Shown piece after piece: positions 1-64,000 of a stretch of 64,000 bases of DNA. The position numbers and the translations under genes were made by a program. The stretch lies in the NCBI GenBank assembly GCA_017470715.1, contig JAFUYE010000094.1:1-64000 (forward strand). Direction: 5' to 3'. Each line of letters starts with the position of its first letter. Position 1 is the stretch's first letter. The stretch comes from Selenomonadaceae bacterium (lineage in GTDB: Bacteria; Bacillota; Negativicutes; Selenomonadales; Selenomonadaceae). The notes under the pieces were generated by a model that was given only the letters and a program-made list of their open reading frames with translations, was not told where the DNA came from and did no database searches.

Positions 1-99
1 CAGGCAGTGGTTGAGCAGTTAAATCAGAGACCGCGAAAATGTTTGGGTTACAAATCACCGTGGGAAGTGTGGTTTTCTACCCCGTTGCACTTCGTTTGA
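1..99 (+). CDS. IS30-family transposase, C-terminal end (partial)
   Basis: The window opens inside a reading frame that runs to a TGA at 97-99. The 32 visible residues contain the stretch LNQRPRKCLGYKSPWEV, which is the highly conserved C-terminal end of IS30-family DDE transposases (the usual form is LNxRPRKxLGYKTPxEV). Only this tail is visible, so it cannot be told whether the element is intact; the rest lies to the left of the window. The bases after the stop, GACAATTCAAGC, are also usual just past the stop of IS30-type genes. The following 115 bases carry no gene. Confidence 0.8.
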   Translation, partial: QAVVEQLNQRPRKCLGYKSPWEVWFSTPLHFV

Positions 100-103
100 C
101 AAT

Positions 104-146
104 TCAAGCAAGCAAAGAAAAAGTAAATCAACAAACTCAAATTGTA
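104..146 (+). repeat. Possible relic of the three-hairpin intergenic repeat (right end only)
   Basis: The stretch AAGCAAAGAAAAAGTAAATC followed by an ACAAACTCAAATTG motif resembles the right arm of hairpin 3 and the tail of the dispersed element seen complete at 40769-41005. The hairpin's left arm is missing. The match is short, so this is a weak call. Confidence 0.3.
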
Positions 147-215
147 ATGTGCACGACAATTAACGTTGCAAGAAAATCCCGTGCAGTGACGGAAAATTTT
201 TTATCGGTATGACTT

Positions 216-2171
216 TTAATCTGTGCGTTGTGCCTTCATCGCAAGCTTGTTGTCGTACATTTCTTTATCGGCGCGCTTGAAGACATCATCAACATCTTTG
301 TCGATTTTCGGGTCATAAAACGCAACGCCGACTGCCGCAGAAACTTTTTCCCACGGTTCAAGCAAATCATTTGCGCCCTTGCGAGTCATTTCGGCACGGA
401 ACTGCTTGACGAAATATCTGCACAGCGAAACTTTTTCGCCCGTGACGATAACGACAAACTCGTCGCCGCCGATTCGGTAAACGTGTTCTTCGCCGAAAAC
501 CGAACAAGCCAACCTGCAAGCGTTAATCAAATATTCATTGCCGCGCTCGTGCCCGTAGGTGTCGTTGACGCGTTTCAAAAAGTTTACGTCAATCATCACG
601 ATACAAAAATCTTCGGCTTCATCCGCATTTATCCTGTCGTTGAGCCAGACAATTTCTCTGTTGTAAGCGGCTTTATTTTTTATGCCGGTGAGCGAATCTT
701 TGTGCGCCAATTCGTCCATTGCGAAAACTTGCAACTTCATGTTCTCGACGCGAACTTTTTCAATCTGCAAGTGCTCAAGGTACATTGAAATATTTTCCGT
801 CATGCGGATTAACGCGGAGTACAAATTTTCTATCTCGTCGCCCGTGGAAATTTTCAAGCTTCTGATTCGCTCAAAATGTTTGTTGCGAGAATCGGGGTTG
901 TCATAAGCAAAATTTCTTGCGCAATAAGCCATCGAGTTGACGGGCAAAATCAGATTGTTTTCGACAAACCACAAACCGACGGCGAAAATAAAAATGAAAC
1001 AGCCCGTGAACAGCGCGAGCAATTTAATCGTGAAAGAACGTATGTGGTCGGAGAGCACTTCCAACGAAAAATCGACAATCGCATAGCATTGACATTTGCC
1101 CGTTTTGTCGTAAAGCGGCTTGTACATTGTCAAAAGTTTGCCGTATTCGTCGTCGGAAAAAATCGGGCGAATCGGTCTGCCCGCAAGCAAATCGGCTCTG
1201 TAAGGTTCAACGGTATAATCGAGCGGCACAACCTGCCCGGGATTGTCTGCACGTTCAATCGCCGTATCCAAATCGAAAATCACGTGGCAACCGTCTTCCT
1301 CAATCCTGTAAACGTAAATGCATTGAATGTAAGTGTTGCTGTTCATTATGGCGTAAAGCGTCTCTTCGATTTCGCGATATTCTTCGTAACTGCGCCCGAG
1401 CGCAAGGTATTCGTCGATATGTTTGGGATTTAATTCGTTCAAAATGACAACGACCAAACTGTCAACGGTTTTTATTCTGTCGGCCATTTCGGCTTCGCGG
1501 AAAAGCAAATAACTGATGAACGACAGCGAAAACGACACGAACAGCGAACTTATCATGAGAATCGCAAGTATTTTCGTGCGCAACGACGACGACGACAGAT
1601 GATGTTTTTTTTCAAGTGCCTTTTGCATTTCGTCGGACAACGGAGCTTGTCTTTTGCCGAGCAACTTGAACGCGGCCACCGTGGATTTCGGCATTGACTT
1701 CAACAGAACGAACGCGATTAATATCGACAAACCTTTGTCGAGGAATTCGCCCACAAAGCCCGAAAGAAAATTTAAATGAAATTGCGTGACCGTCTGAGTG
1801 AAATTTGTCGTGTTCAGCAAGTTGTAAATCATCAGCGCGGACAGCGACGTTACAAATGCCAACGGCAGAATCAGCTTTAAAACTTTGCCGAGACTTTTGA
1901 AATAACCTTTTCGCGCAAAATAAGCTGCGTAGGCCGCGACGAATATGTTGACCGTGCAAAAATACATTTGTTGCGATTCAAAAGCCGAAGTAATTAAATT
2001 AGTAAAAAAGCCGACGGCAATTCCCGGGACGTAACCGCCGAGCGCAGCGATAAAAATCGTGCCGGCCGTGTCCAAAAAAATCGTCATGCCGAAATGATGC
2101 GCAATAAACGAGCCAATCAAATTTAAAAGTAACGCGTCGAAGCAAATTAGAAAAACTTTTTGGGCAGACAT
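216..2171 (-). CDS. Membrane-anchored diguanylate cyclase (GGDEF)
   Basis: This 651-residue protein should make the second messenger cyclic di-GMP from two GTP at the inner face of the cytoplasmic membrane. Residues 1-180 form several hydrophobic segments, like the integral-membrane sensor domains of other bacterial signalling proteins. A further segment near 200-225 and one near 385-405 flank an extracytoplasmic sensor region. The C-terminal cyclase begins with DSLTGIKNKAAYNREI, and its active-site loop GGDEF lies at 568-572, so it looks catalytically competent. No EAL or HD-GYP domain is present. The start is supported by AAAGGTGA upstream. The gene stands alone and diverges from deoB. The sensed ligand cannot be told from sequence. 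Confidence 0.9.
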   Translation of the reverse strand: MSAQKVFLICFDALLLNLIGSFIAHHFGMTIFLDTAGTIFIAALGGYVPGIAVGFFTNLITSAFESQQMYFCTVNIFVAAYAAYFARKGYFKSLGKVLKLILPLAFVTSLSALMIYNLLNTTNFTQTVTQFHLNFLSGFVGEFLDKGLSILIAFVLLKSMPKSTVAAFKLLGKRQAPLSDEMQKALEKKHHLSSSSLRTKILAILMISSLFVSFSLSFISYLLFREAEMADRIKTVDSLVVVILNELNPKHIDEYLALGRSYEEYREIEETLYAIMNSNTYIQCIYVYRIEEDGCHVIFDLDTAIERADNPGQVVPLDYTVEPYRADLLAGRPIRPIFSDDEYGKLLTMYKPLYDKTGKCQCYAIVDFSLEVLSDHIRSFTIKLLALFTGCFIFIFAVGLWFVENNLILPVNSMAYCARNFAYDNPDSRNKHFERIRSLKISTGDEIENLYSALIRMTENISMYLEHLQIEKVRVENMKLQVFAMDELAHKDSLTGIKNKAAYNREIVWLNDRINADEAEDFCIVMIDVNFLKRVNDTYGHERGNEYLINACRLACSVFGEEHVYRIGGDEFVVIVTGEKVSLCRYFVKQFRAEMTRKGANDLLEPWEKVSAAVGVAFYDPKIDKDVDDVFKRADKEMYDNKLAMKAQRTD

Positions 2172-2203
2172 GCTGATTCACCTTTATGGAAACATTTTCG
2201 GCG

Positions 2204-2233
2204 ATTATATCACACGGCAAAAAAAAAAGTCTA
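2204..2233 (-). promoter_or_regulatory. Sigma-70-type promoter of the GGDEF gene
   Basis: On the minus strand, TAGACT, 18 bases and TATAAT are followed about 30 bases later by the ribosome site of the cyclase gene. The -10 box is perfect and the -35 box matches four of six positions. Confidence 0.5.
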
Positions 2234-2314
2234 CAATCTGCGCTTGACAAACTTTTTTTGCCGTTTGAAGGAAGTAGCCGCCGTTCGTCAAAGTTAACCG
2301 TGAGGTGAAAGTTC

Positions 2315-3490
2315 ATGCAAAAATTTAATCGAGTGTTTTTGATTGTGGCGGACAGTTTCGGTATCGGCGGCGCGTCGGACGCAAAACTTTTCGGCGACGA
2401 CAACCCGAACACGTTGGCAAGTTGCGCGTCGTCGGAAAAATTTTTCGTGCCGAATTTGTCGAAGCTTGGACTTTTCAACATTGACGGCGTCGATTGTTGT
2501 CCGTCGGAAAAAAATCCGCTCGGATCTTTCGGGCGACTTGTCGAAATGTCGGCGGGCAAAGATACGACAATCGGTCATTGGGAAATTGCCGGAATTGTTT
2601 CCGAACGACCGTTGCCGACTTATCCCGAAGGTTTTCCGCCCGAAGTCATTTCCGAACTTGAAAAACTTTTCGGCAGGAAAATTCTTTGTAACAAGCCGTA
2701 TTCCGGCACGCAGGTTATTCACGATTTTGGACGCGAACACGTTGCAACCGGCGCGCTGATTGTTTACACGTCGGCGGACAGCGTCTTTCAAATCGCCGCG
2801 CACGAAAAAATTGTTCCCGTCGACGAACTCTATGATTATTGTCGCACGGCACGAAAATTTTTGCGCGGAACTCACGGCGTCGGTCGAGTGATTGCCCGCC
2901 CGTTTGTCGGCGAATTTCCGAATTACGAACGCACAAGTCGCCGTCACGATTTTTCATTGGAACCGCCCGCAGAAACGATTTTGGACGCGTTGAGCAAAAA
3001 TAATTTCGCGACAATCGGCGTCGGAAAAATTTCGGACATTTTCGCGGCTCGCGGAATAACGAAGTCGACGGGCGTCAACGAAGACAACGCGGACGGTATG
3101 GCGAAAACTCTGCAACTTGCGGACGAAAATTTTCGCGGGCTGTGTTTCGTCAATCTCGTTGATTTCGATATGAAATTCGGGCACAGACGCGACGTTGACG
3201 GTTACGCGCAGGCTTTGACGAATTTCGACGTTGACCTTGGAAAATTTTTGTCGAAGATGCGCGACGACGATTTGTTGATGATAACCGCCGACCACGGTTG
3301 CGACCCGAAAGCACGCGGCACCGACCACACTCGCGAAAATGTTCCGCTGATTGTTTACGGCAAAAAAATTCGTTCGGGCGTCAATCTCGGCACGCGAAAA
3401 ACTTTTGCGGATATTGCGGCGACATTGGCTGAAATTTTTTCCGTCGACTTTGAAACACGCGGCGAAAGTTTTTTGCACGAAATTTTTTAA
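2315..3490 (+). CDS. deoB: Phosphopentomutase
   Basis: DeoB interconverts ribose-1-phosphate and ribose-5-phosphate (and the deoxy forms) in nucleoside salvage. The 391-residue length is normal for the bacterial family, which belongs to the alkaline phosphatase superfamily and binds two manganese ions. Diagnostic parts are the N-terminal RVFLIVADSFGIGGASDA with its metal-binding Asp, the DTTIGHWE segment (Thr is the usual phosphorylated residue), and the C-terminal TADHGCDP and GTDHTRE metal-binding motifs. The ribosome site GAGGTGA precedes the ATG. It is monocistronic here, with a terminator directly after it; no deoC, deoD or pyrimidine nucleoside phosphorylase gene is adjacent. Confidence 0.96.
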   Translation: MQKFNRVFLIVADSFGIGGASDAKLFGDDNPNTLASCASSEKFFVPNLSKLGLFNIDGVDCCPSEKNPLGSFGRLVEMSAGKDTTIGHWEIAGIVSERPLPTYPEGFPPEVISELEKLFGRKILCNKPYSGTQVIHDFGREHVATGALIVYTSADSVFQIAAHEKIVPVDELYDYCRTARKFLRGTHGVGRVIARPFVGEFPNYERTSRRHDFSLEPPAETILDALSKNNFATIGVGKISDIFAARGITKSTGVNEDNADGMAKTLQLADENFRGLCFVNLVDFDMKFGHRRDVDGYAQALTNFDVDLGKFLSKMRDDDLLMITADHGCDPKARGTDHTRENVPLIVYGKKIRSGVNLGTRKTFADIAATLAEIFSVDFETRGESFLHEIF

Positions 3491-3520
3491 CGCAACGTCA
3501 ATCCGTCGTTGTTTGTCAAA

Positions 3521-3551
3521 AAAAATCCTCCCGTTGCCGAGAGGATTTTTT
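3521..3551. terminator. Bidirectional intrinsic terminator between deoB and cbiK
   Basis: A perfect 10-bp stem (AAAAATCCTC / GAGGATTTTT) with a 10-base loop lies between two converging genes. It gives a T-run on either strand. Confidence 0.9.
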
Positions 3552-3568
3552 GTCGGAAAAATTTTTGG

Positions 3569-4549
3569 TTACTTAGTCAATTCGTCCCAAGCTTCGTTTG
3601 CGCGTTCAACGAAAATTTCGCGAATCTTTTTGTTTTCGCCGAGACCTTTAAGACGCGGTTCGACTTTAAAGCCCATTTTTTCGAGGATGACTTTGTGCGA
3701 ATCGTCTTCGTCGCCCGCCATGTCGTTGTTTGCGTGGTCACCGGCAACCATCATCAGCGGCATCATAATAATTTTTTCGACCTTGTGCATTTTGAGTTTG
3801 CCCGCCCAATCGTCAAGACGCGGCCAACCTTCGACGGTGTAAATGTGTACGTCTTTGCGTCCCATTGCCTTAAGTTTCGCTTGCATGACGGAATAATACG
3901 CGTTTGACGGGTCGGGCGTGCCGTGCGCCATCAAAAGAATTGCCGTGCCTTTTTTGTATGCGGGCAAGTGGAGCGATTGCATGACTTGCGCAACGTCGTC
4001 GCGCTGATCTTCCTGTCCCTGCCAATACATGAGCGGCGTCGCGAGCGTCATTTTTTTGAACTGCGTTTTGTACTCGTGAAAAAGTGCCACGTCATATTTG
4101 TATTCGATACCGGGGATAACGTCGAGCGAAACCAAAGCAATTCGCGTGTAACCTTCGCTTTTGAGTTGTTCAAGCGTTTGTTCGGGCGTCATGTAGTCGC
4201 ATTTGCCTTCGTTCTCCTTGATGTGTTTAAGGACGATGTGGCTGGTAAACGCGGTGACGACTTTGGCATTCGGGTGCGCTGCTTGAATTGCTTTTGCTGT
4301 CGCGTCGATTGCTTTGTCGCGCTGATCTTTAAACGTCGTGCCGAAACTTAAAACGACAATCGCGTCTTTGTTTGCGGAACTTGCAAGCGCGTCATTTTCG
4401 TATTTGAGGACACCGATTTGAGTTGCCATTTGCAGAGCGGCGGGCGGGTTGTCCACTTCGTCGCTGAGTTGATAGGCGGCCTCCGCGTGCGCAAAAAATA
4501 AACTTGAGCACGCAACGCCCAAAGCCAAAAATTTTCGCCAATACTTCAT
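3569..4549 (-). CDS. cbiK: Sirohydrochlorin cobaltochelatase, exported CbiK type
   Basis: The product (about 326 residues) matches the CbiK class of chelatases that insert cobalt into sirohydrochlorin in the anaerobic cobalamin route. Family signs are VVLSFGTTF near the N-terminus, AHGTPDPSNAYY, and MMLMMVAGDHANNDMAGD near the C-terminus, whose His and acidic residues bind metal. The start chosen is the ATG at 4549, nine bases after GAGGAGG. It gives a signal peptide (KFLALGVACSSLFFAHAEA) with a clear AxA site. Exported CbiK forms are known in Desulfovibrio and in Negativicutes, where a role in periplasmic metal or heme handling has been discussed. No other cobalamin genes are adjacent. Confidence 0.9.
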   Translation of the reverse strand: MKYWRKFLALGVACSSLFFAHAEAAYQLSDEVDNPPAALQMATQIGVLKYENDALASSANKDAIVVLSFGTTFKDQRDKAIDATAKAIQAAHPNAKVVTAFTSHIVLKHIKENEGKCDYMTPEQTLEQLKSEGYTRIALVSLDVIPGIEYKYDVALFHEYKTQFKKMTLATPLMYWQGQEDQRDDVAQVMQSLHLPAYKKGTAILLMAHGTPDPSNAYYSVMQAKLKAMGRKDVHIYTVEGWPRLDDWAGKLKMHKVEKIIMMPLMMVAGDHANNDMAGDEDDSHKVILEKMGFKVEPRLKGLGENKKIREIFVERANEAWDELTK

Positions 4550-4671
4550 TGTGTGATTCCTCCTCAAAAAATTTTTTCTGCTTGCTCATACATTTCTGCC
4601 GAGGAGGTTTCGTCGACAATCTTAATCACGTCACAGGGGTTTGTCAATCGCTTTGTGAACGCTGACGAAAA

Positions 4672-4835
4672 TCCGGCCGTCACGGGTAACTTGAGGCCGC
4701 ACAGGACGTGGCAAATGCGCGCTGGCAAGCATGAGGTTTTCTTTTGCTACTTTCTTTCGTCGTTGAAAGAAAGTAGATTTACAAATTCAAAATTACGAAC
4801 GCGCCGAATCGAAGCGATAACGCTCACCGGTTTAC
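4672..4835 (+). repeat. Three-hairpin intergenic repeat, copy 1 (degenerate left part)
   Basis: The 382-base gap between the cbiK and dnaN starts is mostly this repeat. The GGCCGTCACGG hairpin at the left is damaged, the middle hairpin is missing, and the right hairpin (CTACTTTCTTTC paired with GAAAGAAAGTAG, 4747-4775) is intact. The usual tail GATTTACAAATTCAAAATTA follows. Compare the copies at 20214, 36968, 40769 and 52250. A possible dnaN -10 box (TATAAA, 4892-4897) lies to its right. Confidence 0.75.
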
Positions 4836-4931
4836 CAACAATCCTTAATCGGTTTGAACGCGGCACGGGCTTTGCAAATTTCGTTTAATGTTATAAAATA
4901 CGGCGCGTGAATTTTTAAGGAGGCTAACCGC

Positions 4932-6044
4932 ATGAAATTTACTTGCTACAAAAATGATTTGCTTGAAGCGTTGCAGATTGTAATTCGTTCCGTTGCCGTC
5001 AAACCAATGACGCCGATTCTTTCGGGTATTTACATGAAGGCGGACAACAGATCTTTGGAACTGCAGGGGAACAACTTCAACACGGGAGTAATCGTTAAAA
5101 TCCCAATCAACACCGAAGTCGAAGGTCAAGCGGTTCTCAGCGGCAAAAAATTTCTGGAGTTTATTCGCAACATGCCCGACGACACGATAACTTTGTTCGG
5201 CGAAGACGCGGCGAATATTTTTTCGATTGAATCCGGCGGCGCACACGTCGATTTGTTGACGATGCCCGCAGTTGAGTTTCCGAAAGTTCGGACGCCCGAC
5301 ACCTTCGGGGAATTCAGAATTTCTTCGACCGCACTGAAAAGTTTGATTCGAAAAACGGTTTTCGCCGTTTCCAAAGATGACGACAGACCCGTTTTCAAAG
5401 GTTGCGGTTTTGAACTTGTCGGCAACCAACTTACGCTCGTGGCGACGAACACGCACCGCATTTCCATTGCAAAAGAATTCGTTCGCTGTGACGAAGCCGA
5501 ACACGGAAATTTTGTCGTGCCGCCCGAAACTCTGCGCGGACTGATTCAATATTTCGACCCCAACGACGTGGAAAATTATGTCGAAGTAAAATTTTCCGAT
5601 CGTTTCGTGACGTTCAAGTTCGACAACATTTATTTGATTTCGCGGATAATCGACGGAGATTTTCCGCCCTACGACAAAATTATTCCGAACGACGCAATTA
5701 CCCGCGTTGAAGTGAACAAAATCGAATTCCGCACCGCCGTCGAATTCGTTGCACTCGTTGCCAGAGAGAGCGAATATCACATGGTGACGTTTGATATTGT
5801 GCCCGGTCACATGGAAATTTCGGCTGATTCGCCCGATGTCGGCGAGGCAAACAAAACCATTGAAGCGGACGTCACGGGCGACAGCGTGAAAATTTCTTTC
5901 AACGTCGATTATATTCTTGACGCTCTGCGGATAATGGAGTCGCAACGCACGCAAATTTGTCTAAACGGCAGATACGAACCGATTCTTATTCGCGAACGCG
6001 ACAACGAAAAATATTCCTACGTCGTCACGCCCGTGCGCGCTTGA
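4932..6044 (+). CDS. dnaN: DNA polymerase III beta sliding clamp
   Basis: The 370-residue product is the ring-shaped processivity clamp that tethers DNA polymerase III and other repair enzymes to DNA. The start MKFTCYKNDLLEALQIVIRS, the conserved LSGIYMKADN segment and the C-terminal end ILIRERDNEKYSYVVTPVRA are typical. AAGGAGG lies nine bases before the ATG. The stop codon directly abuts the recF ATG, so the two genes are translated as a unit. dnaA, the usual left neighbour, is absent here: cbiK and a repeat element sit there instead. Confidence 0.97.
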   Translation: MKFTCYKNDLLEALQIVIRSVAVKPMTPILSGIYMKADNRSLELQGNNFNTGVIVKIPINTEVEGQAVLSGKKFLEFIRNMPDDTITLFGEDAANIFSIESGGAHVDLLTMPAVEFPKVRTPDTFGEFRISSTALKSLIRKTVFAVSKDDDRPVFKGCGFELVGNQLTLVATNTHRISIAKEFVRCDEAEHGNFVVPPETLRGLIQYFDPNDVENYVEVKFSDRFVTFKFDNIYLISRIIDGDFPPYDKIIPNDAITRVEVNKIEFRTAVEFVALVARESEYHMVTFDIVPGHMEISADSPDVGEANKTIEADVTGDSVKISFNVDYILDALRIMESQRTQICLNGRYEPILIRERDNEKYSYVVTPVRA

Positions 6045-7157
6045 ATGCACGTCACCGAAATTTCTTTGACGGATTGGCGGAATTTGTCTGCGGTAAAGTT
6101 GAGCCTTGTCGACGCGATTAATATTTTTCTCGGACTGAACGCGCAGGGCAAAACAAATTTAATTGAGTCGATAAATTTTGCGTCACTCGGCAGAAGTCGC
6201 GCCTCAAAAGATTCGGAACTTGTTCGTTGGGGAAAAGATTCCGCGCTTTTACGAATAAAATTTTTCCGCCGTGACATTGCGCACGAGTTGGCGATTGAAG
6301 TTTCGACGACCAAACGCCGCAGAATTTTACTTGACGCCAATCCGCTCAAACCACGTGAACTAATCGGCAAGTTAAATTCCGTGCTGTTTTCGCCTGAAGA
6401 TTTATTTATGTTCAAAGGTTCGCCCGCCGTTCGCAGAAAATTTTTGGACGGGGAAATTTCGCAGGCGTCGCCCGTGTACTACGCAGATTTGTCGCGGCAC
6501 AATCGGATTGTCGACCAGCGAAACAATTTGCTGAAAAAAATTCGTGACGGTTTCGCCCGCGCAGCCGATTTGGAGCTTTGGGACGAACAACTTGCCGTCG
6601 TCGCGGAAAAAGTCATTTCAAAACGTTTGGACGCCGTCAACAAATTAAATCTTTTGGCGAACTTGATGCAACGGAAAATTTCTTCGCACAAAGAAAATTT
6701 GTCCGTGGTTTACGAAATGCACGGGCTTGATTCGGCGGAAAATCTTGCGGAAAATTTTCTTGCCAAGTTGCGTGAGCGAAGATTTATCGACATAAAACGC
6801 GGGGCAACCGGTTTGGGCGCACATCTGGACGATTTAAATTTTTTCGTCAACGGCAAGGAACTGAAACTTTTCGGCTCGCAGGGACAACTGCGCACTGTCG
6901 CGCTCGCGATAAAACTTTCCGAACTGCAATTTTTGAAATCCGAAACGGGCGAATATCCGTTGTTGCTTTTGGATGACGTGATGAGCGAACTTGACGCCAC
7001 CCGCCGCGAAATGTTGTTGGATTTCCTGCGCCGCGAAAAAATTCAAACGCTGATAACTGCAACCGACCGCGCCTATTTCCCCGCGAAAAGTTTCGGCAAA
7101 ATTTTTTTCGTAACTGCAGGAAATGTCGTCGACGAAAGAGAGCTGTTTAACCGATGA
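6045..7157 (+). CDS. recF: DNA replication and repair protein RecF
   Basis: RecF is an SMC-like ATPase that helps load RecA at gaps and stalled forks. The 370-residue length is normal. The Walker A motif is at about residues 30-37 (GLNAQGKTN), the signature region is FGSQGQLRTVALAIKLSE, and the Walker B motif is YPLLLLDDVMSELD. The gene starts at the base after the dnaN stop and overlaps the next gene by four bases (ATGA), which indicates translational coupling. Confidence 0.97.
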   Translation: MHVTEISLTDWRNLSAVKLSLVDAINIFLGLNAQGKTNLIESINFASLGRSRASKDSELVRWGKDSALLRIKFFRRDIAHELAIEVSTTKRRRILLDANPLKPRELIGKLNSVLFSPEDLFMFKGSPAVRRKFLDGEISQASPVYYADLSRHNRIVDQRNNLLKKIRDGFARAADLELWDEQLAVVAEKVISKRLDAVNKLNLLANLMQRKISSHKENLSVVYEMHGLDSAENLAENFLAKLRERRFIDIKRGATGLGAHLDDLNFFVNGKELKLFGSQGQLRTVALAIKLSELQFLKSETGEYPLLLLDDVMSELDATRREMLLDFLRREKIQTLITATDRAYFPAKSFGKIFFVTAGNVVDERELFNR

Positions 7158-8095
7158 GAGACATTGAAAGCGTGTTGCAGGAAAGTATGCGTGCGCTCGG
7201 CGAAGAACCTTACCAAAAATTTTTGAGCGACGAAATTATTTTTTATTGGGACACGCTGGTCGACAAAAGCATTTCCGCCGGCGTGCAACCGATTGTTTTT
7301 GAAAAAGGCGTGCTGTTTATTCACGCAAAAAGTTCCGCCGTCAAAGATCAGCTGAAATTTTTCGCCGAAGAAATTATCGACGCAATTAACGAACGTTTCG
7401 GCAACGGCGAAGACGCGGTTAAAGAAATTCGCCCCGCCAAACCTTTTCAAGTCGCCGAGTTCAAAAAAACTCATCGTCGCGCTGAACAGCCCGAAAAAGT
7501 CGAAAACACAACCGACGAAATTATTTTGACGCCCGAAGAAATTGCGCATTGCGAAGCGTCTGTCGAAAAAATTGCGGATGAAGATTTGCGCGCCGTCATG
7601 TTGAAAACTCTGCTGTCACGTGCGAAATATAAAAAATTTCGGCTCTCAAACGGCTGGCACAAATGCAAGTCTTGCGATTCACTCTGCGAAGAAACGGAAA
7701 CTCTCTGCGAAGTTTGTCGGCTCAAGGAGTACGATAAAATCAAGCGGCTGTTGTTTGATATTTTTTATGACAAGCCGTGGCTCGGTTCCCCTGAAGTGCA
7801 AAAAATTTTCGTGGAAAAATTTCCTAACCTGCGCGAACAATGCCCGATTGATTTTGTAAACTCGACGCGAACATCGCTGATTCAACTTTTGGCGGGACGT
7901 TTGGCGCGGGACGAAGCCGACGAAGATTCTAACGAAATTATGCGGATTGTCATGCTCGAACGACAGTTGCCGCCCGAAAAAGTTACGCCCGCAATAATTC
8001 GCCGCACGTTGGGTGAACTGCATTTCAATTTCGCCGACCCGATAAGATTTCAACGCTACAAATTCAGCAAATTTCGCAACCCGCAACGCAAATGA
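7154..8095 (+). CDS. DUF721 (DciA-like) protein with Cys4 motif
   Basis: The N-terminal 100 residues resemble DUF721, the family that includes the replicative-helicase loader DciA. The position after recF is the usual one for DUF721 genes in Bacillota. The protein is longer (313 residues) than minimal DUF721 proteins. It carries a zinc-ribbon-like segment near 175-195 (CKSCDSLCEE then CEVC) and a C-terminal region of unknown role. The overlap with recF is four bases. gyrB, the common next gene, is absent: a repeat and rbfA follow. A DNA-binding or helicase-loading role is inference from family and position. Confidence 0.75.
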   Translation: MRDIESVLQESMRALGEEPYQKFLSDEIIFYWDTLVDKSISAGVQPIVFEKGVLFIHAKSSAVKDQLKFFAEEIIDAINERFGNGEDAVKEIRPAKPFQVAEFKKTHRRAEQPEKVENTTDEIILTPEEIAHCEASVEKIADEDLRAVMLKTLLSRAKYKKFRLSNGWHKCKSCDSLCEETETLCEVCRLKEYDKIKRLLFDIFYDKPWLGSPEVQKIFVEKFPNLREQCPIDFVNSTRTSLIQLLAGRLARDEADEDSNEIMRIVMLERQLPPEKVTPAIIRRTLGELHFNFADPIRFQRYKFSKFRNPQRK

Positions 8096-8163
8096 ATTAG
8101 GAATTAGGAATTAGGAATTAGGAATGTAGAATTATTGTTTCGCAATTCCCAATTCCTAATTGT
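8095..8163 (+). repeat. GAATTAG palindromic repeat, copy 1
   Basis: Four tandem GAATTAG heptamers form a left arm, and CAATTCCCAATTCCTAATTG forms a complementary right arm followed by TTTTTT. The element begins at the stop codon of the upstream gene. It can fold into a terminator-like hairpin. A related copy lies at 16411-16476. Confidence 0.85.
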
Positions 8164-8185
8164 TTTTTCAAGGAGTGTATCAATC

Positions 8186-8587
8186 GTGAGCAACAAACTT
8201 CGCATAGAAAAACTTCAGGAACTCATTAAGCAGGAGACCGGCAAAATGCTTCTCAACGACATTAAAGACCCGCGAATCGGTTTCGTCACCGTGACGGATG
8301 TCGAAATGACCGGCGACCTGCGCGAGGCAAAAATTTTCGTCAGCATCATGGGCGACGCGGAAAAAGTCAAAAATTCGCTCGAAGGTTTGAACAGCGCATT
8401 GGGCTTTGTCCGTCGCGAAATTGGCAAGCGAATTCGTCTGCGCTTCACGCCGGAAATTTCTTTCGCGTTGGACACGTCGCTTGACTACGGCGATCATATT
8501 CAAAAACTTTTGTTGCAAGTGGAAGGAGACCTCGGCAATGCAGATAACGCTCAAACAGGCGGCGCAGAAAATTCAGGCCGCGAATAA
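8186..8587 (+). CDS. rbfA: Ribosome-binding factor A
   Basis: RbfA binds the 30S subunit and helps 16S rRNA maturation. The GTG at 8186 is chosen because AAGGAG precedes it at good spacing and the protein then begins SNKLRIEKLQELIKQE, the family's usual N-terminus; upstream codons read into the repeat. The conserved core LNDIKDPRIGFVTVTDVEMT and the KIFVSIMG strand are present. The product is 133 residues. It overlaps the next gene by 50 bases. infB, often upstream, is not here. Confidence 0.93.
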   Translation: MSNKLRIEKLQELIKQETGKMLLNDIKDPRIGFVTVTDVEMTGDLREAKIFVSIMGDAEKVKNSLEGLNSALGFVRREIGKRIRLRFTPEISFALDTSLDYGDHIQKLLLQVEGDLGNADNAQTGGAENSGRE

Positions 8588-9509
8588 AATTTTGGTAACG
8601 GCGCACATTTTGCCCGACGGTGACGCTGTCGGCTCGACGTTGGCAATGTTGCAAATTCTTCGTTCAATCGGCAAGTCCGCGCAGGTTTTTATCGACGACA
8701 CGGTTCGCGCAAATTTACATGCACTGCCGCACTTCGACGAAATTCGCCGCCCCGCCGCAGATGAAAAATTCGACGCGGATTTGTTGTTAATTTTGGACAC
8801 GGAACCCGGCAGAATCGGCAACGTGCGAAATTTGACCGACGCGCCGATTTTGAATATCGATCATCACGTCACCAACAGCGGCGAAGATTACGACTTGTAC
8901 CTTGAACACGAAGCCGCCGCGACGTGCGAAATTGTTTTTGATTTTGCACGCGAACTCGGCGCAGAAATTACGCTTGACGTGGCGACGTGCATTTACACGG
9001 GCATTGCGACGGACACGGGCTTTTTCCAGTACTCGAACACGAGAGCAAAAACTCTGCGCACGGTTTCGGAACTGGTGACTTGCGGCGTTCGTCCCAACGA
9101 AATTTCCGAACAGCTTGAGAAAAAATCCCTTGCCGAAGTCCGCGACATGTGCCGCGCTTTGCAGTCCGCACGAATTTATTTCAGCGGAAAAGTTGCCGGA
9201 ATTTTTTTGACGCGTGCCGAATCGACCGAAGGCTTTATCGATTTGATTCGCGTGATTAACGGCGTCGACGTGGCGTTTATGATTAACGAAAAGGCTCCGA
9301 ATTTCTGTCGCGTGAGTATGCGTTCAAAAGGCGTCGACGTTGCCACAATCGCTGATTCGCTCGGCGGCGGCGGACACGTTCGGGCTGCCGGTTGCACACT
9401 GAAAACTTCAATCGACGAGGCGACGAAAATTTTGGTTGCGGCAATCGGCAAAGCTCTGCACGTCGAAAATCCTTCGGACGCGGGTACATTGCTGGCGGAC
9501 ATTGCTTGA
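8538..9509 (+). CDS. nrnA: DHH/DHHA1 phosphoesterase (NrnA-like nanoRNase / pAp phosphatase)
   Basis: NrnA degrades very short RNAs and dephosphorylates 3'-phosphoadenosine 5'-phosphate. The product is 323 residues, as usual for the family. Metal-binding motifs are HILPDGDAVGS (DHH motif I), LILDTEPGR, and NIDHHVTN (motif III, DHH). The DHHA1 substrate domain ends with SLGGGGHVRAAG. The ATG at 8538 follows AAGGAG. The order rbfA-nrnA-truB is conserved in Bacillota, and the stop overlaps the truB start by one base. Confidence 0.93.
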   Translation: MQITLKQAAQKIQAANKILVTAHILPDGDAVGSTLAMLQILRSIGKSAQVFIDDTVRANLHALPHFDEIRRPAADEKFDADLLLILDTEPGRIGNVRNLTDAPILNIDHHVTNSGEDYDLYLEHEAAATCEIVFDFARELGAEITLDVATCIYTGIATDTGFFQYSNTRAKTLRTVSELVTCGVRPNEISEQLEKKSLAEVRDMCRALQSARIYFSGKVAGIFLTRAESTEGFIDLIRVINGVDVAFMINEKAPNFCRVSMRSKGVDVATIADSLGGGGHVRAAGCTLKTSIDEATKILVAAIGKALHVENPSDAGTLLADIA

Positions 9510-10351
9510 TGGACGGATTTATCAATTTGCACAAACCTGCGGGTATGACAAGTCACGACGCGGTTAATCGTGTGCGGAAAATTTTTTCGACGCGAAAAGT
9601 CGGGCACGCCGGCACGCTTGACCCGTCGGCTTCGGGAGTTTTGCCCGTGGCGATTAATCGCGCAACGAAATTTTTGGAGTACTTGACCGCTCACGACAAA
9701 ACTTATCGCGCTGAAATTCTTTTCGGGACGGCGACTGATTCGGGCGACTTGGACGGCGAAATTATTTCCCGCGCAGAAAATTTTTCGATGCCGACAGCTG
9801 ACGAACTGAACGACGCGGCGAAATTTTTTGTCGGGGAAATTGAACAGACTCCGCCGAAATTTTCCGCAATAAAAATTCACGGACGCAAAGCCTGCGATAT
9901 GGCGCGCAAAAATTTGGATTTTGAAATGCCGACTCGACGCGTGAAAATTTTTCGGCTTGAAATTGTCGACGTGACGGCTTCAACCGCGACGATTGAGGTT
10001 GACTGTTCGGCGGGCACTTACATTCGCACTTTGGCGGTCGATTTCGGCACACGGCTGAATTTGCCCGCGACGTTGAAAAATCTGATTCGCTTGCGTGTCG
10101 GTGATTTCGATTTAAAAAATTCCGTGACATTCGACGAATTGGACGCGGAAAAAATTTTGCCGATTGAAACTTGCTTAAAACATTTGCCGCCGTTTGAACT
10201 GCCCGAAAAACGAATTCGCGCATTCCTGAACGGTTTATCGACGACGGTTAATTTTCCGGACGAAAAACTTTTGCGCGTCACGTCGAACGGAAAATTTTTG
10301 GGCGTCGGCAGAATTGAAAATCACGAGTTGCGCTCATCCAAAATCGTTTGA
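9509..10351 (+). CDS. truB: tRNA pseudouridine-55 synthase
   Basis: TruB converts U55 to pseudouridine in the T-loop of tRNAs. The protein opens with GFINLHKPAGMTSHDAVNRV and carries the catalytic-aspartate motif GHAGTLDPSASGVLP, then the KTYRAEILFGTATDS segment. The start is the ATG overlapping the nrnA stop (TGATG). The 280-residue length fits bacterial TruB with a short C-terminal domain. It is the last gene of the block, with a terminator after it. Confidence 0.96.
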   Translation: MDGFINLHKPAGMTSHDAVNRVRKIFSTRKVGHAGTLDPSASGVLPVAINRATKFLEYLTAHDKTYRAEILFGTATDSGDLDGEIISRAENFSMPTADELNDAAKFFVGEIEQTPPKFSAIKIHGRKACDMARKNLDFEMPTRRVKIFRLEIVDVTASTATIEVDCSAGTYIRTLAVDFGTRLNLPATLKNLIRLRVGDFDLKNSVTFDELDAEKILPIETCLKHLPPFELPEKRIRAFLNGLSTTVNFPDEKLLRVTSNGKFLGVGRIENHELRSSKIV

Positions 10352-10372
10352 ACGTTGAAAAATTTTCATGAT

Positions 10373-10408
10373 AAAAAAATCCCCGTCAAATTTCGGCGGG
10401 GATTTTTT

Positions 10409-10409
<1 letters not shown>
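10373..10409. terminator. Bidirectional terminator, truB / histidine kinase
   Basis: AAAAAAATCCCC and GGGGATTTTTTT form a perfect stem between two converging genes. Its right edge touches the kinase stop codon. Confidence 0.9.
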
Positions 10410-13540
<3,131 letters not shown>

Positions 13541-13560
13541 AATTTTTGTCCTCGCTGTCG

Positions 13561-13606
13561 AAAAAAATTTGGTCGAGACTCATTGCGAATCTCGACCGTA
13601 ATTATA
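13561..13606 (-). promoter_or_regulatory. Leader hairpin with T-run next to the kinase promoter (possible attenuator)
   Basis: On the minus strand a TATAAT (+ strand 13601-13606) is followed at once by GGTCGAGA and its perfect complement TCTCGACC (13571-13597), then AAATTTTTTT. This has the form of an intrinsic terminator placed before the kinase ATG at 13540. The close spacing to the -10 box leaves the real transcription start uncertain. Confidence 0.45.
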
Positions 13607-13644
13607 GCAGGATTTATCAATCTGTGCAGAAAATTTTTCGGCGA

Positions 13645-13673
13645 TTGAAACTTTCCTGAACGTGTGATATATT
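13645..13673 (+). promoter_or_regulatory. Promoter of the putative toxin mRNA
   Basis: TTGAAA, 17 bases and TATATT form a near-consensus sigma-70 promoter. A start near 13680 would give a leader of about 57 bases before the small ORF. Confidence 0.75.
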
Positions 13674-13736
13674 CTCGCCGATGCTACCCCTCTCAATCAA
13701 CAAACCACAACACCGCACGAGAGGAGGTGTTAATTT

Positions 13737-13826
13737 ATGCTTACAATCCTAACTGCAGTCGCCGTCAATGTGGTTTCCATAATCATCGGGAATTACATTT
13801 ACGACAATTACTTCAAAAAACGGTAG
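13737..13826 (+). CDS. Small hydrophobic peptide, putative type I toxin (par/Fst-like architecture)
   Basis: A 29-codon ORF begins at the ATG at 13737 after a strong GAGGAGGTG. The peptide has a hydrophobic segment (LTAVAVNVVSIIIG) followed by a polar, basic end (NYFKKR), as in membrane-acting type I toxins. It shows no clear sequence match to Fst itself. The leader contains CCTCTC (13689-13694), complementary to GAGAGG (13719-13724) beside the Shine-Dalgarno, so the untouched mRNA may hide its own ribosome site. A convergent promoter, a shared terminator and a direct repeat complete a par-like locus. Toxicity is inference. Confidence 0.7.
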   Translation: MLTILTAVAVNVVSIIIGNYIYDNYFKKR

Positions 13827-13884
13827 CAGGCGAGTTACCATCTGTCTTACCCGCTAAGCGGCTCCATCACCGTTTATGGTAAAC

Positions 13885-13922
13885 GAAGCCCCCGTGCAGT
13901 CCATCACTCTGCGCGGGGGTTT
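13885..13922. terminator. Shared terminator of the toxin and antisense transcripts
   Basis: CCCCCGTGCA and TGCGCGGGGG pair over 10 bp (one G-U) and are followed by TTTT in the plus direction. In the minus direction the T-run is weaker. It lies between the small ORF and the antisense promoter. Confidence 0.8.
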
Positions 13923-13976
13923 TCGTTCGGTGTTAATCATGCTTATTATCCTAACAAGATGCTTGCTTTGTTAAGC
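13885..13976 (-). ncRNA. Putative antisense antitoxin RNA
   Basis: A perfect minus-strand promoter predicts a start near 13976. The RNA would run leftward through the second direct repeat into the shared hairpin, giving roughly 90-110 bases. The repeat portion is complementary to the toxin ribosome-binding region, and the hairpin portion to the toxin mRNA 3' end. This matches RNAII of par loci in layout. Its ends are inferred only. Confidence 0.65.
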
Positions 13977-13982
13977 ACGACA

Positions 13983-14011
13983 AATTTAGCATAAACGCTT
14001 CGGATTGTCAA
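13983..14011 (-). promoter_or_regulatory. Promoter of the antisense RNA
   Basis: On the minus strand TTGACA (14006-14011), 17 bases and TAAATT (13983-13988). It faces the toxin promoter 340 bases away, and no ORF follows it on that strand. Confidence 0.75.
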
Positions 14012-14038
14012 ATTCCCGTGAATCACGGGAATTTTTTT
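14011..14038 (+). terminator. Terminator-like hairpin before the methyltransferase gene end
   Basis: AATTCCCGTG and CACGGGAATT form a 10-bp stem with a 3-base loop and a following T7. It could end plus-strand read-through from the toxin locus or, less well, the leftward methyltransferase transcript. Confidence 0.6.
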
Positions 14039-14085
14039 ATTTCGTCGCCGCGAATCAACGTCAACGAAAAATTTTTTGTCGCAAT

Positions 14086-14784
14086 TTATTTCGTCGCCCA
14101 AATCGCGAACAGCGGCACCGAATCATAATCACAGCGCGAATCTTTGTGGACGACCGCCGAAATATCTTCGTCAAGTGTTACGGAAAAATTCAGTCCTTCA
14201 AGAAAGCCCGCGTCCCAAAACGGGCGACGGTGTGTGCTTATCGACAGCGAATTTTTTATCGCGTCACATTCGTCGACTTGCACGGCAGAAATTTTCGTTC
14301 GCGAACAAGCAGAAAAACTTTTTTCGCCGTAATCCGAATCAAAATTCATCAGCACGCCGCCGACTTTCAAAACACGACGCCATTCACGATAAGCCGCCTT
14401 GACATTTGGAAGCGTCCACGTCAAATTTCGGGTAACAATCGCGTCAAAAGTTTCGTCGGGAAATTCCAATGCTTGAGCGTTCATTTTCCGAAAATCCGCC
14501 GAAAGTTTCAGTTCGCGCAGATTTTGTTTCGCCTCACGCAACATTTTCGCCGACATATCAATTCCCGTGACTTCGTGTCCGAGCCGTGCAAGAATCGCCG
14601 CGAAAAATCCCGCGCCCGTGCCGACATCCAAAATTTTCAGGCGATGACCTTCGGGCAAGTTTTGACGGAAAATTTTTTCCCACGCAAGCCCGTCGACACC
14701 GTCAAGCTCCATTCGCCGCGTTTTGCTGAAATGTTCGCTGCGTTCGTCCCAATAATTTTCAATTCGCTGATTCAAATGCTCCAT
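14086..14784 (-). CDS. Class I SAM-dependent methyltransferase
   Basis: The glycine-rich SAM-binding motif ILDVGTGAGFFAAILARLGH, then GIDMS (motif post I), and ALEFPDETFDAIVTRNLTW place this in the Methyltransf_11/25 type of Rossmann methyltransferases. The ATG at 14784 is preferred because GGAGG lies eight bases upstream; an in-frame start at 14844 would overlap the ABC gene. The product is 232 residues. It is the last gene of an apparent operon with two ABC ATPases and a binding lipoprotein. Its substrate is unknown; a role in making or changing the imported ligand is possible but unproven. Confidence 0.85.
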   Translation of the reverse strand: MEHLNQRIENYWDERSEHFSKTRRMELDGVDGLAWEKIFRQNLPEGHRLKILDVGTGAGFFAAILARLGHEVTGIDMSAKMLREAKQNLRELKLSADFRKMNAQALEFPDETFDAIVTRNLTWTLPNVKAAYREWRRVLKVGGVLMNFDSDYGEKSFSACSRTKISAVQVDECDAIKNSLSISTHRRPFWDAGFLEGLNFSVTLDEDISAVVHKDSRCDYDSVPLFAIWATK

Positions 14785-14828
14785 TTGCGTTGCCTCCAAA
14801 AATTTTATTTGCTCAAAAGGAGGTTTCG

Positions 14829-15572
14829 TCAAGTTATCTCCCAAAAGTTACTGCCGTCAAAATTTTTCAAGCGACCGTTTTCGAGTTCAAGCACTCTGTC
14901 GGCAATTTTCGGCAAAATATTCAACTCGTGCGTGATAAAAAGGCACGCAAAATTTTTTTCGACGCAAAGTCTTTTTATCAACGCGACAATTTGAGCTTGA
15001 ATCGTCACGTCAAGCGCACTTGTCGCCTCGTCGCAGATTAAAAGTTTCGGATTTATCGAAATCGCCCGCGCAATCGCTGCACGTTGACATTCGCCGCCCG
15101 AAACTTCACGCGGATAACGTTCGGAATAATTTTTCGGCAAACCGACTTCGACCAACAAATTTTCGACGCGTTCGTTGAGAGCTTTAAGCTGTAAGCTTTG
15201 AGCTTTAAGGGGCGAAATCAACAATTTCTTAAAGCTTAAAGCTCGAAGCTCAAAGCTTTTTATCGGTTCGGCAATACTTTCGCCCAAAGTCCTGCGCGGG
15301 TCGAAAGAATCTTCCGGCATCTGGAAAATCATTTGCATATCGCGATAAAAATCGTTGCCGGTCGCGTGCGTGATATTTTTTCCGCACAAAAAAATTTCTC
15401 CGTCGTCGCAATCAAGCAGTCGCGTAACAATTTTCACCAAAGTTGACTTGCCGCCGCCGCTCAAACCGACAATTCCCAAACATTCGCCCGCATTGACGGA
15501 AAAATTCACGTCGTCAAGGACAATTTTTTTGCCGAAAGATTTTTTGACGTGACGAACTTCCAAAACGTTCAT
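14829..15572 (-). CDS. Opp/Nik-type ABC transporter ATPase (second subunit) with in-frame repeat insert
   Basis: This is the OppF/DppF/NikE-like ATPase of a peptide/nickel importer. It has Walker A GLSGGGKST, Q-loop MQMIFQMPEDSFDPRRT, signature VSGGECQRAAIARA and Walker B LLICDEATSALD. Its start overlaps the upstream ATPase by four bases. Between IAEPI and the helix ERVENLLVEVGL the protein carries an extra 28 or so residues (FELRALSFKK to LQLKAL) encoded by an 84-bp palindromic repeat, the same element found upstream of folD. The frame stays open, so the protein may still work. Confidence 0.88.
   Translation of the reverse strand: MNVLEVRHVKKSFGKKIVLDDVNFSVNAGECLGIVGLSGGGKSTLVKIVTRLLDCDDGEIFLCGKNITHATGNDFYRDMQMIFQMPEDSFDPRRTLGESIAEPIKSFELRALSFKKLLISPLKAQSLQLKALNERVENLLVEVGLPKNYSERYPREVSGGECQRAAIARAISINPKLLICDEATSALDVTIQAQIVALIKRLCVEKNFACLFITHELNILPKIADRVLELENGRLKNFDGSNFWEIT
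15179..15262. repeat. AGCTTTA palindromic element inserted in frame in the ATPase gene
   Basis: Arms built of AGCTTTA-like heptamers face their reverse complement around a short spacer. The left arm is identical over 32 bases to that of the copy at 45135-45218. The length of 84 bases is a multiple of three, and there is no stop in the reading frame used. Confidence 0.85.
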
Positions 15573-16330
15573 GTTGCCGCCTCGATTAATTCCCGCGTGT
15601 AATTTTCGTGCGGATTGTTAAAAATTTGTTCCCGCGTGCCGAATTCGACCGACAAACCGTGTCGCAAGATTAAAATTTTGTCCGCCATGCGCCGTGCAAC
15701 GTTTAAATCGTGCGTGACGAGGATGATTGAAATTTTTTCGCGTTCGCGCAGGTTCAAAAGTTCGTTGACGACTTCAACGCGTGTGACGGGGTCAAGTGCG
15801 CTTGTCGGTTCGTCCGCAAGTAAAAGTTTCGGTTCCAAAATCGTTGCCGCCAAAATTCCCGCACGTTGCGCCATGCCGCCCGAAAGTCTAAACGGATATT
15901 CATTCAGCGTTTCTGCGTCCAAATGTATTTTTCGCATGATGTCAATCGCCCGTTCGCGGAAAAAATTTTCGTCCCAATCGCGATGAGCACGCACGGACTC
16001 AAAAATTTGTTCTCCGACGGTTCTTATCGGGCAAAAACTCGCGCCCGCGTTTTGAAAAATGTATCCGATTGCGTTTCCGGAAAGTTTTCGTCGTTCGTCG
16101 TCGGCAATGTTCGTGATGTCGCGCCCGTCGAAGAAAATTTGCCCGTCAATCGAAAAACTTTTGCTCAAAAGCCCGCCGATTGATTTCAAAATCGTCGATT
16201 TACCGCTACCCGATTCGCCCGCGATAATCAAAATTTCGCTCGCGTCGACAGAAAAATTTATTCCGTGCAAAATTTTTTTCCCGCCGACTTCGACGCGCAA
16301 ATTTTCAACCGTCAAAAGACTTTCAGCCAT
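15569..16330 (-). CDS. Opp/Nik-type ABC transporter ATPase (first subunit)
   Basis: A 253-residue OppD/NikD-like ATPase with Walker A GESGSGKST, signature RLSGGMAQRAGILAA, Walker B LLLADEPTSALDP and the H-loop THDLN. The LSGGMAQR form of the signature is typical of the peptide/nickel family. GAGGCGAT precedes the ATG. It is shorter than OppD and lacks the C-terminal oligopeptide-type extension, which is more like the nickel subgroup. The genes for the two permease subunits, normally between the binding protein and the ATPases, are missing: only 140 bases with a repeat separate it from the binding protein. Confidence 0.9.
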   Translation of the reverse strand: MAESLLTVENLRVEVGGKKILHGINFSVDASEILIIAGESGSGKSTILKSIGGLLSKSFSIDGQIFFDGRDITNIADDERRKLSGNAIGYIFQNAGASFCPIRTVGEQIFESVRAHRDWDENFFRERAIDIMRKIHLDAETLNEYPFRLSGGMAQRAGILAATILEPKLLLADEPTSALDPVTRVEVVNELLNLREREKISIILVTHDLNVARRMADKILILRHGLSVEFGTREQIFNNPHENYTRELIEAAT

Positions 16331-16410
16331 AAAATCGCCTCGGCGTAATTATAAATGGTTCTCAAAAAAATTTAAGCCCTGCACGGGGATATAAAATCAA
16401 TTATGAATGT

Positions 16411-16476
16411 GGAATTAGGAATTAGGAATGATTTCGCGTCAACAATTCCTAACTCCTAATTCCTAATTCCTAATTG
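16411..16476 (-). repeat. GAATTAG palindromic repeat, copy 2
   Basis: Tandem GAATTAG-type units form two complementary arms. The right arm contains the stop codon of the binding-protein gene (TAG inside AATTAGG). It occupies most of the gap where permease genes would be expected. Confidence 0.85.
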
Positions 16477-18005
16477 AAGTCGAGTTCGGGACGAATTTCG
16501 TAATAATCGGACGGGTGCGCGGTGAAGCCTTCGACGTTCGGTTTCATGACGAAAGACATTTTCAAATGCGACGCGTAAATCAGCGCGCAGTCATCCAAAA
16601 CTTTTTGCGACATTTTAATTGCAAGTTCCGAACGTTTATCCGCGCCGAAAGTGTTGTGCAATTCGTTTTCGAGAGCAGAAATTTCCGCGCTGTCGTAAAA
16701 TCCCGCGTTGTCGACGGCTCCGCTGACAATGTGGCTCGTGAAATAATATTCGGGGTCACCGGTCGGCGCGGTAACAATCGCCTTGCTGAAAATGTCGTAG
16801 TCGCCGTTCTTGAGAAAAGTTTTGTAATTGTCGGTGGCGTTGACGTTAAGTTTTATGCCGATTTGTTTCAAATTTGCCTGCGCGGATTCTGCCAGAAGCG
16901 GAAGTTCCTGCCGTGAAGTGTACGTGAGCCAACGCAATTCAAGATTTTTGCCGTTTTTGTCGACATAGCCGTCACCGTCGGAATCAGTCCAGCCCGAATC
17001 AGCCAAAAGTTTTTTCGCGCCGTCGAGATTGAAATTTTCCGCGTGAACTTTATCGCCGCCGAAAGACAAATTCGCGGGAAATGCGCCGACTGCGGGCGTC
17101 CCGTTACCGTTCAACAAAACTTTGCAGAAATTTTCCTTGTCAATCGCCATCGAAATTGCTTTGCGGACGTTTAAATCCTGAAGTTCGGGCGTTTTGAAGT
17201 TGAAAGCCGCCTGATAAACCCGCGACGTGTTCGCCTGTGAAATTTTGTAATCGTTGCCGCCGAAAAGTTTCAAGCTTGAATACGGCAAGCCTTGCACCGC
17301 GTCAAGTTCGCCGTTTTGCATTGCCATTGTGAGCGTGTCGCCGTCGGTAATGCTTTTGACGACGATTTTATCCATTTTCGGCTTGACGTTTCCCCAATAA
17401 TTTTCGTTCGGGACTAAATCAATCTGCGTGTCGGTAACTTTAACCGCCTTGTATGCACCCGTGCCGACGACGATTTTGTCTTTGACACCTTCGTCAACGT
17501 CAATAATGCAGCCGTAAGGGTCGCTGAGATAATTTAGCAACGCGGGAACTTTTTCGGCAGATTTAATCGTCACAAATTGCCCGTCGGCTTCAATCGAAGT
17601 GATTTTCAAGTCACGCGGAGCGCGGTCGTGATTTTTTATCAGCGCGTCAAGACATTTTTTGACAGCCGCACCGTCGACTTTTTTGCCGTTGGAAAATTTT
17701 GCCGCGTCATTGATTTTGATTTTGACGGTGAAGTCGTCGACCTGCTCGAAACTTTCCGCAAGCCACGGTTCAAGTTGCATGTTTTCGTTGAACTTGAAAA
17801 GCGTTTCGCCGATACCGTAGCGAATTGTCGACCAGCCGCTGTAACTTTCGTGCGGATTGGTGCCGACATTTTCCATTGCGACGCCGTAAGCAACAGTTCC
17901 GTAAGTAAAAGTTTTTTCGTTGCCCGCAGATTTTTCGCCGCCTTGAGAGCCGCAACCCGTGAACAGCAAACCTGCCGCGCAGATTGTCGCCAAAAATTTT
18001 TTCAC
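16470..18005 (-). CDS. Peptide/nickel-type ABC substrate-binding lipoprotein
   Basis: An SBP family 5 (OppA/DppA/NikA-like) protein of about 511 residues. The GTG at 18005 follows GAGGTGAT and gives a lipoprotein signal ending in the lipobox LFTGC. The region IRYGIGETLFKFNENMQLEPWLAESFE and the later FNFKTPELQDLNVRKAISMAIDKENF are standard for the family. The ligand may be nickel, a metal complex or a peptide; the sequence does not decide. It is the first gene of a leftward set with two ATPases and a methyltransferase, but no permeases are encoded nearby. Confidence 0.88.
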   Translation of the reverse strand: MKKFLATICAAGLLFTGCGSQGGEKSAGNEKTFTYGTVAYGVAMENVGTNPHESYSGWSTIRYGIGETLFKFNENMQLEPWLAESFEQVDDFTVKIKINDAAKFSNGKKVDGAAVKKCLDALIKNHDRAPRDLKITSIEADGQFVTIKSAEKVPALLNYLSDPYGCIIDVDEGVKDKIVVGTGAYKAVKVTDTQIDLVPNENYWGNVKPKMDKIVVKSITDGDTLTMAMQNGELDAVQGLPYSSLKLFGGNDYKISQANTSRVYQAAFNFKTPELQDLNVRKAISMAIDKENFCKVLLNGNGTPAVGAFPANLSFGGDKVHAENFNLDGAKKLLADSGWTDSDGDGYVDKNGKNLELRWLTYTSRQELPLLAESAQANLKQIGIKLNVNATDNYKTFLKNGDYDIFSKAIVTAPTGDPEYYFTSHIVSGAVDNAGFYDSAEISALENELHNTFGADKRSELAIKMSQKVLDDCALIYASHLKMSFVMKPNVEGFTAHPSDYYEIRPELDFN

Positions 18006-18040
18006 GTTAATCACCTCGGCGGGATTTTAAATTATCGGCA

Positions 18041-18077
18041 CAAAAAAAATAAGCCCCGTTTGGGGATTGAGGCTTAC
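18041..18077 (-). terminator. Terminator of the interrupted secreted-protein gene
   Basis: In the minus direction a hairpin with a CCCC/GGGG core and AAGC/GCTT base is followed by a run of eight T after one A. It lies just past the stop at 18100. Confidence 0.7.
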
Positions 18078-18099
18078 AAAATTTTTTTCGGGCGAAAAA

Positions 18100-18745
18100 T
18101 CAACCGTAACCGTTCGTCATGAGAATCCATTTGCCTTCGTACAGCCCGAAATACCACGATTGACAAACTCCCCACGCCTGAAGGCGGGGGATTCTGCTAT
18201 CAACAATACCCGCTTAAAAATTTAAGTCTTACAGTATCTCCGGCAAAGGTCGTTGCCCCAACCTTGTTTTTTAAAATTTTTACTGAAGTCAGCGGATTTT
18301 ACCCCTGCTCAACTTCTGCACACAGTTTACAAAAAAATTTTACAGGTGGCAAGTGTTTTTTTCGCCTTATATCTCCATAGCTAAAGCTAAGGGTCTTACG
18401 GCGCGGTTGATAATTTTTGTATTCGCTGTCGTAATTCCACGCGGTCGGTTTTCCGTCGTGCGGGTCGGGCGGCGACTTAAAATCGCTGTAAAAAACCATG
18501 CACGCGGTAAATCTTTTGTCGAAGCCGTAACCGTCCGCAAGCTGATTCATATACGCGACGTTTTCGGCGTCGTCAAGCGGAATTTTGCTGAACCAAATTT
18601 TTAGCGGCGTGCAATTCCATTTGCGAAGTTCGTTATTAATCGTCTCAATCGCGAACGTCGAATCCGCCGAAGAAATTTCCCGTGCCTGCGCTTGCGGACA
18701 AAAAATCATCAACACGAACAAAATTCCCGCGAAAAATTTTTTCAT
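18100..18745 (-). pseudogene. Secreted small protein gene interrupted by a mini IS200/IS605 element
   Basis: The N-terminal part (from the ATG at 18745 after GAGGTGAT) encodes a signal peptide (KKFFAGILFVLMIFCPQAQA) and about 90 further residues ending DSEYKNYQ. There a 247-bp mobile element starts. As it stands the frame reads into the element and stops at 18299-18301. Beyond the element, a short frame SWYFGLYEGKWILMTNGYG runs to TGA at 18100-18102. Removing the element exactly between its ends joins the two parts in frame. The family is not recognised; the protein is probably exported and about 130 residues when intact. Confidence 0.75.
18160..18406 (-). mobile_element. Mini IS200/IS605-type element without tnpA or tnpB
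   Basis: Both ends match the tnpB-carrying relic at 56930-57815: the right end with the hairpin CCCCACGCC/GGCGGGGG and AAAATTTAAGTCTTAC, and the left end with ATATCTCCATAGCTAAAGC and TCTTACGGCGC. Read on the minus strand, the element follows TTATCAA and ends in TCAA, as does the other copy; TCAA is also the right cleavage site of IS608. No transposase gene remains, so it would need help from elsewhere to move. Confidence 0.75.
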
Positions 18746-18791
18746 GACAATCACCTCGACGCGATTATAAAACGCAAATTCGCGCCGTCAA

Positions 18792-18820
18792 GTGACAAAA
18801 TTTTTCCCGCGTGCTATACT
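18792..18820 (+). promoter_or_regulatory. Promoter of the DUF896-proC operon
   Basis: GTGACA, 17 bases and TATACT, with a TGC just before the -10 box. It lies 34 bases before the first start codon. Confidence 0.65.
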
Positions 18821-18853
18821 GCCGAAAAATTTTTGTTGGAAGGAGCATTACGG

Positions 18854-19042
18854 ATGATAACGCCGGAACTTTTGGCGAGAATAAACGAATTGGCGCGCAA
18901 GAAACGCACAGTCGGCTTGTCGGAAGAAGAACTTGCCGAACAGAAAAAACTTTACGCTGTTTATTTGGCGGCGATTCGCGGTCAAGTCACAAATTTACTC
19001 GAAAGCATAGAATTTGTTGATGAGGAGGCAAAACACTCATGA
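18854..19042 (+). CDS. DUF896 (YnzC-like) small protein
   Basis: A 62-residue protein starting MITPELLARINELARKKRTV, with GLSEEELAEQ next. This is the hallmark of the DUF896/UPF0291 family, a small helical-hairpin protein whose Bacillus member YnzC is in the SOS regulon operon of yneA. Its function is unknown. AAGGAG precedes the ATG at 18854. It overlaps proC by four bases. Confidence 0.9.
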   Translation: MITPELLARINELARKKRTVGLSEEELAEQKKLYAVYLAAIRGQVTNLLESIEFVDEEAKHS

Positions 19043-19821
19043 AAACTGTCGGATTTATCGGAGGCGGCGCGTTGGCGGAATCAATTCTGCGCGGGATTTG
19101 CGGCAAAACGTTCGATCAGGAAAATATTTTTGTCGCGGAATGTTGCGAATCACGTGCGGCGGAGCTGATTGTTCGTTACGGCGTCAAAGTTTCTGCCGAA
19201 GCGAACTTTTTGGACAAAATCGAGCTGCTGATTGTCGCAGTCAAGCCGAAAGATGCCGAAAAAGTTTTTAAATCGCTCAAGGGCAAAATTCCCGCGTCGA
19301 CGATTGTCAGCTACACGGTTGCGGGCTTGAAAATTGCGGCTGTCGAAAAATTTTTGCCCGAAAATAAAATCGTGCGCTTGATGCCAAATGTTGCGGTCTC
19401 TGTCGGCGAAAGCATGACGGCTTACGCGCTGAATTCGAGAGCTTTTGACGCAGGTGACGCGATAAAAAATTTCTGGTCGACGTTGGGACGTACCGTCGAA
19501 GTCGACGAAAATTTGATGGACGCGGTCACGGGTTTGAGCGGTTCCGGTCCCGCATTTGCATTTTTGGTGATTGACGCGCTTGCTGACGGCGGAGTTGCAG
19601 CAGGTTTACCGCGTCAAATGGCGATTGAACTTGCGGCACAAACTTTGTTCGGTGCGGCGAAAATGGTTTTGGCGGGCGAACATCCCGACGTTTTGCGCGA
19701 CAAAGTTACCAGTCCCGCAGGCACCACGATTGAAGGCGTGCGAATTTTGGAACGCGGCGCGATTCGCAGTTCGTTTATCGAGGCGGTAATTGCGGCGACC
19801 GATAAATCAAAATTGCTGTGA
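19039..19821 (+). CDS. proC: Pyrroline-5-carboxylate reductase
   Basis: ProC makes proline from pyrroline-5-carboxylate with NAD(P)H. The Rossmann start TVGFIGGGALAESILRGI, the segment VRLMPNVAVSVGESMTAY, and the C-terminal family signature from VTGLSGSGPAF through VTSPAGTTIEGV identify it clearly. The length of 260 residues is slightly short but complete. GAGGAGG precedes the ATG. The proline genes proA and proB are 36 kb away in this window. Confidence 0.96.
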   Translation: MKTVGFIGGGALAESILRGICGKTFDQENIFVAECCESRAAELIVRYGVKVSAEANFLDKIELLIVAVKPKDAEKVFKSLKGKIPASTIVSYTVAGLKIAAVEKFLPENKIVRLMPNVAVSVGESMTAYALNSRAFDAGDAIKNFWSTLGRTVEVDENLMDAVTGLSGSGPAFAFLVIDALADGGVAAGLPRQMAIELAAQTLFGAAKMVLAGEHPDVLRDKVTSPAGTTIEGVRILERGAIRSSFIEAVIAATDKSKLL

Positions 19822-19841
19822 CATTTTCGGAGGCAAACTCT

Positions 19842-20213
19842 GTGAGTATCTTTAACGAAATTTTTACGACTAAAGGGCTGCTCAATCGTCTGCGCTATTT
19901 TAAGTACATGATTTTGCTTGCGCTCGTTTCGGGCATATCAACTTTTGTGATGTCGTCAATGTTGACGTTTTTCACGGGCAACCACGAAAGCCCCGCCGTC
20001 ATGCTGGTAACTTTGATGTGGGCGTTAATCGCGGGCGCGGGCAACGTCATGTTGATGATTCGACGACTGCACGATTTGGGCAAAAACAGCATGTTTTGGC
20101 TCGTCGCGTTAATTCCGGTTATCGGATTAATTTTTTCGATTTACCTGTTCTGCGCGCCCGGTACAAAAGGTTGGAACGAATACGGCGCGGATCCGTTGGC
20201 GGACGAATACTAG
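19842..20213 (+). CDS. DUF805 membrane protein
   Basis: A 123-residue protein with about four membrane segments. The N-terminal GLLNRLRYFKYMILL, the RRLHDLGKNSMFW motif and the C-terminal GTKGWNEYGADPL are the DUF805 (YhaH-like) signature; the function is unknown. The GTG at 19842 is preferred over an upstream in-frame start because CGGAGG precedes it by eight bases. It lies 20 bases after proC and is probably in the same transcript. Confidence 0.88.
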   Translation: MSIFNEIFTTKGLLNRLRYFKYMILLALVSGISTFVMSSMLTFFTGNHESPAVMLVTLMWALIAGAGNVMLMIRRLHDLGKNSMFWLVALIPVIGLIFSIYLFCAPGTKGWNEYGADPLADEY

Positions 20214-20436
20214 GGGCTGTCGTCGATAATTTCGGCGCGTTCGTCAATTTCAATTTGTAGAATCTACTTTCTTTCAGCGATGAAAGAAAGTAGCAAAGAA
20301 AATCGCCACTGCGCGTGGAGCGGATACGTTGTCGCTGAAAAAATGTTGCGGCAACCCGTACCGCTCGTGCCCGTGCATTTCACATCACGTGAAATACCAC
20401 GGGCGACCGTCATCCGTGACGGCCTCTATATTAATA
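20214..20436 (-). repeat. Three-hairpin intergenic repeat, copy 2
   Basis: It fills the gap between the DUF805 gene and the U32 gene, oriented leftward. Hairpin 1 is GAGGCCGTCA-type (20404-20427). Hairpin 2 is a GCCCGTG/CACGGGC stem, and hairpin 3 is CTACTTTCTTTC/GAAAGAAAGTAG. The ACGAGCGGTACGGGTTGCCG box lies between hairpins 2 and 3. Confidence 0.85.
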
Positions 20437-20456
20437 CCTAATCGGAGGTAATTTTT

Positions 20457-22817
20457 TTGACTGAACTGTTGGCACCTGCGGGAAGTTTTGACGCGTTACG
20501 TGCGGCGGTCGAAGCCGGAGCTAATGCGGTTTATTTGGCAGGCGAAAAATTCGGTGCGCGTGCTTATGCGGAAAATTTTGCGGGCGAAACTTTAATCGAC
20601 GCCGTCAAATTCGCTCACCTGCGCGGCACGGCGATTCACGTCACGGTTAACACAATCGTTGCGGATTCGGAGCTTGACGAACTGGCGGAGTATCTGAAAT
20701 TTTTGCGGCGGGCGAACGTCGACGCGATTTTGATTCAAGATTTGGGCGTTGCGTCCGTTGCGAAATCCGTTGTGCCCGAAATTCCGTTGCACGCGTCAAC
20801 GCAAATGTCGATTCACAACCTTGAAGGTGTCAAAGCTTTGTCGGAGTTGGGATTTTCCCGCGCAGTTTTGAGCCGCGAAATGACGCTTGACGAAATTTCT
20901 AAAATTTGTCACGCGTCACCGATTGAAACCGAAATTTTTATTCACGGCGCGTTGTGCGTGTGCTGGTCGGGACAATGCCTGATGAGTTCGTTAATCGGCG
21001 GGCGTTCGGGAAATCGCGGGCGTTGCGCTCAGCCGTGCCGCTTGCCTTATGAATTGGTCGACGAACGCGGACAAAATCTTTTGAACGACGCGGGAAAATT
21101 TTTGCTCAGCCCGAAAGATTTAAACACGCTTGAATTGTTGCCGAAACTCGTCGAAACGGGCGTAACGTCGCTGAAAATTGAAGGTCGAATGAAACGCCCC
21201 GAATATGTGGCGACGGTCGTCAAAGTTTATCGTGACGCGCTCGACAAAAATTCTTCCGACGCCGAAAGTCGCCGCAAACTCGCGCAGATTTTTAATCGGG
21301 ATTTTACGACGGCTTATCTCGAAAAAAATCCCGGCAAAAATTTAATCAGCGATACCCGTCCGAACAATCGCGGCGTGTTAATCGGGCGCGTCGTCGAAGT
21401 CACACGCGACAAAATTATTTTGAAACTTGCCGACGAAATTCACGCGGGCGACCAAATTGAAATTTGGGTAAAAGTCGGCGGACGCGTCACTTTCACGGCG
21501 GAAAATTTTTCGGTTGACGGCGACAAATGCACGTTGCAAGTTCCAAACACTCGCGGCGTTCGCGTTCACGACAGAGCTTTTAAAATTTTTGATGCGGAAT
21601 TGACGACCGAAGCGCGGAAATTTTTCACCGGCTCGCCCGTGCGGAAAATTTTTGTCGACGCGAAAATCACCGCGAAAATCGGCGAATCATTGACGTTGAC
21701 GATGACAGACATTGACGGGAATTCTGCGACGAATCACACGAATTTTATTTGCGAAGTTGCCAAAAATCGCCCGTTGACTGTTGAGACGCTCGAAAAACAA
21801 ATCGGACGACTCGGCAATTCGATTTTCGCGCTCGGAAAAATTTCTGCGGACATTGACGCAAATTTGATGGTGCCCGTCAGCGAACTGAACGATTTACGCC
21901 GAAAAGTTGTCGACGAACTCGAAAGTTTACGTCTGAAAAAATTTTCGCGTGAAAACTTGCCGCCCGTTGCCCGAAAAATTTTTCCGCCGTATGAAGTTTC
22001 CGATACAAAACTCGTCGCGCAGGTCGACACACTCGACAAAATCAAAATTGCACTCGACGCGGGCGCGGACGAAATTTTATTCGGCGGAGAAACTTTCACG
22101 AATCAACCCGTCAAAAATCTTTCGGCGGCGATTGAATTTGTGCACGCCCGCGGGAAAAAATTTTCACTCGGAACACCGCGCTTGGTTCGCGAAAACGAAA
22201 TTCCCGCGTTCGAAAAAATTTTGTCCGCCGAAGTCGATTCAATTTACGTTCACAACCTCGGCACGTTAAAAATCGTGAAAAATTTTTCAGCCGCACCGAT
22301 TCGCACGGATTTTTCGCTGATTGTCTTCAACAACGCGACGATAAATTTTCTGCGTTCGCTCGGCGTCGAAGGCGTGACGTTATCGCCCGAATTGAATCTT
22401 GCGCAGGTTAAATCGTTGGCGAAAATTTCTCCGTTGCCCGTCGAATGCATTGTTCACGGTCGACAAGAATTGATGATTTCGGCTTATTGCGTGCTCGGAA
22501 GTTTTTTGGGCGGTCTCGACAAAAAAAATTGCCCGCACGTTTGTCGCACGAAAAAATTTTTCTTGCGCGACCGCATGAACGAAAAATTTCCCGTCGTCAC
22601 CGATCAATTTTGCCGAATGCACATTTTGAACGCGAAAACTTTATCGATGATTGAGCACCGCAACGATTTTGATAATGTGGCGCGAATCCGTGTCGATTGT
22701 CGGGCTTTGTCGGACGAAGAAACTGCGCGGATTATTCACACGTACAAATTCGGTGGCACGGAGATTGAAAATTTTACTCGCGGTCATTATTTCCGTGGCG
22801 TTACTGAAATTTCTTAA
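20457..22817 (+). CDS. U32 family protein (RlhA/YhbU-like, with C-terminal DUF3656 region)
   Basis: The TTG start follows CGGAGGTAA. The N-terminal half begins TELLAPAGSFDALRAAVEAGANAVYL, the standard opening of U32 proteins. It carries the conserved HGALCVCWSGQCLMSSLIGGRSGNRG region, whose cysteines with GRCAQPC fit an iron-sulfur-type cluster known in U32 members. The middle and second half (to residue 786) match the long form with a DUF3656 insertion and a second, partial U32 unit. Relatives hydroxylate 23S rRNA (RlhA) or tRNA (TrhP), so annotation as peptidase is historical. The precise substrate is unknown. Confidence 0.88.
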   Translation: MTELLAPAGSFDALRAAVEAGANAVYLAGEKFGARAYAENFAGETLIDAVKFAHLRGTAIHVTVNTIVADSELDELAEYLKFLRRANVDAILIQDLGVASVAKSVVPEIPLHASTQMSIHNLEGVKALSELGFSRAVLSREMTLDEISKICHASPIETEIFIHGALCVCWSGQCLMSSLIGGRSGNRGRCAQPCRLPYELVDERGQNLLNDAGKFLLSPKDLNTLELLPKLVETGVTSLKIEGRMKRPEYVATVVKVYRDALDKNSSDAESRRKLAQIFNRDFTTAYLEKNPGKNLISDTRPNNRGVLIGRVVEVTRDKIILKLADEIHAGDQIEIWVKVGGRVTFTAENFSVDGDKCTLQVPNTRGVRVHDRAFKIFDAELTTEARKFFTGSPVRKIFVDAKITAKIGESLTLTMTDIDGNSATNHTNFICEVAKNRPLTVETLEKQIGRLGNSIFALGKISADIDANLMVPVSELNDLRRKVVDELESLRLKKFSRENLPPVARKIFPPYEVSDTKLVAQVDTLDKIKIALDAGADEILFGGETFTNQPVKNLSAAIEFVHARGKKFSLGTPRLVRENEIPAFEKILSAEVDSIYVHNLGTLKIVKNFSAAPIRTDFSLIVFNNATINFLRSLGVEGVTLSPELNLAQVKSLAKISPLPVECIVHGRQELMISAYCVLGSFLGGLDKKNCPHVCRTKKFFLRDRMNEKFPVVTDQFCRMHILNAKTLSMIEHRNDFDNVARIRVDCRALSDEETARIIHTYKFGGTEIENFTRGHYFRGVTEIS

Positions 22818-22819
22818 CA

Positions 22820-22857
22820 AAAAATCCCCGTCAATTGTGGCGGGGAAATTTTTTTGC
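22820..22857. terminator. Bidirectional terminator, U32 gene / HD gene
   Basis: AAATCCCCG pairs with CGGGGAAATT, followed by T7, between two converging genes. Confidence 0.88.
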
Positions 22858-22868
22858 CGAAAAATTTT

Positions 22869-23429
22869 TTACAGCTGAAGTTCGTCGGCGCGCTCGGTCA
22901 TGCCTTTAATGCAAAGTTCCATCAACGTGCCAAGTTCAAGCCCCAAATCGTCTGCGCCGCGTTGAATGACTTCGCGGTTGCATTTGGCGGCAAAACGTTT
23001 GTCCTTGAATTTTTTCTTGAGACTTTTGACGGACATGCCCGCCATTTTTTCGGGACGCATGAGCGCGTAGGCGTGGACAATTCCCGTCAATTCGTCGACG
23101 GCGAACAAACTTTTTTGGCAATCGGTTTCGGGCTTAATCGTCGCACCCGTCAAGCCGTAGCCGTGCGAAATTATCGTCGTGATGTCGTCTTCGCTGACAC
23201 CTTCGGGCTCCAAAAGTTCGCGGACATGTTGACAATGTTCGTCGGGAAATTTTTCAAAATCAACGTCGTGAAGGTAGCCGATAGCCGACCAATGCTCTTT
23301 GTCGCCGCCGAAATGTTCAGCCAACGCGCCCATTGCGGCACTCACGGCGGACGCGTGAACAAACAAATGCGGTTCCGTGACGTGCTTGCGAAGAATTTCT
23401 TTTGCCCGTTCCAAAGTCAAATTGCTCAA
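22869..23429 (-). CDS. HD-domain hydrolase
   Basis: A 186-residue protein with an HD-type metal site: HASAVSAAM (first His), YLHDVDFEKFPDEH (HD pair) and SHGYG later. This fits the HDIG-like proteins annotated as metal-dependent phosphohydrolases or hydrolases. TTG at 23429 is chosen: GGGAGG lies seven bases upstream and the protein then reads SNLTLERAKEIL. The gene is 19 bases downstream of the PRD regulator and probably co-transcribed. The substrate is unknown. Confidence 0.82.
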   Translation of the reverse strand: MSNLTLERAKEILRKHVTEPHLFVHASAVSAAMGALAEHFGGDKEHWSAIGYLHDVDFEKFPDEHCQHVRELLEPEGVSEDDITTIISHGYGLTGATIKPETDCQKSLFAVDELTGIVHAYALMRPEKMAGMSVKSLKKKFKDKRFAAKCNREVIQRGADDLGLELGTLMELCIKGMTERADELQL

Positions 23430-23447
23430 GTTAAAACCTCCCAAAGT

Positions 23448-25541
23448 TTACAGTAATTCTTTTTGCTTCGTCCTGTAAAAGTCCTCGAAAATTTTCAGCA
23501 CCTCGCGACGAATTTCTTCGCCGTCACCTTCGTGAAGAATTTCGATAAAGCCCCAGCGGTCAAGCAACACGGACGCAATGTGACCGATAGTTTCCAGCGC
23601 GTATTCGTCGGCGTCAAGCGGGGCAAGCAGGACAATCGCCGTGCGAACGACTTCACCGCCGGCGGGATATTCAAAACCGTTGCCCAGCTGAAGAATTCCG
23701 AATGCCGCAGATTTAACCGCCGCGCTTTTGCAGTGCAACAAAATCATGTGTCGCCCGAAAATCAGCGTGGAGCCTTTGTCTTCGCGAAGCAACAGGTCGT
23801 TGGAAATTTCTTCGCGATTGAGAACGTCATCACCGACCAAATTTCCAACAAGTTCGCAGGCTTCGTTGATGTCCGAAATGTTTTTGCGAACGAAAAAATA
23901 ATTCGTCATGAGTTGCAAAATTGCTCGTCCGTAAGCCGTCATTTTCGTCAACGCGTCGATAAACGGCGGTCGCGGCTCAATTTCTTCGGCACTGCCCAAA
24001 AATTTTTTGTTCTGGCGCGAAAGTTCCGCGTCGATTTTTTTTCGATCTTCGTCAATCAGCGCGGCACTGACGACCAAAACTCGACATTTCGCACGGGGAA
24101 TCGGCACGGTTGAAATTATGAATTCAAAATCTTTCGCGGCGATATATTCGGGCGTCAATTCCAAAATCGGAATTTCGTCAACGATTTTGATTGTCGGGAA
24201 ATTTGCGCGCAGACGGCTTGCCAAAAGTCGCGAAGTGCCCATGCCCGTCGGACAGGCGACAACAACGCGGTGAACGGCGTGCAAAAATTTTTCGCTGTCG
24301 GAAAGTGCCGCGCCCAAATGCATGGCAATGTACGCAATTTCCGCGTCGGGCAACGTTTCGCCGACTTCGTCTTCGACTTCGACGACACATTTCCGCGTTA
24401 AACTCATCAATTCGGGATAATGTTCGCGAATTTCGTTGAGCAACGGGTTGCGAATGTCCATGTGCATTTTCAGGCGGCTTATCGTCGGCGCAAGATGATT
24501 GACCAAACCCGCAAGCAAACTTTGATTTTTGTCGATGTCGCGTCCCGTGATTTTTGCGGCACGTTTCATGATTTGTTTCGCCAACGTCACCAAATGAAAA
24601 TTATCCATCATGGAAATTTTTCCGATACTTGCGGAATTGTAACGGCTGCGCGCTCCGAGAATGTGCATTGTGATGTAACAAATTTCGCTGTCGGGCACAT
24701 TCACGCCGAACGCCGCAGAAATTTTTTCCGCAATTTTTTTTGCCGCCGCAAATTCCCGTCCGTCTTTGATTCGCGAACAAATTTCTTCGTCGACGGTGAT
24801 TGATTCGTGATTTTTGATTCGACGCAGTGCCAGCGATAAATGCACCGTCAACCCGATAAAAGCGTTGTCCGAAAGTTTATAGCCGAGTTCGTTTTCCGTG
24901 ACGCGAATCATCTGCTCAAGTCGTCGCCACTCGCCCGCGTCAATCAGCTCCAGCAAAAATTTCGACACTTGCGCAACCGTCGCGTCGTCATCTTCGGGCA
25001 AATTGTCCTGCATCAAATTCAGCAAACTTTCTTCGCCGACGTGTTCATAAATGTAACGCACAATCGCCCGCCGCAAATCCCGTTCGTCGCCGAGCAAACT
25101 TACGCCGAGTCCGGGCTTGCGCAAAAGTTTCAAGCCATGTTCACGAAACCACTGCTCCAATTTGTCCAGGTCGTTGCTTATCGTCGAATCCGTCACGTGC
25201 ACCGCGCTTGACAGGACGAAAAGTTTTATCGGTTCTCGACTCGACAAAAGTTTGCTGATGATGATTGAGCGGCGTTCGGTCGGTGTATATTCTTTTTTGT
25301 CGCCCGATTTGAGTTGTGCCGCCAATCCGTAACGTTTGACTTCGTTGCCGACGATTAAAATTCCCGCGCCGGATTTTTTTTCAAGTTGCAAGCCCGCTTT
25401 GAGCAAAACTTCTTCGACTTTGGATAACTGCCGCGAAACGGTTTTCGCGCTCACGTTCAACTGTTCCGCGATTTGTGCCGTCGTCTGATAATTTTTTTCG
25501 TGCAAAAGTAATTTCAAGATGTCCCGCGTCCGTTGCTCCAT
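23448..25541 (-). CDS. BglG/MtlR-type PRD transcriptional regulator with PTS EIIB and EIIA domains
   Basis: About 697 residues in the order HTH (residues 1-60), second HTH, two PTS regulation domains, EIIB-like and EIIA-like. The PRD phosphorylation histidines are visible in GLTVHLSLALRRI, ICYITMHILGA, GLVNHLAP and IAYIAMHLGAAL. The EIIB-like Cys lies in VVACPTGMGTSRLL, and the EIIA-like His in MILLHCKSAA. Such proteins activate sugar operons when phosphorylation signals substrate presence. ATG at 25541 follows GGCGG. No PTS sugar genes are adjacent, so its targets lie elsewhere; it sits in a leftward run after hypE. Confidence 0.9.
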   Translation of the reverse strand: MEQRTRDILKLLLHEKNYQTTAQIAEQLNVSAKTVSRQLSKVEEVLLKAGLQLEKKSGAGILIVGNEVKRYGLAAQLKSGDKKEYTPTERRSIIISKLLSSREPIKLFVLSSAVHVTDSTISNDLDKLEQWFREHGLKLLRKPGLGVSLLGDERDLRRAIVRYIYEHVGEESLLNLMQDNLPEDDDATVAQVSKFLLELIDAGEWRRLEQMIRVTENELGYKLSDNAFIGLTVHLSLALRRIKNHESITVDEEICSRIKDGREFAAAKKIAEKISAAFGVNVPDSEICYITMHILGARSRYNSASIGKISMMDNFHLVTLAKQIMKRAAKITGRDIDKNQSLLAGLVNHLAPTISRLKMHMDIRNPLLNEIREHYPELMSLTRKCVVEVEDEVGETLPDAEIAYIAMHLGAALSDSEKFLHAVHRVVVACPTGMGTSRLLASRLRANFPTIKIVDEIPILELTPEYIAAKDFEFIISTVPIPRAKCRVLVVSAALIDEDRKKIDAELSRQNKKFLGSAEEIEPRPPFIDALTKMTAYGRAILQLMTNYFFVRKNISDINEACELVGNLVGDDVLNREEISNDLLLREDKGSTLIFGRHMILLHCKSAAVKSAAFGILQLGNGFEYPAGGEVVRTAIVLLAPLDADEYALETIGHIASVLLDRWGFIEILHEGDGEEIRREVLKIFEDFYRTKQKELL

Positions 25542-25553
25542 AAAAGTCACCGC

Positions 25554-26549
25554 CTAACAAATTCTCGGAACCAATTCGCCCGCAGGCATGTCGACGATTC
25601 GCACGCCGCCGACGGGAGTTTTCAAGCCGACTTTGCCCGCCGAAGTCGCAACAATTTCGCCGACAATCGCCGCTTGTTGACCGTAAATATTTTCGTGCAT
25701 GACGGACAAAATTTCTTCAGCGGAATTTTCGGGGACAATCGCTACGATTTTGCCTTCGTTGGCAAGTTCAAGCACGTCAAAGCCCAAAATGTCGCAGACG
25801 CCGAGAACTTCGTCACGCACGGGAATTTTCGTTTCGTCAAGCAAAATCCCGACGTTAGCCGCCGTTGCAATTTCGTTCAGCACAGCCGCAAGTCCGCCGC
25901 GTGTCGCGTCACGGAGCATGGCAATTTTCGGTTCGACAGTCAACATTTCGCGAATCATTTTATTCAACGGCGCACAGTCCGATTGAATATTTTCGGGCAA
26001 ATTCAAGCCGTGCCGTCCCGCAAGAATCGTTGTTGCATGGTCGCCGAGAGTGCCCGAAATTAAAACTTTCATGCCTGCGCGGACATTTTTTGCGGAAATG
26101 TCGACGCCGTCAATCAGTTCACCGACGCCCGCCGTGTTTATAAAAATTCCGTCCGCTTGCCCGCGTCCGACAACTTTTGTGTCGCCCGTGACAATTTGAA
26201 CGCCCGCCTCACGAGCCGCAGTCGCCATCGATGCGACAATTTTTTTCAGCGCGTGAATGTCGAAACCTTCTTCGAGAATCACGCCCGCCGATAAAAATTT
26301 CGGAATCGCACCCGTGACAGCCAAATCGTTGACCGTGCCGCAGACAGCAATTTTGCCGATGTCGCCGCCGCGAAAAAAAATCGGTCGAACAACATAACTG
26401 TCGGTCGTCATTGCAAGTCGTCCGATTTTGGCTCCGTCGTGAAGTTCGCTTAAAATTTCGTTGTCAAATGCCGGTAAAATTATTTCTTGCAAAAGTTGTG
26501 CGCTCAATTTGCCGCCCGCGCCGTGTGCCATCAAAATTTTTTCGCTCAT
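25554..26549 (-). CDS. hypE: Hydrogenase maturation protein HypE
   Basis: HypE dehydrates carbamoyl groups on its C-terminal cysteine to make the cyanide ligands of [NiFe] hydrogenases. The protein has the AIR-synthase/SelD fold motifs, begins with MAHGAGGKLSAQLLQEIILPAF, and ends exactly with the PRIC motif that carries the reactive Cys. It has 331 residues from the ATG at 26549, behind GGAGAG. The other hyp genes are not in the window. It implies that the organism matures a [NiFe] hydrogenase. Confidence 0.95.
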   Translation of the reverse strand: MSEKILMAHGAGGKLSAQLLQEIILPAFDNEILSELHDGAKIGRLAMTTDSYVVRPIFFRGGDIGKIAVCGTVNDLAVTGAIPKFLSAGVILEEGFDIHALKKIVASMATAAREAGVQIVTGDTKVVGRGQADGIFINTAGVGELIDGVDISAKNVRAGMKVLISGTLGDHATTILAGRHGLNLPENIQSDCAPLNKMIREMLTVEPKIAMLRDATRGGLAAVLNEIATAANVGILLDETKIPVRDEVLGVCDILGFDVLELANEGKIVAIVPENSAEEILSVMHENIYGQQAAIVGEIVATSAGKVGLKTPVGGVRIVDMPAGELVPRIC

Positions 26550-26577
26550 AAAAACTCTCCGTAAAACTTTTTGCAGA

Positions 26578-26606
26578 ATTATATATTTCCGCCGTGAAAA
26601 TATCAA
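26578..26606 (-). promoter_or_regulatory. Promoter of hypE
   Basis: On the minus strand TTGATA, 17 bases and TATAAT lie 29 bases before the hypE start. The 140 bases further right, up to the flagellin gene end, hold no gene that I can see. Confidence 0.65.
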
Positions 26607-26749
26607 TGCGCAGGGATTTCACTGAGAAAATCTACACGCATTTTGTTTTTGCCGCCGAAAAAATTTTAAATGATGTTTGACACGAGGAAATTTACTTGAA
26701 AAATTTTCCGGCAAACAAAAAAGCCCGCCTTTCGACGAGCAGAAATTTT

Positions 26750-29700
26750 TTATTGTAACAAACTCAAAACGTTTGACGAATTTTGATTCGACTGAGCAAG
26801 CATGGATTGCGCCGCCTGTGAGCGAATTTTCGTCCCCGTGAAAGAAGTCATTGCCCGCGCCATATCCAAATCGCGGATTGTGGATTCGGCGGCTGTTGTG
26901 TTTTCGTCGTTGGAAACAATATTTGATTCGGTAATTTCAAGACGTTGCGTATATGCGCCGAGATCCGTGACAATGTCGAGCGCGTAGTCAAGGGCACCGT
27001 CAAGCACGCGAATTGCAACGTTGGCATTTTTTTGCGTGGTGACGGAAATATCTTCAACGGTTTTATTCGCGGCACTTTTGAGCGTTGCAAGCCATTCTTC
27101 CTGCTTTGCGGCGTCGCTGCTCAAGGCGTCGTAACGGGCACGGTCGTTTTCGCTGATTAAATTTTTGGCGGTCAATGTGGATGACTTGAAAATTTCGCCC
27201 GCCGTCAAAGCGTTGGTGCGCATGTTTTTGAGGTAATAGTACGTGTTCTGCCCCGATTGCGTGCCGTCGTGAATGACAATCGGATTTTTAATCGCAACAG
27301 TTACGTTGCCAATCGTCGGCTCCCAAATATTAATTTCGGTTTCTTCGTCGACCGTGACGGTTTGAATATGCGGAATCGGGTTGCCGTTTTCATCTTTAAC
27401 GGTTTGACTGCCGTCGAGTTCTTCAACGGAAGTGCCCGCCGGAACGTCGTCTTTGGAGCCTCTGCCGCCTGCCGCTTCAACCGTGCCGCCGTCAAAGAAA
27501 TCCAACGCGGGACTGGATTGTTTAAGGAAAATATATTTTGCGCGTGAGGAACCGGGAACAGTCGGGTCGTCGGAGTAATTCGGATTTTTGGCAATGCGAA
27601 CGTTGTGATTCGAGTCGACGCCGACGCAAACAAGTTCTTTGGTACCATCGCCGTAAGTGACATAAATATCGTTTGCGGTACTGCGACCGAGCGCGTTGGC
27701 AATGCCCTTGAAAAGTGCCTCGGCAAGATCGTCCGTTGTTGTCGCGCCGCCGATACCGATAACATAATCTTTGCGCAAGTAATCTGTCGGCGAAGTGCTC
27801 AGCGTTGACGTGCCCATACTCATATCCTTATCGAAAACGATATTGATATATTGCTTGCAACCGCCGCACAAAATGCTGAAACCTTCCTTGTGAAAACAAT
27901 CGGGTATGACGAAATTCGTAGTCGGGTCGGTGGGCGTTGCGCCGCTGAAATCAATTTCAACGCCGGTTTCTTTGCCCGTCGGCGGAGTTTTGGAAAATTT
28001 TCCGTCGTAGTTCTTGTCAACTTTGGAAATTTGTTGCCCTTGTCCCTGTTTGGCAAGGTAACGGAGAATCATATAACCTGCCGCGTAAGAAACTTCGCCG
28101 TCACTGTTTGAGCCGCCGGAAGACAAAGCACTTTGCAGAGAGCCTTTGTCCGTCGTCAAAAGTTTTTTGATTGTGTAAGCGCGTTCGTCGTCGATGCCGT
28201 GCGTAAGTTCCGCCGTGCCTTCTCTGACGTAATGCGGCAAAGTTCTGAAGTTGTCGATATTGGCGGACATGATTGCATGAGTAAATTCATGCGCGATTGT
28301 TCTGTCGAGGTAACCGACGCCGCGCATTGAACTTGTCGGCAAAAGTGCACCGTCTGGACTGGCAGGGTCAATGTCTTTGTAATAGTACATGTTGACGACC
28401 AGATCCAATTTTGTCGTCTGCGAGCCGACGGAAGTCGACGTGACGTAAGCCAACGCGTTATTGTTCGTGCTCTCGAATTTGACGTTGATGTCGCGGACGG
28501 TTGCGCCGCTTTCGTTGAAGTCAATGCCGTAAGTGTCTTTGACGAGCTTCAAAGATTGTTCAATCCAATCGGAATTCAAGCCTTCAAGAATGTGTTTTTC
28601 TGCGGCAGTGAGCGCACCGCTTATGCCCGAAGTCGGCCAATGAACATTCAAGCCGTTGATTGTTGTGACCGAGCCGAGTGTCGGAAGACCTTTGCTTGTG
28701 ACGGGGAAGCCTGTTTCGGGAACGATTGACTCCGCAGTTTTCGTGCCGCCGCCGCCCGCGTCCGAGCCGGTGATTGCGCCCGTGTCCGCGTTTGTCAGGT
28801 CGATATCGCAATAATTTTTGAGGAAGTCGGTGTAATTCGCCGAGCTGTTTAAATCCGCCATGAACTTTTGGACGAGCTGATCTTTGGTTTTAATCGTGCC
28901 GCCCGTGCTGTAATTAATCGCTTCGTCAAAAGCATCCATGCCGCTTTTTGTCGTCGTGTCGAACGAGTGCATTAAAGCTTTGATGACTTGATGCGGCGTT
29001 GACGGTTTTGTTTGTGTATCTTCAAAATAGACAGTCTTGCTTACGCCGTTGAAATTCCATTGACGATATTCCGCCGCCCAATTCCAATCAGATTTGGTTC
29101 CGTCAAAACCCGTGGCGCAAGTGAAACCTGCACCGGCTCTGACATTGCTCAGTTGCGAAATCGACGGATCTTTTTTGTTGAAAGCACTTGCAATACCGTC
29201 GAGATTGTTTTTGCCGACAATGGTACGCGAACCGTCGGCATTGACGGTTTTGGTGTAAACTTTGCCGGGCAGCATTGTAAATTTTTTCGGCTCCGACCAA
29301 GTGGCAACACCTTTAACCGAAAAAGTTTTTGCGGTATACGTGCCGTCGATTAAACGCTTGCCGTTGTATTCCGTGCCGAAAGCAATATCGTTAATCGTGT
29401 CGATACGTTGGAGAAATTCTTTCTGCAAAATTTTGCGGTCTTCGTAACTTGACGAGTCGTCGGCAGATTCAATGGCGATTTTTTTCATTTCGCGCAACAG
29501 GTCAACGATATTTTGTGCCCCCGCCAAAGCGGTTTGCAACATTGACGAACCGTTTCTGACGTTTTGCGTGTTTTGTTTGAGCGAACGAAGTTGCACGCGC
29601 ATTCTTTCGGAAATCGAATAGTCCGAAGAATTATCGCCGTAAGAATTTAATTTCTGCCCGCTTTGGATTTGAGTCAACGCTTTATTCAGATGTGAATTGT

Positions 29701-29761
29701 TTGCGTTGAGTTGGCTGAGCGAATAAGTCGTCGCCTTGTCGTGTTTGACATTCATTGCCAT
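26750..29761 (-). CDS. Giant flagellin with internal zinc metallopeptidase domain (flagellinolysin-like)
   Basis: Residues 1-160 and 895-1003 are the flagellin N- and C-terminal D0/D1 domains (MAMNVKHDKATTYSLSQLN; end SMLAQSNQNSSNVLSLLQ). The surface-exposed centre has a domain (about 258-575) with HEFTH at 491-495 and a third ligand Glu at 514 in EGTAELTHGIDDE, spaced 18 residues after the second His. This HExxH-18x-E layout is of gluzincin type. Proteolytic flagellins (flagellinolysins) with such a domain are known in several phyla. A second module (about 620-720) has a CGGC pair. The same peptidase domain occurs in the RTX protein at 41737. Three giant flagellin genes stand in tandem. Confidence 0.9.
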   Translation of the reverse strand: MAMNVKHDKATTYSLSQLNANNSHLNKALTQIQSGQKLNSYGDNSSDYSISERMRVQLRSLKQNTQNVRNGSSMLQTALAGAQNIVDLLREMKKIAIESADDSSSYEDRKILQKEFLQRIDTINDIAFGTEYNGKRLIDGTYTAKTFSVKGVATWSEPKKFTMLPGKVYTKTVNADGSRTIVGKNNLDGIASAFNKKDPSISQLSNVRAGAGFTCATGFDGTKSDWNWAAEYRQWNFNGVSKTVYFEDTQTKPSTPHQVIKALMHSFDTTTKSGMDAFDEAINYSTGGTIKTKDQLVQKFMADLNSSANYTDFLKNYCDIDLTNADTGAITGSDAGGGGTKTAESIVPETGFPVTSKGLPTLGSVTTINGLNVHWPTSGISGALTAAEKHILEGLNSDWIEQSLKLVKDTYGIDFNESGATVRDINVKFESTNNNALAYVTSTSVGSQTTKLDLVVNMYYYKDIDPASPDGALLPTSSMRGVGYLDRTIAHEFTHAIMSANIDNFRTLPHYVREGTAELTHGIDDERAYTIKKLLTTDKGSLQSALSSGGSNSDGEVSYAAGYMILRYLAKQGQGQQISKVDKNYDGKFSKTPPTGKETGVEIDFSGATPTDPTTNFVIPDCFHKEGFSILCGGCKQYINIVFDKDMSMGTSTLSTSPTDYLRKDYVIGIGGATTTDDLAEALFKGIANALGRSTANDIYVTYGDGTKELVCVGVDSNHNVRIAKNPNYSDDPTVPGSSRAKYIFLKQSSPALDFFDGGTVEAAGGRGSKDDVPAGTSVEELDGSQTVKDENGNPIPHIQTVTVDEETEINIWEPTIGNVTVAIKNPIVIHDGTQSGQNTYYYLKNMRTNALTAGEIFKSSTLTAKNLISENDRARYDALSSDAAKQEEWLATLKSAANKTVEDISVTTQKNANVAIRVLDGALDYALDIVTDLGAYTQRLEITESNIVSNDENTTAAESTIRDLDMARAMTSFTGTKIRSQAAQSMLAQSNQNSSNVLSLLQ

Positions 29762-29862
29762 GAGAATCAGTCCTTTGTCCGGATATGCGAAAAAACTTCC
29801 GTGTAAACATCATGAAACTTTGTGGCATTATATTTATTTCGGCAAGGTTAGTAAAGAATTTT

Positions 29863-32800
29863 TTATTGCAACAAGCTCAACACGGACGCAGGATGTTGAT
29901 TCGCTTGAGCAAGCATTGCCTGCGCGGCCTGCGATAAAATATTTGCTTTCGTGTATGCGGTCATTTCTTTTGCCATGTCGGCGTCGCGAATTGTCGATTC
30001 GGAATTCATTTCGTTTTCGAGTTGCGTATTGATATTTGATTCGGTCATTTGAAGACGTGCGCCCTGTGCTCCGACCAAAGTTATCGCGTCGAGCAAATAA
30101 TTTATTCCTTTGTCGAGCGCGCCGAGATTTTTATTTGCCGGTTCCGAGCCTGCGTCTGCGCCCGGAACCCTCTTGCCCAAAAGAAAATTTCGGTTGCTTT
30201 TCGTCATAACGTTATAGCGCGACATATCGGAAGGTTTTTCAACGTTCATTTGGAAAATGTGGCTTAACGTCGATTGCGGAATGTGCAGGATAATTTGTTG
30301 GCTGTCCTTGTCGGTGTCCTGAATCACAAGCCGCTTGTCGTTGACGGGCACTTCGTATTCGCTCTTGATAACGTCGTCATAAACACCGTCGCTGATTTTC
30401 GCCAAACCGTCCTGTTGACGATTCGGATAGTTATAAGTGCCGATATATTCCTTGCGCGTATCGTAAATCGTCAAAACTCCGTCATCAGCTGCAAATTTGT
30501 AGTAATGATTCATGGACGGGTTGCCCTGTTCGCAAATTAACTTCACAAGCCGAGCGGCGGCGTCGGACGGATCGGAATTTTTGTCGACATCGGACAAGCT
30601 TGAAACGTTAATTCGGACTGTGTGCAAATCTGCGCCGGACGAACTTTCGGGAGCATCCGCGTCGCCTTCGCCCGACGAAAAAATTACGTTGAACCACTGT
30701 TGGGCACACGTCGCGCAGTAAAAGTGAAAACCTTTGTTGTCAAGGTATTTGTCGAGCGTCGTGTCGAGCGTCGAAAGATTTTGTGCAAACCAGTCGCTGT
30801 AATCGATTGGGTATTGCGCAAGGGTGCCGGTTTCTTTTTGAAGATTGATGCTGTCGTTTTCGCCGACTTCGCCCAAGCGTTGCGATGTGACGCGCAGATA
30901 TTTTTTGTCGGGATCGTTTTCGTCTTTGTATTCGGAGAAAGTCGGATGAACATTATACGTAATGTTATTGTAAACAAAGCTGTTGTAGCCTGACATGAGA
31001 TTTATAAACGCGTCGGCAATCGTCGTGCCGCCCGAAACAGCCGAGCGAACAGAATTTAAATCCACAACGGGATAGTTGGTCTTCGATACGGCGTCCATTG
31101 ACAGCGGATCTTTTTTGTCGACAAATTCGAACGTCACATAAGTTGATGTTCCGGAGTTTCCATTAGAGTCCGTCCAGTCATAGCTTAAGTTGAGCAATTT
31201 TCCTTTTACGGCGTCGATAAATTCTTCGAGTTTGTCGGGGTCGGTCGTGTCGTAATCGGTCAAGTCGATGTCGTGATACGCGGGCGTGCCGTCGTCGCCG
31301 TCTTTGGTTCGTTTCCATTCGGCGGGAAATTTGCCGCTTGCCTCCTGTGCATCGAAGCCCAAGCTTGACACTGCGTAGTTGCTGACAGTACCGTTGACAT
31401 ATATCGGCGAACTTATCGGGCTGTTGTAAGGACCGGAAGAAAGGCTATAATAAGGTTGTGTTGAAGCCAGCGTCATTTTTCCGTTGCTGTCGACGGAAAG
31501 TTCAATGCCGATCGTCGTGCCACCGTTCGGGTCGCCCTTGAGCTGGGTGAGCAAAGCAGATTTGGTTGAGCCGTTGCCGACAATACCGAGTCCGACGCAA
31601 ATAACGCCGTTTGAATCCGTCGTGATGTTGTTACCGTTGACAAATTTAACGTAAGCTTCAAGCCCGTTGTAACCCGTGACGACGAAGCCCGAATCCGGCG
31701 CGAAACTTGAAATATCGTTGACCGTGAACGTTGCCGGTGTCCCGGGTTCGTCTTGGATGTATCTGTAAGTTGTCGACGATGAATCACCGGAAGTTGTGGT
31801 GGTTATCACTTCGTGATATTTGGGTGGCTGTCCCGGCGAAAATTTTCCCGTCGGCATTCCCGAAGGCGCAGTTGCCGAAATGTCTTTTTTCGTGACGGTA
31901 AAGCCTTTGAGTTCGCAGTCGTTCGAAGACTTACCTTTGATGTTTGTTGTAAAGGTGACTTTGTTGCCGCTTACCGAAGTGGTGAAATAGTTGCCCTGAT
32001 TGGAGCTGACGGCGGCGGCGATTTTGCTTGCGGCGTCCGACACGGAACTAATTTCAATCGGGATAATCGGCAAATTGTGTTCGGTACTGCGCGTGTTGTA
32101 ATTTTTGCTTGCGCCGGTCGTGAGAAGGTAGCATGCCGTATTATAACTATTAATTGCTCCCTTTCCGTATTTCACATAAAAAGTTGTCTCGTCCAAGTCG
32201 CTCAAAGAGTAATTGCTCAAGTCCAATTCAAATTCGGCGGGATGCGCTTCTTCTGAGTCGTGCAACTTTTGAGTTGAATTCGAGCCGAGCAACGGCTTAA
32301 TTGTCGTTGAGACGATGTTACTCTTATACGACGAAAACAAACCGAAAGGTCCTTCAATGCCGTCACGGTCGTTGGTATCATCATCCGAAATAACGTCCAT
32401 TTCGTCGGAGCCTTCGACGAATTCCGGAGTGTCGAGCACTTCCCAAGCCACGACGGTTTTGCGCAAGGGTTCGTTGCCGATTAAAAGTTTTATCCCGTTG
32501 AAGTCCGTTTCGTAAGCGATTGATTGGATTTCTTGAAAGTGGTGGTCGATTTCTTTTTGAATCGTGCGGCGATCTTCGTCGGTGTTCGAGTCGTTGGCGG
32601 CGTCGATGACTTTTGCTTTAATCGTGCGCATTAAATCAAGTTGACGTTGCAGACCGCCTTCCGCCGTGTCGAGCATGGCACGCCCGTTTTTGACGTTTTG
32701 AATGTCCTGCTCAAGCGCACGAATCCGCACACGCATTTTTTCGGAAATTGCCAGTCCCGCCGCGTCGTCGCCTGCAGAATTGATTTTTTGCCCGCTTGAA

Positions 32801-32895
32801 ACTTTCGTCAACGATTTGCCCAATTCGGTAATGTTGATGTTCAGCTGACCGAGCGAACGCATTGCCAACAAATTATTTTTGACCTTGATTGCCAT
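29863..32895 (-). CDS. Giant flagellin, second of three
   Basis: A 1010-residue flagellin with canonical ends (MAIKVKNNLLAMRSLGQLN; AQAMLAQANQHPASVLSLLQ) and a central region of about 700 residues, far beyond the usual 270-500 total. The centre shows no peptidase motif. It holds a repeated pattern of beta-rich segments and a FYCATCAQQWFNVIFSSGEGD module whose Cys pair is unusual in flagellins; a related module is found in the other two proteins. SD GGAAGG precedes the ATG. No clear sigma-28 promoter was found, and a 101-base gap separates it from the first flagellin. Confidence 0.9.
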   Translation of the reverse strand: MAIKVKNNLLAMRSLGQLNINITELGKSLTKVSSGQKINSAGDDAAGLAISEKMRVRIRALEQDIQNVKNGRAMLDTAEGGLQRQLDLMRTIKAKVIDAANDSNTDEDRRTIQKEIDHHFQEIQSIAYETDFNGIKLLIGNEPLRKTVVAWEVLDTPEFVEGSDEMDVISDDDTNDRDGIEGPFGLFSSYKSNIVSTTIKPLLGSNSTQKLHDSEEAHPAEFELDLSNYSLSDLDETTFYVKYGKGAINSYNTACYLLTTGASKNYNTRSTEHNLPIIPIEISSVSDAASKIAAAVSSNQGNYFTTSVSGNKVTFTTNIKGKSSNDCELKGFTVTKKDISATAPSGMPTGKFSPGQPPKYHEVITTTTSGDSSSTTYRYIQDEPGTPATFTVNDISSFAPDSGFVVTGYNGLEAYVKFVNGNNITTDSNGVICVGLGIVGNGSTKSALLTQLKGDPNGGTTIGIELSVDSNGKMTLASTQPYYSLSSGPYNSPISSPIYVNGTVSNYAVSSLGFDAQEASGKFPAEWKRTKDGDDGTPAYHDIDLTDYDTTDPDKLEEFIDAVKGKLLNLSYDWTDSNGNSGTSTYVTFEFVDKKDPLSMDAVSKTNYPVVDLNSVRSAVSGGTTIADAFINLMSGYNSFVYNNITYNVHPTFSEYKDENDPDKKYLRVTSQRLGEVGENDSINLQKETGTLAQYPIDYSDWFAQNLSTLDTTLDKYLDNKGFHFYCATCAQQWFNVIFSSGEGDADAPESSSGADLHTVRINVSSLSDVDKNSDPSDAAARLVKLICEQGNPSMNHYYKFAADDGVLTIYDTRKEYIGTYNYPNRQQDGLAKISDGVYDDVIKSEYEVPVNDKRLVIQDTDKDSQQIILHIPQSTLSHIFQMNVEKPSDMSRYNVMTKSNRNFLLGKRVPGADAGSEPANKNLGALDKGINYLLDAITLVGAQGARLQMTESNINTQLENEMNSESTIRDADMAKEMTAYTKANILSQAAQAMLAQANQHPASVLSLLQ

Positions 32896-33046
32896 AAGGA
32901 ACCTTCCCTTTGAAACTTGTAAAACGTTACTTGTGCCCGAAAAATTTTTTGCTGTTGCGTCAACTTGTTTGTCTGCCGAAATTTTTAAGCGCGGAAAATA
33001 TTTTTTGTAAGAGTTGGCACGGGCGTCACTTTGAATTTATAAAACA

Positions 33047-36000
33047 TTACTTCTTGCCGGAAGTTTTTTTGGTGGTGTTGTCGACTTTTTTGTCGGTTGA
33101 AGATTTCTGCGCGGAAGAATTTTTATTGGCGGTCTTGTCGCGTTGAGTTGCGAACGTGCCGATTTGTCCGAGCAATGCAGATTTTTTGTCGGATGATTTT
33201 TTGCTTGAAGATTTTTTATCGGCGGATTTTTTATCCGTGACGGCAGATTTTTTATCATCGGATTTTTTGTCGGAAGATTTTTTGTCGGAAATTTTTTCAT
33301 CGTCGGCGGGTTTTGAACGGTCAAGCAACTCGATAATTTTTGCAATGTTTTGATTCGCCTGCGCAAGCATCGTTTCGGAGGCTTTGGCAAGCATGTTCGA
33401 TTTTGTGAAGTTGACATAAGCTTTGGCAATGTCGGTGTCGCGAATTTTTGATTCGGCAGCTGTTTCGTTTTCATAGTTTGTGAAGAGATTTGCCGCAGTC
33501 GTGCGCAACATTGAATTCTGCGCGGATACGGTCGTCAAAGCACTGAAAAGATATTCCAAACCTTTGTTGAGCGCGGCGGAACTTGAATTGCCCGAATTCG
33601 TCTTGCCCAAAAGATAATCGCGTCCCGTTTGCGTAGTAATGTTGAAGCGTGAATAATCCGGCCAATCGGGGTCAAGCGCAAAAATATGATTTATCGTTGT
33701 CTGCGGAATGTGCAACACAATATATTGAGCCGAATAATCCGTGTGCTGAATGGCAAGTTGGCGTTGATTGGCGGGCACGGTTACCGTCGTCTTTTGCACG
33801 TCGTCAAGTACACCGTCGCCGATTTTCGCGCCCATTTGTCGGACGTTCGGATAAGCCGTCGGATTAAGCAAAACATCTTCCTTGCGTTCGTCGTAAACGG
33901 TGAGCGTGCCTTCGTCGGGATTGACTGCCAAACAAAGATTGTGGTCGTCGGCTATCAAATGCGGATTTGCTTGATTGTAAACTGTCTGAACCAAACGGCG
34001 AACAACTTCGTCAAAATCCGTGCCGGGCGTAATGTCGGCAAGTCCCGAAACGTCAATCGGAATTGTTTCCAAATGCGCGCCGGAAATTCCTTCGGGGCGA
34101 TCGTCGTCTTCGCCGCTTACGAAAACGAAATTAAACCAATGTTCGGTATCGGTTGCGCAGTAAAAGCGAAAACCTTTGCCGTCGAGATAGCGCGGAAGAT
34201 TTTTCAAAGCCGTACCGTTTTCCTGTACCCATTTTTTGAAATCAAGCGTGTAATGGCTGAGTTGGTCGGCGGTTGTGTTTAAACTGTCCTCGTTGCCGAA
34301 AACTCCTTTGGCGGTGGCGGTCGCACGCAAAATTTTTTGTCCGCCGTTGCTTGCGTCGGAGAAACGCGAATTCTGTCGTGTCATCAAATTTATAAATGCG
34401 TCAGCGATTGTCGTGCCGCCTTGAACCGCCGTGCGCAAATTATTTAAATCAACAGTTTTGGAACCGTCGAGCCGCTGTTTTGCTTCGAGCGCAGTCAGAA
34501 TTTTCGTATCGATAAATTCGTAAGCGATACTTTGTTGCGACGAATAAGCGTACTGCTTGTAATTCAAATGCAACGAGCCCGTCAAAAGTTCGTCAATAAA
34601 AGTTTCCAATAAATTCGGGTCGGTCGTGTCGTAAGCCGTCAAGTCCATATCGTAAGTTGCGCGTTGTCCGTCGACGCCGTTGACGATTTGCGTTGTCGTC
34701 GCGTTCAAACCGCTGAGCCCCAAACCCGTGACCGTGCCGGGCACCGCATCAGCTTTCGCGTAACCGTCGATAATCGAATAGTTGTTGTAACTTGTGCCCG
34801 TTCCTTTCGCGGTTATGTTGAATTGCCCGTTGTTGACTTGAATGTTGAATGAGCTTGTGGAAAATGAACCGCTCCAACCGAGTCCGATTTTGGTGACGCC
34901 CGTGCCTGCAGTTTTGCTTGAATAATTCGGATCGGTCGGGTCGCTGACGAATTTAATATACGTGCCGTTGAAGTAAAAGCCGGAACCGTCTGCCGCACCG
35001 GAGGCGTTGAAAGACAGCGTTGCGCGAGTGGCGGGCGTGTCCAAAACTCTTTCGTCCCATGCGGGATGATATCTGTCTTTTTCGTCGGTATATGCGTCGT
35101 GGTGAACGGTTTTGTATGTCGCCGCCGCACCGCCGGAAGTTTTCAAGTTGCCGAGTCCCGTAGCTGTTGCGCCTTCATGACCCGCAGTACCGCCCGTACT
35201 CGTCTGGTTTGTCGACGCGTCGAGAAATGTCGCGTTGTTCGATTCGGTTTGCGTGTTCACGGGCGTGAAAATAATTGAGTCGCCGCTTGCCTGCGCGGAA
35301 ATGTAATTGCTTTGCACGCTGCTGACTTTGGAAGCAATGGCGTTCAATGCCGCACTTTTGTTCATGCCCGCAATGTCAATGACGTTAAAACTGCCCGTGT
35401 TGTACGGCGTGCCGGTTCTGCTTGAGTCGATAATTGCGTAGTAAGACGTGCCCGTTAAGCCGCGTGCATTGACGCCTTTGACTTGAAAAGCTTTGCCGAC
35501 GAGGTCACTTACGCTTTTGTTGCTGAAATCCATTTTGAATTGCGCCGACGTGCCGTCCGTGCCGCCCGAAAAATTTACGGAAGAATTGTCGTTCAAAAGT
35601 GTACTCGGCGTCGCAACGGATTGATAACGACAAAACGCGTCGAAAGGTCCCTGCAATCCGTCCAGCTGAAAATAAACGTCGTCGACAAGATGCATGTCCG
35701 AATCATCCAAAACTTGCGGCGTCAATAACAATTTCCAACCGATTGTAGTTTCGCGAATTGGCACGTTGCCCGTCAACAAATTTATTCCGTTATGTTCAAT
35801 TTCGTAGGCAATGTCGTTAATTTTTTGGAAGCCGTCTTCAATGTCTTTTTGAAGCCACAGGCGGTCGTCGTCGGAAGTACTGCTGTCTGCCGCTTGAAGA
35901 GCACGCAACTTTATCGTCTTCAAAATGTCGAGTTGTTCTTGAATGCCTTCTTGCGCCATCGTCAACATAATCATACCGTTTTTGGCGTTCTGTTGATTTT

Positions 36001-36187
36001 GTTCCAAGGCGCGAATTTTCGCACGCATCTTTTCGGACATGGAATATTTCGAAGGGTTATCGCCTGCGTAACTTATTTCTTGTCCCGTTACGATTTTTGT
36101 GAACTCGCGAACCGTGTCTTTGATGTTCCGATTGAGTTCGCCGATTGAAATCCACGCGTCCGGATTGTTATTTACTATCATGCTCAC
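33047..36187 (-). CDS. Giant flagellin with Lys/Ser/Asp-rich C-terminal tail
   Basis: A 1046-residue flagellin that begins at GTG 36187 behind GGAGTG. The N-terminal D0/D1 is recognisable (GELNRNIKDTVREFTKIVTG). The C-terminal D0 helix ends normally at about residue 955 (AQANQNIAKIIELL) but is followed by 91 extra residues made of repeated DKKS units and ending in TSGKK. Flagellins normally end at that helix, which lines the secretion channel of the filament. The central module FYCATDTEHWFNFVFVSGEDD is related to that of the second flagellin. The divergent gene is an acetyltransferase. Confidence 0.88.
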   Translation of the reverse strand: MSMIVNNNPDAWISIGELNRNIKDTVREFTKIVTGQEISYAGDNPSKYSMSEKMRAKIRALEQNQQNAKNGMIMLTMAQEGIQEQLDILKTIKLRALQAADSSTSDDDRLWLQKDIEDGFQKINDIAYEIEHNGINLLTGNVPIRETTIGWKLLLTPQVLDDSDMHLVDDVYFQLDGLQGPFDAFCRYQSVATPSTLLNDNSSVNFSGGTDGTSAQFKMDFSNKSVSDLVGKAFQVKGVNARGLTGTSYYAIIDSSRTGTPYNTGSFNVIDIAGMNKSAALNAIASKVSSVQSNYISAQASGDSIIFTPVNTQTESNNATFLDASTNQTSTGGTAGHEGATATGLGNLKTSGGAAATYKTVHHDAYTDEKDRYHPAWDERVLDTPATRATLSFNASGAADGSGFYFNGTYIKFVSDPTDPNYSSKTAGTGVTKIGLGWSGSFSTSSFNIQVNNGQFNITAKGTGTSYNNYSIIDGYAKADAVPGTVTGLGLSGLNATTTQIVNGVDGQRATYDMDLTAYDTTDPNLLETFIDELLTGSLHLNYKQYAYSSQQSIAYEFIDTKILTALEAKQRLDGSKTVDLNNLRTAVQGGTTIADAFINLMTRQNSRFSDASNGGQKILRATATAKGVFGNEDSLNTTADQLSHYTLDFKKWVQENGTALKNLPRYLDGKGFRFYCATDTEHWFNFVFVSGEDDDRPEGISGAHLETIPIDVSGLADITPGTDFDEVVRRLVQTVYNQANPHLIADDHNLCLAVNPDEGTLTVYDERKEDVLLNPTAYPNVRQMGAKIGDGVLDDVQKTTVTVPANQRQLAIQHTDYSAQYIVLHIPQTTINHIFALDPDWPDYSRFNITTQTGRDYLLGKTNSGNSSSAALNKGLEYLFSALTTVSAQNSMLRTTAANLFTNYENETAAESKIRDTDIAKAYVNFTKSNMLAKASETMLAQANQNIAKIIELLDRSKPADDEKISDKKSSDKKSDDKKSAVTDKKSADKKSSSKKSSDKKSALLGQIGTFATQRDKTANKNSSAQKSSTDKKVDNTTKKTSGKK

Positions 36188-36291
36188 GGTCTGTCACTCC
36201 TTTGACGAAATCTGTTTGTCAATTATATCGAAGAAAATATTTCGCGTCGACAAAAAAATTCCCCGCCACACGGAAAATTTTTCTGCAGTGT

Positions 36292-36319
36292 TTGATTCGC
36301 CGTGACGATTGGTTATAAT
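36292..36319 (+). promoter_or_regulatory. Promoter of the acetyltransferase gene
   Basis: TTGATT, 16 bases and a perfect TATAAT (36314-36319) lie about 30 bases before the TTG start. Confidence 0.55.
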
Positions 36320-36347
36320 GTTAAAAAAATTTTTGGAGGCGAACACC

Positions 36348-36926
36348 TTGACCGAAAAAGAAAAAATGCTTGCGGGACAGTGGTACGACGCGAATTTCGA
36401 CACGGATTTAATGGAACAGCGTGCAGTCGTGAAAGATTTATGCCTGCAACTGAATTTGACGCCGATGAAAAATTTGGACGAACGTCGCGAACTCTTGAAA
36501 AAAATTTTGCCGCACGTCAACGTTGAAGCCGTGGAAATTTTGTCGCCGTTCATGGTCGATTACGGTTACAACGTTTTACTCGGCGCGGGAACTTTTTTGA
36601 ATCACAACTGCTACTTGATGGACTGCGCGAAAATTTCTCTCGGCAAAAAAGTTTTCGTCGGTCCCAACTGCGGATTTTACACGGCGATTCACCCGCTCGA
36701 CAAAGTTCAACGCGCCAAAGGTTTGGAAATTGCAAAGCCGATTGAAATTGGCGACGACGTTTGGCTCGGCGGCGACGTGACGATTTTGCCGGGCGTGAAA
36801 ATCGGAAGCGGTACGGTTATCGGCGCGAAATCTTTGGTGACGAAAGACATTCCCGCAAATGTTTTGGCGTTCGGAAATCCTTGCCGCGTCATTAGACAAA
36901 TCGGTTTGGATACCCTGCTTGTATGA
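36348..36926 (+). CDS. Maltose/galactoside O-acetyltransferase family (left-handed beta-helix)
   Basis: A 192-residue hexapeptide-repeat acetyltransferase of the Maa/LacA/NodL type. It has the N-terminal MLAGQWYDANFDTDLMEQR cap and, further on, the active-site region FVGPNCGFYTAIHPL with the catalytic His. The final helix coils are DDVWLGGDVTILPGVKIG and GAKSLVTKDIPANVLAFGNP. These enzymes move an acetyl group from acetyl-CoA to a sugar hydroxyl. TTG at 36348 is used because GGAGG precedes it by eight bases and ATG codons upstream lack a ribosome site. It stands alone next to the flagellin cluster; a role in glycan modification is only a guess. Confidence 0.88.
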   Translation: MTEKEKMLAGQWYDANFDTDLMEQRAVVKDLCLQLNLTPMKNLDERRELLKKILPHVNVEAVEILSPFMVDYGYNVLLGAGTFLNHNCYLMDCAKISLGKKVFVGPNCGFYTAIHPLDKVQRAKGLEIAKPIEIGDDVWLGGDVTILPGVKIGSGTVIGAKSLVTKDIPANVLAFGNPCRVIRQIGLDTLLV

Positions 36927-36967
36927 GCAACATTGAATTTTTCGCCACACGCCGCAGCGGTAAATTT

Positions 36968-37165
36968 GAGGCCGTCACGGATGACGGCCTCTGCCGACGC
37001 ATTTGCGTGATGCAAATACCGTCGGCCAAATTGCTGACTCACACGCCGGTTTCTGTGATAACGCACCGGTCGCCCGCCGCGCAGGCGCGAGTTTCTTTGC
37101 TACTTTCTTTGCTCGGTCAAAGAAAGTAGATTTACAAAACCAATTTTGAAATTGAATCAGTCGAA
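36968..37165 (+). repeat. Three-hairpin intergenic repeat, copy 3
   Basis: Hairpin 1 GAGGCCGTCACGGATGACGG is perfect (36968-36991). Hairpin 2 is a GCCGACG/CGTCGGC stem, and hairpin 3 is CTACTTTCTTTG/CAAAGAAAGTAG. The conserved box between hairpins 2 and 3 has diverged. It fills the 271-base gap before the chromate-transporter genes. Confidence 0.85.
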
Positions 37166-37197
37166 GCGACAAAAACTTTTATCGAAAGGACTTCACC

Positions 37198-37764
37198 TTG
37201 ACGAACATCAAAACTGACAGAAATTTTTATTGGCAACTGTTCAAATCGACGTTTATCGTCAGCATGTTCACGGTCGGCGGCGGCTACGTAATAATTCCGC
37301 TCCTGAAAGCCAAATACGTCGACGAATTTCACTGGATAAGTGACGAAGAAACTTTAAACATGGTGGCGATTGCGCAGTCGACGCCCGGTATCATGGCGGT
37401 GAACACGGCGATAATGCTCGGCTATCGCATTGCGGGCGTTGCGGGCGCTTTGACGGGCATGTTCGCAACCGTCCTGCCGCCGCTGATTATAATCATGATC
37501 GTTGCAACTTTTTATGACCTTGTCGCCGATAACGAATATGTTCAGCTCGTCTTGAAAGGTATGCAATGCGGCGCGACGGCTCTGCTTTTGAGCGTGGCGA
37601 TTGACCTGCTCAAAAAACAATTCTCGAAAAAACTTTTGTTGCCGATTGTAATCATCATCGGAACTTTTGTCGCGAATTTGTTTTTCAACGTAAACATCAT
37701 GTTGCTTGTTGCGATTGACGGCGTGATTGGATTTTTCCTTCTGCGCGACAAAAAATATGAGTGA
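37198..37764 (+). CDS. Chromate transporter family, half-size protein 1
   Basis: A 188-residue membrane protein with the family N-terminus FKSTFIVSMFTVGGGYVIIPLL followed by AQSTPGIMAVNTAIMLGYRIAG. Half-size ChrA proteins occur as adjacent pairs that together form the 10-12 helix transporter, and this is such a pair. The substrate may be chromate or another anion; the family name does not settle it. The TTG start follows AAAGGAC. The second half begins 14 bases after this stop. Confidence 0.88.
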   Translation: MTNIKTDRNFYWQLFKSTFIVSMFTVGGGYVIIPLLKAKYVDEFHWISDEETLNMVAIAQSTPGIMAVNTAIMLGYRIAGVAGALTGMFATVLPPLIIIMIVATFYDLVADNEYVQLVLKGMQCGATALLLSVAIDLLKKQFSKKLLLPIVIIIGTFVANLFFNVNIMLLVAIDGVIGFFLLRDKKYE

Positions 37765-37778
37765 CGGGAGGCGCACGA

Positions 37779-38345
37779 ATGATTTATTGTTTGCTGTTCT
37801 TCGAGTTCGCGAAAATCAGTTTGGTGTGCGTCGGCGGCGGTTACGCGTCAATGCCGTTGATTCAAGCGGCGGTCGTCGATACCTATCACTGGCTGAGTTT
37901 AAGCGAATTCATTGACATATTTACAATTTCGCAGATGACGCCCGGTCCGATTGGAATTAACGCGGCAACTTTTGCCGGCATGAAAATCGCAGGTATCAGC
38001 GGGGCAATTTGCGCGACAATGGGTTTCGTCACACCGAGTATTTTTCTGTGCATTGCACTGGCGAAAATAATTTTTAAGTACGGCGACTTGGGCGCGATTC
38101 ACGGCATTTTGAACGGGTTGCGTCCTGCAGTTATGGCGTTGATTGCGGCGGCGTGCGTGAGTTTCGTTTTGCTTGCGGTATGGAACGCGGAAAAAATTCC
38201 CGAAAATCTTTTGACAACGTTCGATTGGAAAGGCGCGGTAATTTTAATCGGAGCGTTGGCAGCCGTCCGAATGAAAATCGGCGTGATAAAAGTTTTGTTG
38301 GCAAGCGGAGTTGCAGGTTTGCTTTTGGGACTGATTGTAACGTGA
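37779..38345 (+). CDS. Chromate transporter family, half-size protein 2
   Basis: A 188-residue partner of the preceding gene. It has the matching motifs FFEFAKISLVCVGGGYASMPLIQ and SQMTPGPIGINAATFAGMKIAG. GGGAGG lies seven bases before the ATG at 37779. The two halves differ at the N-terminus, as expected for antiparallel-type pairs. Confidence 0.88.
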   Translation: MIYCLLFFEFAKISLVCVGGGYASMPLIQAAVVDTYHWLSLSEFIDIFTISQMTPGPIGINAATFAGMKIAGISGAICATMGFVTPSIFLCIALAKIIFKYGDLGAIHGILNGLRPAVMALIAAACVSFVLLAVWNAEKIPENLLTTFDWKGAVILIGALAAVRMKIGVIKVLLASGVAGLLLGLIVT

Positions 38346-38383
38346 CTTTGTGCGCGACAAAAAATTTTTGGCGGGTGATTTAA

Positions 38384-38461
38384 TTGGGTGACGTGATAAT
38401 TTTAATCATGCTCGTATGTATAATTTTTTACACGTTCGGCGATGATATTTTTTCCGAATAA
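38384..38461 (+). CDS. Possible 25-residue hydrophobic peptide
   Basis: A TTG-started frame encodes one hydrophobic segment (VIILIMLVCIIFYTF) and an acidic end. GGCGGG lies eight bases upstream. It could be a small membrane peptide co-expressed with the transporter pair, but short frames like this also arise by chance. No family is recognised. Confidence 0.3.
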   Translation: MGDVIILIMLVCIIFYTFGDDIFSE

Positions 38462-38705
38462 AATTTGCCTCCATAAAACTTTGCGGATTCAGCACACAGG
38501 CTTGTTAATTCATGTGATTATCAACAAGAAAACGCAACTTTTGAACGTGGTCTTGAAAGGCGGAGCCGTTCAAGACAGCGAACCGGTCGATATCTTATCA
38601 AGGTCATGAAGCTCAACGGCAAAAAATTTTTCTTGTTGCCTACCTTGCAAAAACCGTATAAACTTATACTGCGACTGAAATATCAATCGATAAGGAGCAC
38701 TGCAC
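38462..38705 (+). other. Non-coding leader before tkt with a nested hairpin
   Basis: This 244-base gap has no convincing ORF. A perfect 8-bp stem GTCTTGAA/TTCAAGAC (38550-38576) encloses a small GGC/GCC stem and has no T-run, so it is not a terminator. A -10-like TATACT lies at 38665-38670 without a good -35 box. It could be a regulatory leader of transketolase; no known riboswitch is recognised. Confidence 0.35.
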
Positions 38706-40694
38706 ATGAATATTGAAACGAAATGCGTCAACGCAATTCGAGTTTTGTCGGCGGACACGGTTCAAAAAGCGAAGTCGGGACATCCCGGAATGCCGTTGGG
38801 AGCCGCGCCGACAGCTTACGAACTTTGGGCGCACCACATGAATCACAACCCGAAAAATCCCGCGTGGGTCAATCGCGACAGATTTGTTTTGTCAAGCGGG
38901 CACGCCTCGGCAATGTTGTATTCGCTGTTACACCTGTTCGGCTACGGTCTGACGATTGACGACATGAAAAATTTTCGGCAGGAAAATTCGTTGACGCCCG
39001 GTCATCCCGAATACGGTCACACAATCGGCGTTGAAGCGACGACCGGTCCGCTCGGTTCCGGTATCGGAATGGCTGTCGGTATGGCAATGGCTGAAGCTCA
39101 TCTTGCCGCGAAATTCAACAAGCCCGAATTCCCGATTGTCGACCATTACACGTTCGTCATGTGTGGCGACGGTTGCTTGATGGAGGGCATTTCGTCCGAG
39201 TCATTGTCGTTGGCGGGCACGCTCGGTTTGAGCAAATTAATCGTTCTGTACGACAGCAACCGAATTTCAATCGAAGGCTCGACCGATATTGCGTTCACGG
39301 AAAATGTTCAACAACGCGTTGCGGCGTTCGGTTTCCAAACGTTGACGGTTGAGGACGGCAACAATCTTGACGAAATCGGCGCGGCGATTGAAGCGGCGAA
39401 AGCTGATAAAATTCACCCGTCGTTTATCACCGTGAAAACGCATATCGGTTACGGCAGTCCGAAACAAGATTCCGCGTCCAGTCACGGCGAACCTCTCGGC
39501 GAAGAAAACGTTATCGCGTTGAAAAAGTTTTTGAATTGGGACAAGCCCGAAGAAACTTTCAACATTCCCGCCGACGTTTACGAACATTATCGCGAAGTTT
39601 CCGACAAAGGCGCGCAGGTTGAATCGCAGTGGCAAAAACTTTTCGACGAATACGCGAAAAAATTCCCCGACGATAAAAAAATTTGGGACGAATATCACAC
39701 GCCGATTGATGCCGAAAAACTTTTGCACGACGAAAATTTTTGGCACGTCGACGACAAACCGCAGGCGACTCGCGCAAGTTCCGGCAACGTCATTGCTTAT
39801 CTGAAAAACATTATGCCGAATTTGATTGGCGGAAGTGCCGACCTTGGTCCATCAAATAAAACCGTCATGAAAGACGCCGGCGACTTCGGCAAAGATAATT
39901 ACGCGGGCAGAAATTTGCATTTCGGCGTTCGCGAATTTGCAATGTCGGCGGCTTGCAACGGGCTGTATTTGCATGGCGGCTTGAAACCGTACTGCGCGAC
40001 GTTCTTCGTGTTCAGCGATTATCTCAAGCCGATGATGCGCCTTGCGTCGTTGATGAAAATTCCCGTGACGTACATTTTCACGCACGATTCAATCGGCGTC
40101 GGCGAAGACGGTCCCACGCACGAACCGATTGAACAACTTGCAATGTTCCGCGCTCAACCGAATTTGAACGTTTTTAGAGCTGCGGACGCAACCGAAACTG
40201 CGGCGGGTTGGTATCTTGCCGTCACGTCGAAGGAAACGCCGACTGCTTTAATTTTGACGCGTCAAAATCTTCCGCAACTTGCCGGCTCAAGCAAAGACGC
40301 GCTCAAAGGCGGCTACGTCATTTCCGAAGCGGCGGGCGACTGTGCAGGCATTTTAATTGCGACGGGCTCCGAAGTTTCCACGGCGATTGACGCGCAGACC
40401 GAACTTGCCAAAGAAAATATTTTCGTGCGTGTCGTGTCGATGCCGTGCCAAGAAATTTTCGAGCAACAGAGCGACGAATACAAAGAACAAATTTTGCCGA
40501 AAAAAATTCGTGCGCGTGTGGCAGTCGAGGCGGCAGCAAATTACGGTTGGGGCAGTTACGTCGGACTTGACGGCGCAACCGTCACCATGAGCGGATTCGG
40601 CGCGTCGGCTCCCGCAGGTGTCCTGTTTAAAAAATTCGGCTTCACGAAAGAAAATGTCGCCAACGTCATGAAATCCGTCATTGAAAAATTGTAA
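38706..40694 (+). CDS. tkt: Transketolase
   Basis: The thiamine-diphosphate enzyme of the pentose phosphate pathway moves two-carbon units between sugar phosphates. The 662-residue length is full. Key parts: KAKSGHPGMPLGAAPTAYEL at the start, the ThDP motif GDGCLMEGISSESLSLAGTLGL, THIGYGSPKQDSASSHG, FGVREFAMSAACNGLYLHGG with the catalytic Glu, and THDSIGVGEDGPTHEPIEQL. TAAGGAG precedes the ATG. It is a single gene with its own terminator. Confidence 0.97.
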   Translation: MNIETKCVNAIRVLSADTVQKAKSGHPGMPLGAAPTAYELWAHHMNHNPKNPAWVNRDRFVLSSGHASAMLYSLLHLFGYGLTIDDMKNFRQENSLTPGHPEYGHTIGVEATTGPLGSGIGMAVGMAMAEAHLAAKFNKPEFPIVDHYTFVMCGDGCLMEGISSESLSLAGTLGLSKLIVLYDSNRISIEGSTDIAFTENVQQRVAAFGFQTLTVEDGNNLDEIGAAIEAAKADKIHPSFITVKTHIGYGSPKQDSASSHGEPLGEENVIALKKFLNWDKPEETFNIPADVYEHYREVSDKGAQVESQWQKLFDEYAKKFPDDKKIWDEYHTPIDAEKLLHDENFWHVDDKPQATRASSGNVIAYLKNIMPNLIGGSADLGPSNKTVMKDAGDFGKDNYAGRNLHFGVREFAMSAACNGLYLHGGLKPYCATFFVFSDYLKPMMRLASLMKIPVTYIFTHDSIGVGEDGPTHEPIEQLAMFRAQPNLNVFRAADATETAAGWYLAVTSKETPTALILTRQNLPQLAGSSKDALKGGYVISEAAGDCAGILIATGSEVSTAIDAQTELAKENIFVRVVSMPCQEIFEQQSDEYKEQILPKKIRARVAVEAAANYGWGSYVGLDGATVTMSGFGASAPAGVLFKKFGFTKENVANVMKSVIEKL

Positions 40695-40715
40695 GTAAAC
40701 TTCCCGAAAAATTTT

Positions 40716-40747
40716 CAGCCGTGCCACATTGCGGGTACGGCTTTTTG
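40716..40747 (+). terminator. Terminator of tkt
   Basis: AGCCGTGCC and GGGTACGGCT form the stem, followed by TTTTTG. Confidence 0.85.
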
Positions 40748-40768
40748 TTATGGATTGTCGGTAAATCA

Positions 40769-41005
40769 GAGGCCGTCAAGGATGACGGCCTCGCCCGCAA
40801 TTGAAACAGGATGTTTCACTTGCGGGCACGAGCGATACGGGTTGCCGATTACTCCGAACAGCGAACGAGTATCCGCCCCCGCGAGGGCGAATGCGAACTG
40901 GTGAGCATGAGGTTTTCTTTTGCAACTTTTCTTTGGGCAAGCAAAGAAAAGTTGATTCACAAACTAAAAATTGACGAACGCACCGAATCGAAGCAACAAA
41001 CTTCA
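40769..41005 (+). repeat. Three-hairpin intergenic repeat, copy 4 (best preserved)
   Basis: Hairpin 1 is GAGGCCGTCA/TGACGGCCTC (40769-40792). Hairpin 2 is GCCCGCAA...TTGCGGGC enclosing GAAAC/GTTTC. The box ACGAGCGATACGGGTTGCCG follows. Hairpin 3 is CAACTTTTCTTTG/CAAAGAAAAGTTG. The tail GATTCACAAACTAAAAATTG then leads to an ACGAACGCACCGAATCGAAG motif. It lies between tkt and ilvH, two converging genes, and takes up most of that 382-base gap. Confidence 0.9.
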
Positions 41006-41076
41006 ACAAACAGTCACCAACAAAAAAACGCGACGTTAATCGCGTTGAAAAATTTTGTTCCGTTAAAAACCGACCG

Positions 41077-41607
41077 TCACAACAAATTTTTGCTGTAATA
41101 CTCGTTGGCTTGCCGATAATCGTTGATTGTGTTTTCGCCGCGTTCAAGGGCAATTAATCCCGTGCGAATAACTTCCAAAATTCCGTAAGGCGCAAGCAGT
41201 CGCGTAAATGCCGTGACTTTTTCGTCGTTGCCCGTGATTTCAAAGATAAGCGTCGTCGGCTGAACGTCAACCACGTGAGCGCGAAAAAGTTCCGCCATTT
41301 TCAGCACGTCAAGGCGCGTGGTGTCGTCCGCTTTGACTTTAATCATCGTCATACCGCGAGTGACCGCCGTTGCCGAATCCAAACGCTGAACCGCCTGCAC
41401 GACGGGCATTTTCTCCAGCTGCTTGATAACTTGATCGATATAATTTATGTCGCCGTGCACGACAACCGTTATCCGCGAAAATTCGGGCGATTGCGTTATT
41501 CCGACCGACAAGCTATCGATATTGAATTCGCGGCGGCTGAACATGCTTGCCACGCGAACGAGGACGCCCGGTTGATTTTCGACGTAGACCGACAAAACGT
41601 GCTTCAT
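41077..41607 (-). CDS. ilvH: Acetolactate synthase small (regulatory) subunit
   Basis: A 176-residue ACT-domain protein that stimulates acetolactate synthase and makes it sensitive to valine. The N-terminus KHVLSVYVENQPGVLVRVAS, then FSRREFNIDSLSVG and a C-terminal ALERG region are typical. GGAAGGAG precedes the ATG at 41607; the longer in-frame version lacks a ribosome site. The catalytic large subunit (IlvB) is not adjacent, which is unusual. Confidence 0.93.
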   Translation of the reverse strand: MKHVLSVYVENQPGVLVRVASMFSRREFNIDSLSVGITQSPEFSRITVVVHGDINYIDQVIKQLEKMPVVQAVQRLDSATAVTRGMTMIKVKADDTTRLDVLKMAELFRAHVVDVQPTTLIFEITGNDEKVTAFTRLLAPYGILEVIRTGLIALERGENTINDYRQANEYYSKNLL

Positions 41608-41736
41608 GTGTTGCCGACTCCTTCCAAAAAAAATTTCACGGCGAATAGTAACACGCTTCATTAAAAGTTTCAAGGCGGTTGCGCCCGCTCGAAAATTTTT
41701 ATAAACTGTCGACAAAGTTTTTTGGAGGGAACGACG

Positions 41737-44700
41737 ATGACAACGCAACGGGATGTTATAAAAAATTTTATGGCGATTTTGGACACGACGACCGCGCAGG
41801 GCGAAAACGCTTTGGACGCGGCGATTTCGGCTGTCTCGAACTTTTCAAGCTACGCGGATTTTCGCACGCAACTTTTGAGCGACTGCAAAGCCGTCAACAA
41901 CGCCGATACTTTTTTGCGGACGTATTGCGGAATAATTTTGGACAACGACGACACGGGCGCGATAACCGGACTTGACGCGGGCGGCTCCGTCAAAACTGCA
42001 GAATCAATCGTCCCCGAAAGCGGCGAACTTATAAATTTTACGGGCGATTCTTTTACGGCGAACGGATTAACCGTCAAGCTCGGGCAAGTCAATTCTTCCG
42101 GCAACACCGTTGCGCGAAGTTTCAGCGACTTGAGCGACAACGAAATTTATCTGTGGCAATCGATTTACACTTGGTGGCTTGCGAGCGGGCTTGATTTAAT
42201 TTCCGAAAGTTACGGCGAAAATTACAGCTTCACATCAAAAAGTTCCGCCACGACGAAAACGCTTTGGGTTGTCCTTGCCGACGAAGGCGCGGGCAGTTTG
42301 GCTGTGACGTGGGGCGGCCCCGGCAATGCGCAAAAATCCACGAACGATTTAAAACTGCACATCAATCTTTATTACTACGGCAACGTCACGGGCGAAAACG
42401 GCACGCCCGACAATGACCAAAAATATCTCGACCGAACAATCGCGCACGAACTCACTCATGCCGTCATGCGTGCAAATATCGATTGGTTTGATTATCTGCC
42501 CGCGTTCCTCAAAGAAGGCATGGCGGACTTGACGCACGGGATTGACGACACGCGCTCAACTTCGCTGAAAACTTTGGCGGGTTCGTCGACAAAACTCGGT
42601 CAGGCGATTGTTTTGAACACAAACACCGTCACGGTTTCGGGCGTCACTTTGGCAAGCTACGCGGGCGGATATATTTTTTTGCGCTACCTCGCTCAGCAAA
42701 ATGCCGATTTAACCGTCACGAATACGACCGCTTCAACTTCGCTAAAAACTTTCGCGGGCAACGATACGATTACCAATTCCGCAAGCAACGTCACGATTTC
42801 GGCGGGCACGGGCGACGATTCGATTGTCGGCGGCGGCACGAAAAATTTTTACGTCTTCACGGGCGGCAACGACACGATTAAAAATTTCGGCGCGACGGAC
42901 ACGCTGTCGATTGCAAGTGATTTTTATCGCACAACGAACGGCAACAATATTTTGTTCACGACGGACGACGGAACGATTCTTTTGACGGGCGCGAAAAATC
43001 TTTCGACGCTCAACGTCACGGGCAACGAAATCGGTAATTCGATAAGCGGCGGTACGGGCGTCACGGTAATCGGCGGCACGGACGATGATTCGATTTCCAC
43101 AAGTACGACTTTGACCGTCACCGATTCGGATAAATCACCCGTCACGATTAATTCAACGATTGAAGTTGTCGACGCTTCAAGTCGAACGAAGTCTGTCAAA
43201 ATCACGGGCAACGCGCTTGCAAACACAATCACGGGCGGCAAAAATTCCGACACGCTCGACGGCGGCAAAGGCGACGACATTTTGACGGGCGGCAACGGTG
43301 CGGATATTTTTATTTGGAGCGCGGGCAACGACACGATTACGGATTACGGCAACGGCTCCGATAAAATTTCGTTGAACGCCTCGATAAAAAATTTCGGTTC
43401 CGATGGCGACGATTTTGTTTTTGAATTCAACAACGGTTCGTTGACGTTGACGGACGCGGCGGACAAAAAAATTTCCGTCACTTCGGGCAAAGTTTATTCG
43501 GACGACGGGATTTTTAATTCGGCGGGCACGGCTGTAACTTTAAGCTCGTCGACTGAAAATTTCACCGCCGATTCAAAAGTCGTCACGATTGACGCGGGCT
43601 TGACTTCAAACGCGACGATTACCGGCAATTCCAAAGCCAACAAAATTTATCTTGGCGACGAAAATATTTTTGTTTGGGCGAACGGCGGCAACGATACACT
43701 TTACAATTTCGGAACGGACGACTTAATTTCAATCGCGGGCGCGGTTTCGGACGTATCAATTTCCGGCAGCAATTCTGTCATGAAAATCGGCACGAATAAA
43801 ATCACCGTCAAAGATTCTTCGCAAGTCACGTTCACGGACTCGAACGGCACAAAAATTTTCGACGGCGGAATTTTCTTCGACAAATACAAAACTTCGGCAA
43901 CGCTCGCATCTGCAACGAAAAATTTCACCGCAACGGACAATGTCACCGACATCACGGGCAACGACAAAGCGAACAAAATTATTTCAAGCACGACGGGCGC
44001 GACGCTCACGGGCGGCAAAGGCAACGATACTTTTGTCAACGCGGGCGGCAACGATTTCATCACCGATTACGGCACGGGCTCCGACAAAATTTCGCTGAGT
44101 TCGTCACTCGAAAATTTTTCGGTCACCGGCTCAAATGTTGCGCTTGAACTTGCAAAAGGTTCCGTGACGATTCAAAACGGCGTCGGCAAAAAAATTTCGC
44201 TCGTGTCGGGCGGCAAAACCACCGCAAACATTTTCACGGACGGCGGAATTTTGAACACGGCGGGCACGGCTGTAACTTTGAACGCGTCGGCGGAAAGTTT
44301 CACGGCTGATTCAAAAGTTGTCACGATTGACGCGGGCTTGACTTCAAACGCGACGATTACCGGCAATTCCAAAGCCAACAAAATTTATCTTGGCGACGAA
44401 AATATTTTTGTTTGGGCGAAGGGCGGCAACGATACACTTTACAATTTCGGAACGGACGATTTAATTTCAATCGCGGGCGCGGTTTCGGACGGCTCGATTT
44501 CGGGCGGCAATTCCGTTTTGAAAATCGGCACGAATAAAATCACCGTCAAAGATTCTTCGCAAGTCACGTTCACGGACGATAACGGCACGAAAATTTTCGA
44601 CGGCGGGATTTTTTACGACGCGGATAAAACTTCCGCAACGCTCGGTTCGGCGGTCAGCAACTACACGGCGGCGGAAGAAATTATTTCCGTTACGGGCAAC

Positions 44701-45039
44701 GCTAAAGCGAACAAAATTTACGCGGGCGACAATTCTGCGACAATCGACGGCGGCAAGGGCAACGATTCACTTTGGGGCGGCGACGGCTCCGACACGTTCA
44801 TTTACACGGCGAACACCGGCACCGATAAAATTTTCGACTTCGCGTCAAACGATATGTTGCAAATTCTTAACGCGGACGGTTCTGCGGGCACGTTCACCAA
44901 ATCGGCGTTCTCGAACAGGAATTTGACGCTCAACATTTCCGGCGGCGGCAAAGTTATTTTCAGCGATGTGGATAATTCGTCGACCTTCAACATCAACGGC
45001 GAAATTTATCACGTCGACGGCAAATCGCTGACCAAATAA
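41737..45039 (+). CDS. Large RTX-repeat protein with N-terminal HExxH metallopeptidase domain
   Basis: The protein has 1100 residues from the ATG at 41737 (GGAGGG upstream). The first 330 residues match the flagellin peptidase domain: shared blocks are DTGAITG-DAGG, KTAESIVPE, YLDRTIAHE-THA and LTHGIDD. HELTH is at 237-241 and the third ligand Glu at 260 in KEGMADL. The rest consists of calcium-binding RTX-like nonapeptides (for example GGKNSDTLDGGKGDDIL). There is no N-terminal signal peptide, so type I secretion through a C-terminal signal is likely. Two stretches of about 130 residues are nearly identical. No ABC exporter genes are adjacent. Confidence 0.85.
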   Translation: MTTQRDVIKNFMAILDTTTAQGENALDAAISAVSNFSSYADFRTQLLSDCKAVNNADTFLRTYCGIILDNDDTGAITGLDAGGSVKTAESIVPESGELINFTGDSFTANGLTVKLGQVNSSGNTVARSFSDLSDNEIYLWQSIYTWWLASGLDLISESYGENYSFTSKSSATTKTLWVVLADEGAGSLAVTWGGPGNAQKSTNDLKLHINLYYYGNVTGENGTPDNDQKYLDRTIAHELTHAVMRANIDWFDYLPAFLKEGMADLTHGIDDTRSTSLKTLAGSSTKLGQAIVLNTNTVTVSGVTLASYAGGYIFLRYLAQQNADLTVTNTTASTSLKTFAGNDTITNSASNVTISAGTGDDSIVGGGTKNFYVFTGGNDTIKNFGATDTLSIASDFYRTTNGNNILFTTDDGTILLTGAKNLSTLNVTGNEIGNSISGGTGVTVIGGTDDDSISTSTTLTVTDSDKSPVTINSTIEVVDASSRTKSVKITGNALANTITGGKNSDTLDGGKGDDILTGGNGADIFIWSAGNDTITDYGNGSDKISLNASIKNFGSDGDDFVFEFNNGSLTLTDAADKKISVTSGKVYSDDGIFNSAGTAVTLSSSTENFTADSKVVTIDAGLTSNATITGNSKANKIYLGDENIFVWANGGNDTLYNFGTDDLISIAGAVSDVSISGSNSVMKIGTNKITVKDSSQVTFTDSNGTKIFDGGIFFDKYKTSATLASATKNFTATDNVTDITGNDKANKIISSTTGATLTGGKGNDTFVNAGGNDFITDYGTGSDKISLSSSLENFSVTGSNVALELAKGSVTIQNGVGKKISLVSGGKTTANIFTDGGILNTAGTAVTLNASAESFTADSKVVTIDAGLTSNATITGNSKANKIYLGDENIFVWAKGGNDTLYNFGTDDLISIAGAVSDGSISGGNSVLKIGTNKITVKDSSQVTFTDDNGTKIFDGGIFYDADKTSATLGSAVSNYTAAEEIISVTGNAKANKIYAGDNSATIDGGKGNDSLWGGDGSDTFIYTANTGTDKIFDFASNDMLQILNADGSAGTFTKSAFSNRNLTLNISGGGKVIFSDVDNSSTFNINGEIYHVDGKSLTK

Positions 45040-45070
45040 CCGGAAATTATCAGTAAAAAATGCGTTGAAA

Positions 45071-45096
45071 GCCCCGACCGATCATCGGGGTTTTCT
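45071..45096 (+). terminator. Terminator after the RTX gene
   Basis: CCCCGA and TCGGGG pair around a 7-base loop, followed by TTTTCTTTTC. Slightly changed copies recur at about 45320-45345 and 45478-45505 as part of the tandem leader repeat. Confidence 0.8.
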
Positions 45097-45134
45097 TTTC
45101 GGCAAAAATGTTGTACACTGCCCGAAAAACTTTT

Positions 45135-45218
45135 GAGCTTTAAGCTGTAAGCTTTGAGCTTTAAGGTGAGTAACGATTTTGCCTTAAAGCTTAAAGCTCT
45201 AAGCTCAAAGCTAACAAC
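45135..45218. repeat. AGCTTTA palindromic element between promoter and ribosome site
   Basis: An 84-base palindrome lies exactly between ACTTTT and GGAGG. The next tandem unit (45370-45384) has the same flanks joined without it, so it shows the empty site. The element is nearly identical to the one inside the ATPase gene at 15179-15262. Confidence 0.9.
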
Positions 45219-45540
45219 GGAGGTTTGAACATGTCGGGTTACTTTTAAAAAGTAACCAAACAATTAACGCGCCGCAATCGTTCGTAACTCTAAACGTTAT
45301 CGCCGCGTCCAAAATCTCCCGACCGATCATCGGGGTTTTCTTTTTGCCCGAAATGTTATACACTGCCCGAAAAACTTTTGGAGGTTTGAACATGTCGGGT
45401 TACTTTTAAAAAGTAACCAAACAATTAACGCGCCGCAATCGTTCGTAACTCTAAACGTTATCGCCGCGTCCAAAATCTCCCGACCAATCATCGGGGTTTT
45501 CTTTTTGCCCGAAATGTTATACACTGCACAAAAAATTTTG
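45219..45540 (+). repeat. Two tandem 160-161-bp copies of the folD leader
   Basis: Units starting at 45219 and 45380 are nearly identical, and the folD ribosome site at 45540 begins the third. Each contains GGAGGTTTGAAC-ATG-TCG, a five-codon frame MSGYF with stop, a GGTTACTTTT/AAAAGTAACC hairpin, a terminator with T-run, and a -10-like TATACA. The gap between the RTX gene and folD (511 bases) is fully made of these parts and the palindromic element. Confidence 0.85.
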
Positions 45541-45551
45541 GAGGTTTGAAC

Positions 45552-46421
45552 ATGTCGGCAAGAATTTTGTACGGAAAAGAATTCGCCGCCCAAATTAAAG
45601 AATCTGCGCGGCTTGAAGTTGAAAAACTCAAAAATAATTTCGGCGTGACGCCCGGTCTTGCGGTTATAATCGTCGGCGAAAATCCCGCGTCGCAAGTTTA
45701 CGTTCGCAACAAACACAAAACCTGCGAAGAGCTCGGAATTGTTTCGGAAGTCGTCGCGATGCCTGAAAACACGTCGAAAGATGAATTGCTCGCGAAAATC
45801 GACGAATTGAACGCGGACAAAAACATTCACGGGATTTTGGTGCAACTGCCGTTGCCTGACGCGATTAAAGCGCATTCGGACGAAATTTTAAATCGAATCG
45901 ACCCGAAAAAAGATGTCGACGGATTTCACCCCGTCAACGTCGGAAATTTGGTTATCGGCAACCCGCAACTCGTTCCGTGCACGCCCGCAGGTTGTATCGA
46001 AATGCTTGATCTTGCGGGAATTGAAATTGACGGCAAGCGCGCAGTCATAATCGGACGCAGTAACATTGTCGGCAAGCCGCTGTTTCATCTTTTGCTTGCA
46101 AGACATGCAACGGTTACCGTTTGCCACACGCACACGAAAAATCTTGCGGAAATTGCCCGTGAAGCGGAAATTTTGGTTGCGGCAAGCGGAAAACCCAAAC
46201 TCGTCACAGCGGACATGATTCGCGAAGGAGCAACCGTTATCGATGTCGGTATCAATCGAATCGCCCCGAAAAAACTTGTCGGTGATGTCGATTTTGATGC
46301 GGTTGTCGACATTGCGGGCGCGATAACTCCCGTGCCCGGCGGCGTCGGTTTGTTGACGGTGGCAATGCTCATGAAAAACGTCGTCAAAGCGGCGAAACTG
46401 CAGGTGAGCTTTAAGCTTTAA
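45552..46421 (+). CDS. folD: Methylenetetrahydrofolate dehydrogenase/cyclohydrolase
   Basis: FolD carries out two steps that link one-carbon units to formyl-THF for purines. The 289-residue protein has the usual motifs: AVIIVGENPASQVYVRNKHKTC with the catalytic Lys, HGILVQLPLP, and GRSNIVGKPL, CHTHT and TPVPGGVGLLT. The ATG at 45552 follows GGAGG at seven bases. The last codons (after LQ) come from a palindromic AGCTTTA-type repeat that begins at the gene end. Confidence 0.96.
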   Translation: MSARILYGKEFAAQIKESARLEVEKLKNNFGVTPGLAVIIVGENPASQVYVRNKHKTCEELGIVSEVVAMPENTSKDELLAKIDELNADKNIHGILVQLPLPDAIKAHSDEILNRIDPKKDVDGFHPVNVGNLVIGNPQLVPCTPAGCIEMLDLAGIEIDGKRAVIIGRSNIVGKPLFHLLLARHATVTVCHTHTKNLAEIAREAEILVAASGKPKLVTADMIREGATVIDVGINRIAPKKLVGDVDFDAVVDIAGAITPVPGGVGLLTVAMLMKNVVKAAKLQVSFKL

Positions 46422-46489
46422 GCTTTTAGCTTTTAGCGGTTGACGGCGATTTTCCTGAAAGCTGAAAGCTGACACCTGAAAGCTCAACA
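46403..46489. repeat. AGCTTTA-type palindromic element, diverged copy
   Basis: Left arm of AGCTTTAAGCTTTTAGC units and right arm of GAAAGCTGAAAGCTG units. It overlaps the last codons of folD and ends right before the GGAGG of the next gene, as the copy at 45135 does. Confidence 0.75.
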
Positions 46490-46502
46490 CGGAGGTCGAT
46501 AA

Positions 46503-47672
46503 ATGTTTCTGTTAATCACTGCGGCAATTTTCGGTTTGATAATGGCAACCGCGCTTTTCGCGATAAAATTTTTGTTCAGCGGGCACATGGCTCGAAAATT
46601 CTACAAACTTTTCGCGACGACCGATTTAATAATTTTGTGCGTGATAATTTTCGGCTGGGCAATTCGTTCGCTCGTGCCGGAAACTTTTATCGCGATTTTC
46701 GGCAACCTCGCGACGATTTTTATCATGACGCAACTGTTCTGCGGAATATTTGTCATCTGCGCGCTAATCGCAAGATTTTTTTATCGCAAATTTCACAAGC
46801 CGACGAAGTTTGACCCGCAACGACGGAAACTTTTGGCTCGCGGGATTGTTTATCCGTTTTTGAGTTTGGCGACCGCACTTTACGGCAACCGTGTCGAAAA
46901 AAATTCCGACGTTGAAAATTTCATCGACGTTCCGATAAAAAATCTTCCGCATGAACTCGACGGCTTTAAAATCGCGCAGATTTCCGATTTACATTTGGGC
47001 GCATATTTTGGTTTGGAACGTCTCGAAAGTTTGTTGCAACGAATTGCCGACTCAAAACCTGATTTGCTCGCGATAACCGGCGATATTTTTGACGACGTGA
47101 ATTTAAATCCCGCCGCGATTAAAATTGTCGACGCTTTCACGAACAAATTCAAGTTCGGGATTTATTACATTCACGGCAACCACGAACATTTTCGCGGCAT
47201 CAAGCAGATTGAGCAAATGCTCACGCAAACGAAAATTCATTGGCTCGTTAATCGTTCGCGGCACGTCACGTCGAAACTTTTTATCGCGGGCGTCGATTAT
47301 CCGCAACGTGCACCCGTCACAAGCTCAAATGACGACGAACACACGAAAATTTTTGCCGAAGCCCGAAAAAGTTTCATGGACGATGCAACGAAATACATTC
47401 CGGACGACGCGATAAAAATTTTGCTCGCACATCATCCGGAATTCATTGACGACGGTGCGGAACGAAATTTTGCGCTGACTTTGACGGGACACACGCACGG
47501 AAGTCAATTTGGAATTTTTGGCGTGCCGTTGTTTCCGGTTTTCAAATACACTCGCGGAATTATCAAAATCGGCGACTCAATCGGCTATGTTCACGTCGGA
47601 AACGGCAGTTGGTTCCCGTTTCGGCTCGGTTGCCCGCCCGAAATTGCTTACTTCACGCTCAAAGCGAAATAA
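46503..47672 (+). CDS. Membrane-anchored metallophosphoesterase
   Basis: The N-terminal 120 residues hold about three membrane helices. The rest is a calcineurin-like phosphoesterase with all metal motifs: QISDLHLG, ITGDIFDD, YIHGNHEHF, LLAHHPEF and LTGHTHGSQFG. This fits the YkuE/YpbG-like family; Bacillus YkuE is a surface phosphoesterase. GGAGG precedes the ATG. The substrate is unknown. Confidence 0.88.
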   Translation: MFLLITAAIFGLIMATALFAIKFLFSGHMARKFYKLFATTDLIILCVIIFGWAIRSLVPETFIAIFGNLATIFIMTQLFCGIFVICALIARFFYRKFHKPTKFDPQRRKLLARGIVYPFLSLATALYGNRVEKNSDVENFIDVPIKNLPHELDGFKIAQISDLHLGAYFGLERLESLLQRIADSKPDLLAITGDIFDDVNLNPAAIKIVDAFTNKFKFGIYYIHGNHEHFRGIKQIEQMLTQTKIHWLVNRSRHVTSKLFIAGVDYPQRAPVTSSNDDEHTKIFAEARKSFMDDATKYIPDDAIKILLAHHPEFIDDGAERNFALTLTGHTHGSQFGIFGVPLFPVFKYTRGIIKIGDSIGYVHVGNGSWFPFRLGCPPEIAYFTLKAK

Positions 47673-47690
47673 ATTTTTGGAGGTTTTAAC

Positions 47691-48062
47691 ATGAGAATTA
47701 TCAACACGGAAAACGCGCCCGCAGCTATCGGCCCGTACAGTCAGGCGATTAAAGTCAACGGACTTTTGTACACGTCGGGGCAAATCGCGATTGATCCCGC
47801 TGTCGGCAAAATTGTCGCGAAAACGATTGAGGAGCAAGCCGAACAGTGCTGCAAAAATTTGGCGGCGATTTTGGACGAAGCCGGCTACGATTTCAGCGAA
47901 GTTTTCAAGACGACGTGTTTTCTTGCCGACATTTCCGATTTTAAAGCGTTCAACGAGGTTTACGCGAAATATTTTGTCAGCAAACCTGCGCGCAGTTGCG
48001 TTGCCGTAAAAGATTTGCCTGCGGGCGCGCTCTGTGAGATTGAATTAATCGCGGCAAAATGA
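47691..48062 (+). CDS. ridA: RidA family enamine/imine deaminase
   Basis: RidA removes reactive 2-aminoacrylate-type enamines made by PLP enzymes. The 123-residue protein has APAAIGPYSQAIKV, YTSGQIAIDP and the C-terminal ARSCVAVKDLPAGALCEIE with the conserved Arg and Glu. GGAGG precedes the ATG. It overlaps the next gene by four bases. Confidence 0.95.
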   Translation: MRIINTENAPAAIGPYSQAIKVNGLLYTSGQIAIDPAVGKIVAKTIEEQAEQCCKNLAAILDEAGYDFSEVFKTTCFLADISDFKAFNEVYAKYFVSKPARSCVAVKDLPAGALCEIELIAAK

Positions 48063-48871
48063 TTCGCGTTGAAAATTTGCGTCACGTCTACAAAACTGCG
48101 AACGGCGATAAAATTGCGCTTGACGGATTGAATTTGACGATTGACGACGGCGAATTTGTTGCGATTATCGGCACGAACGGTTCAGGCAAGTCGACGTTAG
48201 CGAAACATTTCAACGCGTTGTTGCTCCCGACAAGCGGAAAAGTTTTCGTCGACGAAACGGACACTTCGGACGAAAAAAATCTTTGGAACGTGCGAAAAAA
48301 TGTCGGAATGGTTTTTCAAAATCCCGACAGCGAAATTGTTGCGGCGATTGTCGAGGACGATGTTGCTTTCGGGCTTGAAAATTTAGGAATTCCGCCGGAA
48401 AAAATCCGTGAACGCGTAGATTTGTCACTTGACGCGGTGAACATGACAAATTACAAAAATTTCGCGCCGAGCAAGTTGAGCGGCGGACAAAAACAACGAA
48501 TCGCAATCGCGGGCGTTATCGCAATGCAAACGAAAATTATCGTGCTTGACGAACCGACGGCAATGCTTGACCCGCAAGGTCGCCGCGAAATTATGTCGCT
48601 GGTAAAAAAACTTCACGCGCAAGGCAAAACGATAATTTACATAACGCATTTCATGGAAGAAGCGTCGCAAGCGCAAAAAATTTTCGTCATGGAACGCGGA
48701 AAAATTTTACGTTCGGGCACGCCGCACGAAATCTTTACGAACGTCGCCGAAATGAAACGTTTGGGCTTTGACGTGCCTGTTGCCGCAGAACTTGCCGAAC
48801 GTTTGCGAAAAAAATTCAAGCTCCCGAAAAAAATTTTGACGGCGGACGAACTTGCGGAGGCTTTGAAATGA
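48059..48871 (+). CDS. ecfA1: Energy-coupling factor transporter ATPase A1
   Basis: This is one of the two ATPases of ECF vitamin/metal importers. Walker A is GTNGSGKSTLAKHFNALL, the Q-loop region VGMVFQNPDSEIVAAIVEDDVAFG is diagnostic for EcfA1, the signature is LSGGQKQRIAIAG and Walker B IIVLDEPTAMLDP. It overlaps ridA and the next ATPase by four bases each. The transmembrane EcfT gene, normally third, is absent. Confidence 0.93.
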   Translation: MIRVENLRHVYKTANGDKIALDGLNLTIDDGEFVAIIGTNGSGKSTLAKHFNALLLPTSGKVFVDETDTSDEKNLWNVRKNVGMVFQNPDSEIVAAIVEDDVAFGLENLGIPPEKIRERVDLSLDAVNMTNYKNFAPSKLSGGQKQRIAIAGVIAMQTKIIVLDEPTAMLDPQGRREIMSLVKKLHAQGKTIIYITHFMEEASQAQKIFVMERGKILRSGTPHEIFTNVAEMKRLGFDVPVAAELAERLRKKFKLPKKILTADELAEALK

Positions 48872-49677
48872 TTCGTGTTTGTGACGTAAATTTTACTTAC
48901 ATGACGGGCACGCCGTTTGAAAAAACCGCGCTGAAAAATATTTCGTTCGACGTTTCGGAAGGCGAAGTTTTGGCAATCGCGGGACACACCGGCAGCGGAA
49001 AATCGACGTTGATTCAAATTGTCGCGGGACTGATTGACTTGCAACGCGGCACGGTCGAAATTGACAACTTGCCCGTCACAGACAAAAAAATTCGCCGATT
49101 GGTCGGAATCGTGTTTCAATATCCCGAACATCAGCTGTTTGAAGAAACCGTGGCGAAAGATATTGCGTTTGCGCCGAAAAATTTCGGATTGAGCGACGAT
49201 GAAATTTCTGCGCGGGTCGATGAGGCAATGCGGCAAGTCGGGCTTGATTCGTCGCTGAAAAATGTTTCACCGTTTGAACTTTCTGGCGGACAGCGTCGAC
49301 GGGCGGCAATCGCGGGAATTTTGGCGATGAAACCGAAATATTTAATCCTCGACGAACCGACGGCGGGACTTGACCCGAAAGCCAAAGAAAATCTCCTGCA
49401 TGAAATTTTCGGAGCCGTAAAAAAATCGGGCGTGACGATAATTTTAGTTTCGCACAACATGGACGACATAGCGCGTTTCGCCGACAGAGTAATCGTCCTT
49501 GCACAGGCAGAAAAAATTTTCGACGGCAAACCGCGTGAACTTTTTGCCCGCGAAGAAATTTTAACCCGCGCAGGTTTGGAACCGCCGCCGATAACGCAAC
49601 TGATGAAAACTTTGGGCGTCAACGAAATTGTTTTGTCGCTCGACGAGGCGGAAAAACTTTTGCTGAAAAAAAATTAA
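48868..49677 (+). CDS. ecfA2: Energy-coupling factor transporter ATPase A2
   Basis: The partner of EcfA1. It begins IRVCDVNFTYMTGTPFEKTAL and has Walker A GHTGSGKST, the diagnostic VGIVFQYPEHQLFEETVAKDIAF, signature ELSGGQRRRAAIAG and Walker B LILDEPTAGLDP. A terminator follows directly, so ecfT and truA, the usual next genes, are not in this transcript. Confidence 0.93.
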   Translation: MIRVCDVNFTYMTGTPFEKTALKNISFDVSEGEVLAIAGHTGSGKSTLIQIVAGLIDLQRGTVEIDNLPVTDKKIRRLVGIVFQYPEHQLFEETVAKDIAFAPKNFGLSDDEISARVDEAMRQVGLDSSLKNVSPFELSGGQRRRAAIAGILAMKPKYLILDEPTAGLDPKAKENLLHEIFGAVKKSGVTIILVSHNMDDIARFADRVIVLAQAEKIFDGKPRELFAREEILTRAGLEPPPITQLMKTLGVNEIVLSLDEAEKLLLKKN

Positions 49678-49707
49678 GCGTCGGAAGTTATCCAACGCTT
49701 TTTTTTA
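49676..49707. terminator. Bidirectional terminator, ecfA2 / cvfB
   Basis: AAGCGTCGGA and TCCAACGCTT pair around a short loop, followed by T8, between converging genes. Confidence 0.85.
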
Positions 49708-50766
49708 TTCGGCAAGCTTGAAATTGTCGCCGACCTTTTGAATCAGTCGCTGTTTGAACAAATGCCCGACCGCACGTTTAAAAGCCGCCTTACTGAGTTT
49801 GAACACCGCGAAAATTTTTTCCGGTGAACTTTTGTCGTTCAAAGTAAGTTCACCGCCGTTTTTCTGCATGAACGCAAGAATTTTTTCGGCATCGGGGTCA
49901 AGTGCATTTTCTTTCGTGTCGCGAAGTGAGCCGTCAAGTCGCCCGTCATCACGAACAAAAGTCACACGAACGTTGACGATTTCGCCGGCTCTGAGCACAC
50001 GCGGAATAAATTTTTGCGGAACGAAGACGATATTCCGATTTTCGCTGAAGATAAACGCGCCCGCTTCGGTAATGTTGTAAATTGTGCCCGTGATTGTGTC
50101 GCCGAGTTTGATATTTTCGGCAGGTTTGGACGCACGGCGAATTTCGTCGGAAACTTTCATTGACGCGGCAAGTCGACCGGATTTATCGCTGTAAAGTTTC
50201 GCCCAAACGATTTCGCCGACTTTCGGACGCCCGACCATTTCGGCAAACGGCATAAAAATTCCGCGTTCGGCACCTGCGTCGACAAATGCGCCGTTTTCGG
50301 TGACGTTGATGATTTTGAGCCGTGCAATTTGTCCCACGCGCAATTTCGGGACGCGCATACTTGCCGTCAAGCGTTTTTTCGGGTCAAGATACAAAAAAAC
50401 TTTCACCGTGTCGCCGATTGAAACTTCGGACGTTTGCTGAGCTTTGTGCAATAAAATATCGTCGGAAGTGTTGCCCGTGCCCGCGTCGAGGAATGCGCCC
50501 ATTTCGTTTTGACGGACAACTTTCAATTCCGCGACGGTCATGGGAATTTTCGGGATACGCATGGTTGCCGCCAAGCGTTTTTTCGGGTCGAGATACAAAA
50601 AAACTTTCACCGTGTCGCCGATTGAAACTTCGGACGTTTGCTGAGCCTTGTGCAACAAAATATCGTCGGAAGTGTTGCCCGTGCCCGCGTCGAGGAACGC
50701 GCCCAATTCGTTCGTGCGGACAACTTGCAATTCCGCGACGGTCATCGGTTTGAGTTCAGTCTTCAT
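49705..50766 (-). CDS. cvfB: CvfB-like S1 RNA-binding protein with duplicated first S1 domain
   Basis: CvfB-type proteins have three S1 OB-fold domains and a winged helix, and affect virulence-gene expression in staphylococci. Here residues 7-74 and 75-142 are almost identical (same GAFLDAGTGNTSDDILLHKA core), so the first S1 unit was copied in frame recently. It is followed by S1 units near 145-210 and 220-290 and a winged-helix end (residues 295-353). The unit DNA is 204 bases (50545-50748 and 50341-50544). The start overlaps the rsfS end by 11 bases. Confidence 0.83.
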   Translation of the reverse strand: MKTELKPMTVAELQVVRTNELGAFLDAGTGNTSDDILLHKAQQTSEVSIGDTVKVFLYLDPKKRLAATMRIPKIPMTVAELKVVRQNEMGAFLDAGTGNTSDDILLHKAQQTSEVSIGDTVKVFLYLDPKKRLTASMRVPKLRVGQIARLKIINVTENGAFVDAGAERGIFMPFAEMVGRPKVGEIVWAKLYSDKSGRLAASMKVSDEIRRASKPAENIKLGDTITGTIYNITEAGAFIFSENRNIVFVPQKFIPRVLRAGEIVNVRVTFVRDDGRLDGSLRDTKENALDPDAEKILAFMQKNGGELTLNDKSSPEKIFAVFKLSKAAFKRAVGHLFKQRLIQKVGDNFKLAE

Positions 50767-51100
50767 AAATTTTTATTTTCGCCTCGCTCCAAAGTTGTTC
50801 GAGCGCATAATATTGGCGATTTTCTTCCTTGAAAATGTGCACGACAACATCGCCGTAATCAAGCAGAATCCATTCGCCTTCGTGATAGCCTTCGCGGTGG
50901 CTGTAATGAATTTCGGCTTTGTCGAGTTCCTCTTCAATGTTGTCGGCAATGGCGCGAACTTGTGTTGCCGTTTGAGCGGAACAGACGACAAAATAATCCG
51001 TCGAGAACATCAAACCGCGCATATCCATCGTGATAATTTCGCTTGCTTTTTTGTCGCTTGCCGCCTTGCAAATTTTCAATGCCAAATCAAAAGTTTTCAA
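50756..51100 (-). CDS. rsfS: Ribosomal silencing factor RsfS
   Basis: RsfS binds ribosomal protein uL14 and stops subunit joining when nutrients are low. The 114-residue protein has the core DYFVVCSAQTATQVRAIADNI and EGEWILLDYGDVVVHIF. The TTG start follows GGAGGCGATTTGAT. It lies after the LCP gene in the conserved nadD-yqeK-LCP-rsfS order. Confidence 0.95.
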   Translation of the reverse strand: MKTFDLALKICKAASDKKASEIITMDMRGLMFSTDYFVVCSAQTATQVRAIADNIEEELDKAEIHYSHREGYHEGEWILLDYGDVVVHIFKEENRQYYALEQLWSEAKIKIYED

Positions 51101-51124
51101 ATCAAATCGCCTCCGTATAAAAAT

Positions 51125-52162
51125 TTATTCGTTAGTCGTAACTTCGCCGCCGATAATTTCGCTGTCCGCGTCGCTTTCGTCAGATTTTTGAATCAGGTCT
51201 TGGAACGGAAACAGTTCGCTTATGCGTGCTTCGATTTCAGCGATATTCGGTACCCATGCGCCGTCAACGTTTTCCGAACCGGGCAAAAGCAGCGTCGACG
51301 GCGGATCGGAATTCATTTTACGCAGGACGTTCGCCAAATGTGCCGAGTCGAAAATTTCTGCGCTTGTTTCCATGCGGTTGCGGAAAATATCGGCAATGGC
51401 GGGCAGTTTCGGTAAAGTTTCAAGCTGCAAAACTTTGGCGTAAAGAGCTTTGATAAATTTTTGTTGACGTTGCACGCGTCCCATGTCGCCGAGTTTTTCG
51501 CCGCGCCAACGCAGATATTTTTGCACGTCTTCGCCCGAAAGATGCTGATAGCCTTGCGGAATGTGAATCGACAAGCCCGCCGCTTCGTCTTCGTAATCCA
51601 TATTTTCTTCGACGTAAATATCCAGTCCGCCCAAAACGTCAATCAGTTCCGCAAAAGTTTGCATGTCGATGATTATGTATTGGTGAATCGGGACGTTGAG
51701 CAGGTTTGAAACTTCGCGAACGAGTAAATTTGCGCCGCCGGTGCCGTACAACGTGCCGATTTTGCCCGAAACTCTTCGCGAACTTACCAGCGTGTCACGT
51801 GGGATTGAAATTATTCGCGATTTGCCGGTTTCGTTCACGAAACTCAAAACCAAAATCGTATCGGCTTCGGGTTCTTCGCTGTCGTCAACGCCGAGAATCA
51901 AAACGTTCGTGTAGCTCTCGAATTTCGGATCGATATTGCCCGTGCGCGCCGTGCGTCTGTCGGTGTAGCCTTGGTACATGTCGGCGAACTCATTATAAAC
52001 GCGAGTGCCCGCGTTGTATATACCGTAGGCGACAAATAAAAACGCCGAAAAAAGCGTACCCAAAATCACCAGCGTAAAAATCATACGAAAAAATCTCGTC
52101 CGATTTCGACGTTGCATGGCTTTGCGTTTTTTGTCGATGTTTTTTTGGGTTGTGTTAGCCAT
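51125..52162 (-). CDS. LytR-CpsA-Psr (LCP) family cell-wall polymer ligase
   Basis: LCP proteins attach anionic or other glycopolymers to peptidoglycan. The 345-residue protein has a basic N-terminus, one membrane anchor (about 25-48) and the LCP domain from ILGVDDSEEPEADTILVLSF, with SIPRDTLV and YGTGGANLLVREVSNLLNVP. The C-terminal acidic tail is not conserved. It is placed between yqeK and rsfS as in many Bacillota, although a repeat copy of about 175 bases separates it from yqeK. Confidence 0.92.
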   Translation of the reverse strand: MANTTQKNIDKKRKAMQRRNRTRFFRMIFTLVILGTLFSAFLFVAYGIYNAGTRVYNEFADMYQGYTDRRTARTGNIDPKFESYTNVLILGVDDSEEPEADTILVLSFVNETGKSRIISIPRDTLVSSRRVSGKIGTLYGTGGANLLVREVSNLLNVPIHQYIIIDMQTFAELIDVLGGLDIYVEENMDYEDEAAGLSIHIPQGYQHLSGEDVQKYLRWRGEKLGDMGRVQRQQKFIKALYAKVLQLETLPKLPAIADIFRNRMETSAEIFDSAHLANVLRKMNSDPPSTLLLPGSENVDGAWVPNIAEIEARISELFPFQDLIQKSDESDADSEIIGGEVTTNE

Positions 52163-52249
52163 TTGAGTTTCGCTCGCTTCCGGCTCGAAGAAAATTTTTC
52201 ATTATCGCAATACAACGACGGTGGTTGTTAGCTGAGTCAAACTTTTTTT

Positions 52250-52424
52250 GTTGAATCAACTTTTCTTTGCTTGCCCAAAGAAAAGTTGCAAAAGAAAGGG
52301 CACTCCTACGCGGAGGGCGTTACGTTGTCGCTGTAAAAATGTATCGGCAACGCGTGCCGCTCGTGCCGGCAGGTGAAACGTCCTGTTTCAACTGCCGGCG
52401 AGGCCGTCATCCATGACGGCCTCT
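52250..52424 (-). repeat. Three-hairpin intergenic repeat, copy 5
   Basis: Hairpin 1 (52400-52423) is a perfect GAGGCCGTCA-type stem. Hairpin 2 has the stem GCCGGCAG/CTGCCGGC. Hairpin 3 (52258-52289) is CAACTTTTCTTTG/CAAAGAAAAGTTG. The central box GCACGAGCGGCACGCGTTGC is kept. It splits yqeK from the LCP gene and points the same way as both. Confidence 0.88.
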
Positions 52425-52427
52425 TAT

Positions 52428-53003
52428 TTACGCGTTGTTTTTGTTGAGCAACAGGAAATTTCTTGCGGCGACGGTGTCGGGGTGCACAAGTGAATTTTTC
52501 TGCACGACGAAAATTATTGATTCGCTTAACGCCGTCAACAAAATTTCGTCCAAAGATTTTTCGTCGACCAGTGCGCGCAGATTTTCCACGCCGGGATAAT
52601 TTCTGTTCGGTTCAATCATGTCCGCGAAATAAATAATTTTGTCGAGTACGGTCATATTCGGTGCCCCGACGGTGTGACGGTGAATAGCCTGCGAAATTTC
52701 CGCGTCGTCCACGCCGTAAATGTCGGTTATCATTTTCGCGCCGATATACGCGTGCAACAAAAGCGGCATTGCCCGTTCGACTTCGCCGATTTCGATACCG
52801 TAACGTTCAGCCTGCGCGGGAAGTTCGTCGTTTTCAAATTCGCGTGCGCAGTCGTGCAAAAGTCCCGCAATGTAAGCTTTGGTTTCGTCGACGCCGAATT
52901 TTTTCGCCAAAGTGACGGCGGTATTCGCCACACCGATTGAGTGCGCGAATCTGCTTTTTTTCAAGCGACGCTGAAGTTCGCGGCGCATTTCGTCAACAGT
53001 CAT
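52428..53003 (-). CDS. yqeK: YqeK-type HD hydrolase (symmetrical diadenosine tetraphosphatase)
   Basis: YqeK proteins cleave Ap4A to two ADP in Gram-positive bacteria. The 191-residue protein has the HD-site residues in SRFAHSIGVANTAVTLA, AGLLHDCARE and HAYIGAKM, plus IHRHTVGAPNMTVLDKIIYFAD and EPNRNYPGVENLR. Its normal upstream neighbour nadD is separated from it by the Rpn relic. Confidence 0.93.
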   Translation of the reverse strand: MTVDEMRRELQRRLKKSRFAHSIGVANTAVTLAKKFGVDETKAYIAGLLHDCAREFENDELPAQAERYGIEIGEVERAMPLLLHAYIGAKMITDIYGVDDAEISQAIHRHTVGAPNMTVLDKIIYFADMIEPNRNYPGVENLRALVDEKSLDEILLTALSESIIFVVQKNSLVHPDTVAARNFLLLNKNNA

Positions 53004-53028
53004 AAAATTTTACTCCGTAGTATTCGAA

Positions 53029-54255
53029 TCAACTTTTGCAAGGCTCAAAATTTTTTCTTCGCTCCGTGTAGTAGATGCGTTTAGCGTCCTCGACCCATTG
53101 CTCGTTGTACTTGGTGATAATCAATGCCGTCGCCTCCGAATCGTTTTGGGCGAGTTTCAAAATTTGTTCTTCGCTCCAGCCGGTTGCCTTGACGATAAAC
53201 TCAATGGGCGTTTTGACTGCCAACAAATTTTTAATCATGCTCAACTGAGCTTGCTCCGTGTAGTAAGCGCGCATGGCATCGTTGTCCCATTCTTCGTTGT
53301 ATTCGGTGATAATCATGTCGTTGCCTCCGAATCGTTTTGAGCGAGTTTCAAAATTTGTTCTTCGCTCCAGCCGGTTGCCTTGACGATAAACTCAATGGGC
53401 GTTTTGACTGCCAAAAAATTTTTAATCATGCTCAGTTGCTTTTCTTGTTGACCTTGCTGAATACCTTGCTGAATACCTTGCTGAATACCTTGCTGAATAC
53501 CTTGCTGAATACCTTGCTGAATACCCTGCTGAATACCTTGCTCCGTGTAGTAAGTGCGTATGGCGTCTTTGTCCCAGTCTTCGTTGTATTCGGTGATAAT
53601 CATTTTAAACAGCTCCCATTCGTGTTCAAGCAGAAAATCTTTCATCCACGCCCGCGCCGTCATGAAATGTTTGTACGCCTCGAAAAAAGCCGATTCGTCT
53701 TCCAAACCGTTGCGCTTATTCAAAGTCACGCGCTCCACGAACGCGCAATAATCATCAAGCGGCAAAGATTTTTTCAGCAAGTCCCGATTATGCGGCGGGT
53801 TGAGATTGTAAAATTTCACTTTCAGTTCAAGGCTGTCCGTCGGCTCTTTGAACGAATTACTCAACTTCATTTCGTTAAAAGCCGGTGCCGATTCACGCCC
53901 GTTGTAGAAAACGTAAAATTCGGGACGCGGCAACTCTATCGCCTTCAGGTTGTAAATCTGCCGCGAAAATTCTTTGTCGTAAAGTTTGTTCAGCAAGTTT
54001 ACGAAGTACAGCAAAAATCGCAGCGGCATATTTTCGTTCAAGGTCGTTTGATGTTCGATTAAAATCAGCAGTCGTCCGCGAAATGTGCAGGAAATATCGT
54101 TTTTGCGCTTGCTGAAAAAAGTTTCGTCGAGCCGTGTTGATTTCGATTTCGTTCGGATCTGTGGCGTCTTCGCCCGTCAAAGCGTTGCACAAACTCAAAA
54201 GCCGCGCCTTGTCGTTAAAGTAAAATCTGAAAAACGTATCGCGATATTTTTTCAA
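53029..54255 (-). pseudogene. Rpn/PDDEXK-type nuclease, frameshifted, with tail duplications
   Basis: The frame starts at TTG 54255 (overlapping the nadD stop) with KKYRDTFFRFYFNDKARLLSL, then needs one G removed near 54125-54130 to continue into LDETFFSKRKNDIS and LLILIEHQTTLNENMPLR, the nuclease core of Rpn/transposase_31 proteins. The C-terminal tail unit (IITEYNEDWDKDAI to QILKLAQNDSEAT) is followed by a second copy, reached after a one-base deletion near 53315, and the start of a third. A GIQQ repeat (12 bp, seven units) lies at 53458-53541. It splits nadD from yqeK and is probably inactive as read. Confidence 0.8.
53458..53541 (-). repeat. Tandem 12-bp repeat encoding GIQQ
   Basis: Seven units of ACCTTGCTGAAT (plus strand), one with a single base change. 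They encode seven GIQQ units in the Rpn relic. Such runs can change length by slippage. Confidence 0.9.
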
Positions 54256-54869
54256 CGGTACAGTCCCTCCCGCAAGATATATTCTTCGACGGCTTCGGGC
54301 ACGAGATATTTTATCGAACGACCGCTTTTGACGCGCTGACGAATTTGAGTCGACGAAATTTCAATCGCGGGTGTCGTCACGCGGTGAATGTGTTCGCTTG
54401 CCGCCGTGCCGAAAAATTTTTCCGTCGCAGAAAAATCCACGTCCACGCCGGGGCGCGTTGTCGCAATGAAATGACTGCGTTCGACAAGTTTTTTTGCTTC
54501 GTGCCACTTCGACAAGTCCGACAGCGAATCCGCGCCGATTATGAAAAATAATTCCGTTGTCGCGCCGAATTTTTTATGCAGTTCGTCCATCGTGTCGAGC
54601 GTGTACGAAAGTCCCGTGCGTTTAATTTCCATGTCCGAGACCGTGAAAAATTTATTTGAGCGCGTCGCCAATGTCGTCATTGCCAAACGATGAATTTCGT
54701 CCGTGACGTGACGAGCCAACTTGTGCGGCGGGCGCGCAGCGGGTATGAATAAAATTTCGTCGAGTGAAAAACTTTCACGCACGAATTCCGCCGTCGCCAA
54801 ATGTCCGAGATGAATCGGGTCGAAGGTGCCGCCCATTATTCCGATTTTTTTTGAGGGCATGGAAGTCAT
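54252..54869 (-). CDS. nadD: Nicotinate-nucleotide adenylyltransferase
   Basis: NadD makes deamido-NAD from nicotinate mononucleotide and ATP. The protein has the nucleotidyltransferase motif GGTFDPIHLGHLATAE, FIPAARPPHK, FIIGADSLSDLSKWHEA and the C-terminal ISSTQIRQRVKSGRSIKYLVP with ISSTxIR. ATG at 54869 has AAAGG at ten bases; an ATG at 54878 overlapping the upstream stop (TAATG) is also possible. It belongs to the proA-nadD-yqeK series. Confidence 0.94.
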   Translation of the reverse strand: MTSMPSKKIGIMGGTFDPIHLGHLATAEFVRESFSLDEILFIPAARPPHKLARHVTDEIHRLAMTTLATRSNKFFTVSDMEIKRTGLSYTLDTMDELHKKFGATTELFFIIGADSLSDLSKWHEAKKLVERSHFIATTRPGVDVDFSATEKFFGTAASEHIHRVTTPAIEISSTQIRQRVKSGRSIKYLVPEAVEEYILREGLYR

Positions 54870-54877
54870 TATCTGCA

Positions 54878-55144
54878 TTACCTTTCATTTGCCATTTTAA
54901 TCGTCATTTCGTTGCAAAGTTTCAAGAAATGGTTGTGGGCGGAAATTCTCGCGTCATTTAACATTTTCTCTTCTTCAGATGTTAGTTTGCGACCGGTATA
55001 ACCGGCTCTTGATAAGTCGAAGTTATCTTCCAGTTCTTTGCGTTCCATTTCAGGGAACAGCTGAACCCCTAGCCGCACAAATTCTTCTTTGTCCTTAGTT
55101 TCTATCCATCTGTCGAACAACTCAATGTCGGATTCGCTTGCCAT
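54878..55144 (-). CDS. Unknown 88-residue acidic protein
   Basis: The frame from ATG 55144 encodes ASESDIELFDRWIETKDKEEF, then an acidic helical stretch and MTIKMANER at the end. The longer upstream extension is low-complexity, overlaps two other genes and has no ribosome site. Its stop overlaps a possible nadD start. I recognise no family. The position between proA and nadD is unusual. Confidence 0.55.
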   Translation of the reverse strand: MASESDIELFDRWIETKDKEEFVRLGVQLFPEMERKELEDNFDLSRAGYTGRKLTSEEEKMLNDARISAHNHFLKLCNEMTIKMANER

Positions 55145-55167
55145 TGTCAAAGCACTTCTTTCAATGT

Positions 55168-55320
55168 CTATTCCGAGGTGATTATTACGAACAGAAAAAT
55201 TATCAGCGACGTTAGAAAAATTATCGTGACTGCGCGGGCGTAATCTTTGAAGTCGTGACGGGCTTTCGGTGTGCGGAAATAATTTTTCAGCGTGCGAAAA
55301 TATCCGCGAAGATTTTTCAC
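55168..55320 (-). CDS. Unknown 50-residue membrane protein
   Basis: GTG at 55320 overlaps the stop of the DUF6508 gene (GTGA). The protein has a basic N-terminal half and one C-terminal membrane helix (AVTIIFLTSLIIFLFVIITS). No family is recognised. The coupling to the gene before it supports a real, linked gene. Confidence 0.5.
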   Translation of the reverse strand: MKNLRGYFRTLKNYFRTPKARHDFKDYARAVTIIFLTSLIIFLFVIITSE

Positions 55321-55637
55321 GGCGTACCATCGTCGATTTCTTTCAGCCGCAAAAGACATTTGGCGACACTGCCGTTTTCAATGCATCGTTTCAAAAAGCC
55401 TTCATGGAATCTTTCACGGCGAACAATGCCGACAATCATTGCCGCGACAATTTTCCCGTCGAACGACGAAACGTCCGCTTTGGGCGAAGTGATATTGTTA
55501 TCGCGAAGAATAATTTTGTATTGTTTCAATTCAAGTTCGGGGTGTGCGTCAACGAATTCATGAACCGCGTAAAAAAATTCGCTCGCGATTGTCGCGTCGG
55601 TCGCTTGCGGAATGAATTTTGTCAATGCTTCGTACAT
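55317..55637 (-). CDS. DUF6508-like protein
   Basis: A 106-residue protein whose second half, KADVSSFDGKIVAAMIVGIV, RRERFHEGFLKRCIENGSVA and then LLRLKEID, resembles DUF6508 proteins from memory. The function is unknown. AGAGGT precedes the ATG, which lies three bases after the proA stop. It may form a small accessory set with the next two genes. Confidence 0.65.
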   Translation of the reverse strand: MYEALTKFIPQATDATIASEFFYAVHEFVDAHPELELKQYKIILRDNNITSPKADVSSFDGKIVAAMIVGIVRRERFHEGFLKRCIENGSVAKCLLRLKEIDDGTP

Positions 55638-55640
55638 GAT

Positions 55641-56903
55641 TTAACCTCTTACTTGTCCGTCACCGTCGACGAAATATTTCATTGTTGTCAAAGCTTCCAA
55701 ACCCATCGGACCGCGTGCGTGAAGTTTTTGCGTGCTGATACCGATTTCCGCGCCGAATCCGAATTCAAAGCCGTCAGTAAATCTTGTGGAGGCGTTGACG
55801 TAAACGGTTGCCGCGTCGACGAGAGCTTTAAATTTCGCCGCAGAATTTTCGTCGCGGGTGATGATTGATTCCGAATGTTGCGTGCCGTAAGTGTTGATAT
55901 GCTCAATCGCCGCGTCCACGTCGTCGACAATCTTCACGGACAAAATCAAATCGTTGTATTCGGTCGCCCAATCTTCGTCGGTCGCCGCGTTCATTTCGGG
56001 GAAAATTTTTCTGCAAGCTTCGTCGCCGCGCAGTTCAACTTTCGCGTCAATCATTGCACGGGCAACTTTCGGCAAAAATTCTTCGGCAATGTCGCGGTGA
56101 ATCAAAAGCGTTTCCATTGCGTTGCAGACACTGGGACGTTGAGTTTTCGCGTTCATGCAAACTTTTAACGCCATATCCAAATCGGCGGAGGCGTCAACGA
56201 ACGTGTGACAAATTCCCGTGCCGGTTTCAATGACGGGAACCGTGCTGTGTTCAACGACGCGTGCAATCAAACCTGCGCCGCCGCGAGGAATAATCACGTC
56301 AACCAACTTGCGAAGTCTGCACATGACGACAACGGCATCGCGGTCATGGATTGAAATAAATTCGACAAATTTTTCCGGAACGCCCTGAGCAACTGCCGCG
56401 TCGCGCATAATTTCGACGATTGTTTTATTCGTGCGAACAACTTCCGAGCCGCCGCGAAGTAAACACGCGTTGCCGGATTTCAAACACAGCGCGATTGCAT
56501 CCGCCGTGACGTTCGGGCGGGATTCGTAAACAATGCCGACGACGCCGAAAGGAACTCTCATGCGGCGAATTTTTAAACCGTTCGGGCGGGTAATTTCAAA
56601 GTCAACCTTTTCGAGCGGGTCGGGAAGTTTGACGACTTGGCGAATGCCTTCAGCCATTGCGGAAATTCTCTGCGGCGTCAAAATCATGCGATCAATCATG
56701 TTCGGGCGAACTTTTTGCGATTCGCGTGCCGATGCAACTTCTTTGGCGTTGACTTCCAAAATTTCCGGTTGACGTTCTTCCAAAGCATTAGCCATAGCCA
56801 AAAGTGCCGCATCGCGTTCTTCGCCCGACAACAATGCCACTTTCCGTGATGCCTCTTTGGCGCGCCGTGCCTGTTTTGTTACGTGTTCTTTCATGAACAA
56901 CAT
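55641..56903 (-). CDS. proA: Glutamate-5-semialdehyde dehydrogenase
   Basis: ProA reduces glutamyl-5-phosphate, the second step of proline synthesis. The 420 residues carry PFGVVGIVYESRPNVTADA, IIPRGGAGLI, ETGTGICHTFVD with the catalytic Cys, and FGFGAEIGISTQKLHARGPMG. ATG at 56903 follows GGGAGTG. proB lies upstream on the same strand but is separated by an NlpC/P60 gene, a MATE remnant and an IS relic. Confidence 0.96.
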   Translation of the reverse strand: MLFMKEHVTKQARRAKEASRKVALLSGEERDAALLAMANALEERQPEILEVNAKEVASARESQKVRPNMIDRMILTPQRISAMAEGIRQVVKLPDPLEKVDFEITRPNGLKIRRMRVPFGVVGIVYESRPNVTADAIALCLKSGNACLLRGGSEVVRTNKTIVEIMRDAAVAQGVPEKFVEFISIHDRDAVVVMCRLRKLVDVIIPRGGAGLIARVVEHSTVPVIETGTGICHTFVDASADLDMALKVCMNAKTQRPSVCNAMETLLIHRDIAEEFLPKVARAMIDAKVELRGDEACRKIFPEMNAATDEDWATEYNDLILSVKIVDDVDAAIEHINTYGTQHSESIITRDENSAAKFKALVDAATVYVNASTRFTDGFEFGFGAEIGISTQKLHARGPMGLEALTTMKYFVDGDGQVRG

Positions 56904-56929
56904 AAAAATCACTCCCTTGCTAAAATTTT

Positions 56930-57815
56930 TTGACAAATTCTCATGCCTAAATGCAGGGGATTCTGCTATCATCAACACTTGCTTAAAAATTTAAGTCTTA
57001 CGGTGTCTCCTGCAAGGGTCGTTGCCCCACCCCTGCTTGCAATATGTTTATTGCGGCGTTTCGGTCTCGGTCGTGTTCCGCGCCGCAGTTCGGACATATC
57101 CATTGGCGTATTTCAAATCCTTGACTTGCGGATTCTTTTCACCGCAACACCGGCATATCTGACTTGACGCGAAATATTTACCGACTCCGATAATCAGCGT
57201 GTTAAATTTTGACGCCTCGTACTTCAAAATATTTACGAAACTGCCGAAGCCCAAATCAGAAATCTTCCTGCCGTAAAGTCGTTGCATCTCCTTCAAGTTC
57301 AAATTCTCAATGCAAATCGTGTCGTACTCAAGGCAAAGTCTTCGGGCAAGTTTGATGTGGAAATCTTGTCGTTGATTCGCTGATTTTTTATACAGACGCG
57401 CCAATTTCAATCTCGATCGTTTCCGATTGTTTGAGCCGTTACGCTTCCGCGATAAATTTTTACAAGCTGACTTTATCGCAACTGAATTTTTAGCAAAAAA
57501 CAGCGGGCTTGTCACGTCTCTGCCGTTCGACGCCGTCAAAAATTTCTTTAATCCGAAGTCGAAACCGACGATTTCATCTGTTCGCGTCTCGACCTCAAAG
57601 TTTTTGGCATCCGTCACGAAGTAAACATAAATGTCGCCCAAACTGTCGCGCTTGACAGTCACCGTCTTGATCTTACCGCTTATTCGCCGCGACTGAAAAT
57701 ATTTGTAGCTGTTTGGCGTTGTGTTCCGACTTATAGAGCTTGAAACAAAATGTCTTCATTGCACTCACCTCGCAGTTATATCCCCATAGCTAAAGCCGGG
57801 AGTTTTACGGCGCAT
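56930..57815 (-). mobile_element. IS200/IS605-type element relic (tnpB only)
   Basis: The 886-bp relic has the left end following TTATCAA (minus strand) and the right end closing with TCAA, as in the mini copy at 18160-18406. The right-end segment with AAATTTAAGTCTTACGGTGT and ATGCAGGGGATTC could also be the 3' part of an omega RNA. No tnpA is present. The element sits between the MATE remnant and proA. Confidence 0.8.
56998..57759 (-). pseudogene. tnpB: TnpB (RuvC-type, IS605) degraded gene
   Basis: The ATG at 57759 starts KTFCFKLYKSEHNAKQLQ, a TnpB-like N-terminus, but the frame stops after about 28 codons; roughly 100 codons of the normal gene are lost before GKIKTVTVKRDSLGDIYVYF. The RuvC parts GFDFGLKKFLTASNG, CIENLNLKEM and the first zinc-ribbon Cys pair (CRCCGEKN) follow. 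A one-base shift then moves the second Cys pair (QWICPNCGAEHDRDRNAAINI) to another frame, ending at 56998. The normal length is 370-400 residues. It is inactive. Confidence 0.88.
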
Positions 57816-57931
57816 TTGATAAGTACGCCGTCGATTAAATTTCAAATCGTTGCCGACAATGTCGATACCACAAAAACGACAAAAGTGTCTTTGAACAGGC
57901 GGGCGATTAGCTTATCTTCGTTGGCTTGCAT
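57816..57931 (-). pseudogene. MATE-type transporter, N-terminal remnant
   Basis: From ATG 57931, four bases after the NlpC gene, a frame reads LIARLFKDTFVVFVVSTLSATI, stop, NLIDGVLI. This resembles the start of MATE-family exporters, with a TGA where a Gly codon (GGA) would be expected. It is cut by the IS element after TTATCAA, and no later part of the gene is found. The match is short, so the family call is tentative. Confidence 0.5.
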
Positions 57932-57932
57932 G

Positions 57933-59246
57933 TCACAAACTTCCCACGCTCGTCAAGTTGTCAATCATTTCGGCTTTGTTGGAATTGGTGAAGTGCAAAT
58001 CGCTGACGATAACTTTGCGGACATAATGCTTGGCGGTTTGGTCGCCGAATGTGTAGTAACTGCTCAGCGCGTGAATAACAAGCGGCTCACCTTTGTCGTC
58101 GTTGCCCAGATAAATCATCACGTGCGTCGGCGAAAACAACAGCGAACCGGGTTTGGATTTTTTGATAATCGCAAGACGTTGTTCGCGATTCATGCCGTCA
58201 AGCGAAACGGAGCGCGGCATTGCTTTTGCTTGTTGGTCAGCGTCGCGGGGAAGTTCAATTCCGACACTGCGATAAACATCTTGCACGAAAGCCGAACAAT
58301 CCACGCCGTCTTCAAGTCCGCCCCAGCCGTAACTTTCGCCCAAAAATCTGAACGCTTGCCGAATCAAATTGTTGTCACTGCACGGGAGCGCACCTTTGAC
58401 TGTGCCGTTGTCTTTCGGAACGTTCAAGCCCTGTTCGATAATCGTGCCGTTCGCGTCGACGTTCGGAATTGAAATTGCCCAACTGCCGTCCTTTTGCACG
58501 TCGGCTGCACGCAACAAAACTTTACCGCCCATCTGGAACAGTGACGCGCCTTGAGGAATTGTTTTGCGGCTTGCGATGACGGTCAAATAATTTTGCGGCG
58601 AAACATATTTTAACCACGTCGCTCTGTCGGTGAAAGCAAGCGTCGAAATATCCAACCAGCCCGCGTAAGTTTTCGACTCGACGAAGACAAATTTTTTATC
58701 TTTGCTTTCCGTCAAAACCGCAACGGGCTCACCGGGGTCAAGCGCGGTCGCTTGTAGTTCGTCGTAATGCGTATCGGTTTTGCTCTCGAACCAACCTTCG
58801 GCTTCGGGCAAGTAACGCAAATTTGCGCGGCGAATCGTCAACGCGTAACGAACAGTGCAACTTTCGGGCAACGCGTCAAGGTTGCAATTCGTCTTCGCGT
58901 GCGTGAAACTGAATTCCGTCAAGCCCGCGCCGTTCTTGAACAGTTTGGGAATTTCCGTGCCTTGAAATTTTCCGCGTGTCATTGCCGCGTTGATTTTGCC
59001 GTTGAGATTTTGCGAAGAAATTTTTTCGGGATATTTGGCAAGGTCGACGATTGACGGAGATTTTTGACGAATTTGCAGGTTAAGCATTTCCAAATCGTTC
59101 GCTGAAATTTTTGTTTCGCCCGCAGAATTTTTGCTCGTCCAATAATCGGCGGTGGCGCGGTTGTCCTGAATTGAAATTCCCGCCGCATGAACATTTGAAA
59201 CCAGCATAAGCAACACTCCAATCAAGATGAAAAATTTTCTGTTCAT
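57933..59246 (-). CDS. Secreted SH3 / NlpC-P60 cell-wall endopeptidase
   Basis: A 437-residue protein with a signal peptide (FFILIGVLLMLVSNVHA). The N-terminal and middle parts are SH3-like (RANLRYLPEAEGWFESKTD and the later AGWLDISTLAF). The C-terminal NlpC/P60 domain has its catalytic Cys in YGWGGLEDGVDCSAFVQDVY and His in PTHVMIYLG. It resembles the YkfC/dipeptidyl-peptidase VI type with an N-terminal SH3 array that cuts stem peptides. ATG at 59246 follows GAGGAGGG. It lies 11 bases after proB, between proB and proA. Confidence 0.9.
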   Translation of the reverse strand: MNRKFFILIGVLLMLVSNVHAAGISIQDNRATADYWTSKNSAGETKISANDLEMLNLQIRQKSPSIVDLAKYPEKISSQNLNGKINAAMTRGKFQGTEIPKLFKNGAGLTEFSFTHAKTNCNLDALPESCTVRYALTIRRANLRYLPEAEGWFESKTDTHYDELQATALDPGEPVAVLTESKDKKFVFVESKTYAGWLDISTLAFTDRATWLKYVSPQNYLTVIASRKTIPQGASLFQMGGKVLLRAADVQKDGSWAISIPNVDANGTIIEQGLNVPKDNGTVKGALPCSDNNLIRQAFRFLGESYGWGGLEDGVDCSAFVQDVYRSVGIELPRDADQQAKAMPRSVSLDGMNREQRLAIIKKSKPGSLLFSPTHVMIYLGNDDKGEPLVIHALSSYYTFGDQTAKHYVRKVIVSDLHFTNSNKAEMIDNLTSVGSL

Positions 59247-59257
59247 GCAAGCCCTCC

Positions 59258-60061
59258 TCAAATTTTTGCAGGAAAAATTGTACCGATTGATTCGCCGTTC
59301 AAAACTTGTCGCAAGTTGCCGACAGTCGAACCGTTTACGATTAACATTGTCACGCCGTTTGAAGTTGCAAGTTTCGCCGCCTGAATTTTGGTGAACATGC
59401 CGCCCGTGCCGAGTTTAGTGCCGACGCCGCCCGCCATTTTTTCGACAGCCGAAGTTATTTCGGGCACTTCGTCAATCAGCCGCGCAGTTTTGTCGACTTT
59501 CGGGTTGCCGTCAAAAAGTCCGTCAATGTCCGACAAAATAATCAGAACTTCCGCGTCGACGAGAGTCGCGACGATTGCCGACAAATTATCGTTGTCGCCG
59601 ATTCGGATTTCGTCGACGGTGACCGCGTCGTTTTCGTTGATGACGGGTATCACGCCCATATTGAGCACGGTCGACATTGCGTTATGAAAATTTTCGCGTG
59701 CGTGAGTATCGGAAGCATTTTCTTTCGTCAGCAGGAATTGTGCCATTGTCTGCCCGTATTCGGCGAAAAATTTTTCGTAGATGTGCATTAACACGCCTTG
59801 CCCGATTGCCGCCAGTGCTTGATTTTCGGGAATTGTTTCAGGTTTATTTTTGATGCCGAGTTTGTCCATACCCGCCGCGATTGCTCCCGAAGATACGAAA
59901 ATTATTTCGCGACCCGCGTTGTGCAAGTCAGCCAGTTCGCGAATCAATTGTTCGATTCGATACAAATTCAGTTTGCCGGTCGCCGCGTGTGCCAACGTGC
60001 TTGTCCCGACTTTGACGACGATTCGTCGTGCCGTCCGTAAATTTTCTCTTGCCGCGCTCAA
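59258..60061 (-). CDS. proB: Glutamate 5-kinase (short form without PUA domain)
   Basis: ProB phosphorylates glutamate as the first step in proline synthesis. It has RRIVVKVGTSTLAH, FVSSGAIAAGMDKLG, VIPVINENDAVTVDEI, RIGDNDNLSAIVA, LLSDIDGLF-type (ILSDIDGLFDGNP) and GTGGMFTKIQAA. At about 267 residues it lacks the C-terminal PUA domain of the E. coli enzyme. TTG 60061 is preferred: AGGAG precedes it by eight bases, and the alternative ATG at 60082 lies inside the promoter's -10 box. Confidence 0.94.
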   Translation of the reverse strand: MSAARENLRTARRIVVKVGTSTLAHAATGKLNLYRIEQLIRELADLHNAGREIIFVSSGAIAAGMDKLGIKNKPETIPENQALAAIGQGVLMHIYEKFFAEYGQTMAQFLLTKENASDTHARENFHNAMSTVLNMGVIPVINENDAVTVDEIRIGDNDNLSAIVATLVDAEVLIILSDIDGLFDGNPKVDKTARLIDEVPEITSAVEKMAGGVGTKLGTGGMFTKIQAAKLATSNGVTMLIVNGSTVGNLRQVLNGESIGTIFPAKI

Positions 60062-60080
60062 TGTCATCACTCCTGTTTTC

Positions 60081-60109
60081 ATTATAAATTCATTTCATGT
60101 TTTGCGCAA
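60081..60109 (-). promoter_or_regulatory. Promoter of the proB transcript
   Basis: On the minus strand TTGCGC, 17 bases and TATAAT. The -10 box ends only 20 bases before the chosen start, so the leader is very short and the ribosome site lies at its 5' end. Confidence 0.65.
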
Positions 60110-60159
60110 GTTAATTCTAGCTGAAACGTACAGTTGTTTACAAGTCAAAAAAATCGCCT

Positions 60160-60245
60160 GCACCGTGACGCAATTACAAATCGGCGCGTTCATAAATTTT
60201 GAGTTTACAGACGTTATTTTTCTTTACTTGCCAAAAGACCTGCTT
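60160..60245 (-). repeat. Possible relic of the three-hairpin repeat (tail side)
   Basis: Read on the minus strand, GGCAAGTAAAGAAAAATAAC is followed by a GTAAACTCAAAATTTATG motif and then GAACGCGCCGA. This resembles the right arm of hairpin 3 and the tail of the complete copies. The left arm and hairpins 1 and 2 are gone. The gap 60110-60310 holds nothing else that I recognise. Confidence 0.4.
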
Positions 60246-60311
60246 TAAAAGTAGGGGAACAGTCAGGTTAGCAGCCTTGTCGCCGAACCTTTATCATTAC
60301 GAATTACGTAT

Positions 60312-60350
60312 AAAAAAATCCCCGTTCGTGTGAGCGGGGGATAAATTTTT
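60312..60350. terminator. Terminator of the 150-residue gene
   Basis: ATCCCCG and GCGGGGGAT form the stem; an A7 run on one side and T7 on the other allow use in either direction. Confidence 0.8.
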
Positions 60351-60360
60351 TTGCCGAAAA

Positions 60361-60813
60361 TTATTTACGTTTGGATTCGTTAAAAGTTTTGCGGACTTGC
60401 TCGCGTTGTTCGTCGTTCTCTGCGTATTTTTCAATCGTGTCGGCGGCACTTTCAAGCGCAAGATTTTCAGCCTGCTTGAATTCTTTCAGTGCAAGTTTAA
60501 TCTCGAAACGAAAATCGCCGTTCAGTGAAGAATTTCTTTCCGCTGCCTCAAGAAATGCAATTCGGTCGTCTTCCATCTTTTGGAGCAACGAATCATTTTT
60601 GTCGCTGTCGGTATTGTCTTCGTAAGCCTGCGCGGATTTTTTGTATTGCTTAAGCAATTTTTTATCGTCGTCGGTGAGCGCGTCGCCGAAATCTTTTTCG
60701 ACGCGAACAACCAGCGCATCCAGTTTTTCGCCCGCCTTGTAAGACTCAATGCCGCCGTGGACAATGTCTTTTACAACTTTGAACGTGTCGGCAATCTCAT
60801 CAAAAAATCCCAT
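60361..60813 (-). CDS. Unknown 150-residue helical protein
   Basis: The protein is highly charged and predicted to be mostly helical (for example DDDKKLLKQYKKSAQAYEDN), with no signal peptide or membrane helix. The opening MGFFDEIADTFKVVKDI could be amphipathic. GGAGG lies eight bases before the ATG. I recognise no family. It stands alone with its own terminator. Confidence 0.7.
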   Translation of the reverse strand: MGFFDEIADTFKVVKDIVHGGIESYKAGEKLDALVVRVEKDFGDALTDDDKKLLKQYKKSAQAYEDNTDSDKNDSLLQKMEDDRIAFLEAAERNSSLNGDFRFEIKLALKEFKQAENLALESAADTIEKYAENDEQREQVRKTFNESKRK

Positions 60814-61076
60814 ATGTCAAACCTCCTTCGTGTTGCCTGTAAAATAAATTATTCGGACATTATGCGAAAAATTCCTGCCGAATATCGCACAAAAAATTTT
60901 TCCGTAATGGCGCGTCCAAAATTCTTACGGCGTTGAAATGTAATTTCGGTCATCGGTTATGTTGAGAAAAATCAATTCGACGCGATTAATTTTCGGGAAC
61001 GTTATTTGATTCATGAAGTGCATAAATGTCAATCGGTTGCCGAGCTGATAAAATTTTTTCAGATGACAAAATTTGC

Positions 61077-61104
61077 TTGACATAAACAAACTGCGTCGTA
61101 TAAT
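61077..61104 (+). promoter_or_regulatory. Promoter of the small Cys protein gene
   Basis: A consensus TTGACA, 16 bases and TATAAT, 50 bases before the start. The 240 bases to its left (60814-61060) show no clear gene. Confidence 0.8.
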
Positions 61105-61153
61105 TTTGCCACTAATCGAGGCGAAAAAAATTTTTTTGAGGAGGTCGGTGATT

Positions 61154-61348
61154 TTGCAAGACATTGACCAAGATTTTTTTGACTTCAGTAATATCGACAA
61201 CTTCAGACCCCCCGAAGAAGAATTTCCCGACATCTGTTGCCGCGAATGCAAATACAGTTCATGGAACGTGCAAAGAAATGCGTTTCAATGTGCGCGTTAC
61301 AGATTTTTGGTTCGTGGCGAAGATTCTTGCGACGAAGCGGAAACTTGA
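61154..61348 (+). CDS. Small acidic Cys-containing protein
   Basis: TTG at 61154 follows GAGGAGG at nine bases. The 64 residues hold five cysteines, with CCRECKYSSW and, later, QCARYRF, which could form a small metal-binding knuckle; the N-terminal half is very acidic. No family is recognised. The strong promoter and ribosome site argue that it is real. Confidence 0.65.
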   Translation: MQDIDQDFFDFSNIDNFRPPEEEFPDICCRECKYSSWNVQRNAFQCARYRFLVRGEDSCDEAET

Positions 61349-61414
61349 CGTGAAGTCTTTAAAAAAATTTCCCGCGTGATATAATGTCGCAAATGTTTGA
61401 AGGGAGTTTTTAAC

Positions 61415-62134
61415 TTGAAGCTTTGCAAAATTTTTTCGATTGCATTGCTGGCGGCGATTTTAATAGTCACGCCCGTTTCCGCGCAAAAATCTCAGTCGCC
61501 CGATGATTCGTCGGGGTTCGTCGTGCTGTCGGAAGTTGTGCCCGACATTATCCAAGAGATTCGCTATTTCTCGACGTATAATTTCGTCGGTGACAGGATT
61601 GATGGTTATCTGCAACCGTGCGCGCTGATGACCCGCGAAGCTGCCGAAGCGTTGAAGGCAGTTTCCGATGACGTGATGCAATACGGTTATCGGCTCAAAA
61701 TTTACGACGCCTACCGTCCGCAAATGGCGGTTGACAATTTCGTTCGTTGGGCTGAGGATATCGGCGATACCCGCATGAAAAATTATTTTTATCCGAAAGT
61801 CGACAAGACGCGCCTGTTCGACGAAGGATATATCGACGCAAAATCGGGGCACAGTCGCGGCTCCACGGTCGATTTGACGCTGTTCGACATGAAGACCGGC
61901 AAAGAAGTCGACATGGGCGGCACGTTCGATTGGTTCGGAATTGAATCACATCCCGATTACGTCGGCAAGCTCACCAAAGCGCAACTTCGCAACAGAAAAT
62001 TTTTGCGCGACGCGATGATTCGTCACGGTTTCAAGCCGCTTGATACCGAGTGGTGGCATTTCACGCTGAAAGACGAGCCGTATCCCGACACGTATTTCAC
62101 GTTCCCCGTGACCGATTTGAACGCGACAAAATAA
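61415..62134 (+). CDS. Exported D-alanyl-D-alanine dipeptidase (VanX/DdpX family, M15D)
   Basis: Members cleave D-Ala-D-Ala and thereby recycle or remodel cell-wall precursors; in glycopeptide-resistant bacteria VanX does this in the cytoplasm. The zinc ligands and base are visible in SGHSRGSTVDLTLFD (SxHxxGxxxD) and EWWHFTL (ExxH). The Arg of AYRPQMAVDNF is the usual transition-state residue. TTG at 61415 follows AGGGAG and gives a signal peptide (KIFSIALLAAILIVTPVSAQ), so this one acts outside the membrane. No van regulatory genes are present, and a resistance role is not implied. Confidence 0.9.
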   Translation: MKLCKIFSIALLAAILIVTPVSAQKSQSPDDSSGFVVLSEVVPDIIQEIRYFSTYNFVGDRIDGYLQPCALMTREAAEALKAVSDDVMQYGYRLKIYDAYRPQMAVDNFVRWAEDIGDTRMKNYFYPKVDKTRLFDEGYIDAKSGHSRGSTVDLTLFDMKTGKEVDMGGTFDWFGIESHPDYVGKLTKAQLRNRKFLRDAMIRHGFKPLDTEWWHFTLKDEPYPDTYFTFPVTDLNATK

Positions 62135-62160
62135 AAATTTCCAGTCGACAACAGAAATCA

Positions 62161-62197
62161 AAAATCCCCTGACACAAAGTCGGGGGATTTTTTTTTG
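62161..62197. terminator. Bidirectional terminator, dipeptidase / precursor genes
   Basis: AAAATCCCC pairs with GGGGGATTTT, followed by T-run. It lies between the dipeptidase gene and the leftward precursor genes. Confidence 0.88.
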
Positions 62198-62249
62198 ATG
62201 ATGACGTTGCACCGCCGCGAAATTTCACGACGGAAAAATTTTTTGTTCA

Positions 62250-62339
62250 TCAGAATCCGAAGGAATTGCAACCGCAAGAATGTCCAGAGCATCTTCCCAA
62301 AATTTTTTTGAACGAGAACGGCTTGACCAAGAATTTCAT
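62250..62339 (-). CDS. Cys-rich precursor peptide, copy 2 (putative RiPP)
   Basis: A 29-codon gene with its own GGAGGG site. The N-terminal part MKFLVKPFSFKK is identical to copy 1. The C-terminal part has ILGRCSGHSCGCNSFGF with three Cys and ends in the same GF-stop. The conserved N-terminus with a variable, Cys-rich C-terminus is the layout of leader and core in ribosomally made, modified peptides. The MKF-VKP start recalls the Clo7bot-type peptides linked with radical SAM enzymes; this is from memory. Confidence 0.75.
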   Translation of the reverse strand: MKFLVKPFSFKKILGRCSGHSCGCNSFGF

Positions 62340-62409
62340 AATGAATCCCTCCAAAATTTTTTATGGTAAATTGAATTTGTGGTAAGGAAATGCCGGTGGC
62401 TGTAAAGAA

Positions 62410-62499
62410 TCAGAATCCGAAGGAATCGCAACCGCAAGAATGTCCCTTGCATTTTCCAAAAACTTTTTTGAACGAGAACGGCTTGACCAAGAATTTCAT
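62410..62499 (-). CDS. Cys-rich precursor peptide, copy 1 (putative RiPP)
   Basis: A 29-codon gene behind GAGGAGGG, 23 bases after the beta-helix gene stop. It shares all of MKFLVKPFSFKK with copy 2 and has core VFGKCKGHSCGCDSFGF. GHSCGC and SFGF are the same in both. The repeat unit (about 103 bases including the ribosome site) is spaced 160 bases, so copy 1 and 2 come from a tandem duplication. Confidence 0.75.
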   Translation of the reverse strand: MKFLVKPFSFKKVFGKCKGHSCGCDSFGF

Positions 62500-62522
62500 A
62501 ATGAATCCCTCCTCAAAAATTT

Positions 62523-63182
62523 TTACGCACGAATCGTCTCGCCGACCGACGAATCGTCGGCAACTTTGCACTCGCCCGAAATGAACAATTTTTCAATCGC
62601 GCAATTTTTGCCGATAACGGCGTCACGGCACTTGATAACGTCAACCGCGCAGTTTTCCAGCTCGACCGTATCCGCGTCGATTTTTTCTATGCGGACACGC
62701 GAATGGCTAATGTCAAAATTATCATTGTCGAAAATTTTAATGTGGCGGCATGTAACTTTGTCGATTGAGCCGTCACTCGACGCGATAATAATTTCGTAAG
62801 CCGACAATGAATTTATTTGCGGTTTGCCCGACAAATTCATAACTCGTTCAATCGTTAAAGTCCCAACCTCAACTTTGCCACTGCCGGAAAAATTTTTCGC
62901 ATTGACAGTGTCGCCTGTGAACTTACCCGAAATGACAACCTCGTTGCAAGAAACATCGTCAACCGACAATTCGCCCGAAGTCTTTAAATAATCAGCCGCG
63001 ATTGAACTGCCATTGCATTTGCCAGAAACATTAATCTTGTTGCAGGAAATTTTCTTGAACGAAAGATTGCCCGAAACTTTCAACTCCTGCAAATTCTCGC
63101 TGTCAGGCAGTTCGCCAATGCCAATTATTTTATGAACTTTGCCGTTTGCGTCGGTGTATGTTCCGCTACCCCTAATTCTCAA
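62523..63182 (-). CDS. Repetitive beta-helix (bactofilin-like) protein of the RiPP-like cluster
   Basis: A 219-residue protein from TTG 63182 (GGAGG ten bases upstream, overlapping the radical SAM stop). It consists of short beta-strand repeats with the recurrent pattern SGxxxxxxxxxxxxLxxSG, for example ELKVSGNLSFKKISCNKINV and SGELSVDDVSCNEVVISGKF. Such polymer-forming beta-helices are typical of bactofilin-like folds. Several Cys lie at equal positions of the repeats. Its role is unknown; its place between the maturase and the precursors suggests that it works with them, perhaps as a scaffold. Confidence 0.7.
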   Translation of the reverse strand: MRIRGSGTYTDANGKVHKIIGIGELPDSENLQELKVSGNLSFKKISCNKINVSGKCNGSSIAADYLKTSGELSVDDVSCNEVVISGKFTGDTVNAKNFSGSGKVEVGTLTIERVMNLSGKPQINSLSAYEIIIASSDGSIDKVTCRHIKIFDNDNFDISHSRVRIEKIDADTVELENCAVDVIKCRDAVIGKNCAIEKLFISGECKVADDSSVGETIRA

Positions 63183-64000
63183 TCCATAGTCGCCTCCTTT
63201 AGTTGTTCATAATAATAATCGAGAACTTTTTCCAAGTTATATTTAACTTGCCTGCAAACAGGTTGCTCGTCGTCAGAAATTCGCATGAAATACGGACAAC
63301 CGCCCATGCAAATCGGCAAGCAATTACATTCGCGACATTTCGGGTGCTTAATCGGGTTCCACTGAATCCATGACAGATAATTTTTTTCAAGCGTAAGATT
63401 TTCGCCGTCATTGACGTTTCCGCTCGATTGTTTCAAGTTACCGACGTGATTCCAACAGCGATACAGCTCACCATCATTGTCAACGACAAAATCATTTGCA
63501 TAATCGGCGCAACAAAAATTCGTAAGCGGTACAGGGTAAGCTGCCATCTTGTTGACGGTGAAACTGCGGAGCAAAACTTTTTCGTACAGCGGAATCATCA
63601 CGTCGGCAAATTGCGCGTTGTTGTAGCAATCACTTTCAATCGACTTGCAAATATCCGTGAACGGCGACACCTGCCCGAAGTCAATTTTCAAATCTTCGCG
63701 TTTGTCGATTCGTTCGGCAAGCGTGTCAAGTAATTCGTCGACGCGGGAAATATTTTCTTTGTCAATGTTGATTCGGACAATCACCGACAAATTTTCGTTT
63801 AGCAAAAGATTAACGCGGTCAATCAGCTTGTCGAAGGTACTTTCACCCGTGACGTTGCGTCGGCGGCGGTCGTGAATTTCCTTAACGCCGTCAATCGTAA
63901 TCTGCGCGCCGCTGATTTTGTAACGCTTGAACTGCTCAACGTCCGAATCATCAATCAAACTCGCGTTCGTGATGATGAAAGCGTCGTAGTCGACGGAAGA
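63179..64000 (-). CDS. Radical SAM/SPASM maturase (partial, N-terminus outside the window)
   Basis: The frame runs off the right edge. The visible 273 residues include the C-terminal part of a radical SAM barrel (AFIITNASLI, ISGAQITIDGVKEIHDRRR with GxQITIDG and the later IVRINIDKEN) and a SPASM cluster-binding domain with CRECNCLPICMGGCPYF and outlying Cys at CCAD, YRCW and VCRQ. This pattern is common in peptide maturases such as those for thioether-bridged peptides. The CxxxCxxC motif must lie beyond the window. Two precursor genes downstream support this role. Confidence 0.88.
   Translation of the reverse strand, partial: SSVDYDAFIITNASLIDDSDVEQFKRYKISGAQITIDGVKEIHDRRRRNVTGESTFDKLIDRVNLLLNENLSVIVRINIDKENISRVDELLDTLAERIDKREDLKIDFGQVSPFTDICKSIESDCYNNAQFADVMIPLYEKVLLRSFTVNKMAAYPVPLTNFCCADYANDFVVDNDGELYRCWNHVGNLKQSSGNVNDGENLTLEKNYLSWIQWNPIKHPKCRECNCLPICMGGCPYFMRISDDEQPVCRQVKYNLEKVLDYYYEQLKEATMD

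Follow-up and report, generated by a model that had tools for sequence, protein, structure and literature searches.

The described systems closest to the locus reported here are the Clo7bot clusters, represented by curated models for the maturase (TIGR04334) and for the peptide (TIGR04333), together with the SCIFF/ranthipeptide maturases and, for one of its proteins, the bactofilins. The nearest parallel for its promoter is found in Neisseria, where the same architecture, a poly-G or poly-C tract between the -35 and -10 elements, switches porA and fetA (PMC5320596, PMC7864442). Among open-licence papers, to which the literature search was limited, we found none on Clo7bot, none on DUF4097 or bactofilin partners of radical SAM clusters (the match for DUF4097 being an unrelated proteomics paper) and none on phase-variable radical SAM bacteriocin clusters.

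The operon lies at the right end of the window, by which we mean the whole 64,000-nucleotide stretch of DNA that was analysed, and its host is a rumen bacterium. On the minus strand, transcription runs from a radical SAM/SPASM gene through a beta-solenoid gene to two short Cys-rich peptide genes:

63179..64000, minus strand: radical SAM/SPASM peptide maturase; of its 439 codons the last 273 lie in the window, and the gene continues to 64498
62523..63182, minus strand: predicted cytoplasmic bactofilin-like beta-solenoid protein, 219 aa (weak Pfam Bactofilin match, AF2 model, conserved behind the enzyme)
62410..62499, minus strand: precursor peptide gene 1, 29 aa, MKFLVKPFSFKKVFGKCKGHSCGCDSFGF; ATG with GAGGAGGGATTCATT upstream
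62250..62339, minus strand: precursor peptide gene 2, 29 aa, MKFLVKPFSFKKILGRCSGHSCGCNSFGF; ATG with TGGAGGGATTCATT upstream
62160..62192 (L003 2161-2193), no strand assigned: terminator-like hairpin with a 14-bp stem, operon end

The contig (G000:C64) extends 2991 bases past the window, to position 66991, so that the whole enzyme gene could be read. This layout agrees with the preliminary description, which had reported two 29-codon peptide genes on one strand with their own ribosome sites, as well as overlapping gene starts: both reading frames are present, each behind GGAGGGATTCATT, and the start codon of the solenoid gene, a TTG, overlaps the stop codon of the enzyme gene. The hairpin carries a T run on the plus strand and an A run on the opposite side, and is common to the operon and to a convergent gene downstream (61397-62134, plus strand), which by inspection encodes a VanX/DdpX-like D-Ala-D-Ala dipeptidase with a signal peptide. 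The upstream neighbours of the enzyme gene, also named by inspection, are a glycerate kinase-like gene and a TPR gene. No exporter or peptidase adjoining the cluster was found among the upstream and downstream neighbours inspected. Elsewhere in the window there is a TnpB/IS605 OrfB-like fragment (57048-57662, minus strand), apparently truncated, again by inspection.

With moderate confidence, we read this locus as a Clo7bot-like RiPP operon that is phase-variable and includes a solenoid which binds its cognate peptides and is probably a maturation scaffold; the modification, the switching and the role of the solenoid are all inferred.

The maturase and its precursor peptides

The full enzyme gene (63179-64498, minus strand) encodes 439 residues. 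The preliminary description had proposed a search to the right of position 64000 for a CxxxCxxC radical SAM motif, and one is present just beyond the window as CNFRCKYC (residues 99-106). The SPASM pattern GX4C ... CX2CX5CX3C ... C is complete (C329, C348, C388, C391, C397, C401 and C415) and the SPASM model TIGR04085 matches with 53.2 bits against a cut-off of 27. Both the radical SAM and the SPASM cysteines are invariant in an alignment of 15 homologs. The best family match is the Clo7bot maturase model TIGR04334 (400.2 bits over residues 2-435), followed by TIGR04463 (281 bits) and the Cys-every-fifth maturase CefB (277 bits), while the SCIFF maturase model reaches only about 80 bits. The closest solved structure is 5wgg (E 3.4e-29), which we take to be CteB. 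In a search for an N-terminal PqqD/RRE-like recognition domain, residues 1-90 gave no Pfam or PDB sequence match. An AF2 model of the enzyme from locus L089 was too poor to use (pLDDT 43.5). A scan of contigs for related loci yielded one relative, a rumen Selenomonadaceae MAG.

Each of the two peptide genes has a GGAGG-type ribosome site immediately 5' of its ATG. Together they form a 104-nt direct repeat of 93% identity, in which the first 12 residues are identical at the DNA level and the five differing codons are all non-synonymous and all lie beyond residue 12. When gene 2 was searched against its own genome, the sister copy was the only other match. Taken alone, these two copies prove little; that the genes are real rests on their recurrence behind the enzyme and on the divergence of their orthologs. 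Related peptides (26-49 aa, Cys-rich, with an MKFLVxP-like start) also follow this enzyme at the other loci of the genus for which downstream sequence exists, which supplies the co-occurrence of precursor and enzyme in related genomes that the preliminary description had asked for. Five orthologous peptide pairs between G055/G050 and G046/G005 gave dN/dS values of 0.09-0.22 (from the dN/dS comparisons, the G005/G060 enzyme pair was discarded). On this measure the orthologous peptides are under purifying selection, which supports genuine genes and rules out spurious short reading frames.

Short Cys-rich peptide genes in tandem beside a maturase meet the Clo7bot criterion for peptides. Even so, neither window peptide matches TIGR04333 (curated cut-off 31 bits), the peptides of the best relatives reach only E 0.077 with this model, and the enzyme falls below the curated equivalog cut-off of TIGR04334 (600 bits). 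The Clo7bot-type pairing proposed at the outset thus holds as to the nearest family, TIGR04334, but not as to membership, which the curated cut-offs deny to enzyme and peptides alike. Since the enzyme is under one cut-off and the peptides fall short of the other, we predict an enzyme that works like a Clo7bot maturase but belongs to a distinct subfamily by curated criteria, its activity being inferred from sequence. It would recognise the short constant MKFLVxP start of the 26-49-aa peptides and modify their variable Cys-rich ends. Cys thioether cross-linking is the likely chemistry, an inference from knowledge of the enzyme family that has not been shown for this protein.

The genus also holds a second Clo7bot-like enzyme type (G017, G033, G006, G044 and G058; loci L141, L142, L047, L048 and L049), with peptides such as MIIILPPVNSSDDSCSLDICLPIKIVF. 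The copy in G017 adjoins phage-like genes, including a recombination-type gene (L141).

A homopolymer tract in the operon promoter

The operon promoter lies to the right of the window at contig positions 64532-64562 (L003 4533-4563) and reads TTGACA-AACGGCATTGAGGGGGGGG-TATACT, that is, TTGACA-N11-G8-TATACT with a spacer of 19 nt. TTGACA followed by G8 has no other instance in the whole genome. A homopolymer of 8-13 nt separates the -35 and -10 elements in 14 of the 15 enzyme orthologs, G044 alone lacking it, and its base varies: G in ten (G8-13), C8 in one and T12-13 in three. By comparison, a homopolymer of at least 8 within 24 nt was seen at only one of 277 other TTGACA sites in same-genus sequence (Fisher p 8e-22, with genomes treated as independent). 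The promoters of G015 and G041 are identical over about 100 nt save for T13 in one and T12 in the other, whereas their enzyme genes are only 85% identical. The tract is absent from the more divergent clusters (G116, G006, G164, G500 and G249).

The arrangement is not confined to this operon. Sites of the form TTGACA-N-polyG-(-10) occur in 51 of 66 genomes of the genus, against 7 for a reversed control pattern. The genes behind 30 sampled homopolymer promoters (L149-L178) include ten for RTX-repeat proteins, one for a flagellin and one for a D12 DNA methylase. RTX-repeat, flagellin and DNA methylase genes are classical phase-variable categories, and these promoters apparently constitute a phasome in this genus of rumen Selenomonadaceae. 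In the genome of the window, two further contigs (G000 C30 and C31) begin in poly-C/poly-G runs of about 20, which suggests long homopolymer tracts as the break points of the assembly.

By analogy with porA and fetA, the operon promoter looks built for random on/off flipping, although the switching itself is inferred. Slipped-strand mispairing would alter the length of the homopolymer between -35 and -10, so that only some cells would express the operon; this mechanism is read from promoter anatomy. Tract lengths were taken from draft assemblies with one genome per species, so the length differences are differences between species. Without read-level or strain-level data, it is still conceivable that the tract serves as a spacer of fixed length or as a site for a regulator, or that assembly errors account for its varying length. 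We consider this improbable, though it deserves to be kept in mind. Between well-formed -35 and -10 elements the homopolymer keeps its position while its base changes among G, C and T, a pattern not easily accounted for unless slippage is selected, and promoters of this design stand before RTX-repeat, flagellin and methylase genes in the genus, with few matches to the reversed control.

The beta-solenoid protein and its possible roles

Resemblance of the third protein to bactofilins is weak throughout. Pfam Bactofilin (PF04519) scores 18.5 bits for the window protein and 24.0 bits for its best ortholog, both under the gathering threshold of 27.9, and a Bacillus 'polymer-forming cytoskeletal protein' is matched at E 4e-5. 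A two-sequence AF2 model predicts a beta-solenoid for residues 1-130 (pLDDT block means 55-93) and no confident structure beyond; the top match in a fold search with this model was the bactofilin 6ria, which was not significant (E 0.52). No signal peptide was evident by inspection. Whole repeat units are present or absent among orthologs. The preliminary description had noted regularly placed Cys, and there are indeed eight (47, 56, 79, 145, 178, 185, 194 and 205), but only 145, 178 and 185 are invariant among orthologs. Relatives were not found in viral contigs, and plasmids gave one weak bactofilin match.

The solenoid gene is closely tied to the enzyme. A close enzyme occurs in 18 of 66 same-genus genomes, 15 of which have sequence behind it, and in 14 of these 15 a solenoid follows. 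The single exception is G015, whose peptides look degenerate. None of the 48 enzyme-less genomes of the genus carries an intact solenoid (Fisher p 4e-13, genomes treated as independent). This p value, like that for the promoter, overstates the case because genomes within one genus are not independent. Two clusters appear decayed: in G045 (L110) enzyme and solenoid are both fragments, and in G057 (L109) a solenoid fragment and an intact peptide reading frame remain, with the rubredoxin gene of other clusters behind them.

The solenoid diverges far faster than the neighbouring enzyme and does so in step with the peptides. Across 12 genomes, distances correlated poorly between enzyme and solenoid (r 0.19) and well between solenoid and peptide (r 0.65). 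The latter correlation persisted when the enzyme was controlled for (partial Mantel r 0.63, permutation p 0.0003), whereas that between enzyme and peptide given the solenoid was low (partial r 0.25, p 0.11); dropping the peptide leader left the result unchanged. The gene trees of enzyme and solenoid disagree: the enzyme data reject the main clade of the solenoid (AU p 0.0015) and the solenoid data reject the enzyme grouping G005+G060+G043 (AU p 5e-8), but both p values are optimistic because the clades were named after the distances had been seen. At synonymous sites the solenoid is less diverged than the enzyme next to it (dS 0.22 vs 0.59 for G005/G046 and 0.51 vs 0.98 for G055/G050), which points to recombination. 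Between G005 and G060, DNA identity is 84% in the enzyme and 86% in the flank, but only 64% in the solenoid. In these comparisons, then, solenoid and peptides behave statistically like one exchangeable unit, a cassette, behind an enzyme that stays constant, although linkage of neighbouring genes could partly account for their co-diversification. Co-occurrence, co-loss and co-diversification thus lend good support to the claim of the preliminary description that this protein is an unusual third partner.

That solenoid and peptides travel together behind a constant enzyme favours a peptide-binding role, which is an inference. On the statistical evidence, the putatively cytoplasmic solenoid would be the cognate partner of the peptides rather than of the enzyme, diversifying and moving with them, and its most likely job, which is inferred, would be that of a scaffold or chaperone holding the peptides for, or after, modification. 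A stronger version, in which the solenoid, as a dedicated template or scaffold that co-evolves, selects the short peptides to be modified by a conserved radical SAM enzyme in a system stochastically switched and diversified by cassette swapping, is possible, and we advance it only tentatively.

Alternatively, the solenoid might protect the producing cell by binding the mature peptide, as an immunity protein does, the product of the operon being a phase-variable antibacterial. Bacteriocin and immunity pairs usually show co-diversification and cassette exchange, and the solenoid and peptides match this pattern; variable peptides and a switchable promoter would also fit competition or exposure. 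We nevertheless think immunity unlikely. One would expect immunity genes to persist in genomes without the enzyme, yet no intact orphan solenoid was found in the 48 such genomes, and decayed G057 has kept its peptide frame intact while its solenoid is reduced to a fragment. Nor does the locus have an exporter, or a signal peptide apparent by inspection. The lack of orphan solenoids is what makes a maturation scaffold or chaperone our first choice.

Less plausible still is that the enzyme modifies the solenoid itself, treating this Cys-bearing repeat protein in the way that long repeat precursors are modified. The enzyme's score with CefB and the eight Cys, three of them invariant, are compatible with this, but solenoid divergence does not track the enzyme, most of the Cys are unconserved, whole repeat units are gained or absent between orthologs, and the short peptides with their constant start are the more obvious substrates. 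An ordinary bactofilin, a cytoskeletal polymer merely co-transcribed, is very improbable despite bactofilins being the best, if sub-threshold, matches, since the protein occurs only with the enzyme and is lost with it, diverges far faster than its neighbour while tracking the peptides, and has no significant fold match to 6ria.

If the maturation-scaffold reading is true, a RiPP maturation system gains a solenoid scaffold as its specificity partner under random on/off control of the kind seen for surface antigens. We know of no RiPP class with such a partner. Random switching and cassette exchange would then imply that the product meets fluctuating selection, from competitors, phages or the host, and the ecological role of the operon in the rumen would become testable. 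Beyond this operon, the homopolymer promoters found across the genus provide a simple way to locate further exposed traits in a group that has received little study.

Comparison with known systems

The enzyme shares with CteB (5wgg) and the SCIFF/ranthipeptide maturases a radical SAM and SPASM architecture with two auxiliary cluster sites. It differs from SCIFF in its low score with that model, and the window peptides, besides being shorter, do not show the six-Cys pattern of SCIFF. The resemblance of the solenoid to bactofilins (PF04519; 6ria) rests on a beta-solenoid predicted for residues 1-130 only and on its best, though weak, sequence and fold matches; unlike them, it stays below gathering, is confined in the genus to the RiPP operon and varies in its number of repeat units. 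Unlike the promoters of Neisseria porA and fetA, which drive outer-membrane proteins, this one controls a peptide-modification operon, and its tract base differs between species.

A beta-repeat partner is also found in two other Clo7bot-like clusters, in the form of a DUF4097 toastrack protein: G116 (L044 7723-8478; PF13349 E 1.4e-8), from another genus, and G249 (L085, about 10267 on the strand of the enzyme; E 1.1e-20), from another part of the phylum. Neither has an obvious signal peptide. For G116, the only case compared, hhalign detected no homology of the DUF4097 protein to the solenoid (probability 0.5). These are the only two among roughly 20 other loci read that have a DUF4097 partner, and most others have no beta-repeat partner. 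Such partners may have been recruited more than once in Clo7bot-like clusters, a possible case of convergence.

The likeness to Clo7bot itself (TIGR04334/TIGR04333) lies in a nearly full-length enzyme match of 400 bits, in tandem short peptides beside the enzyme and in their MKxxVKP-like start; the differences lie in an enzyme below the 600-bit cut-off and in peptides with no TIGR04333 match. To this plan the window operon adds a beta-solenoid partner and a homopolymer promoter, and it is the co-diversifying solenoid and this promoter that are the new elements of the system.
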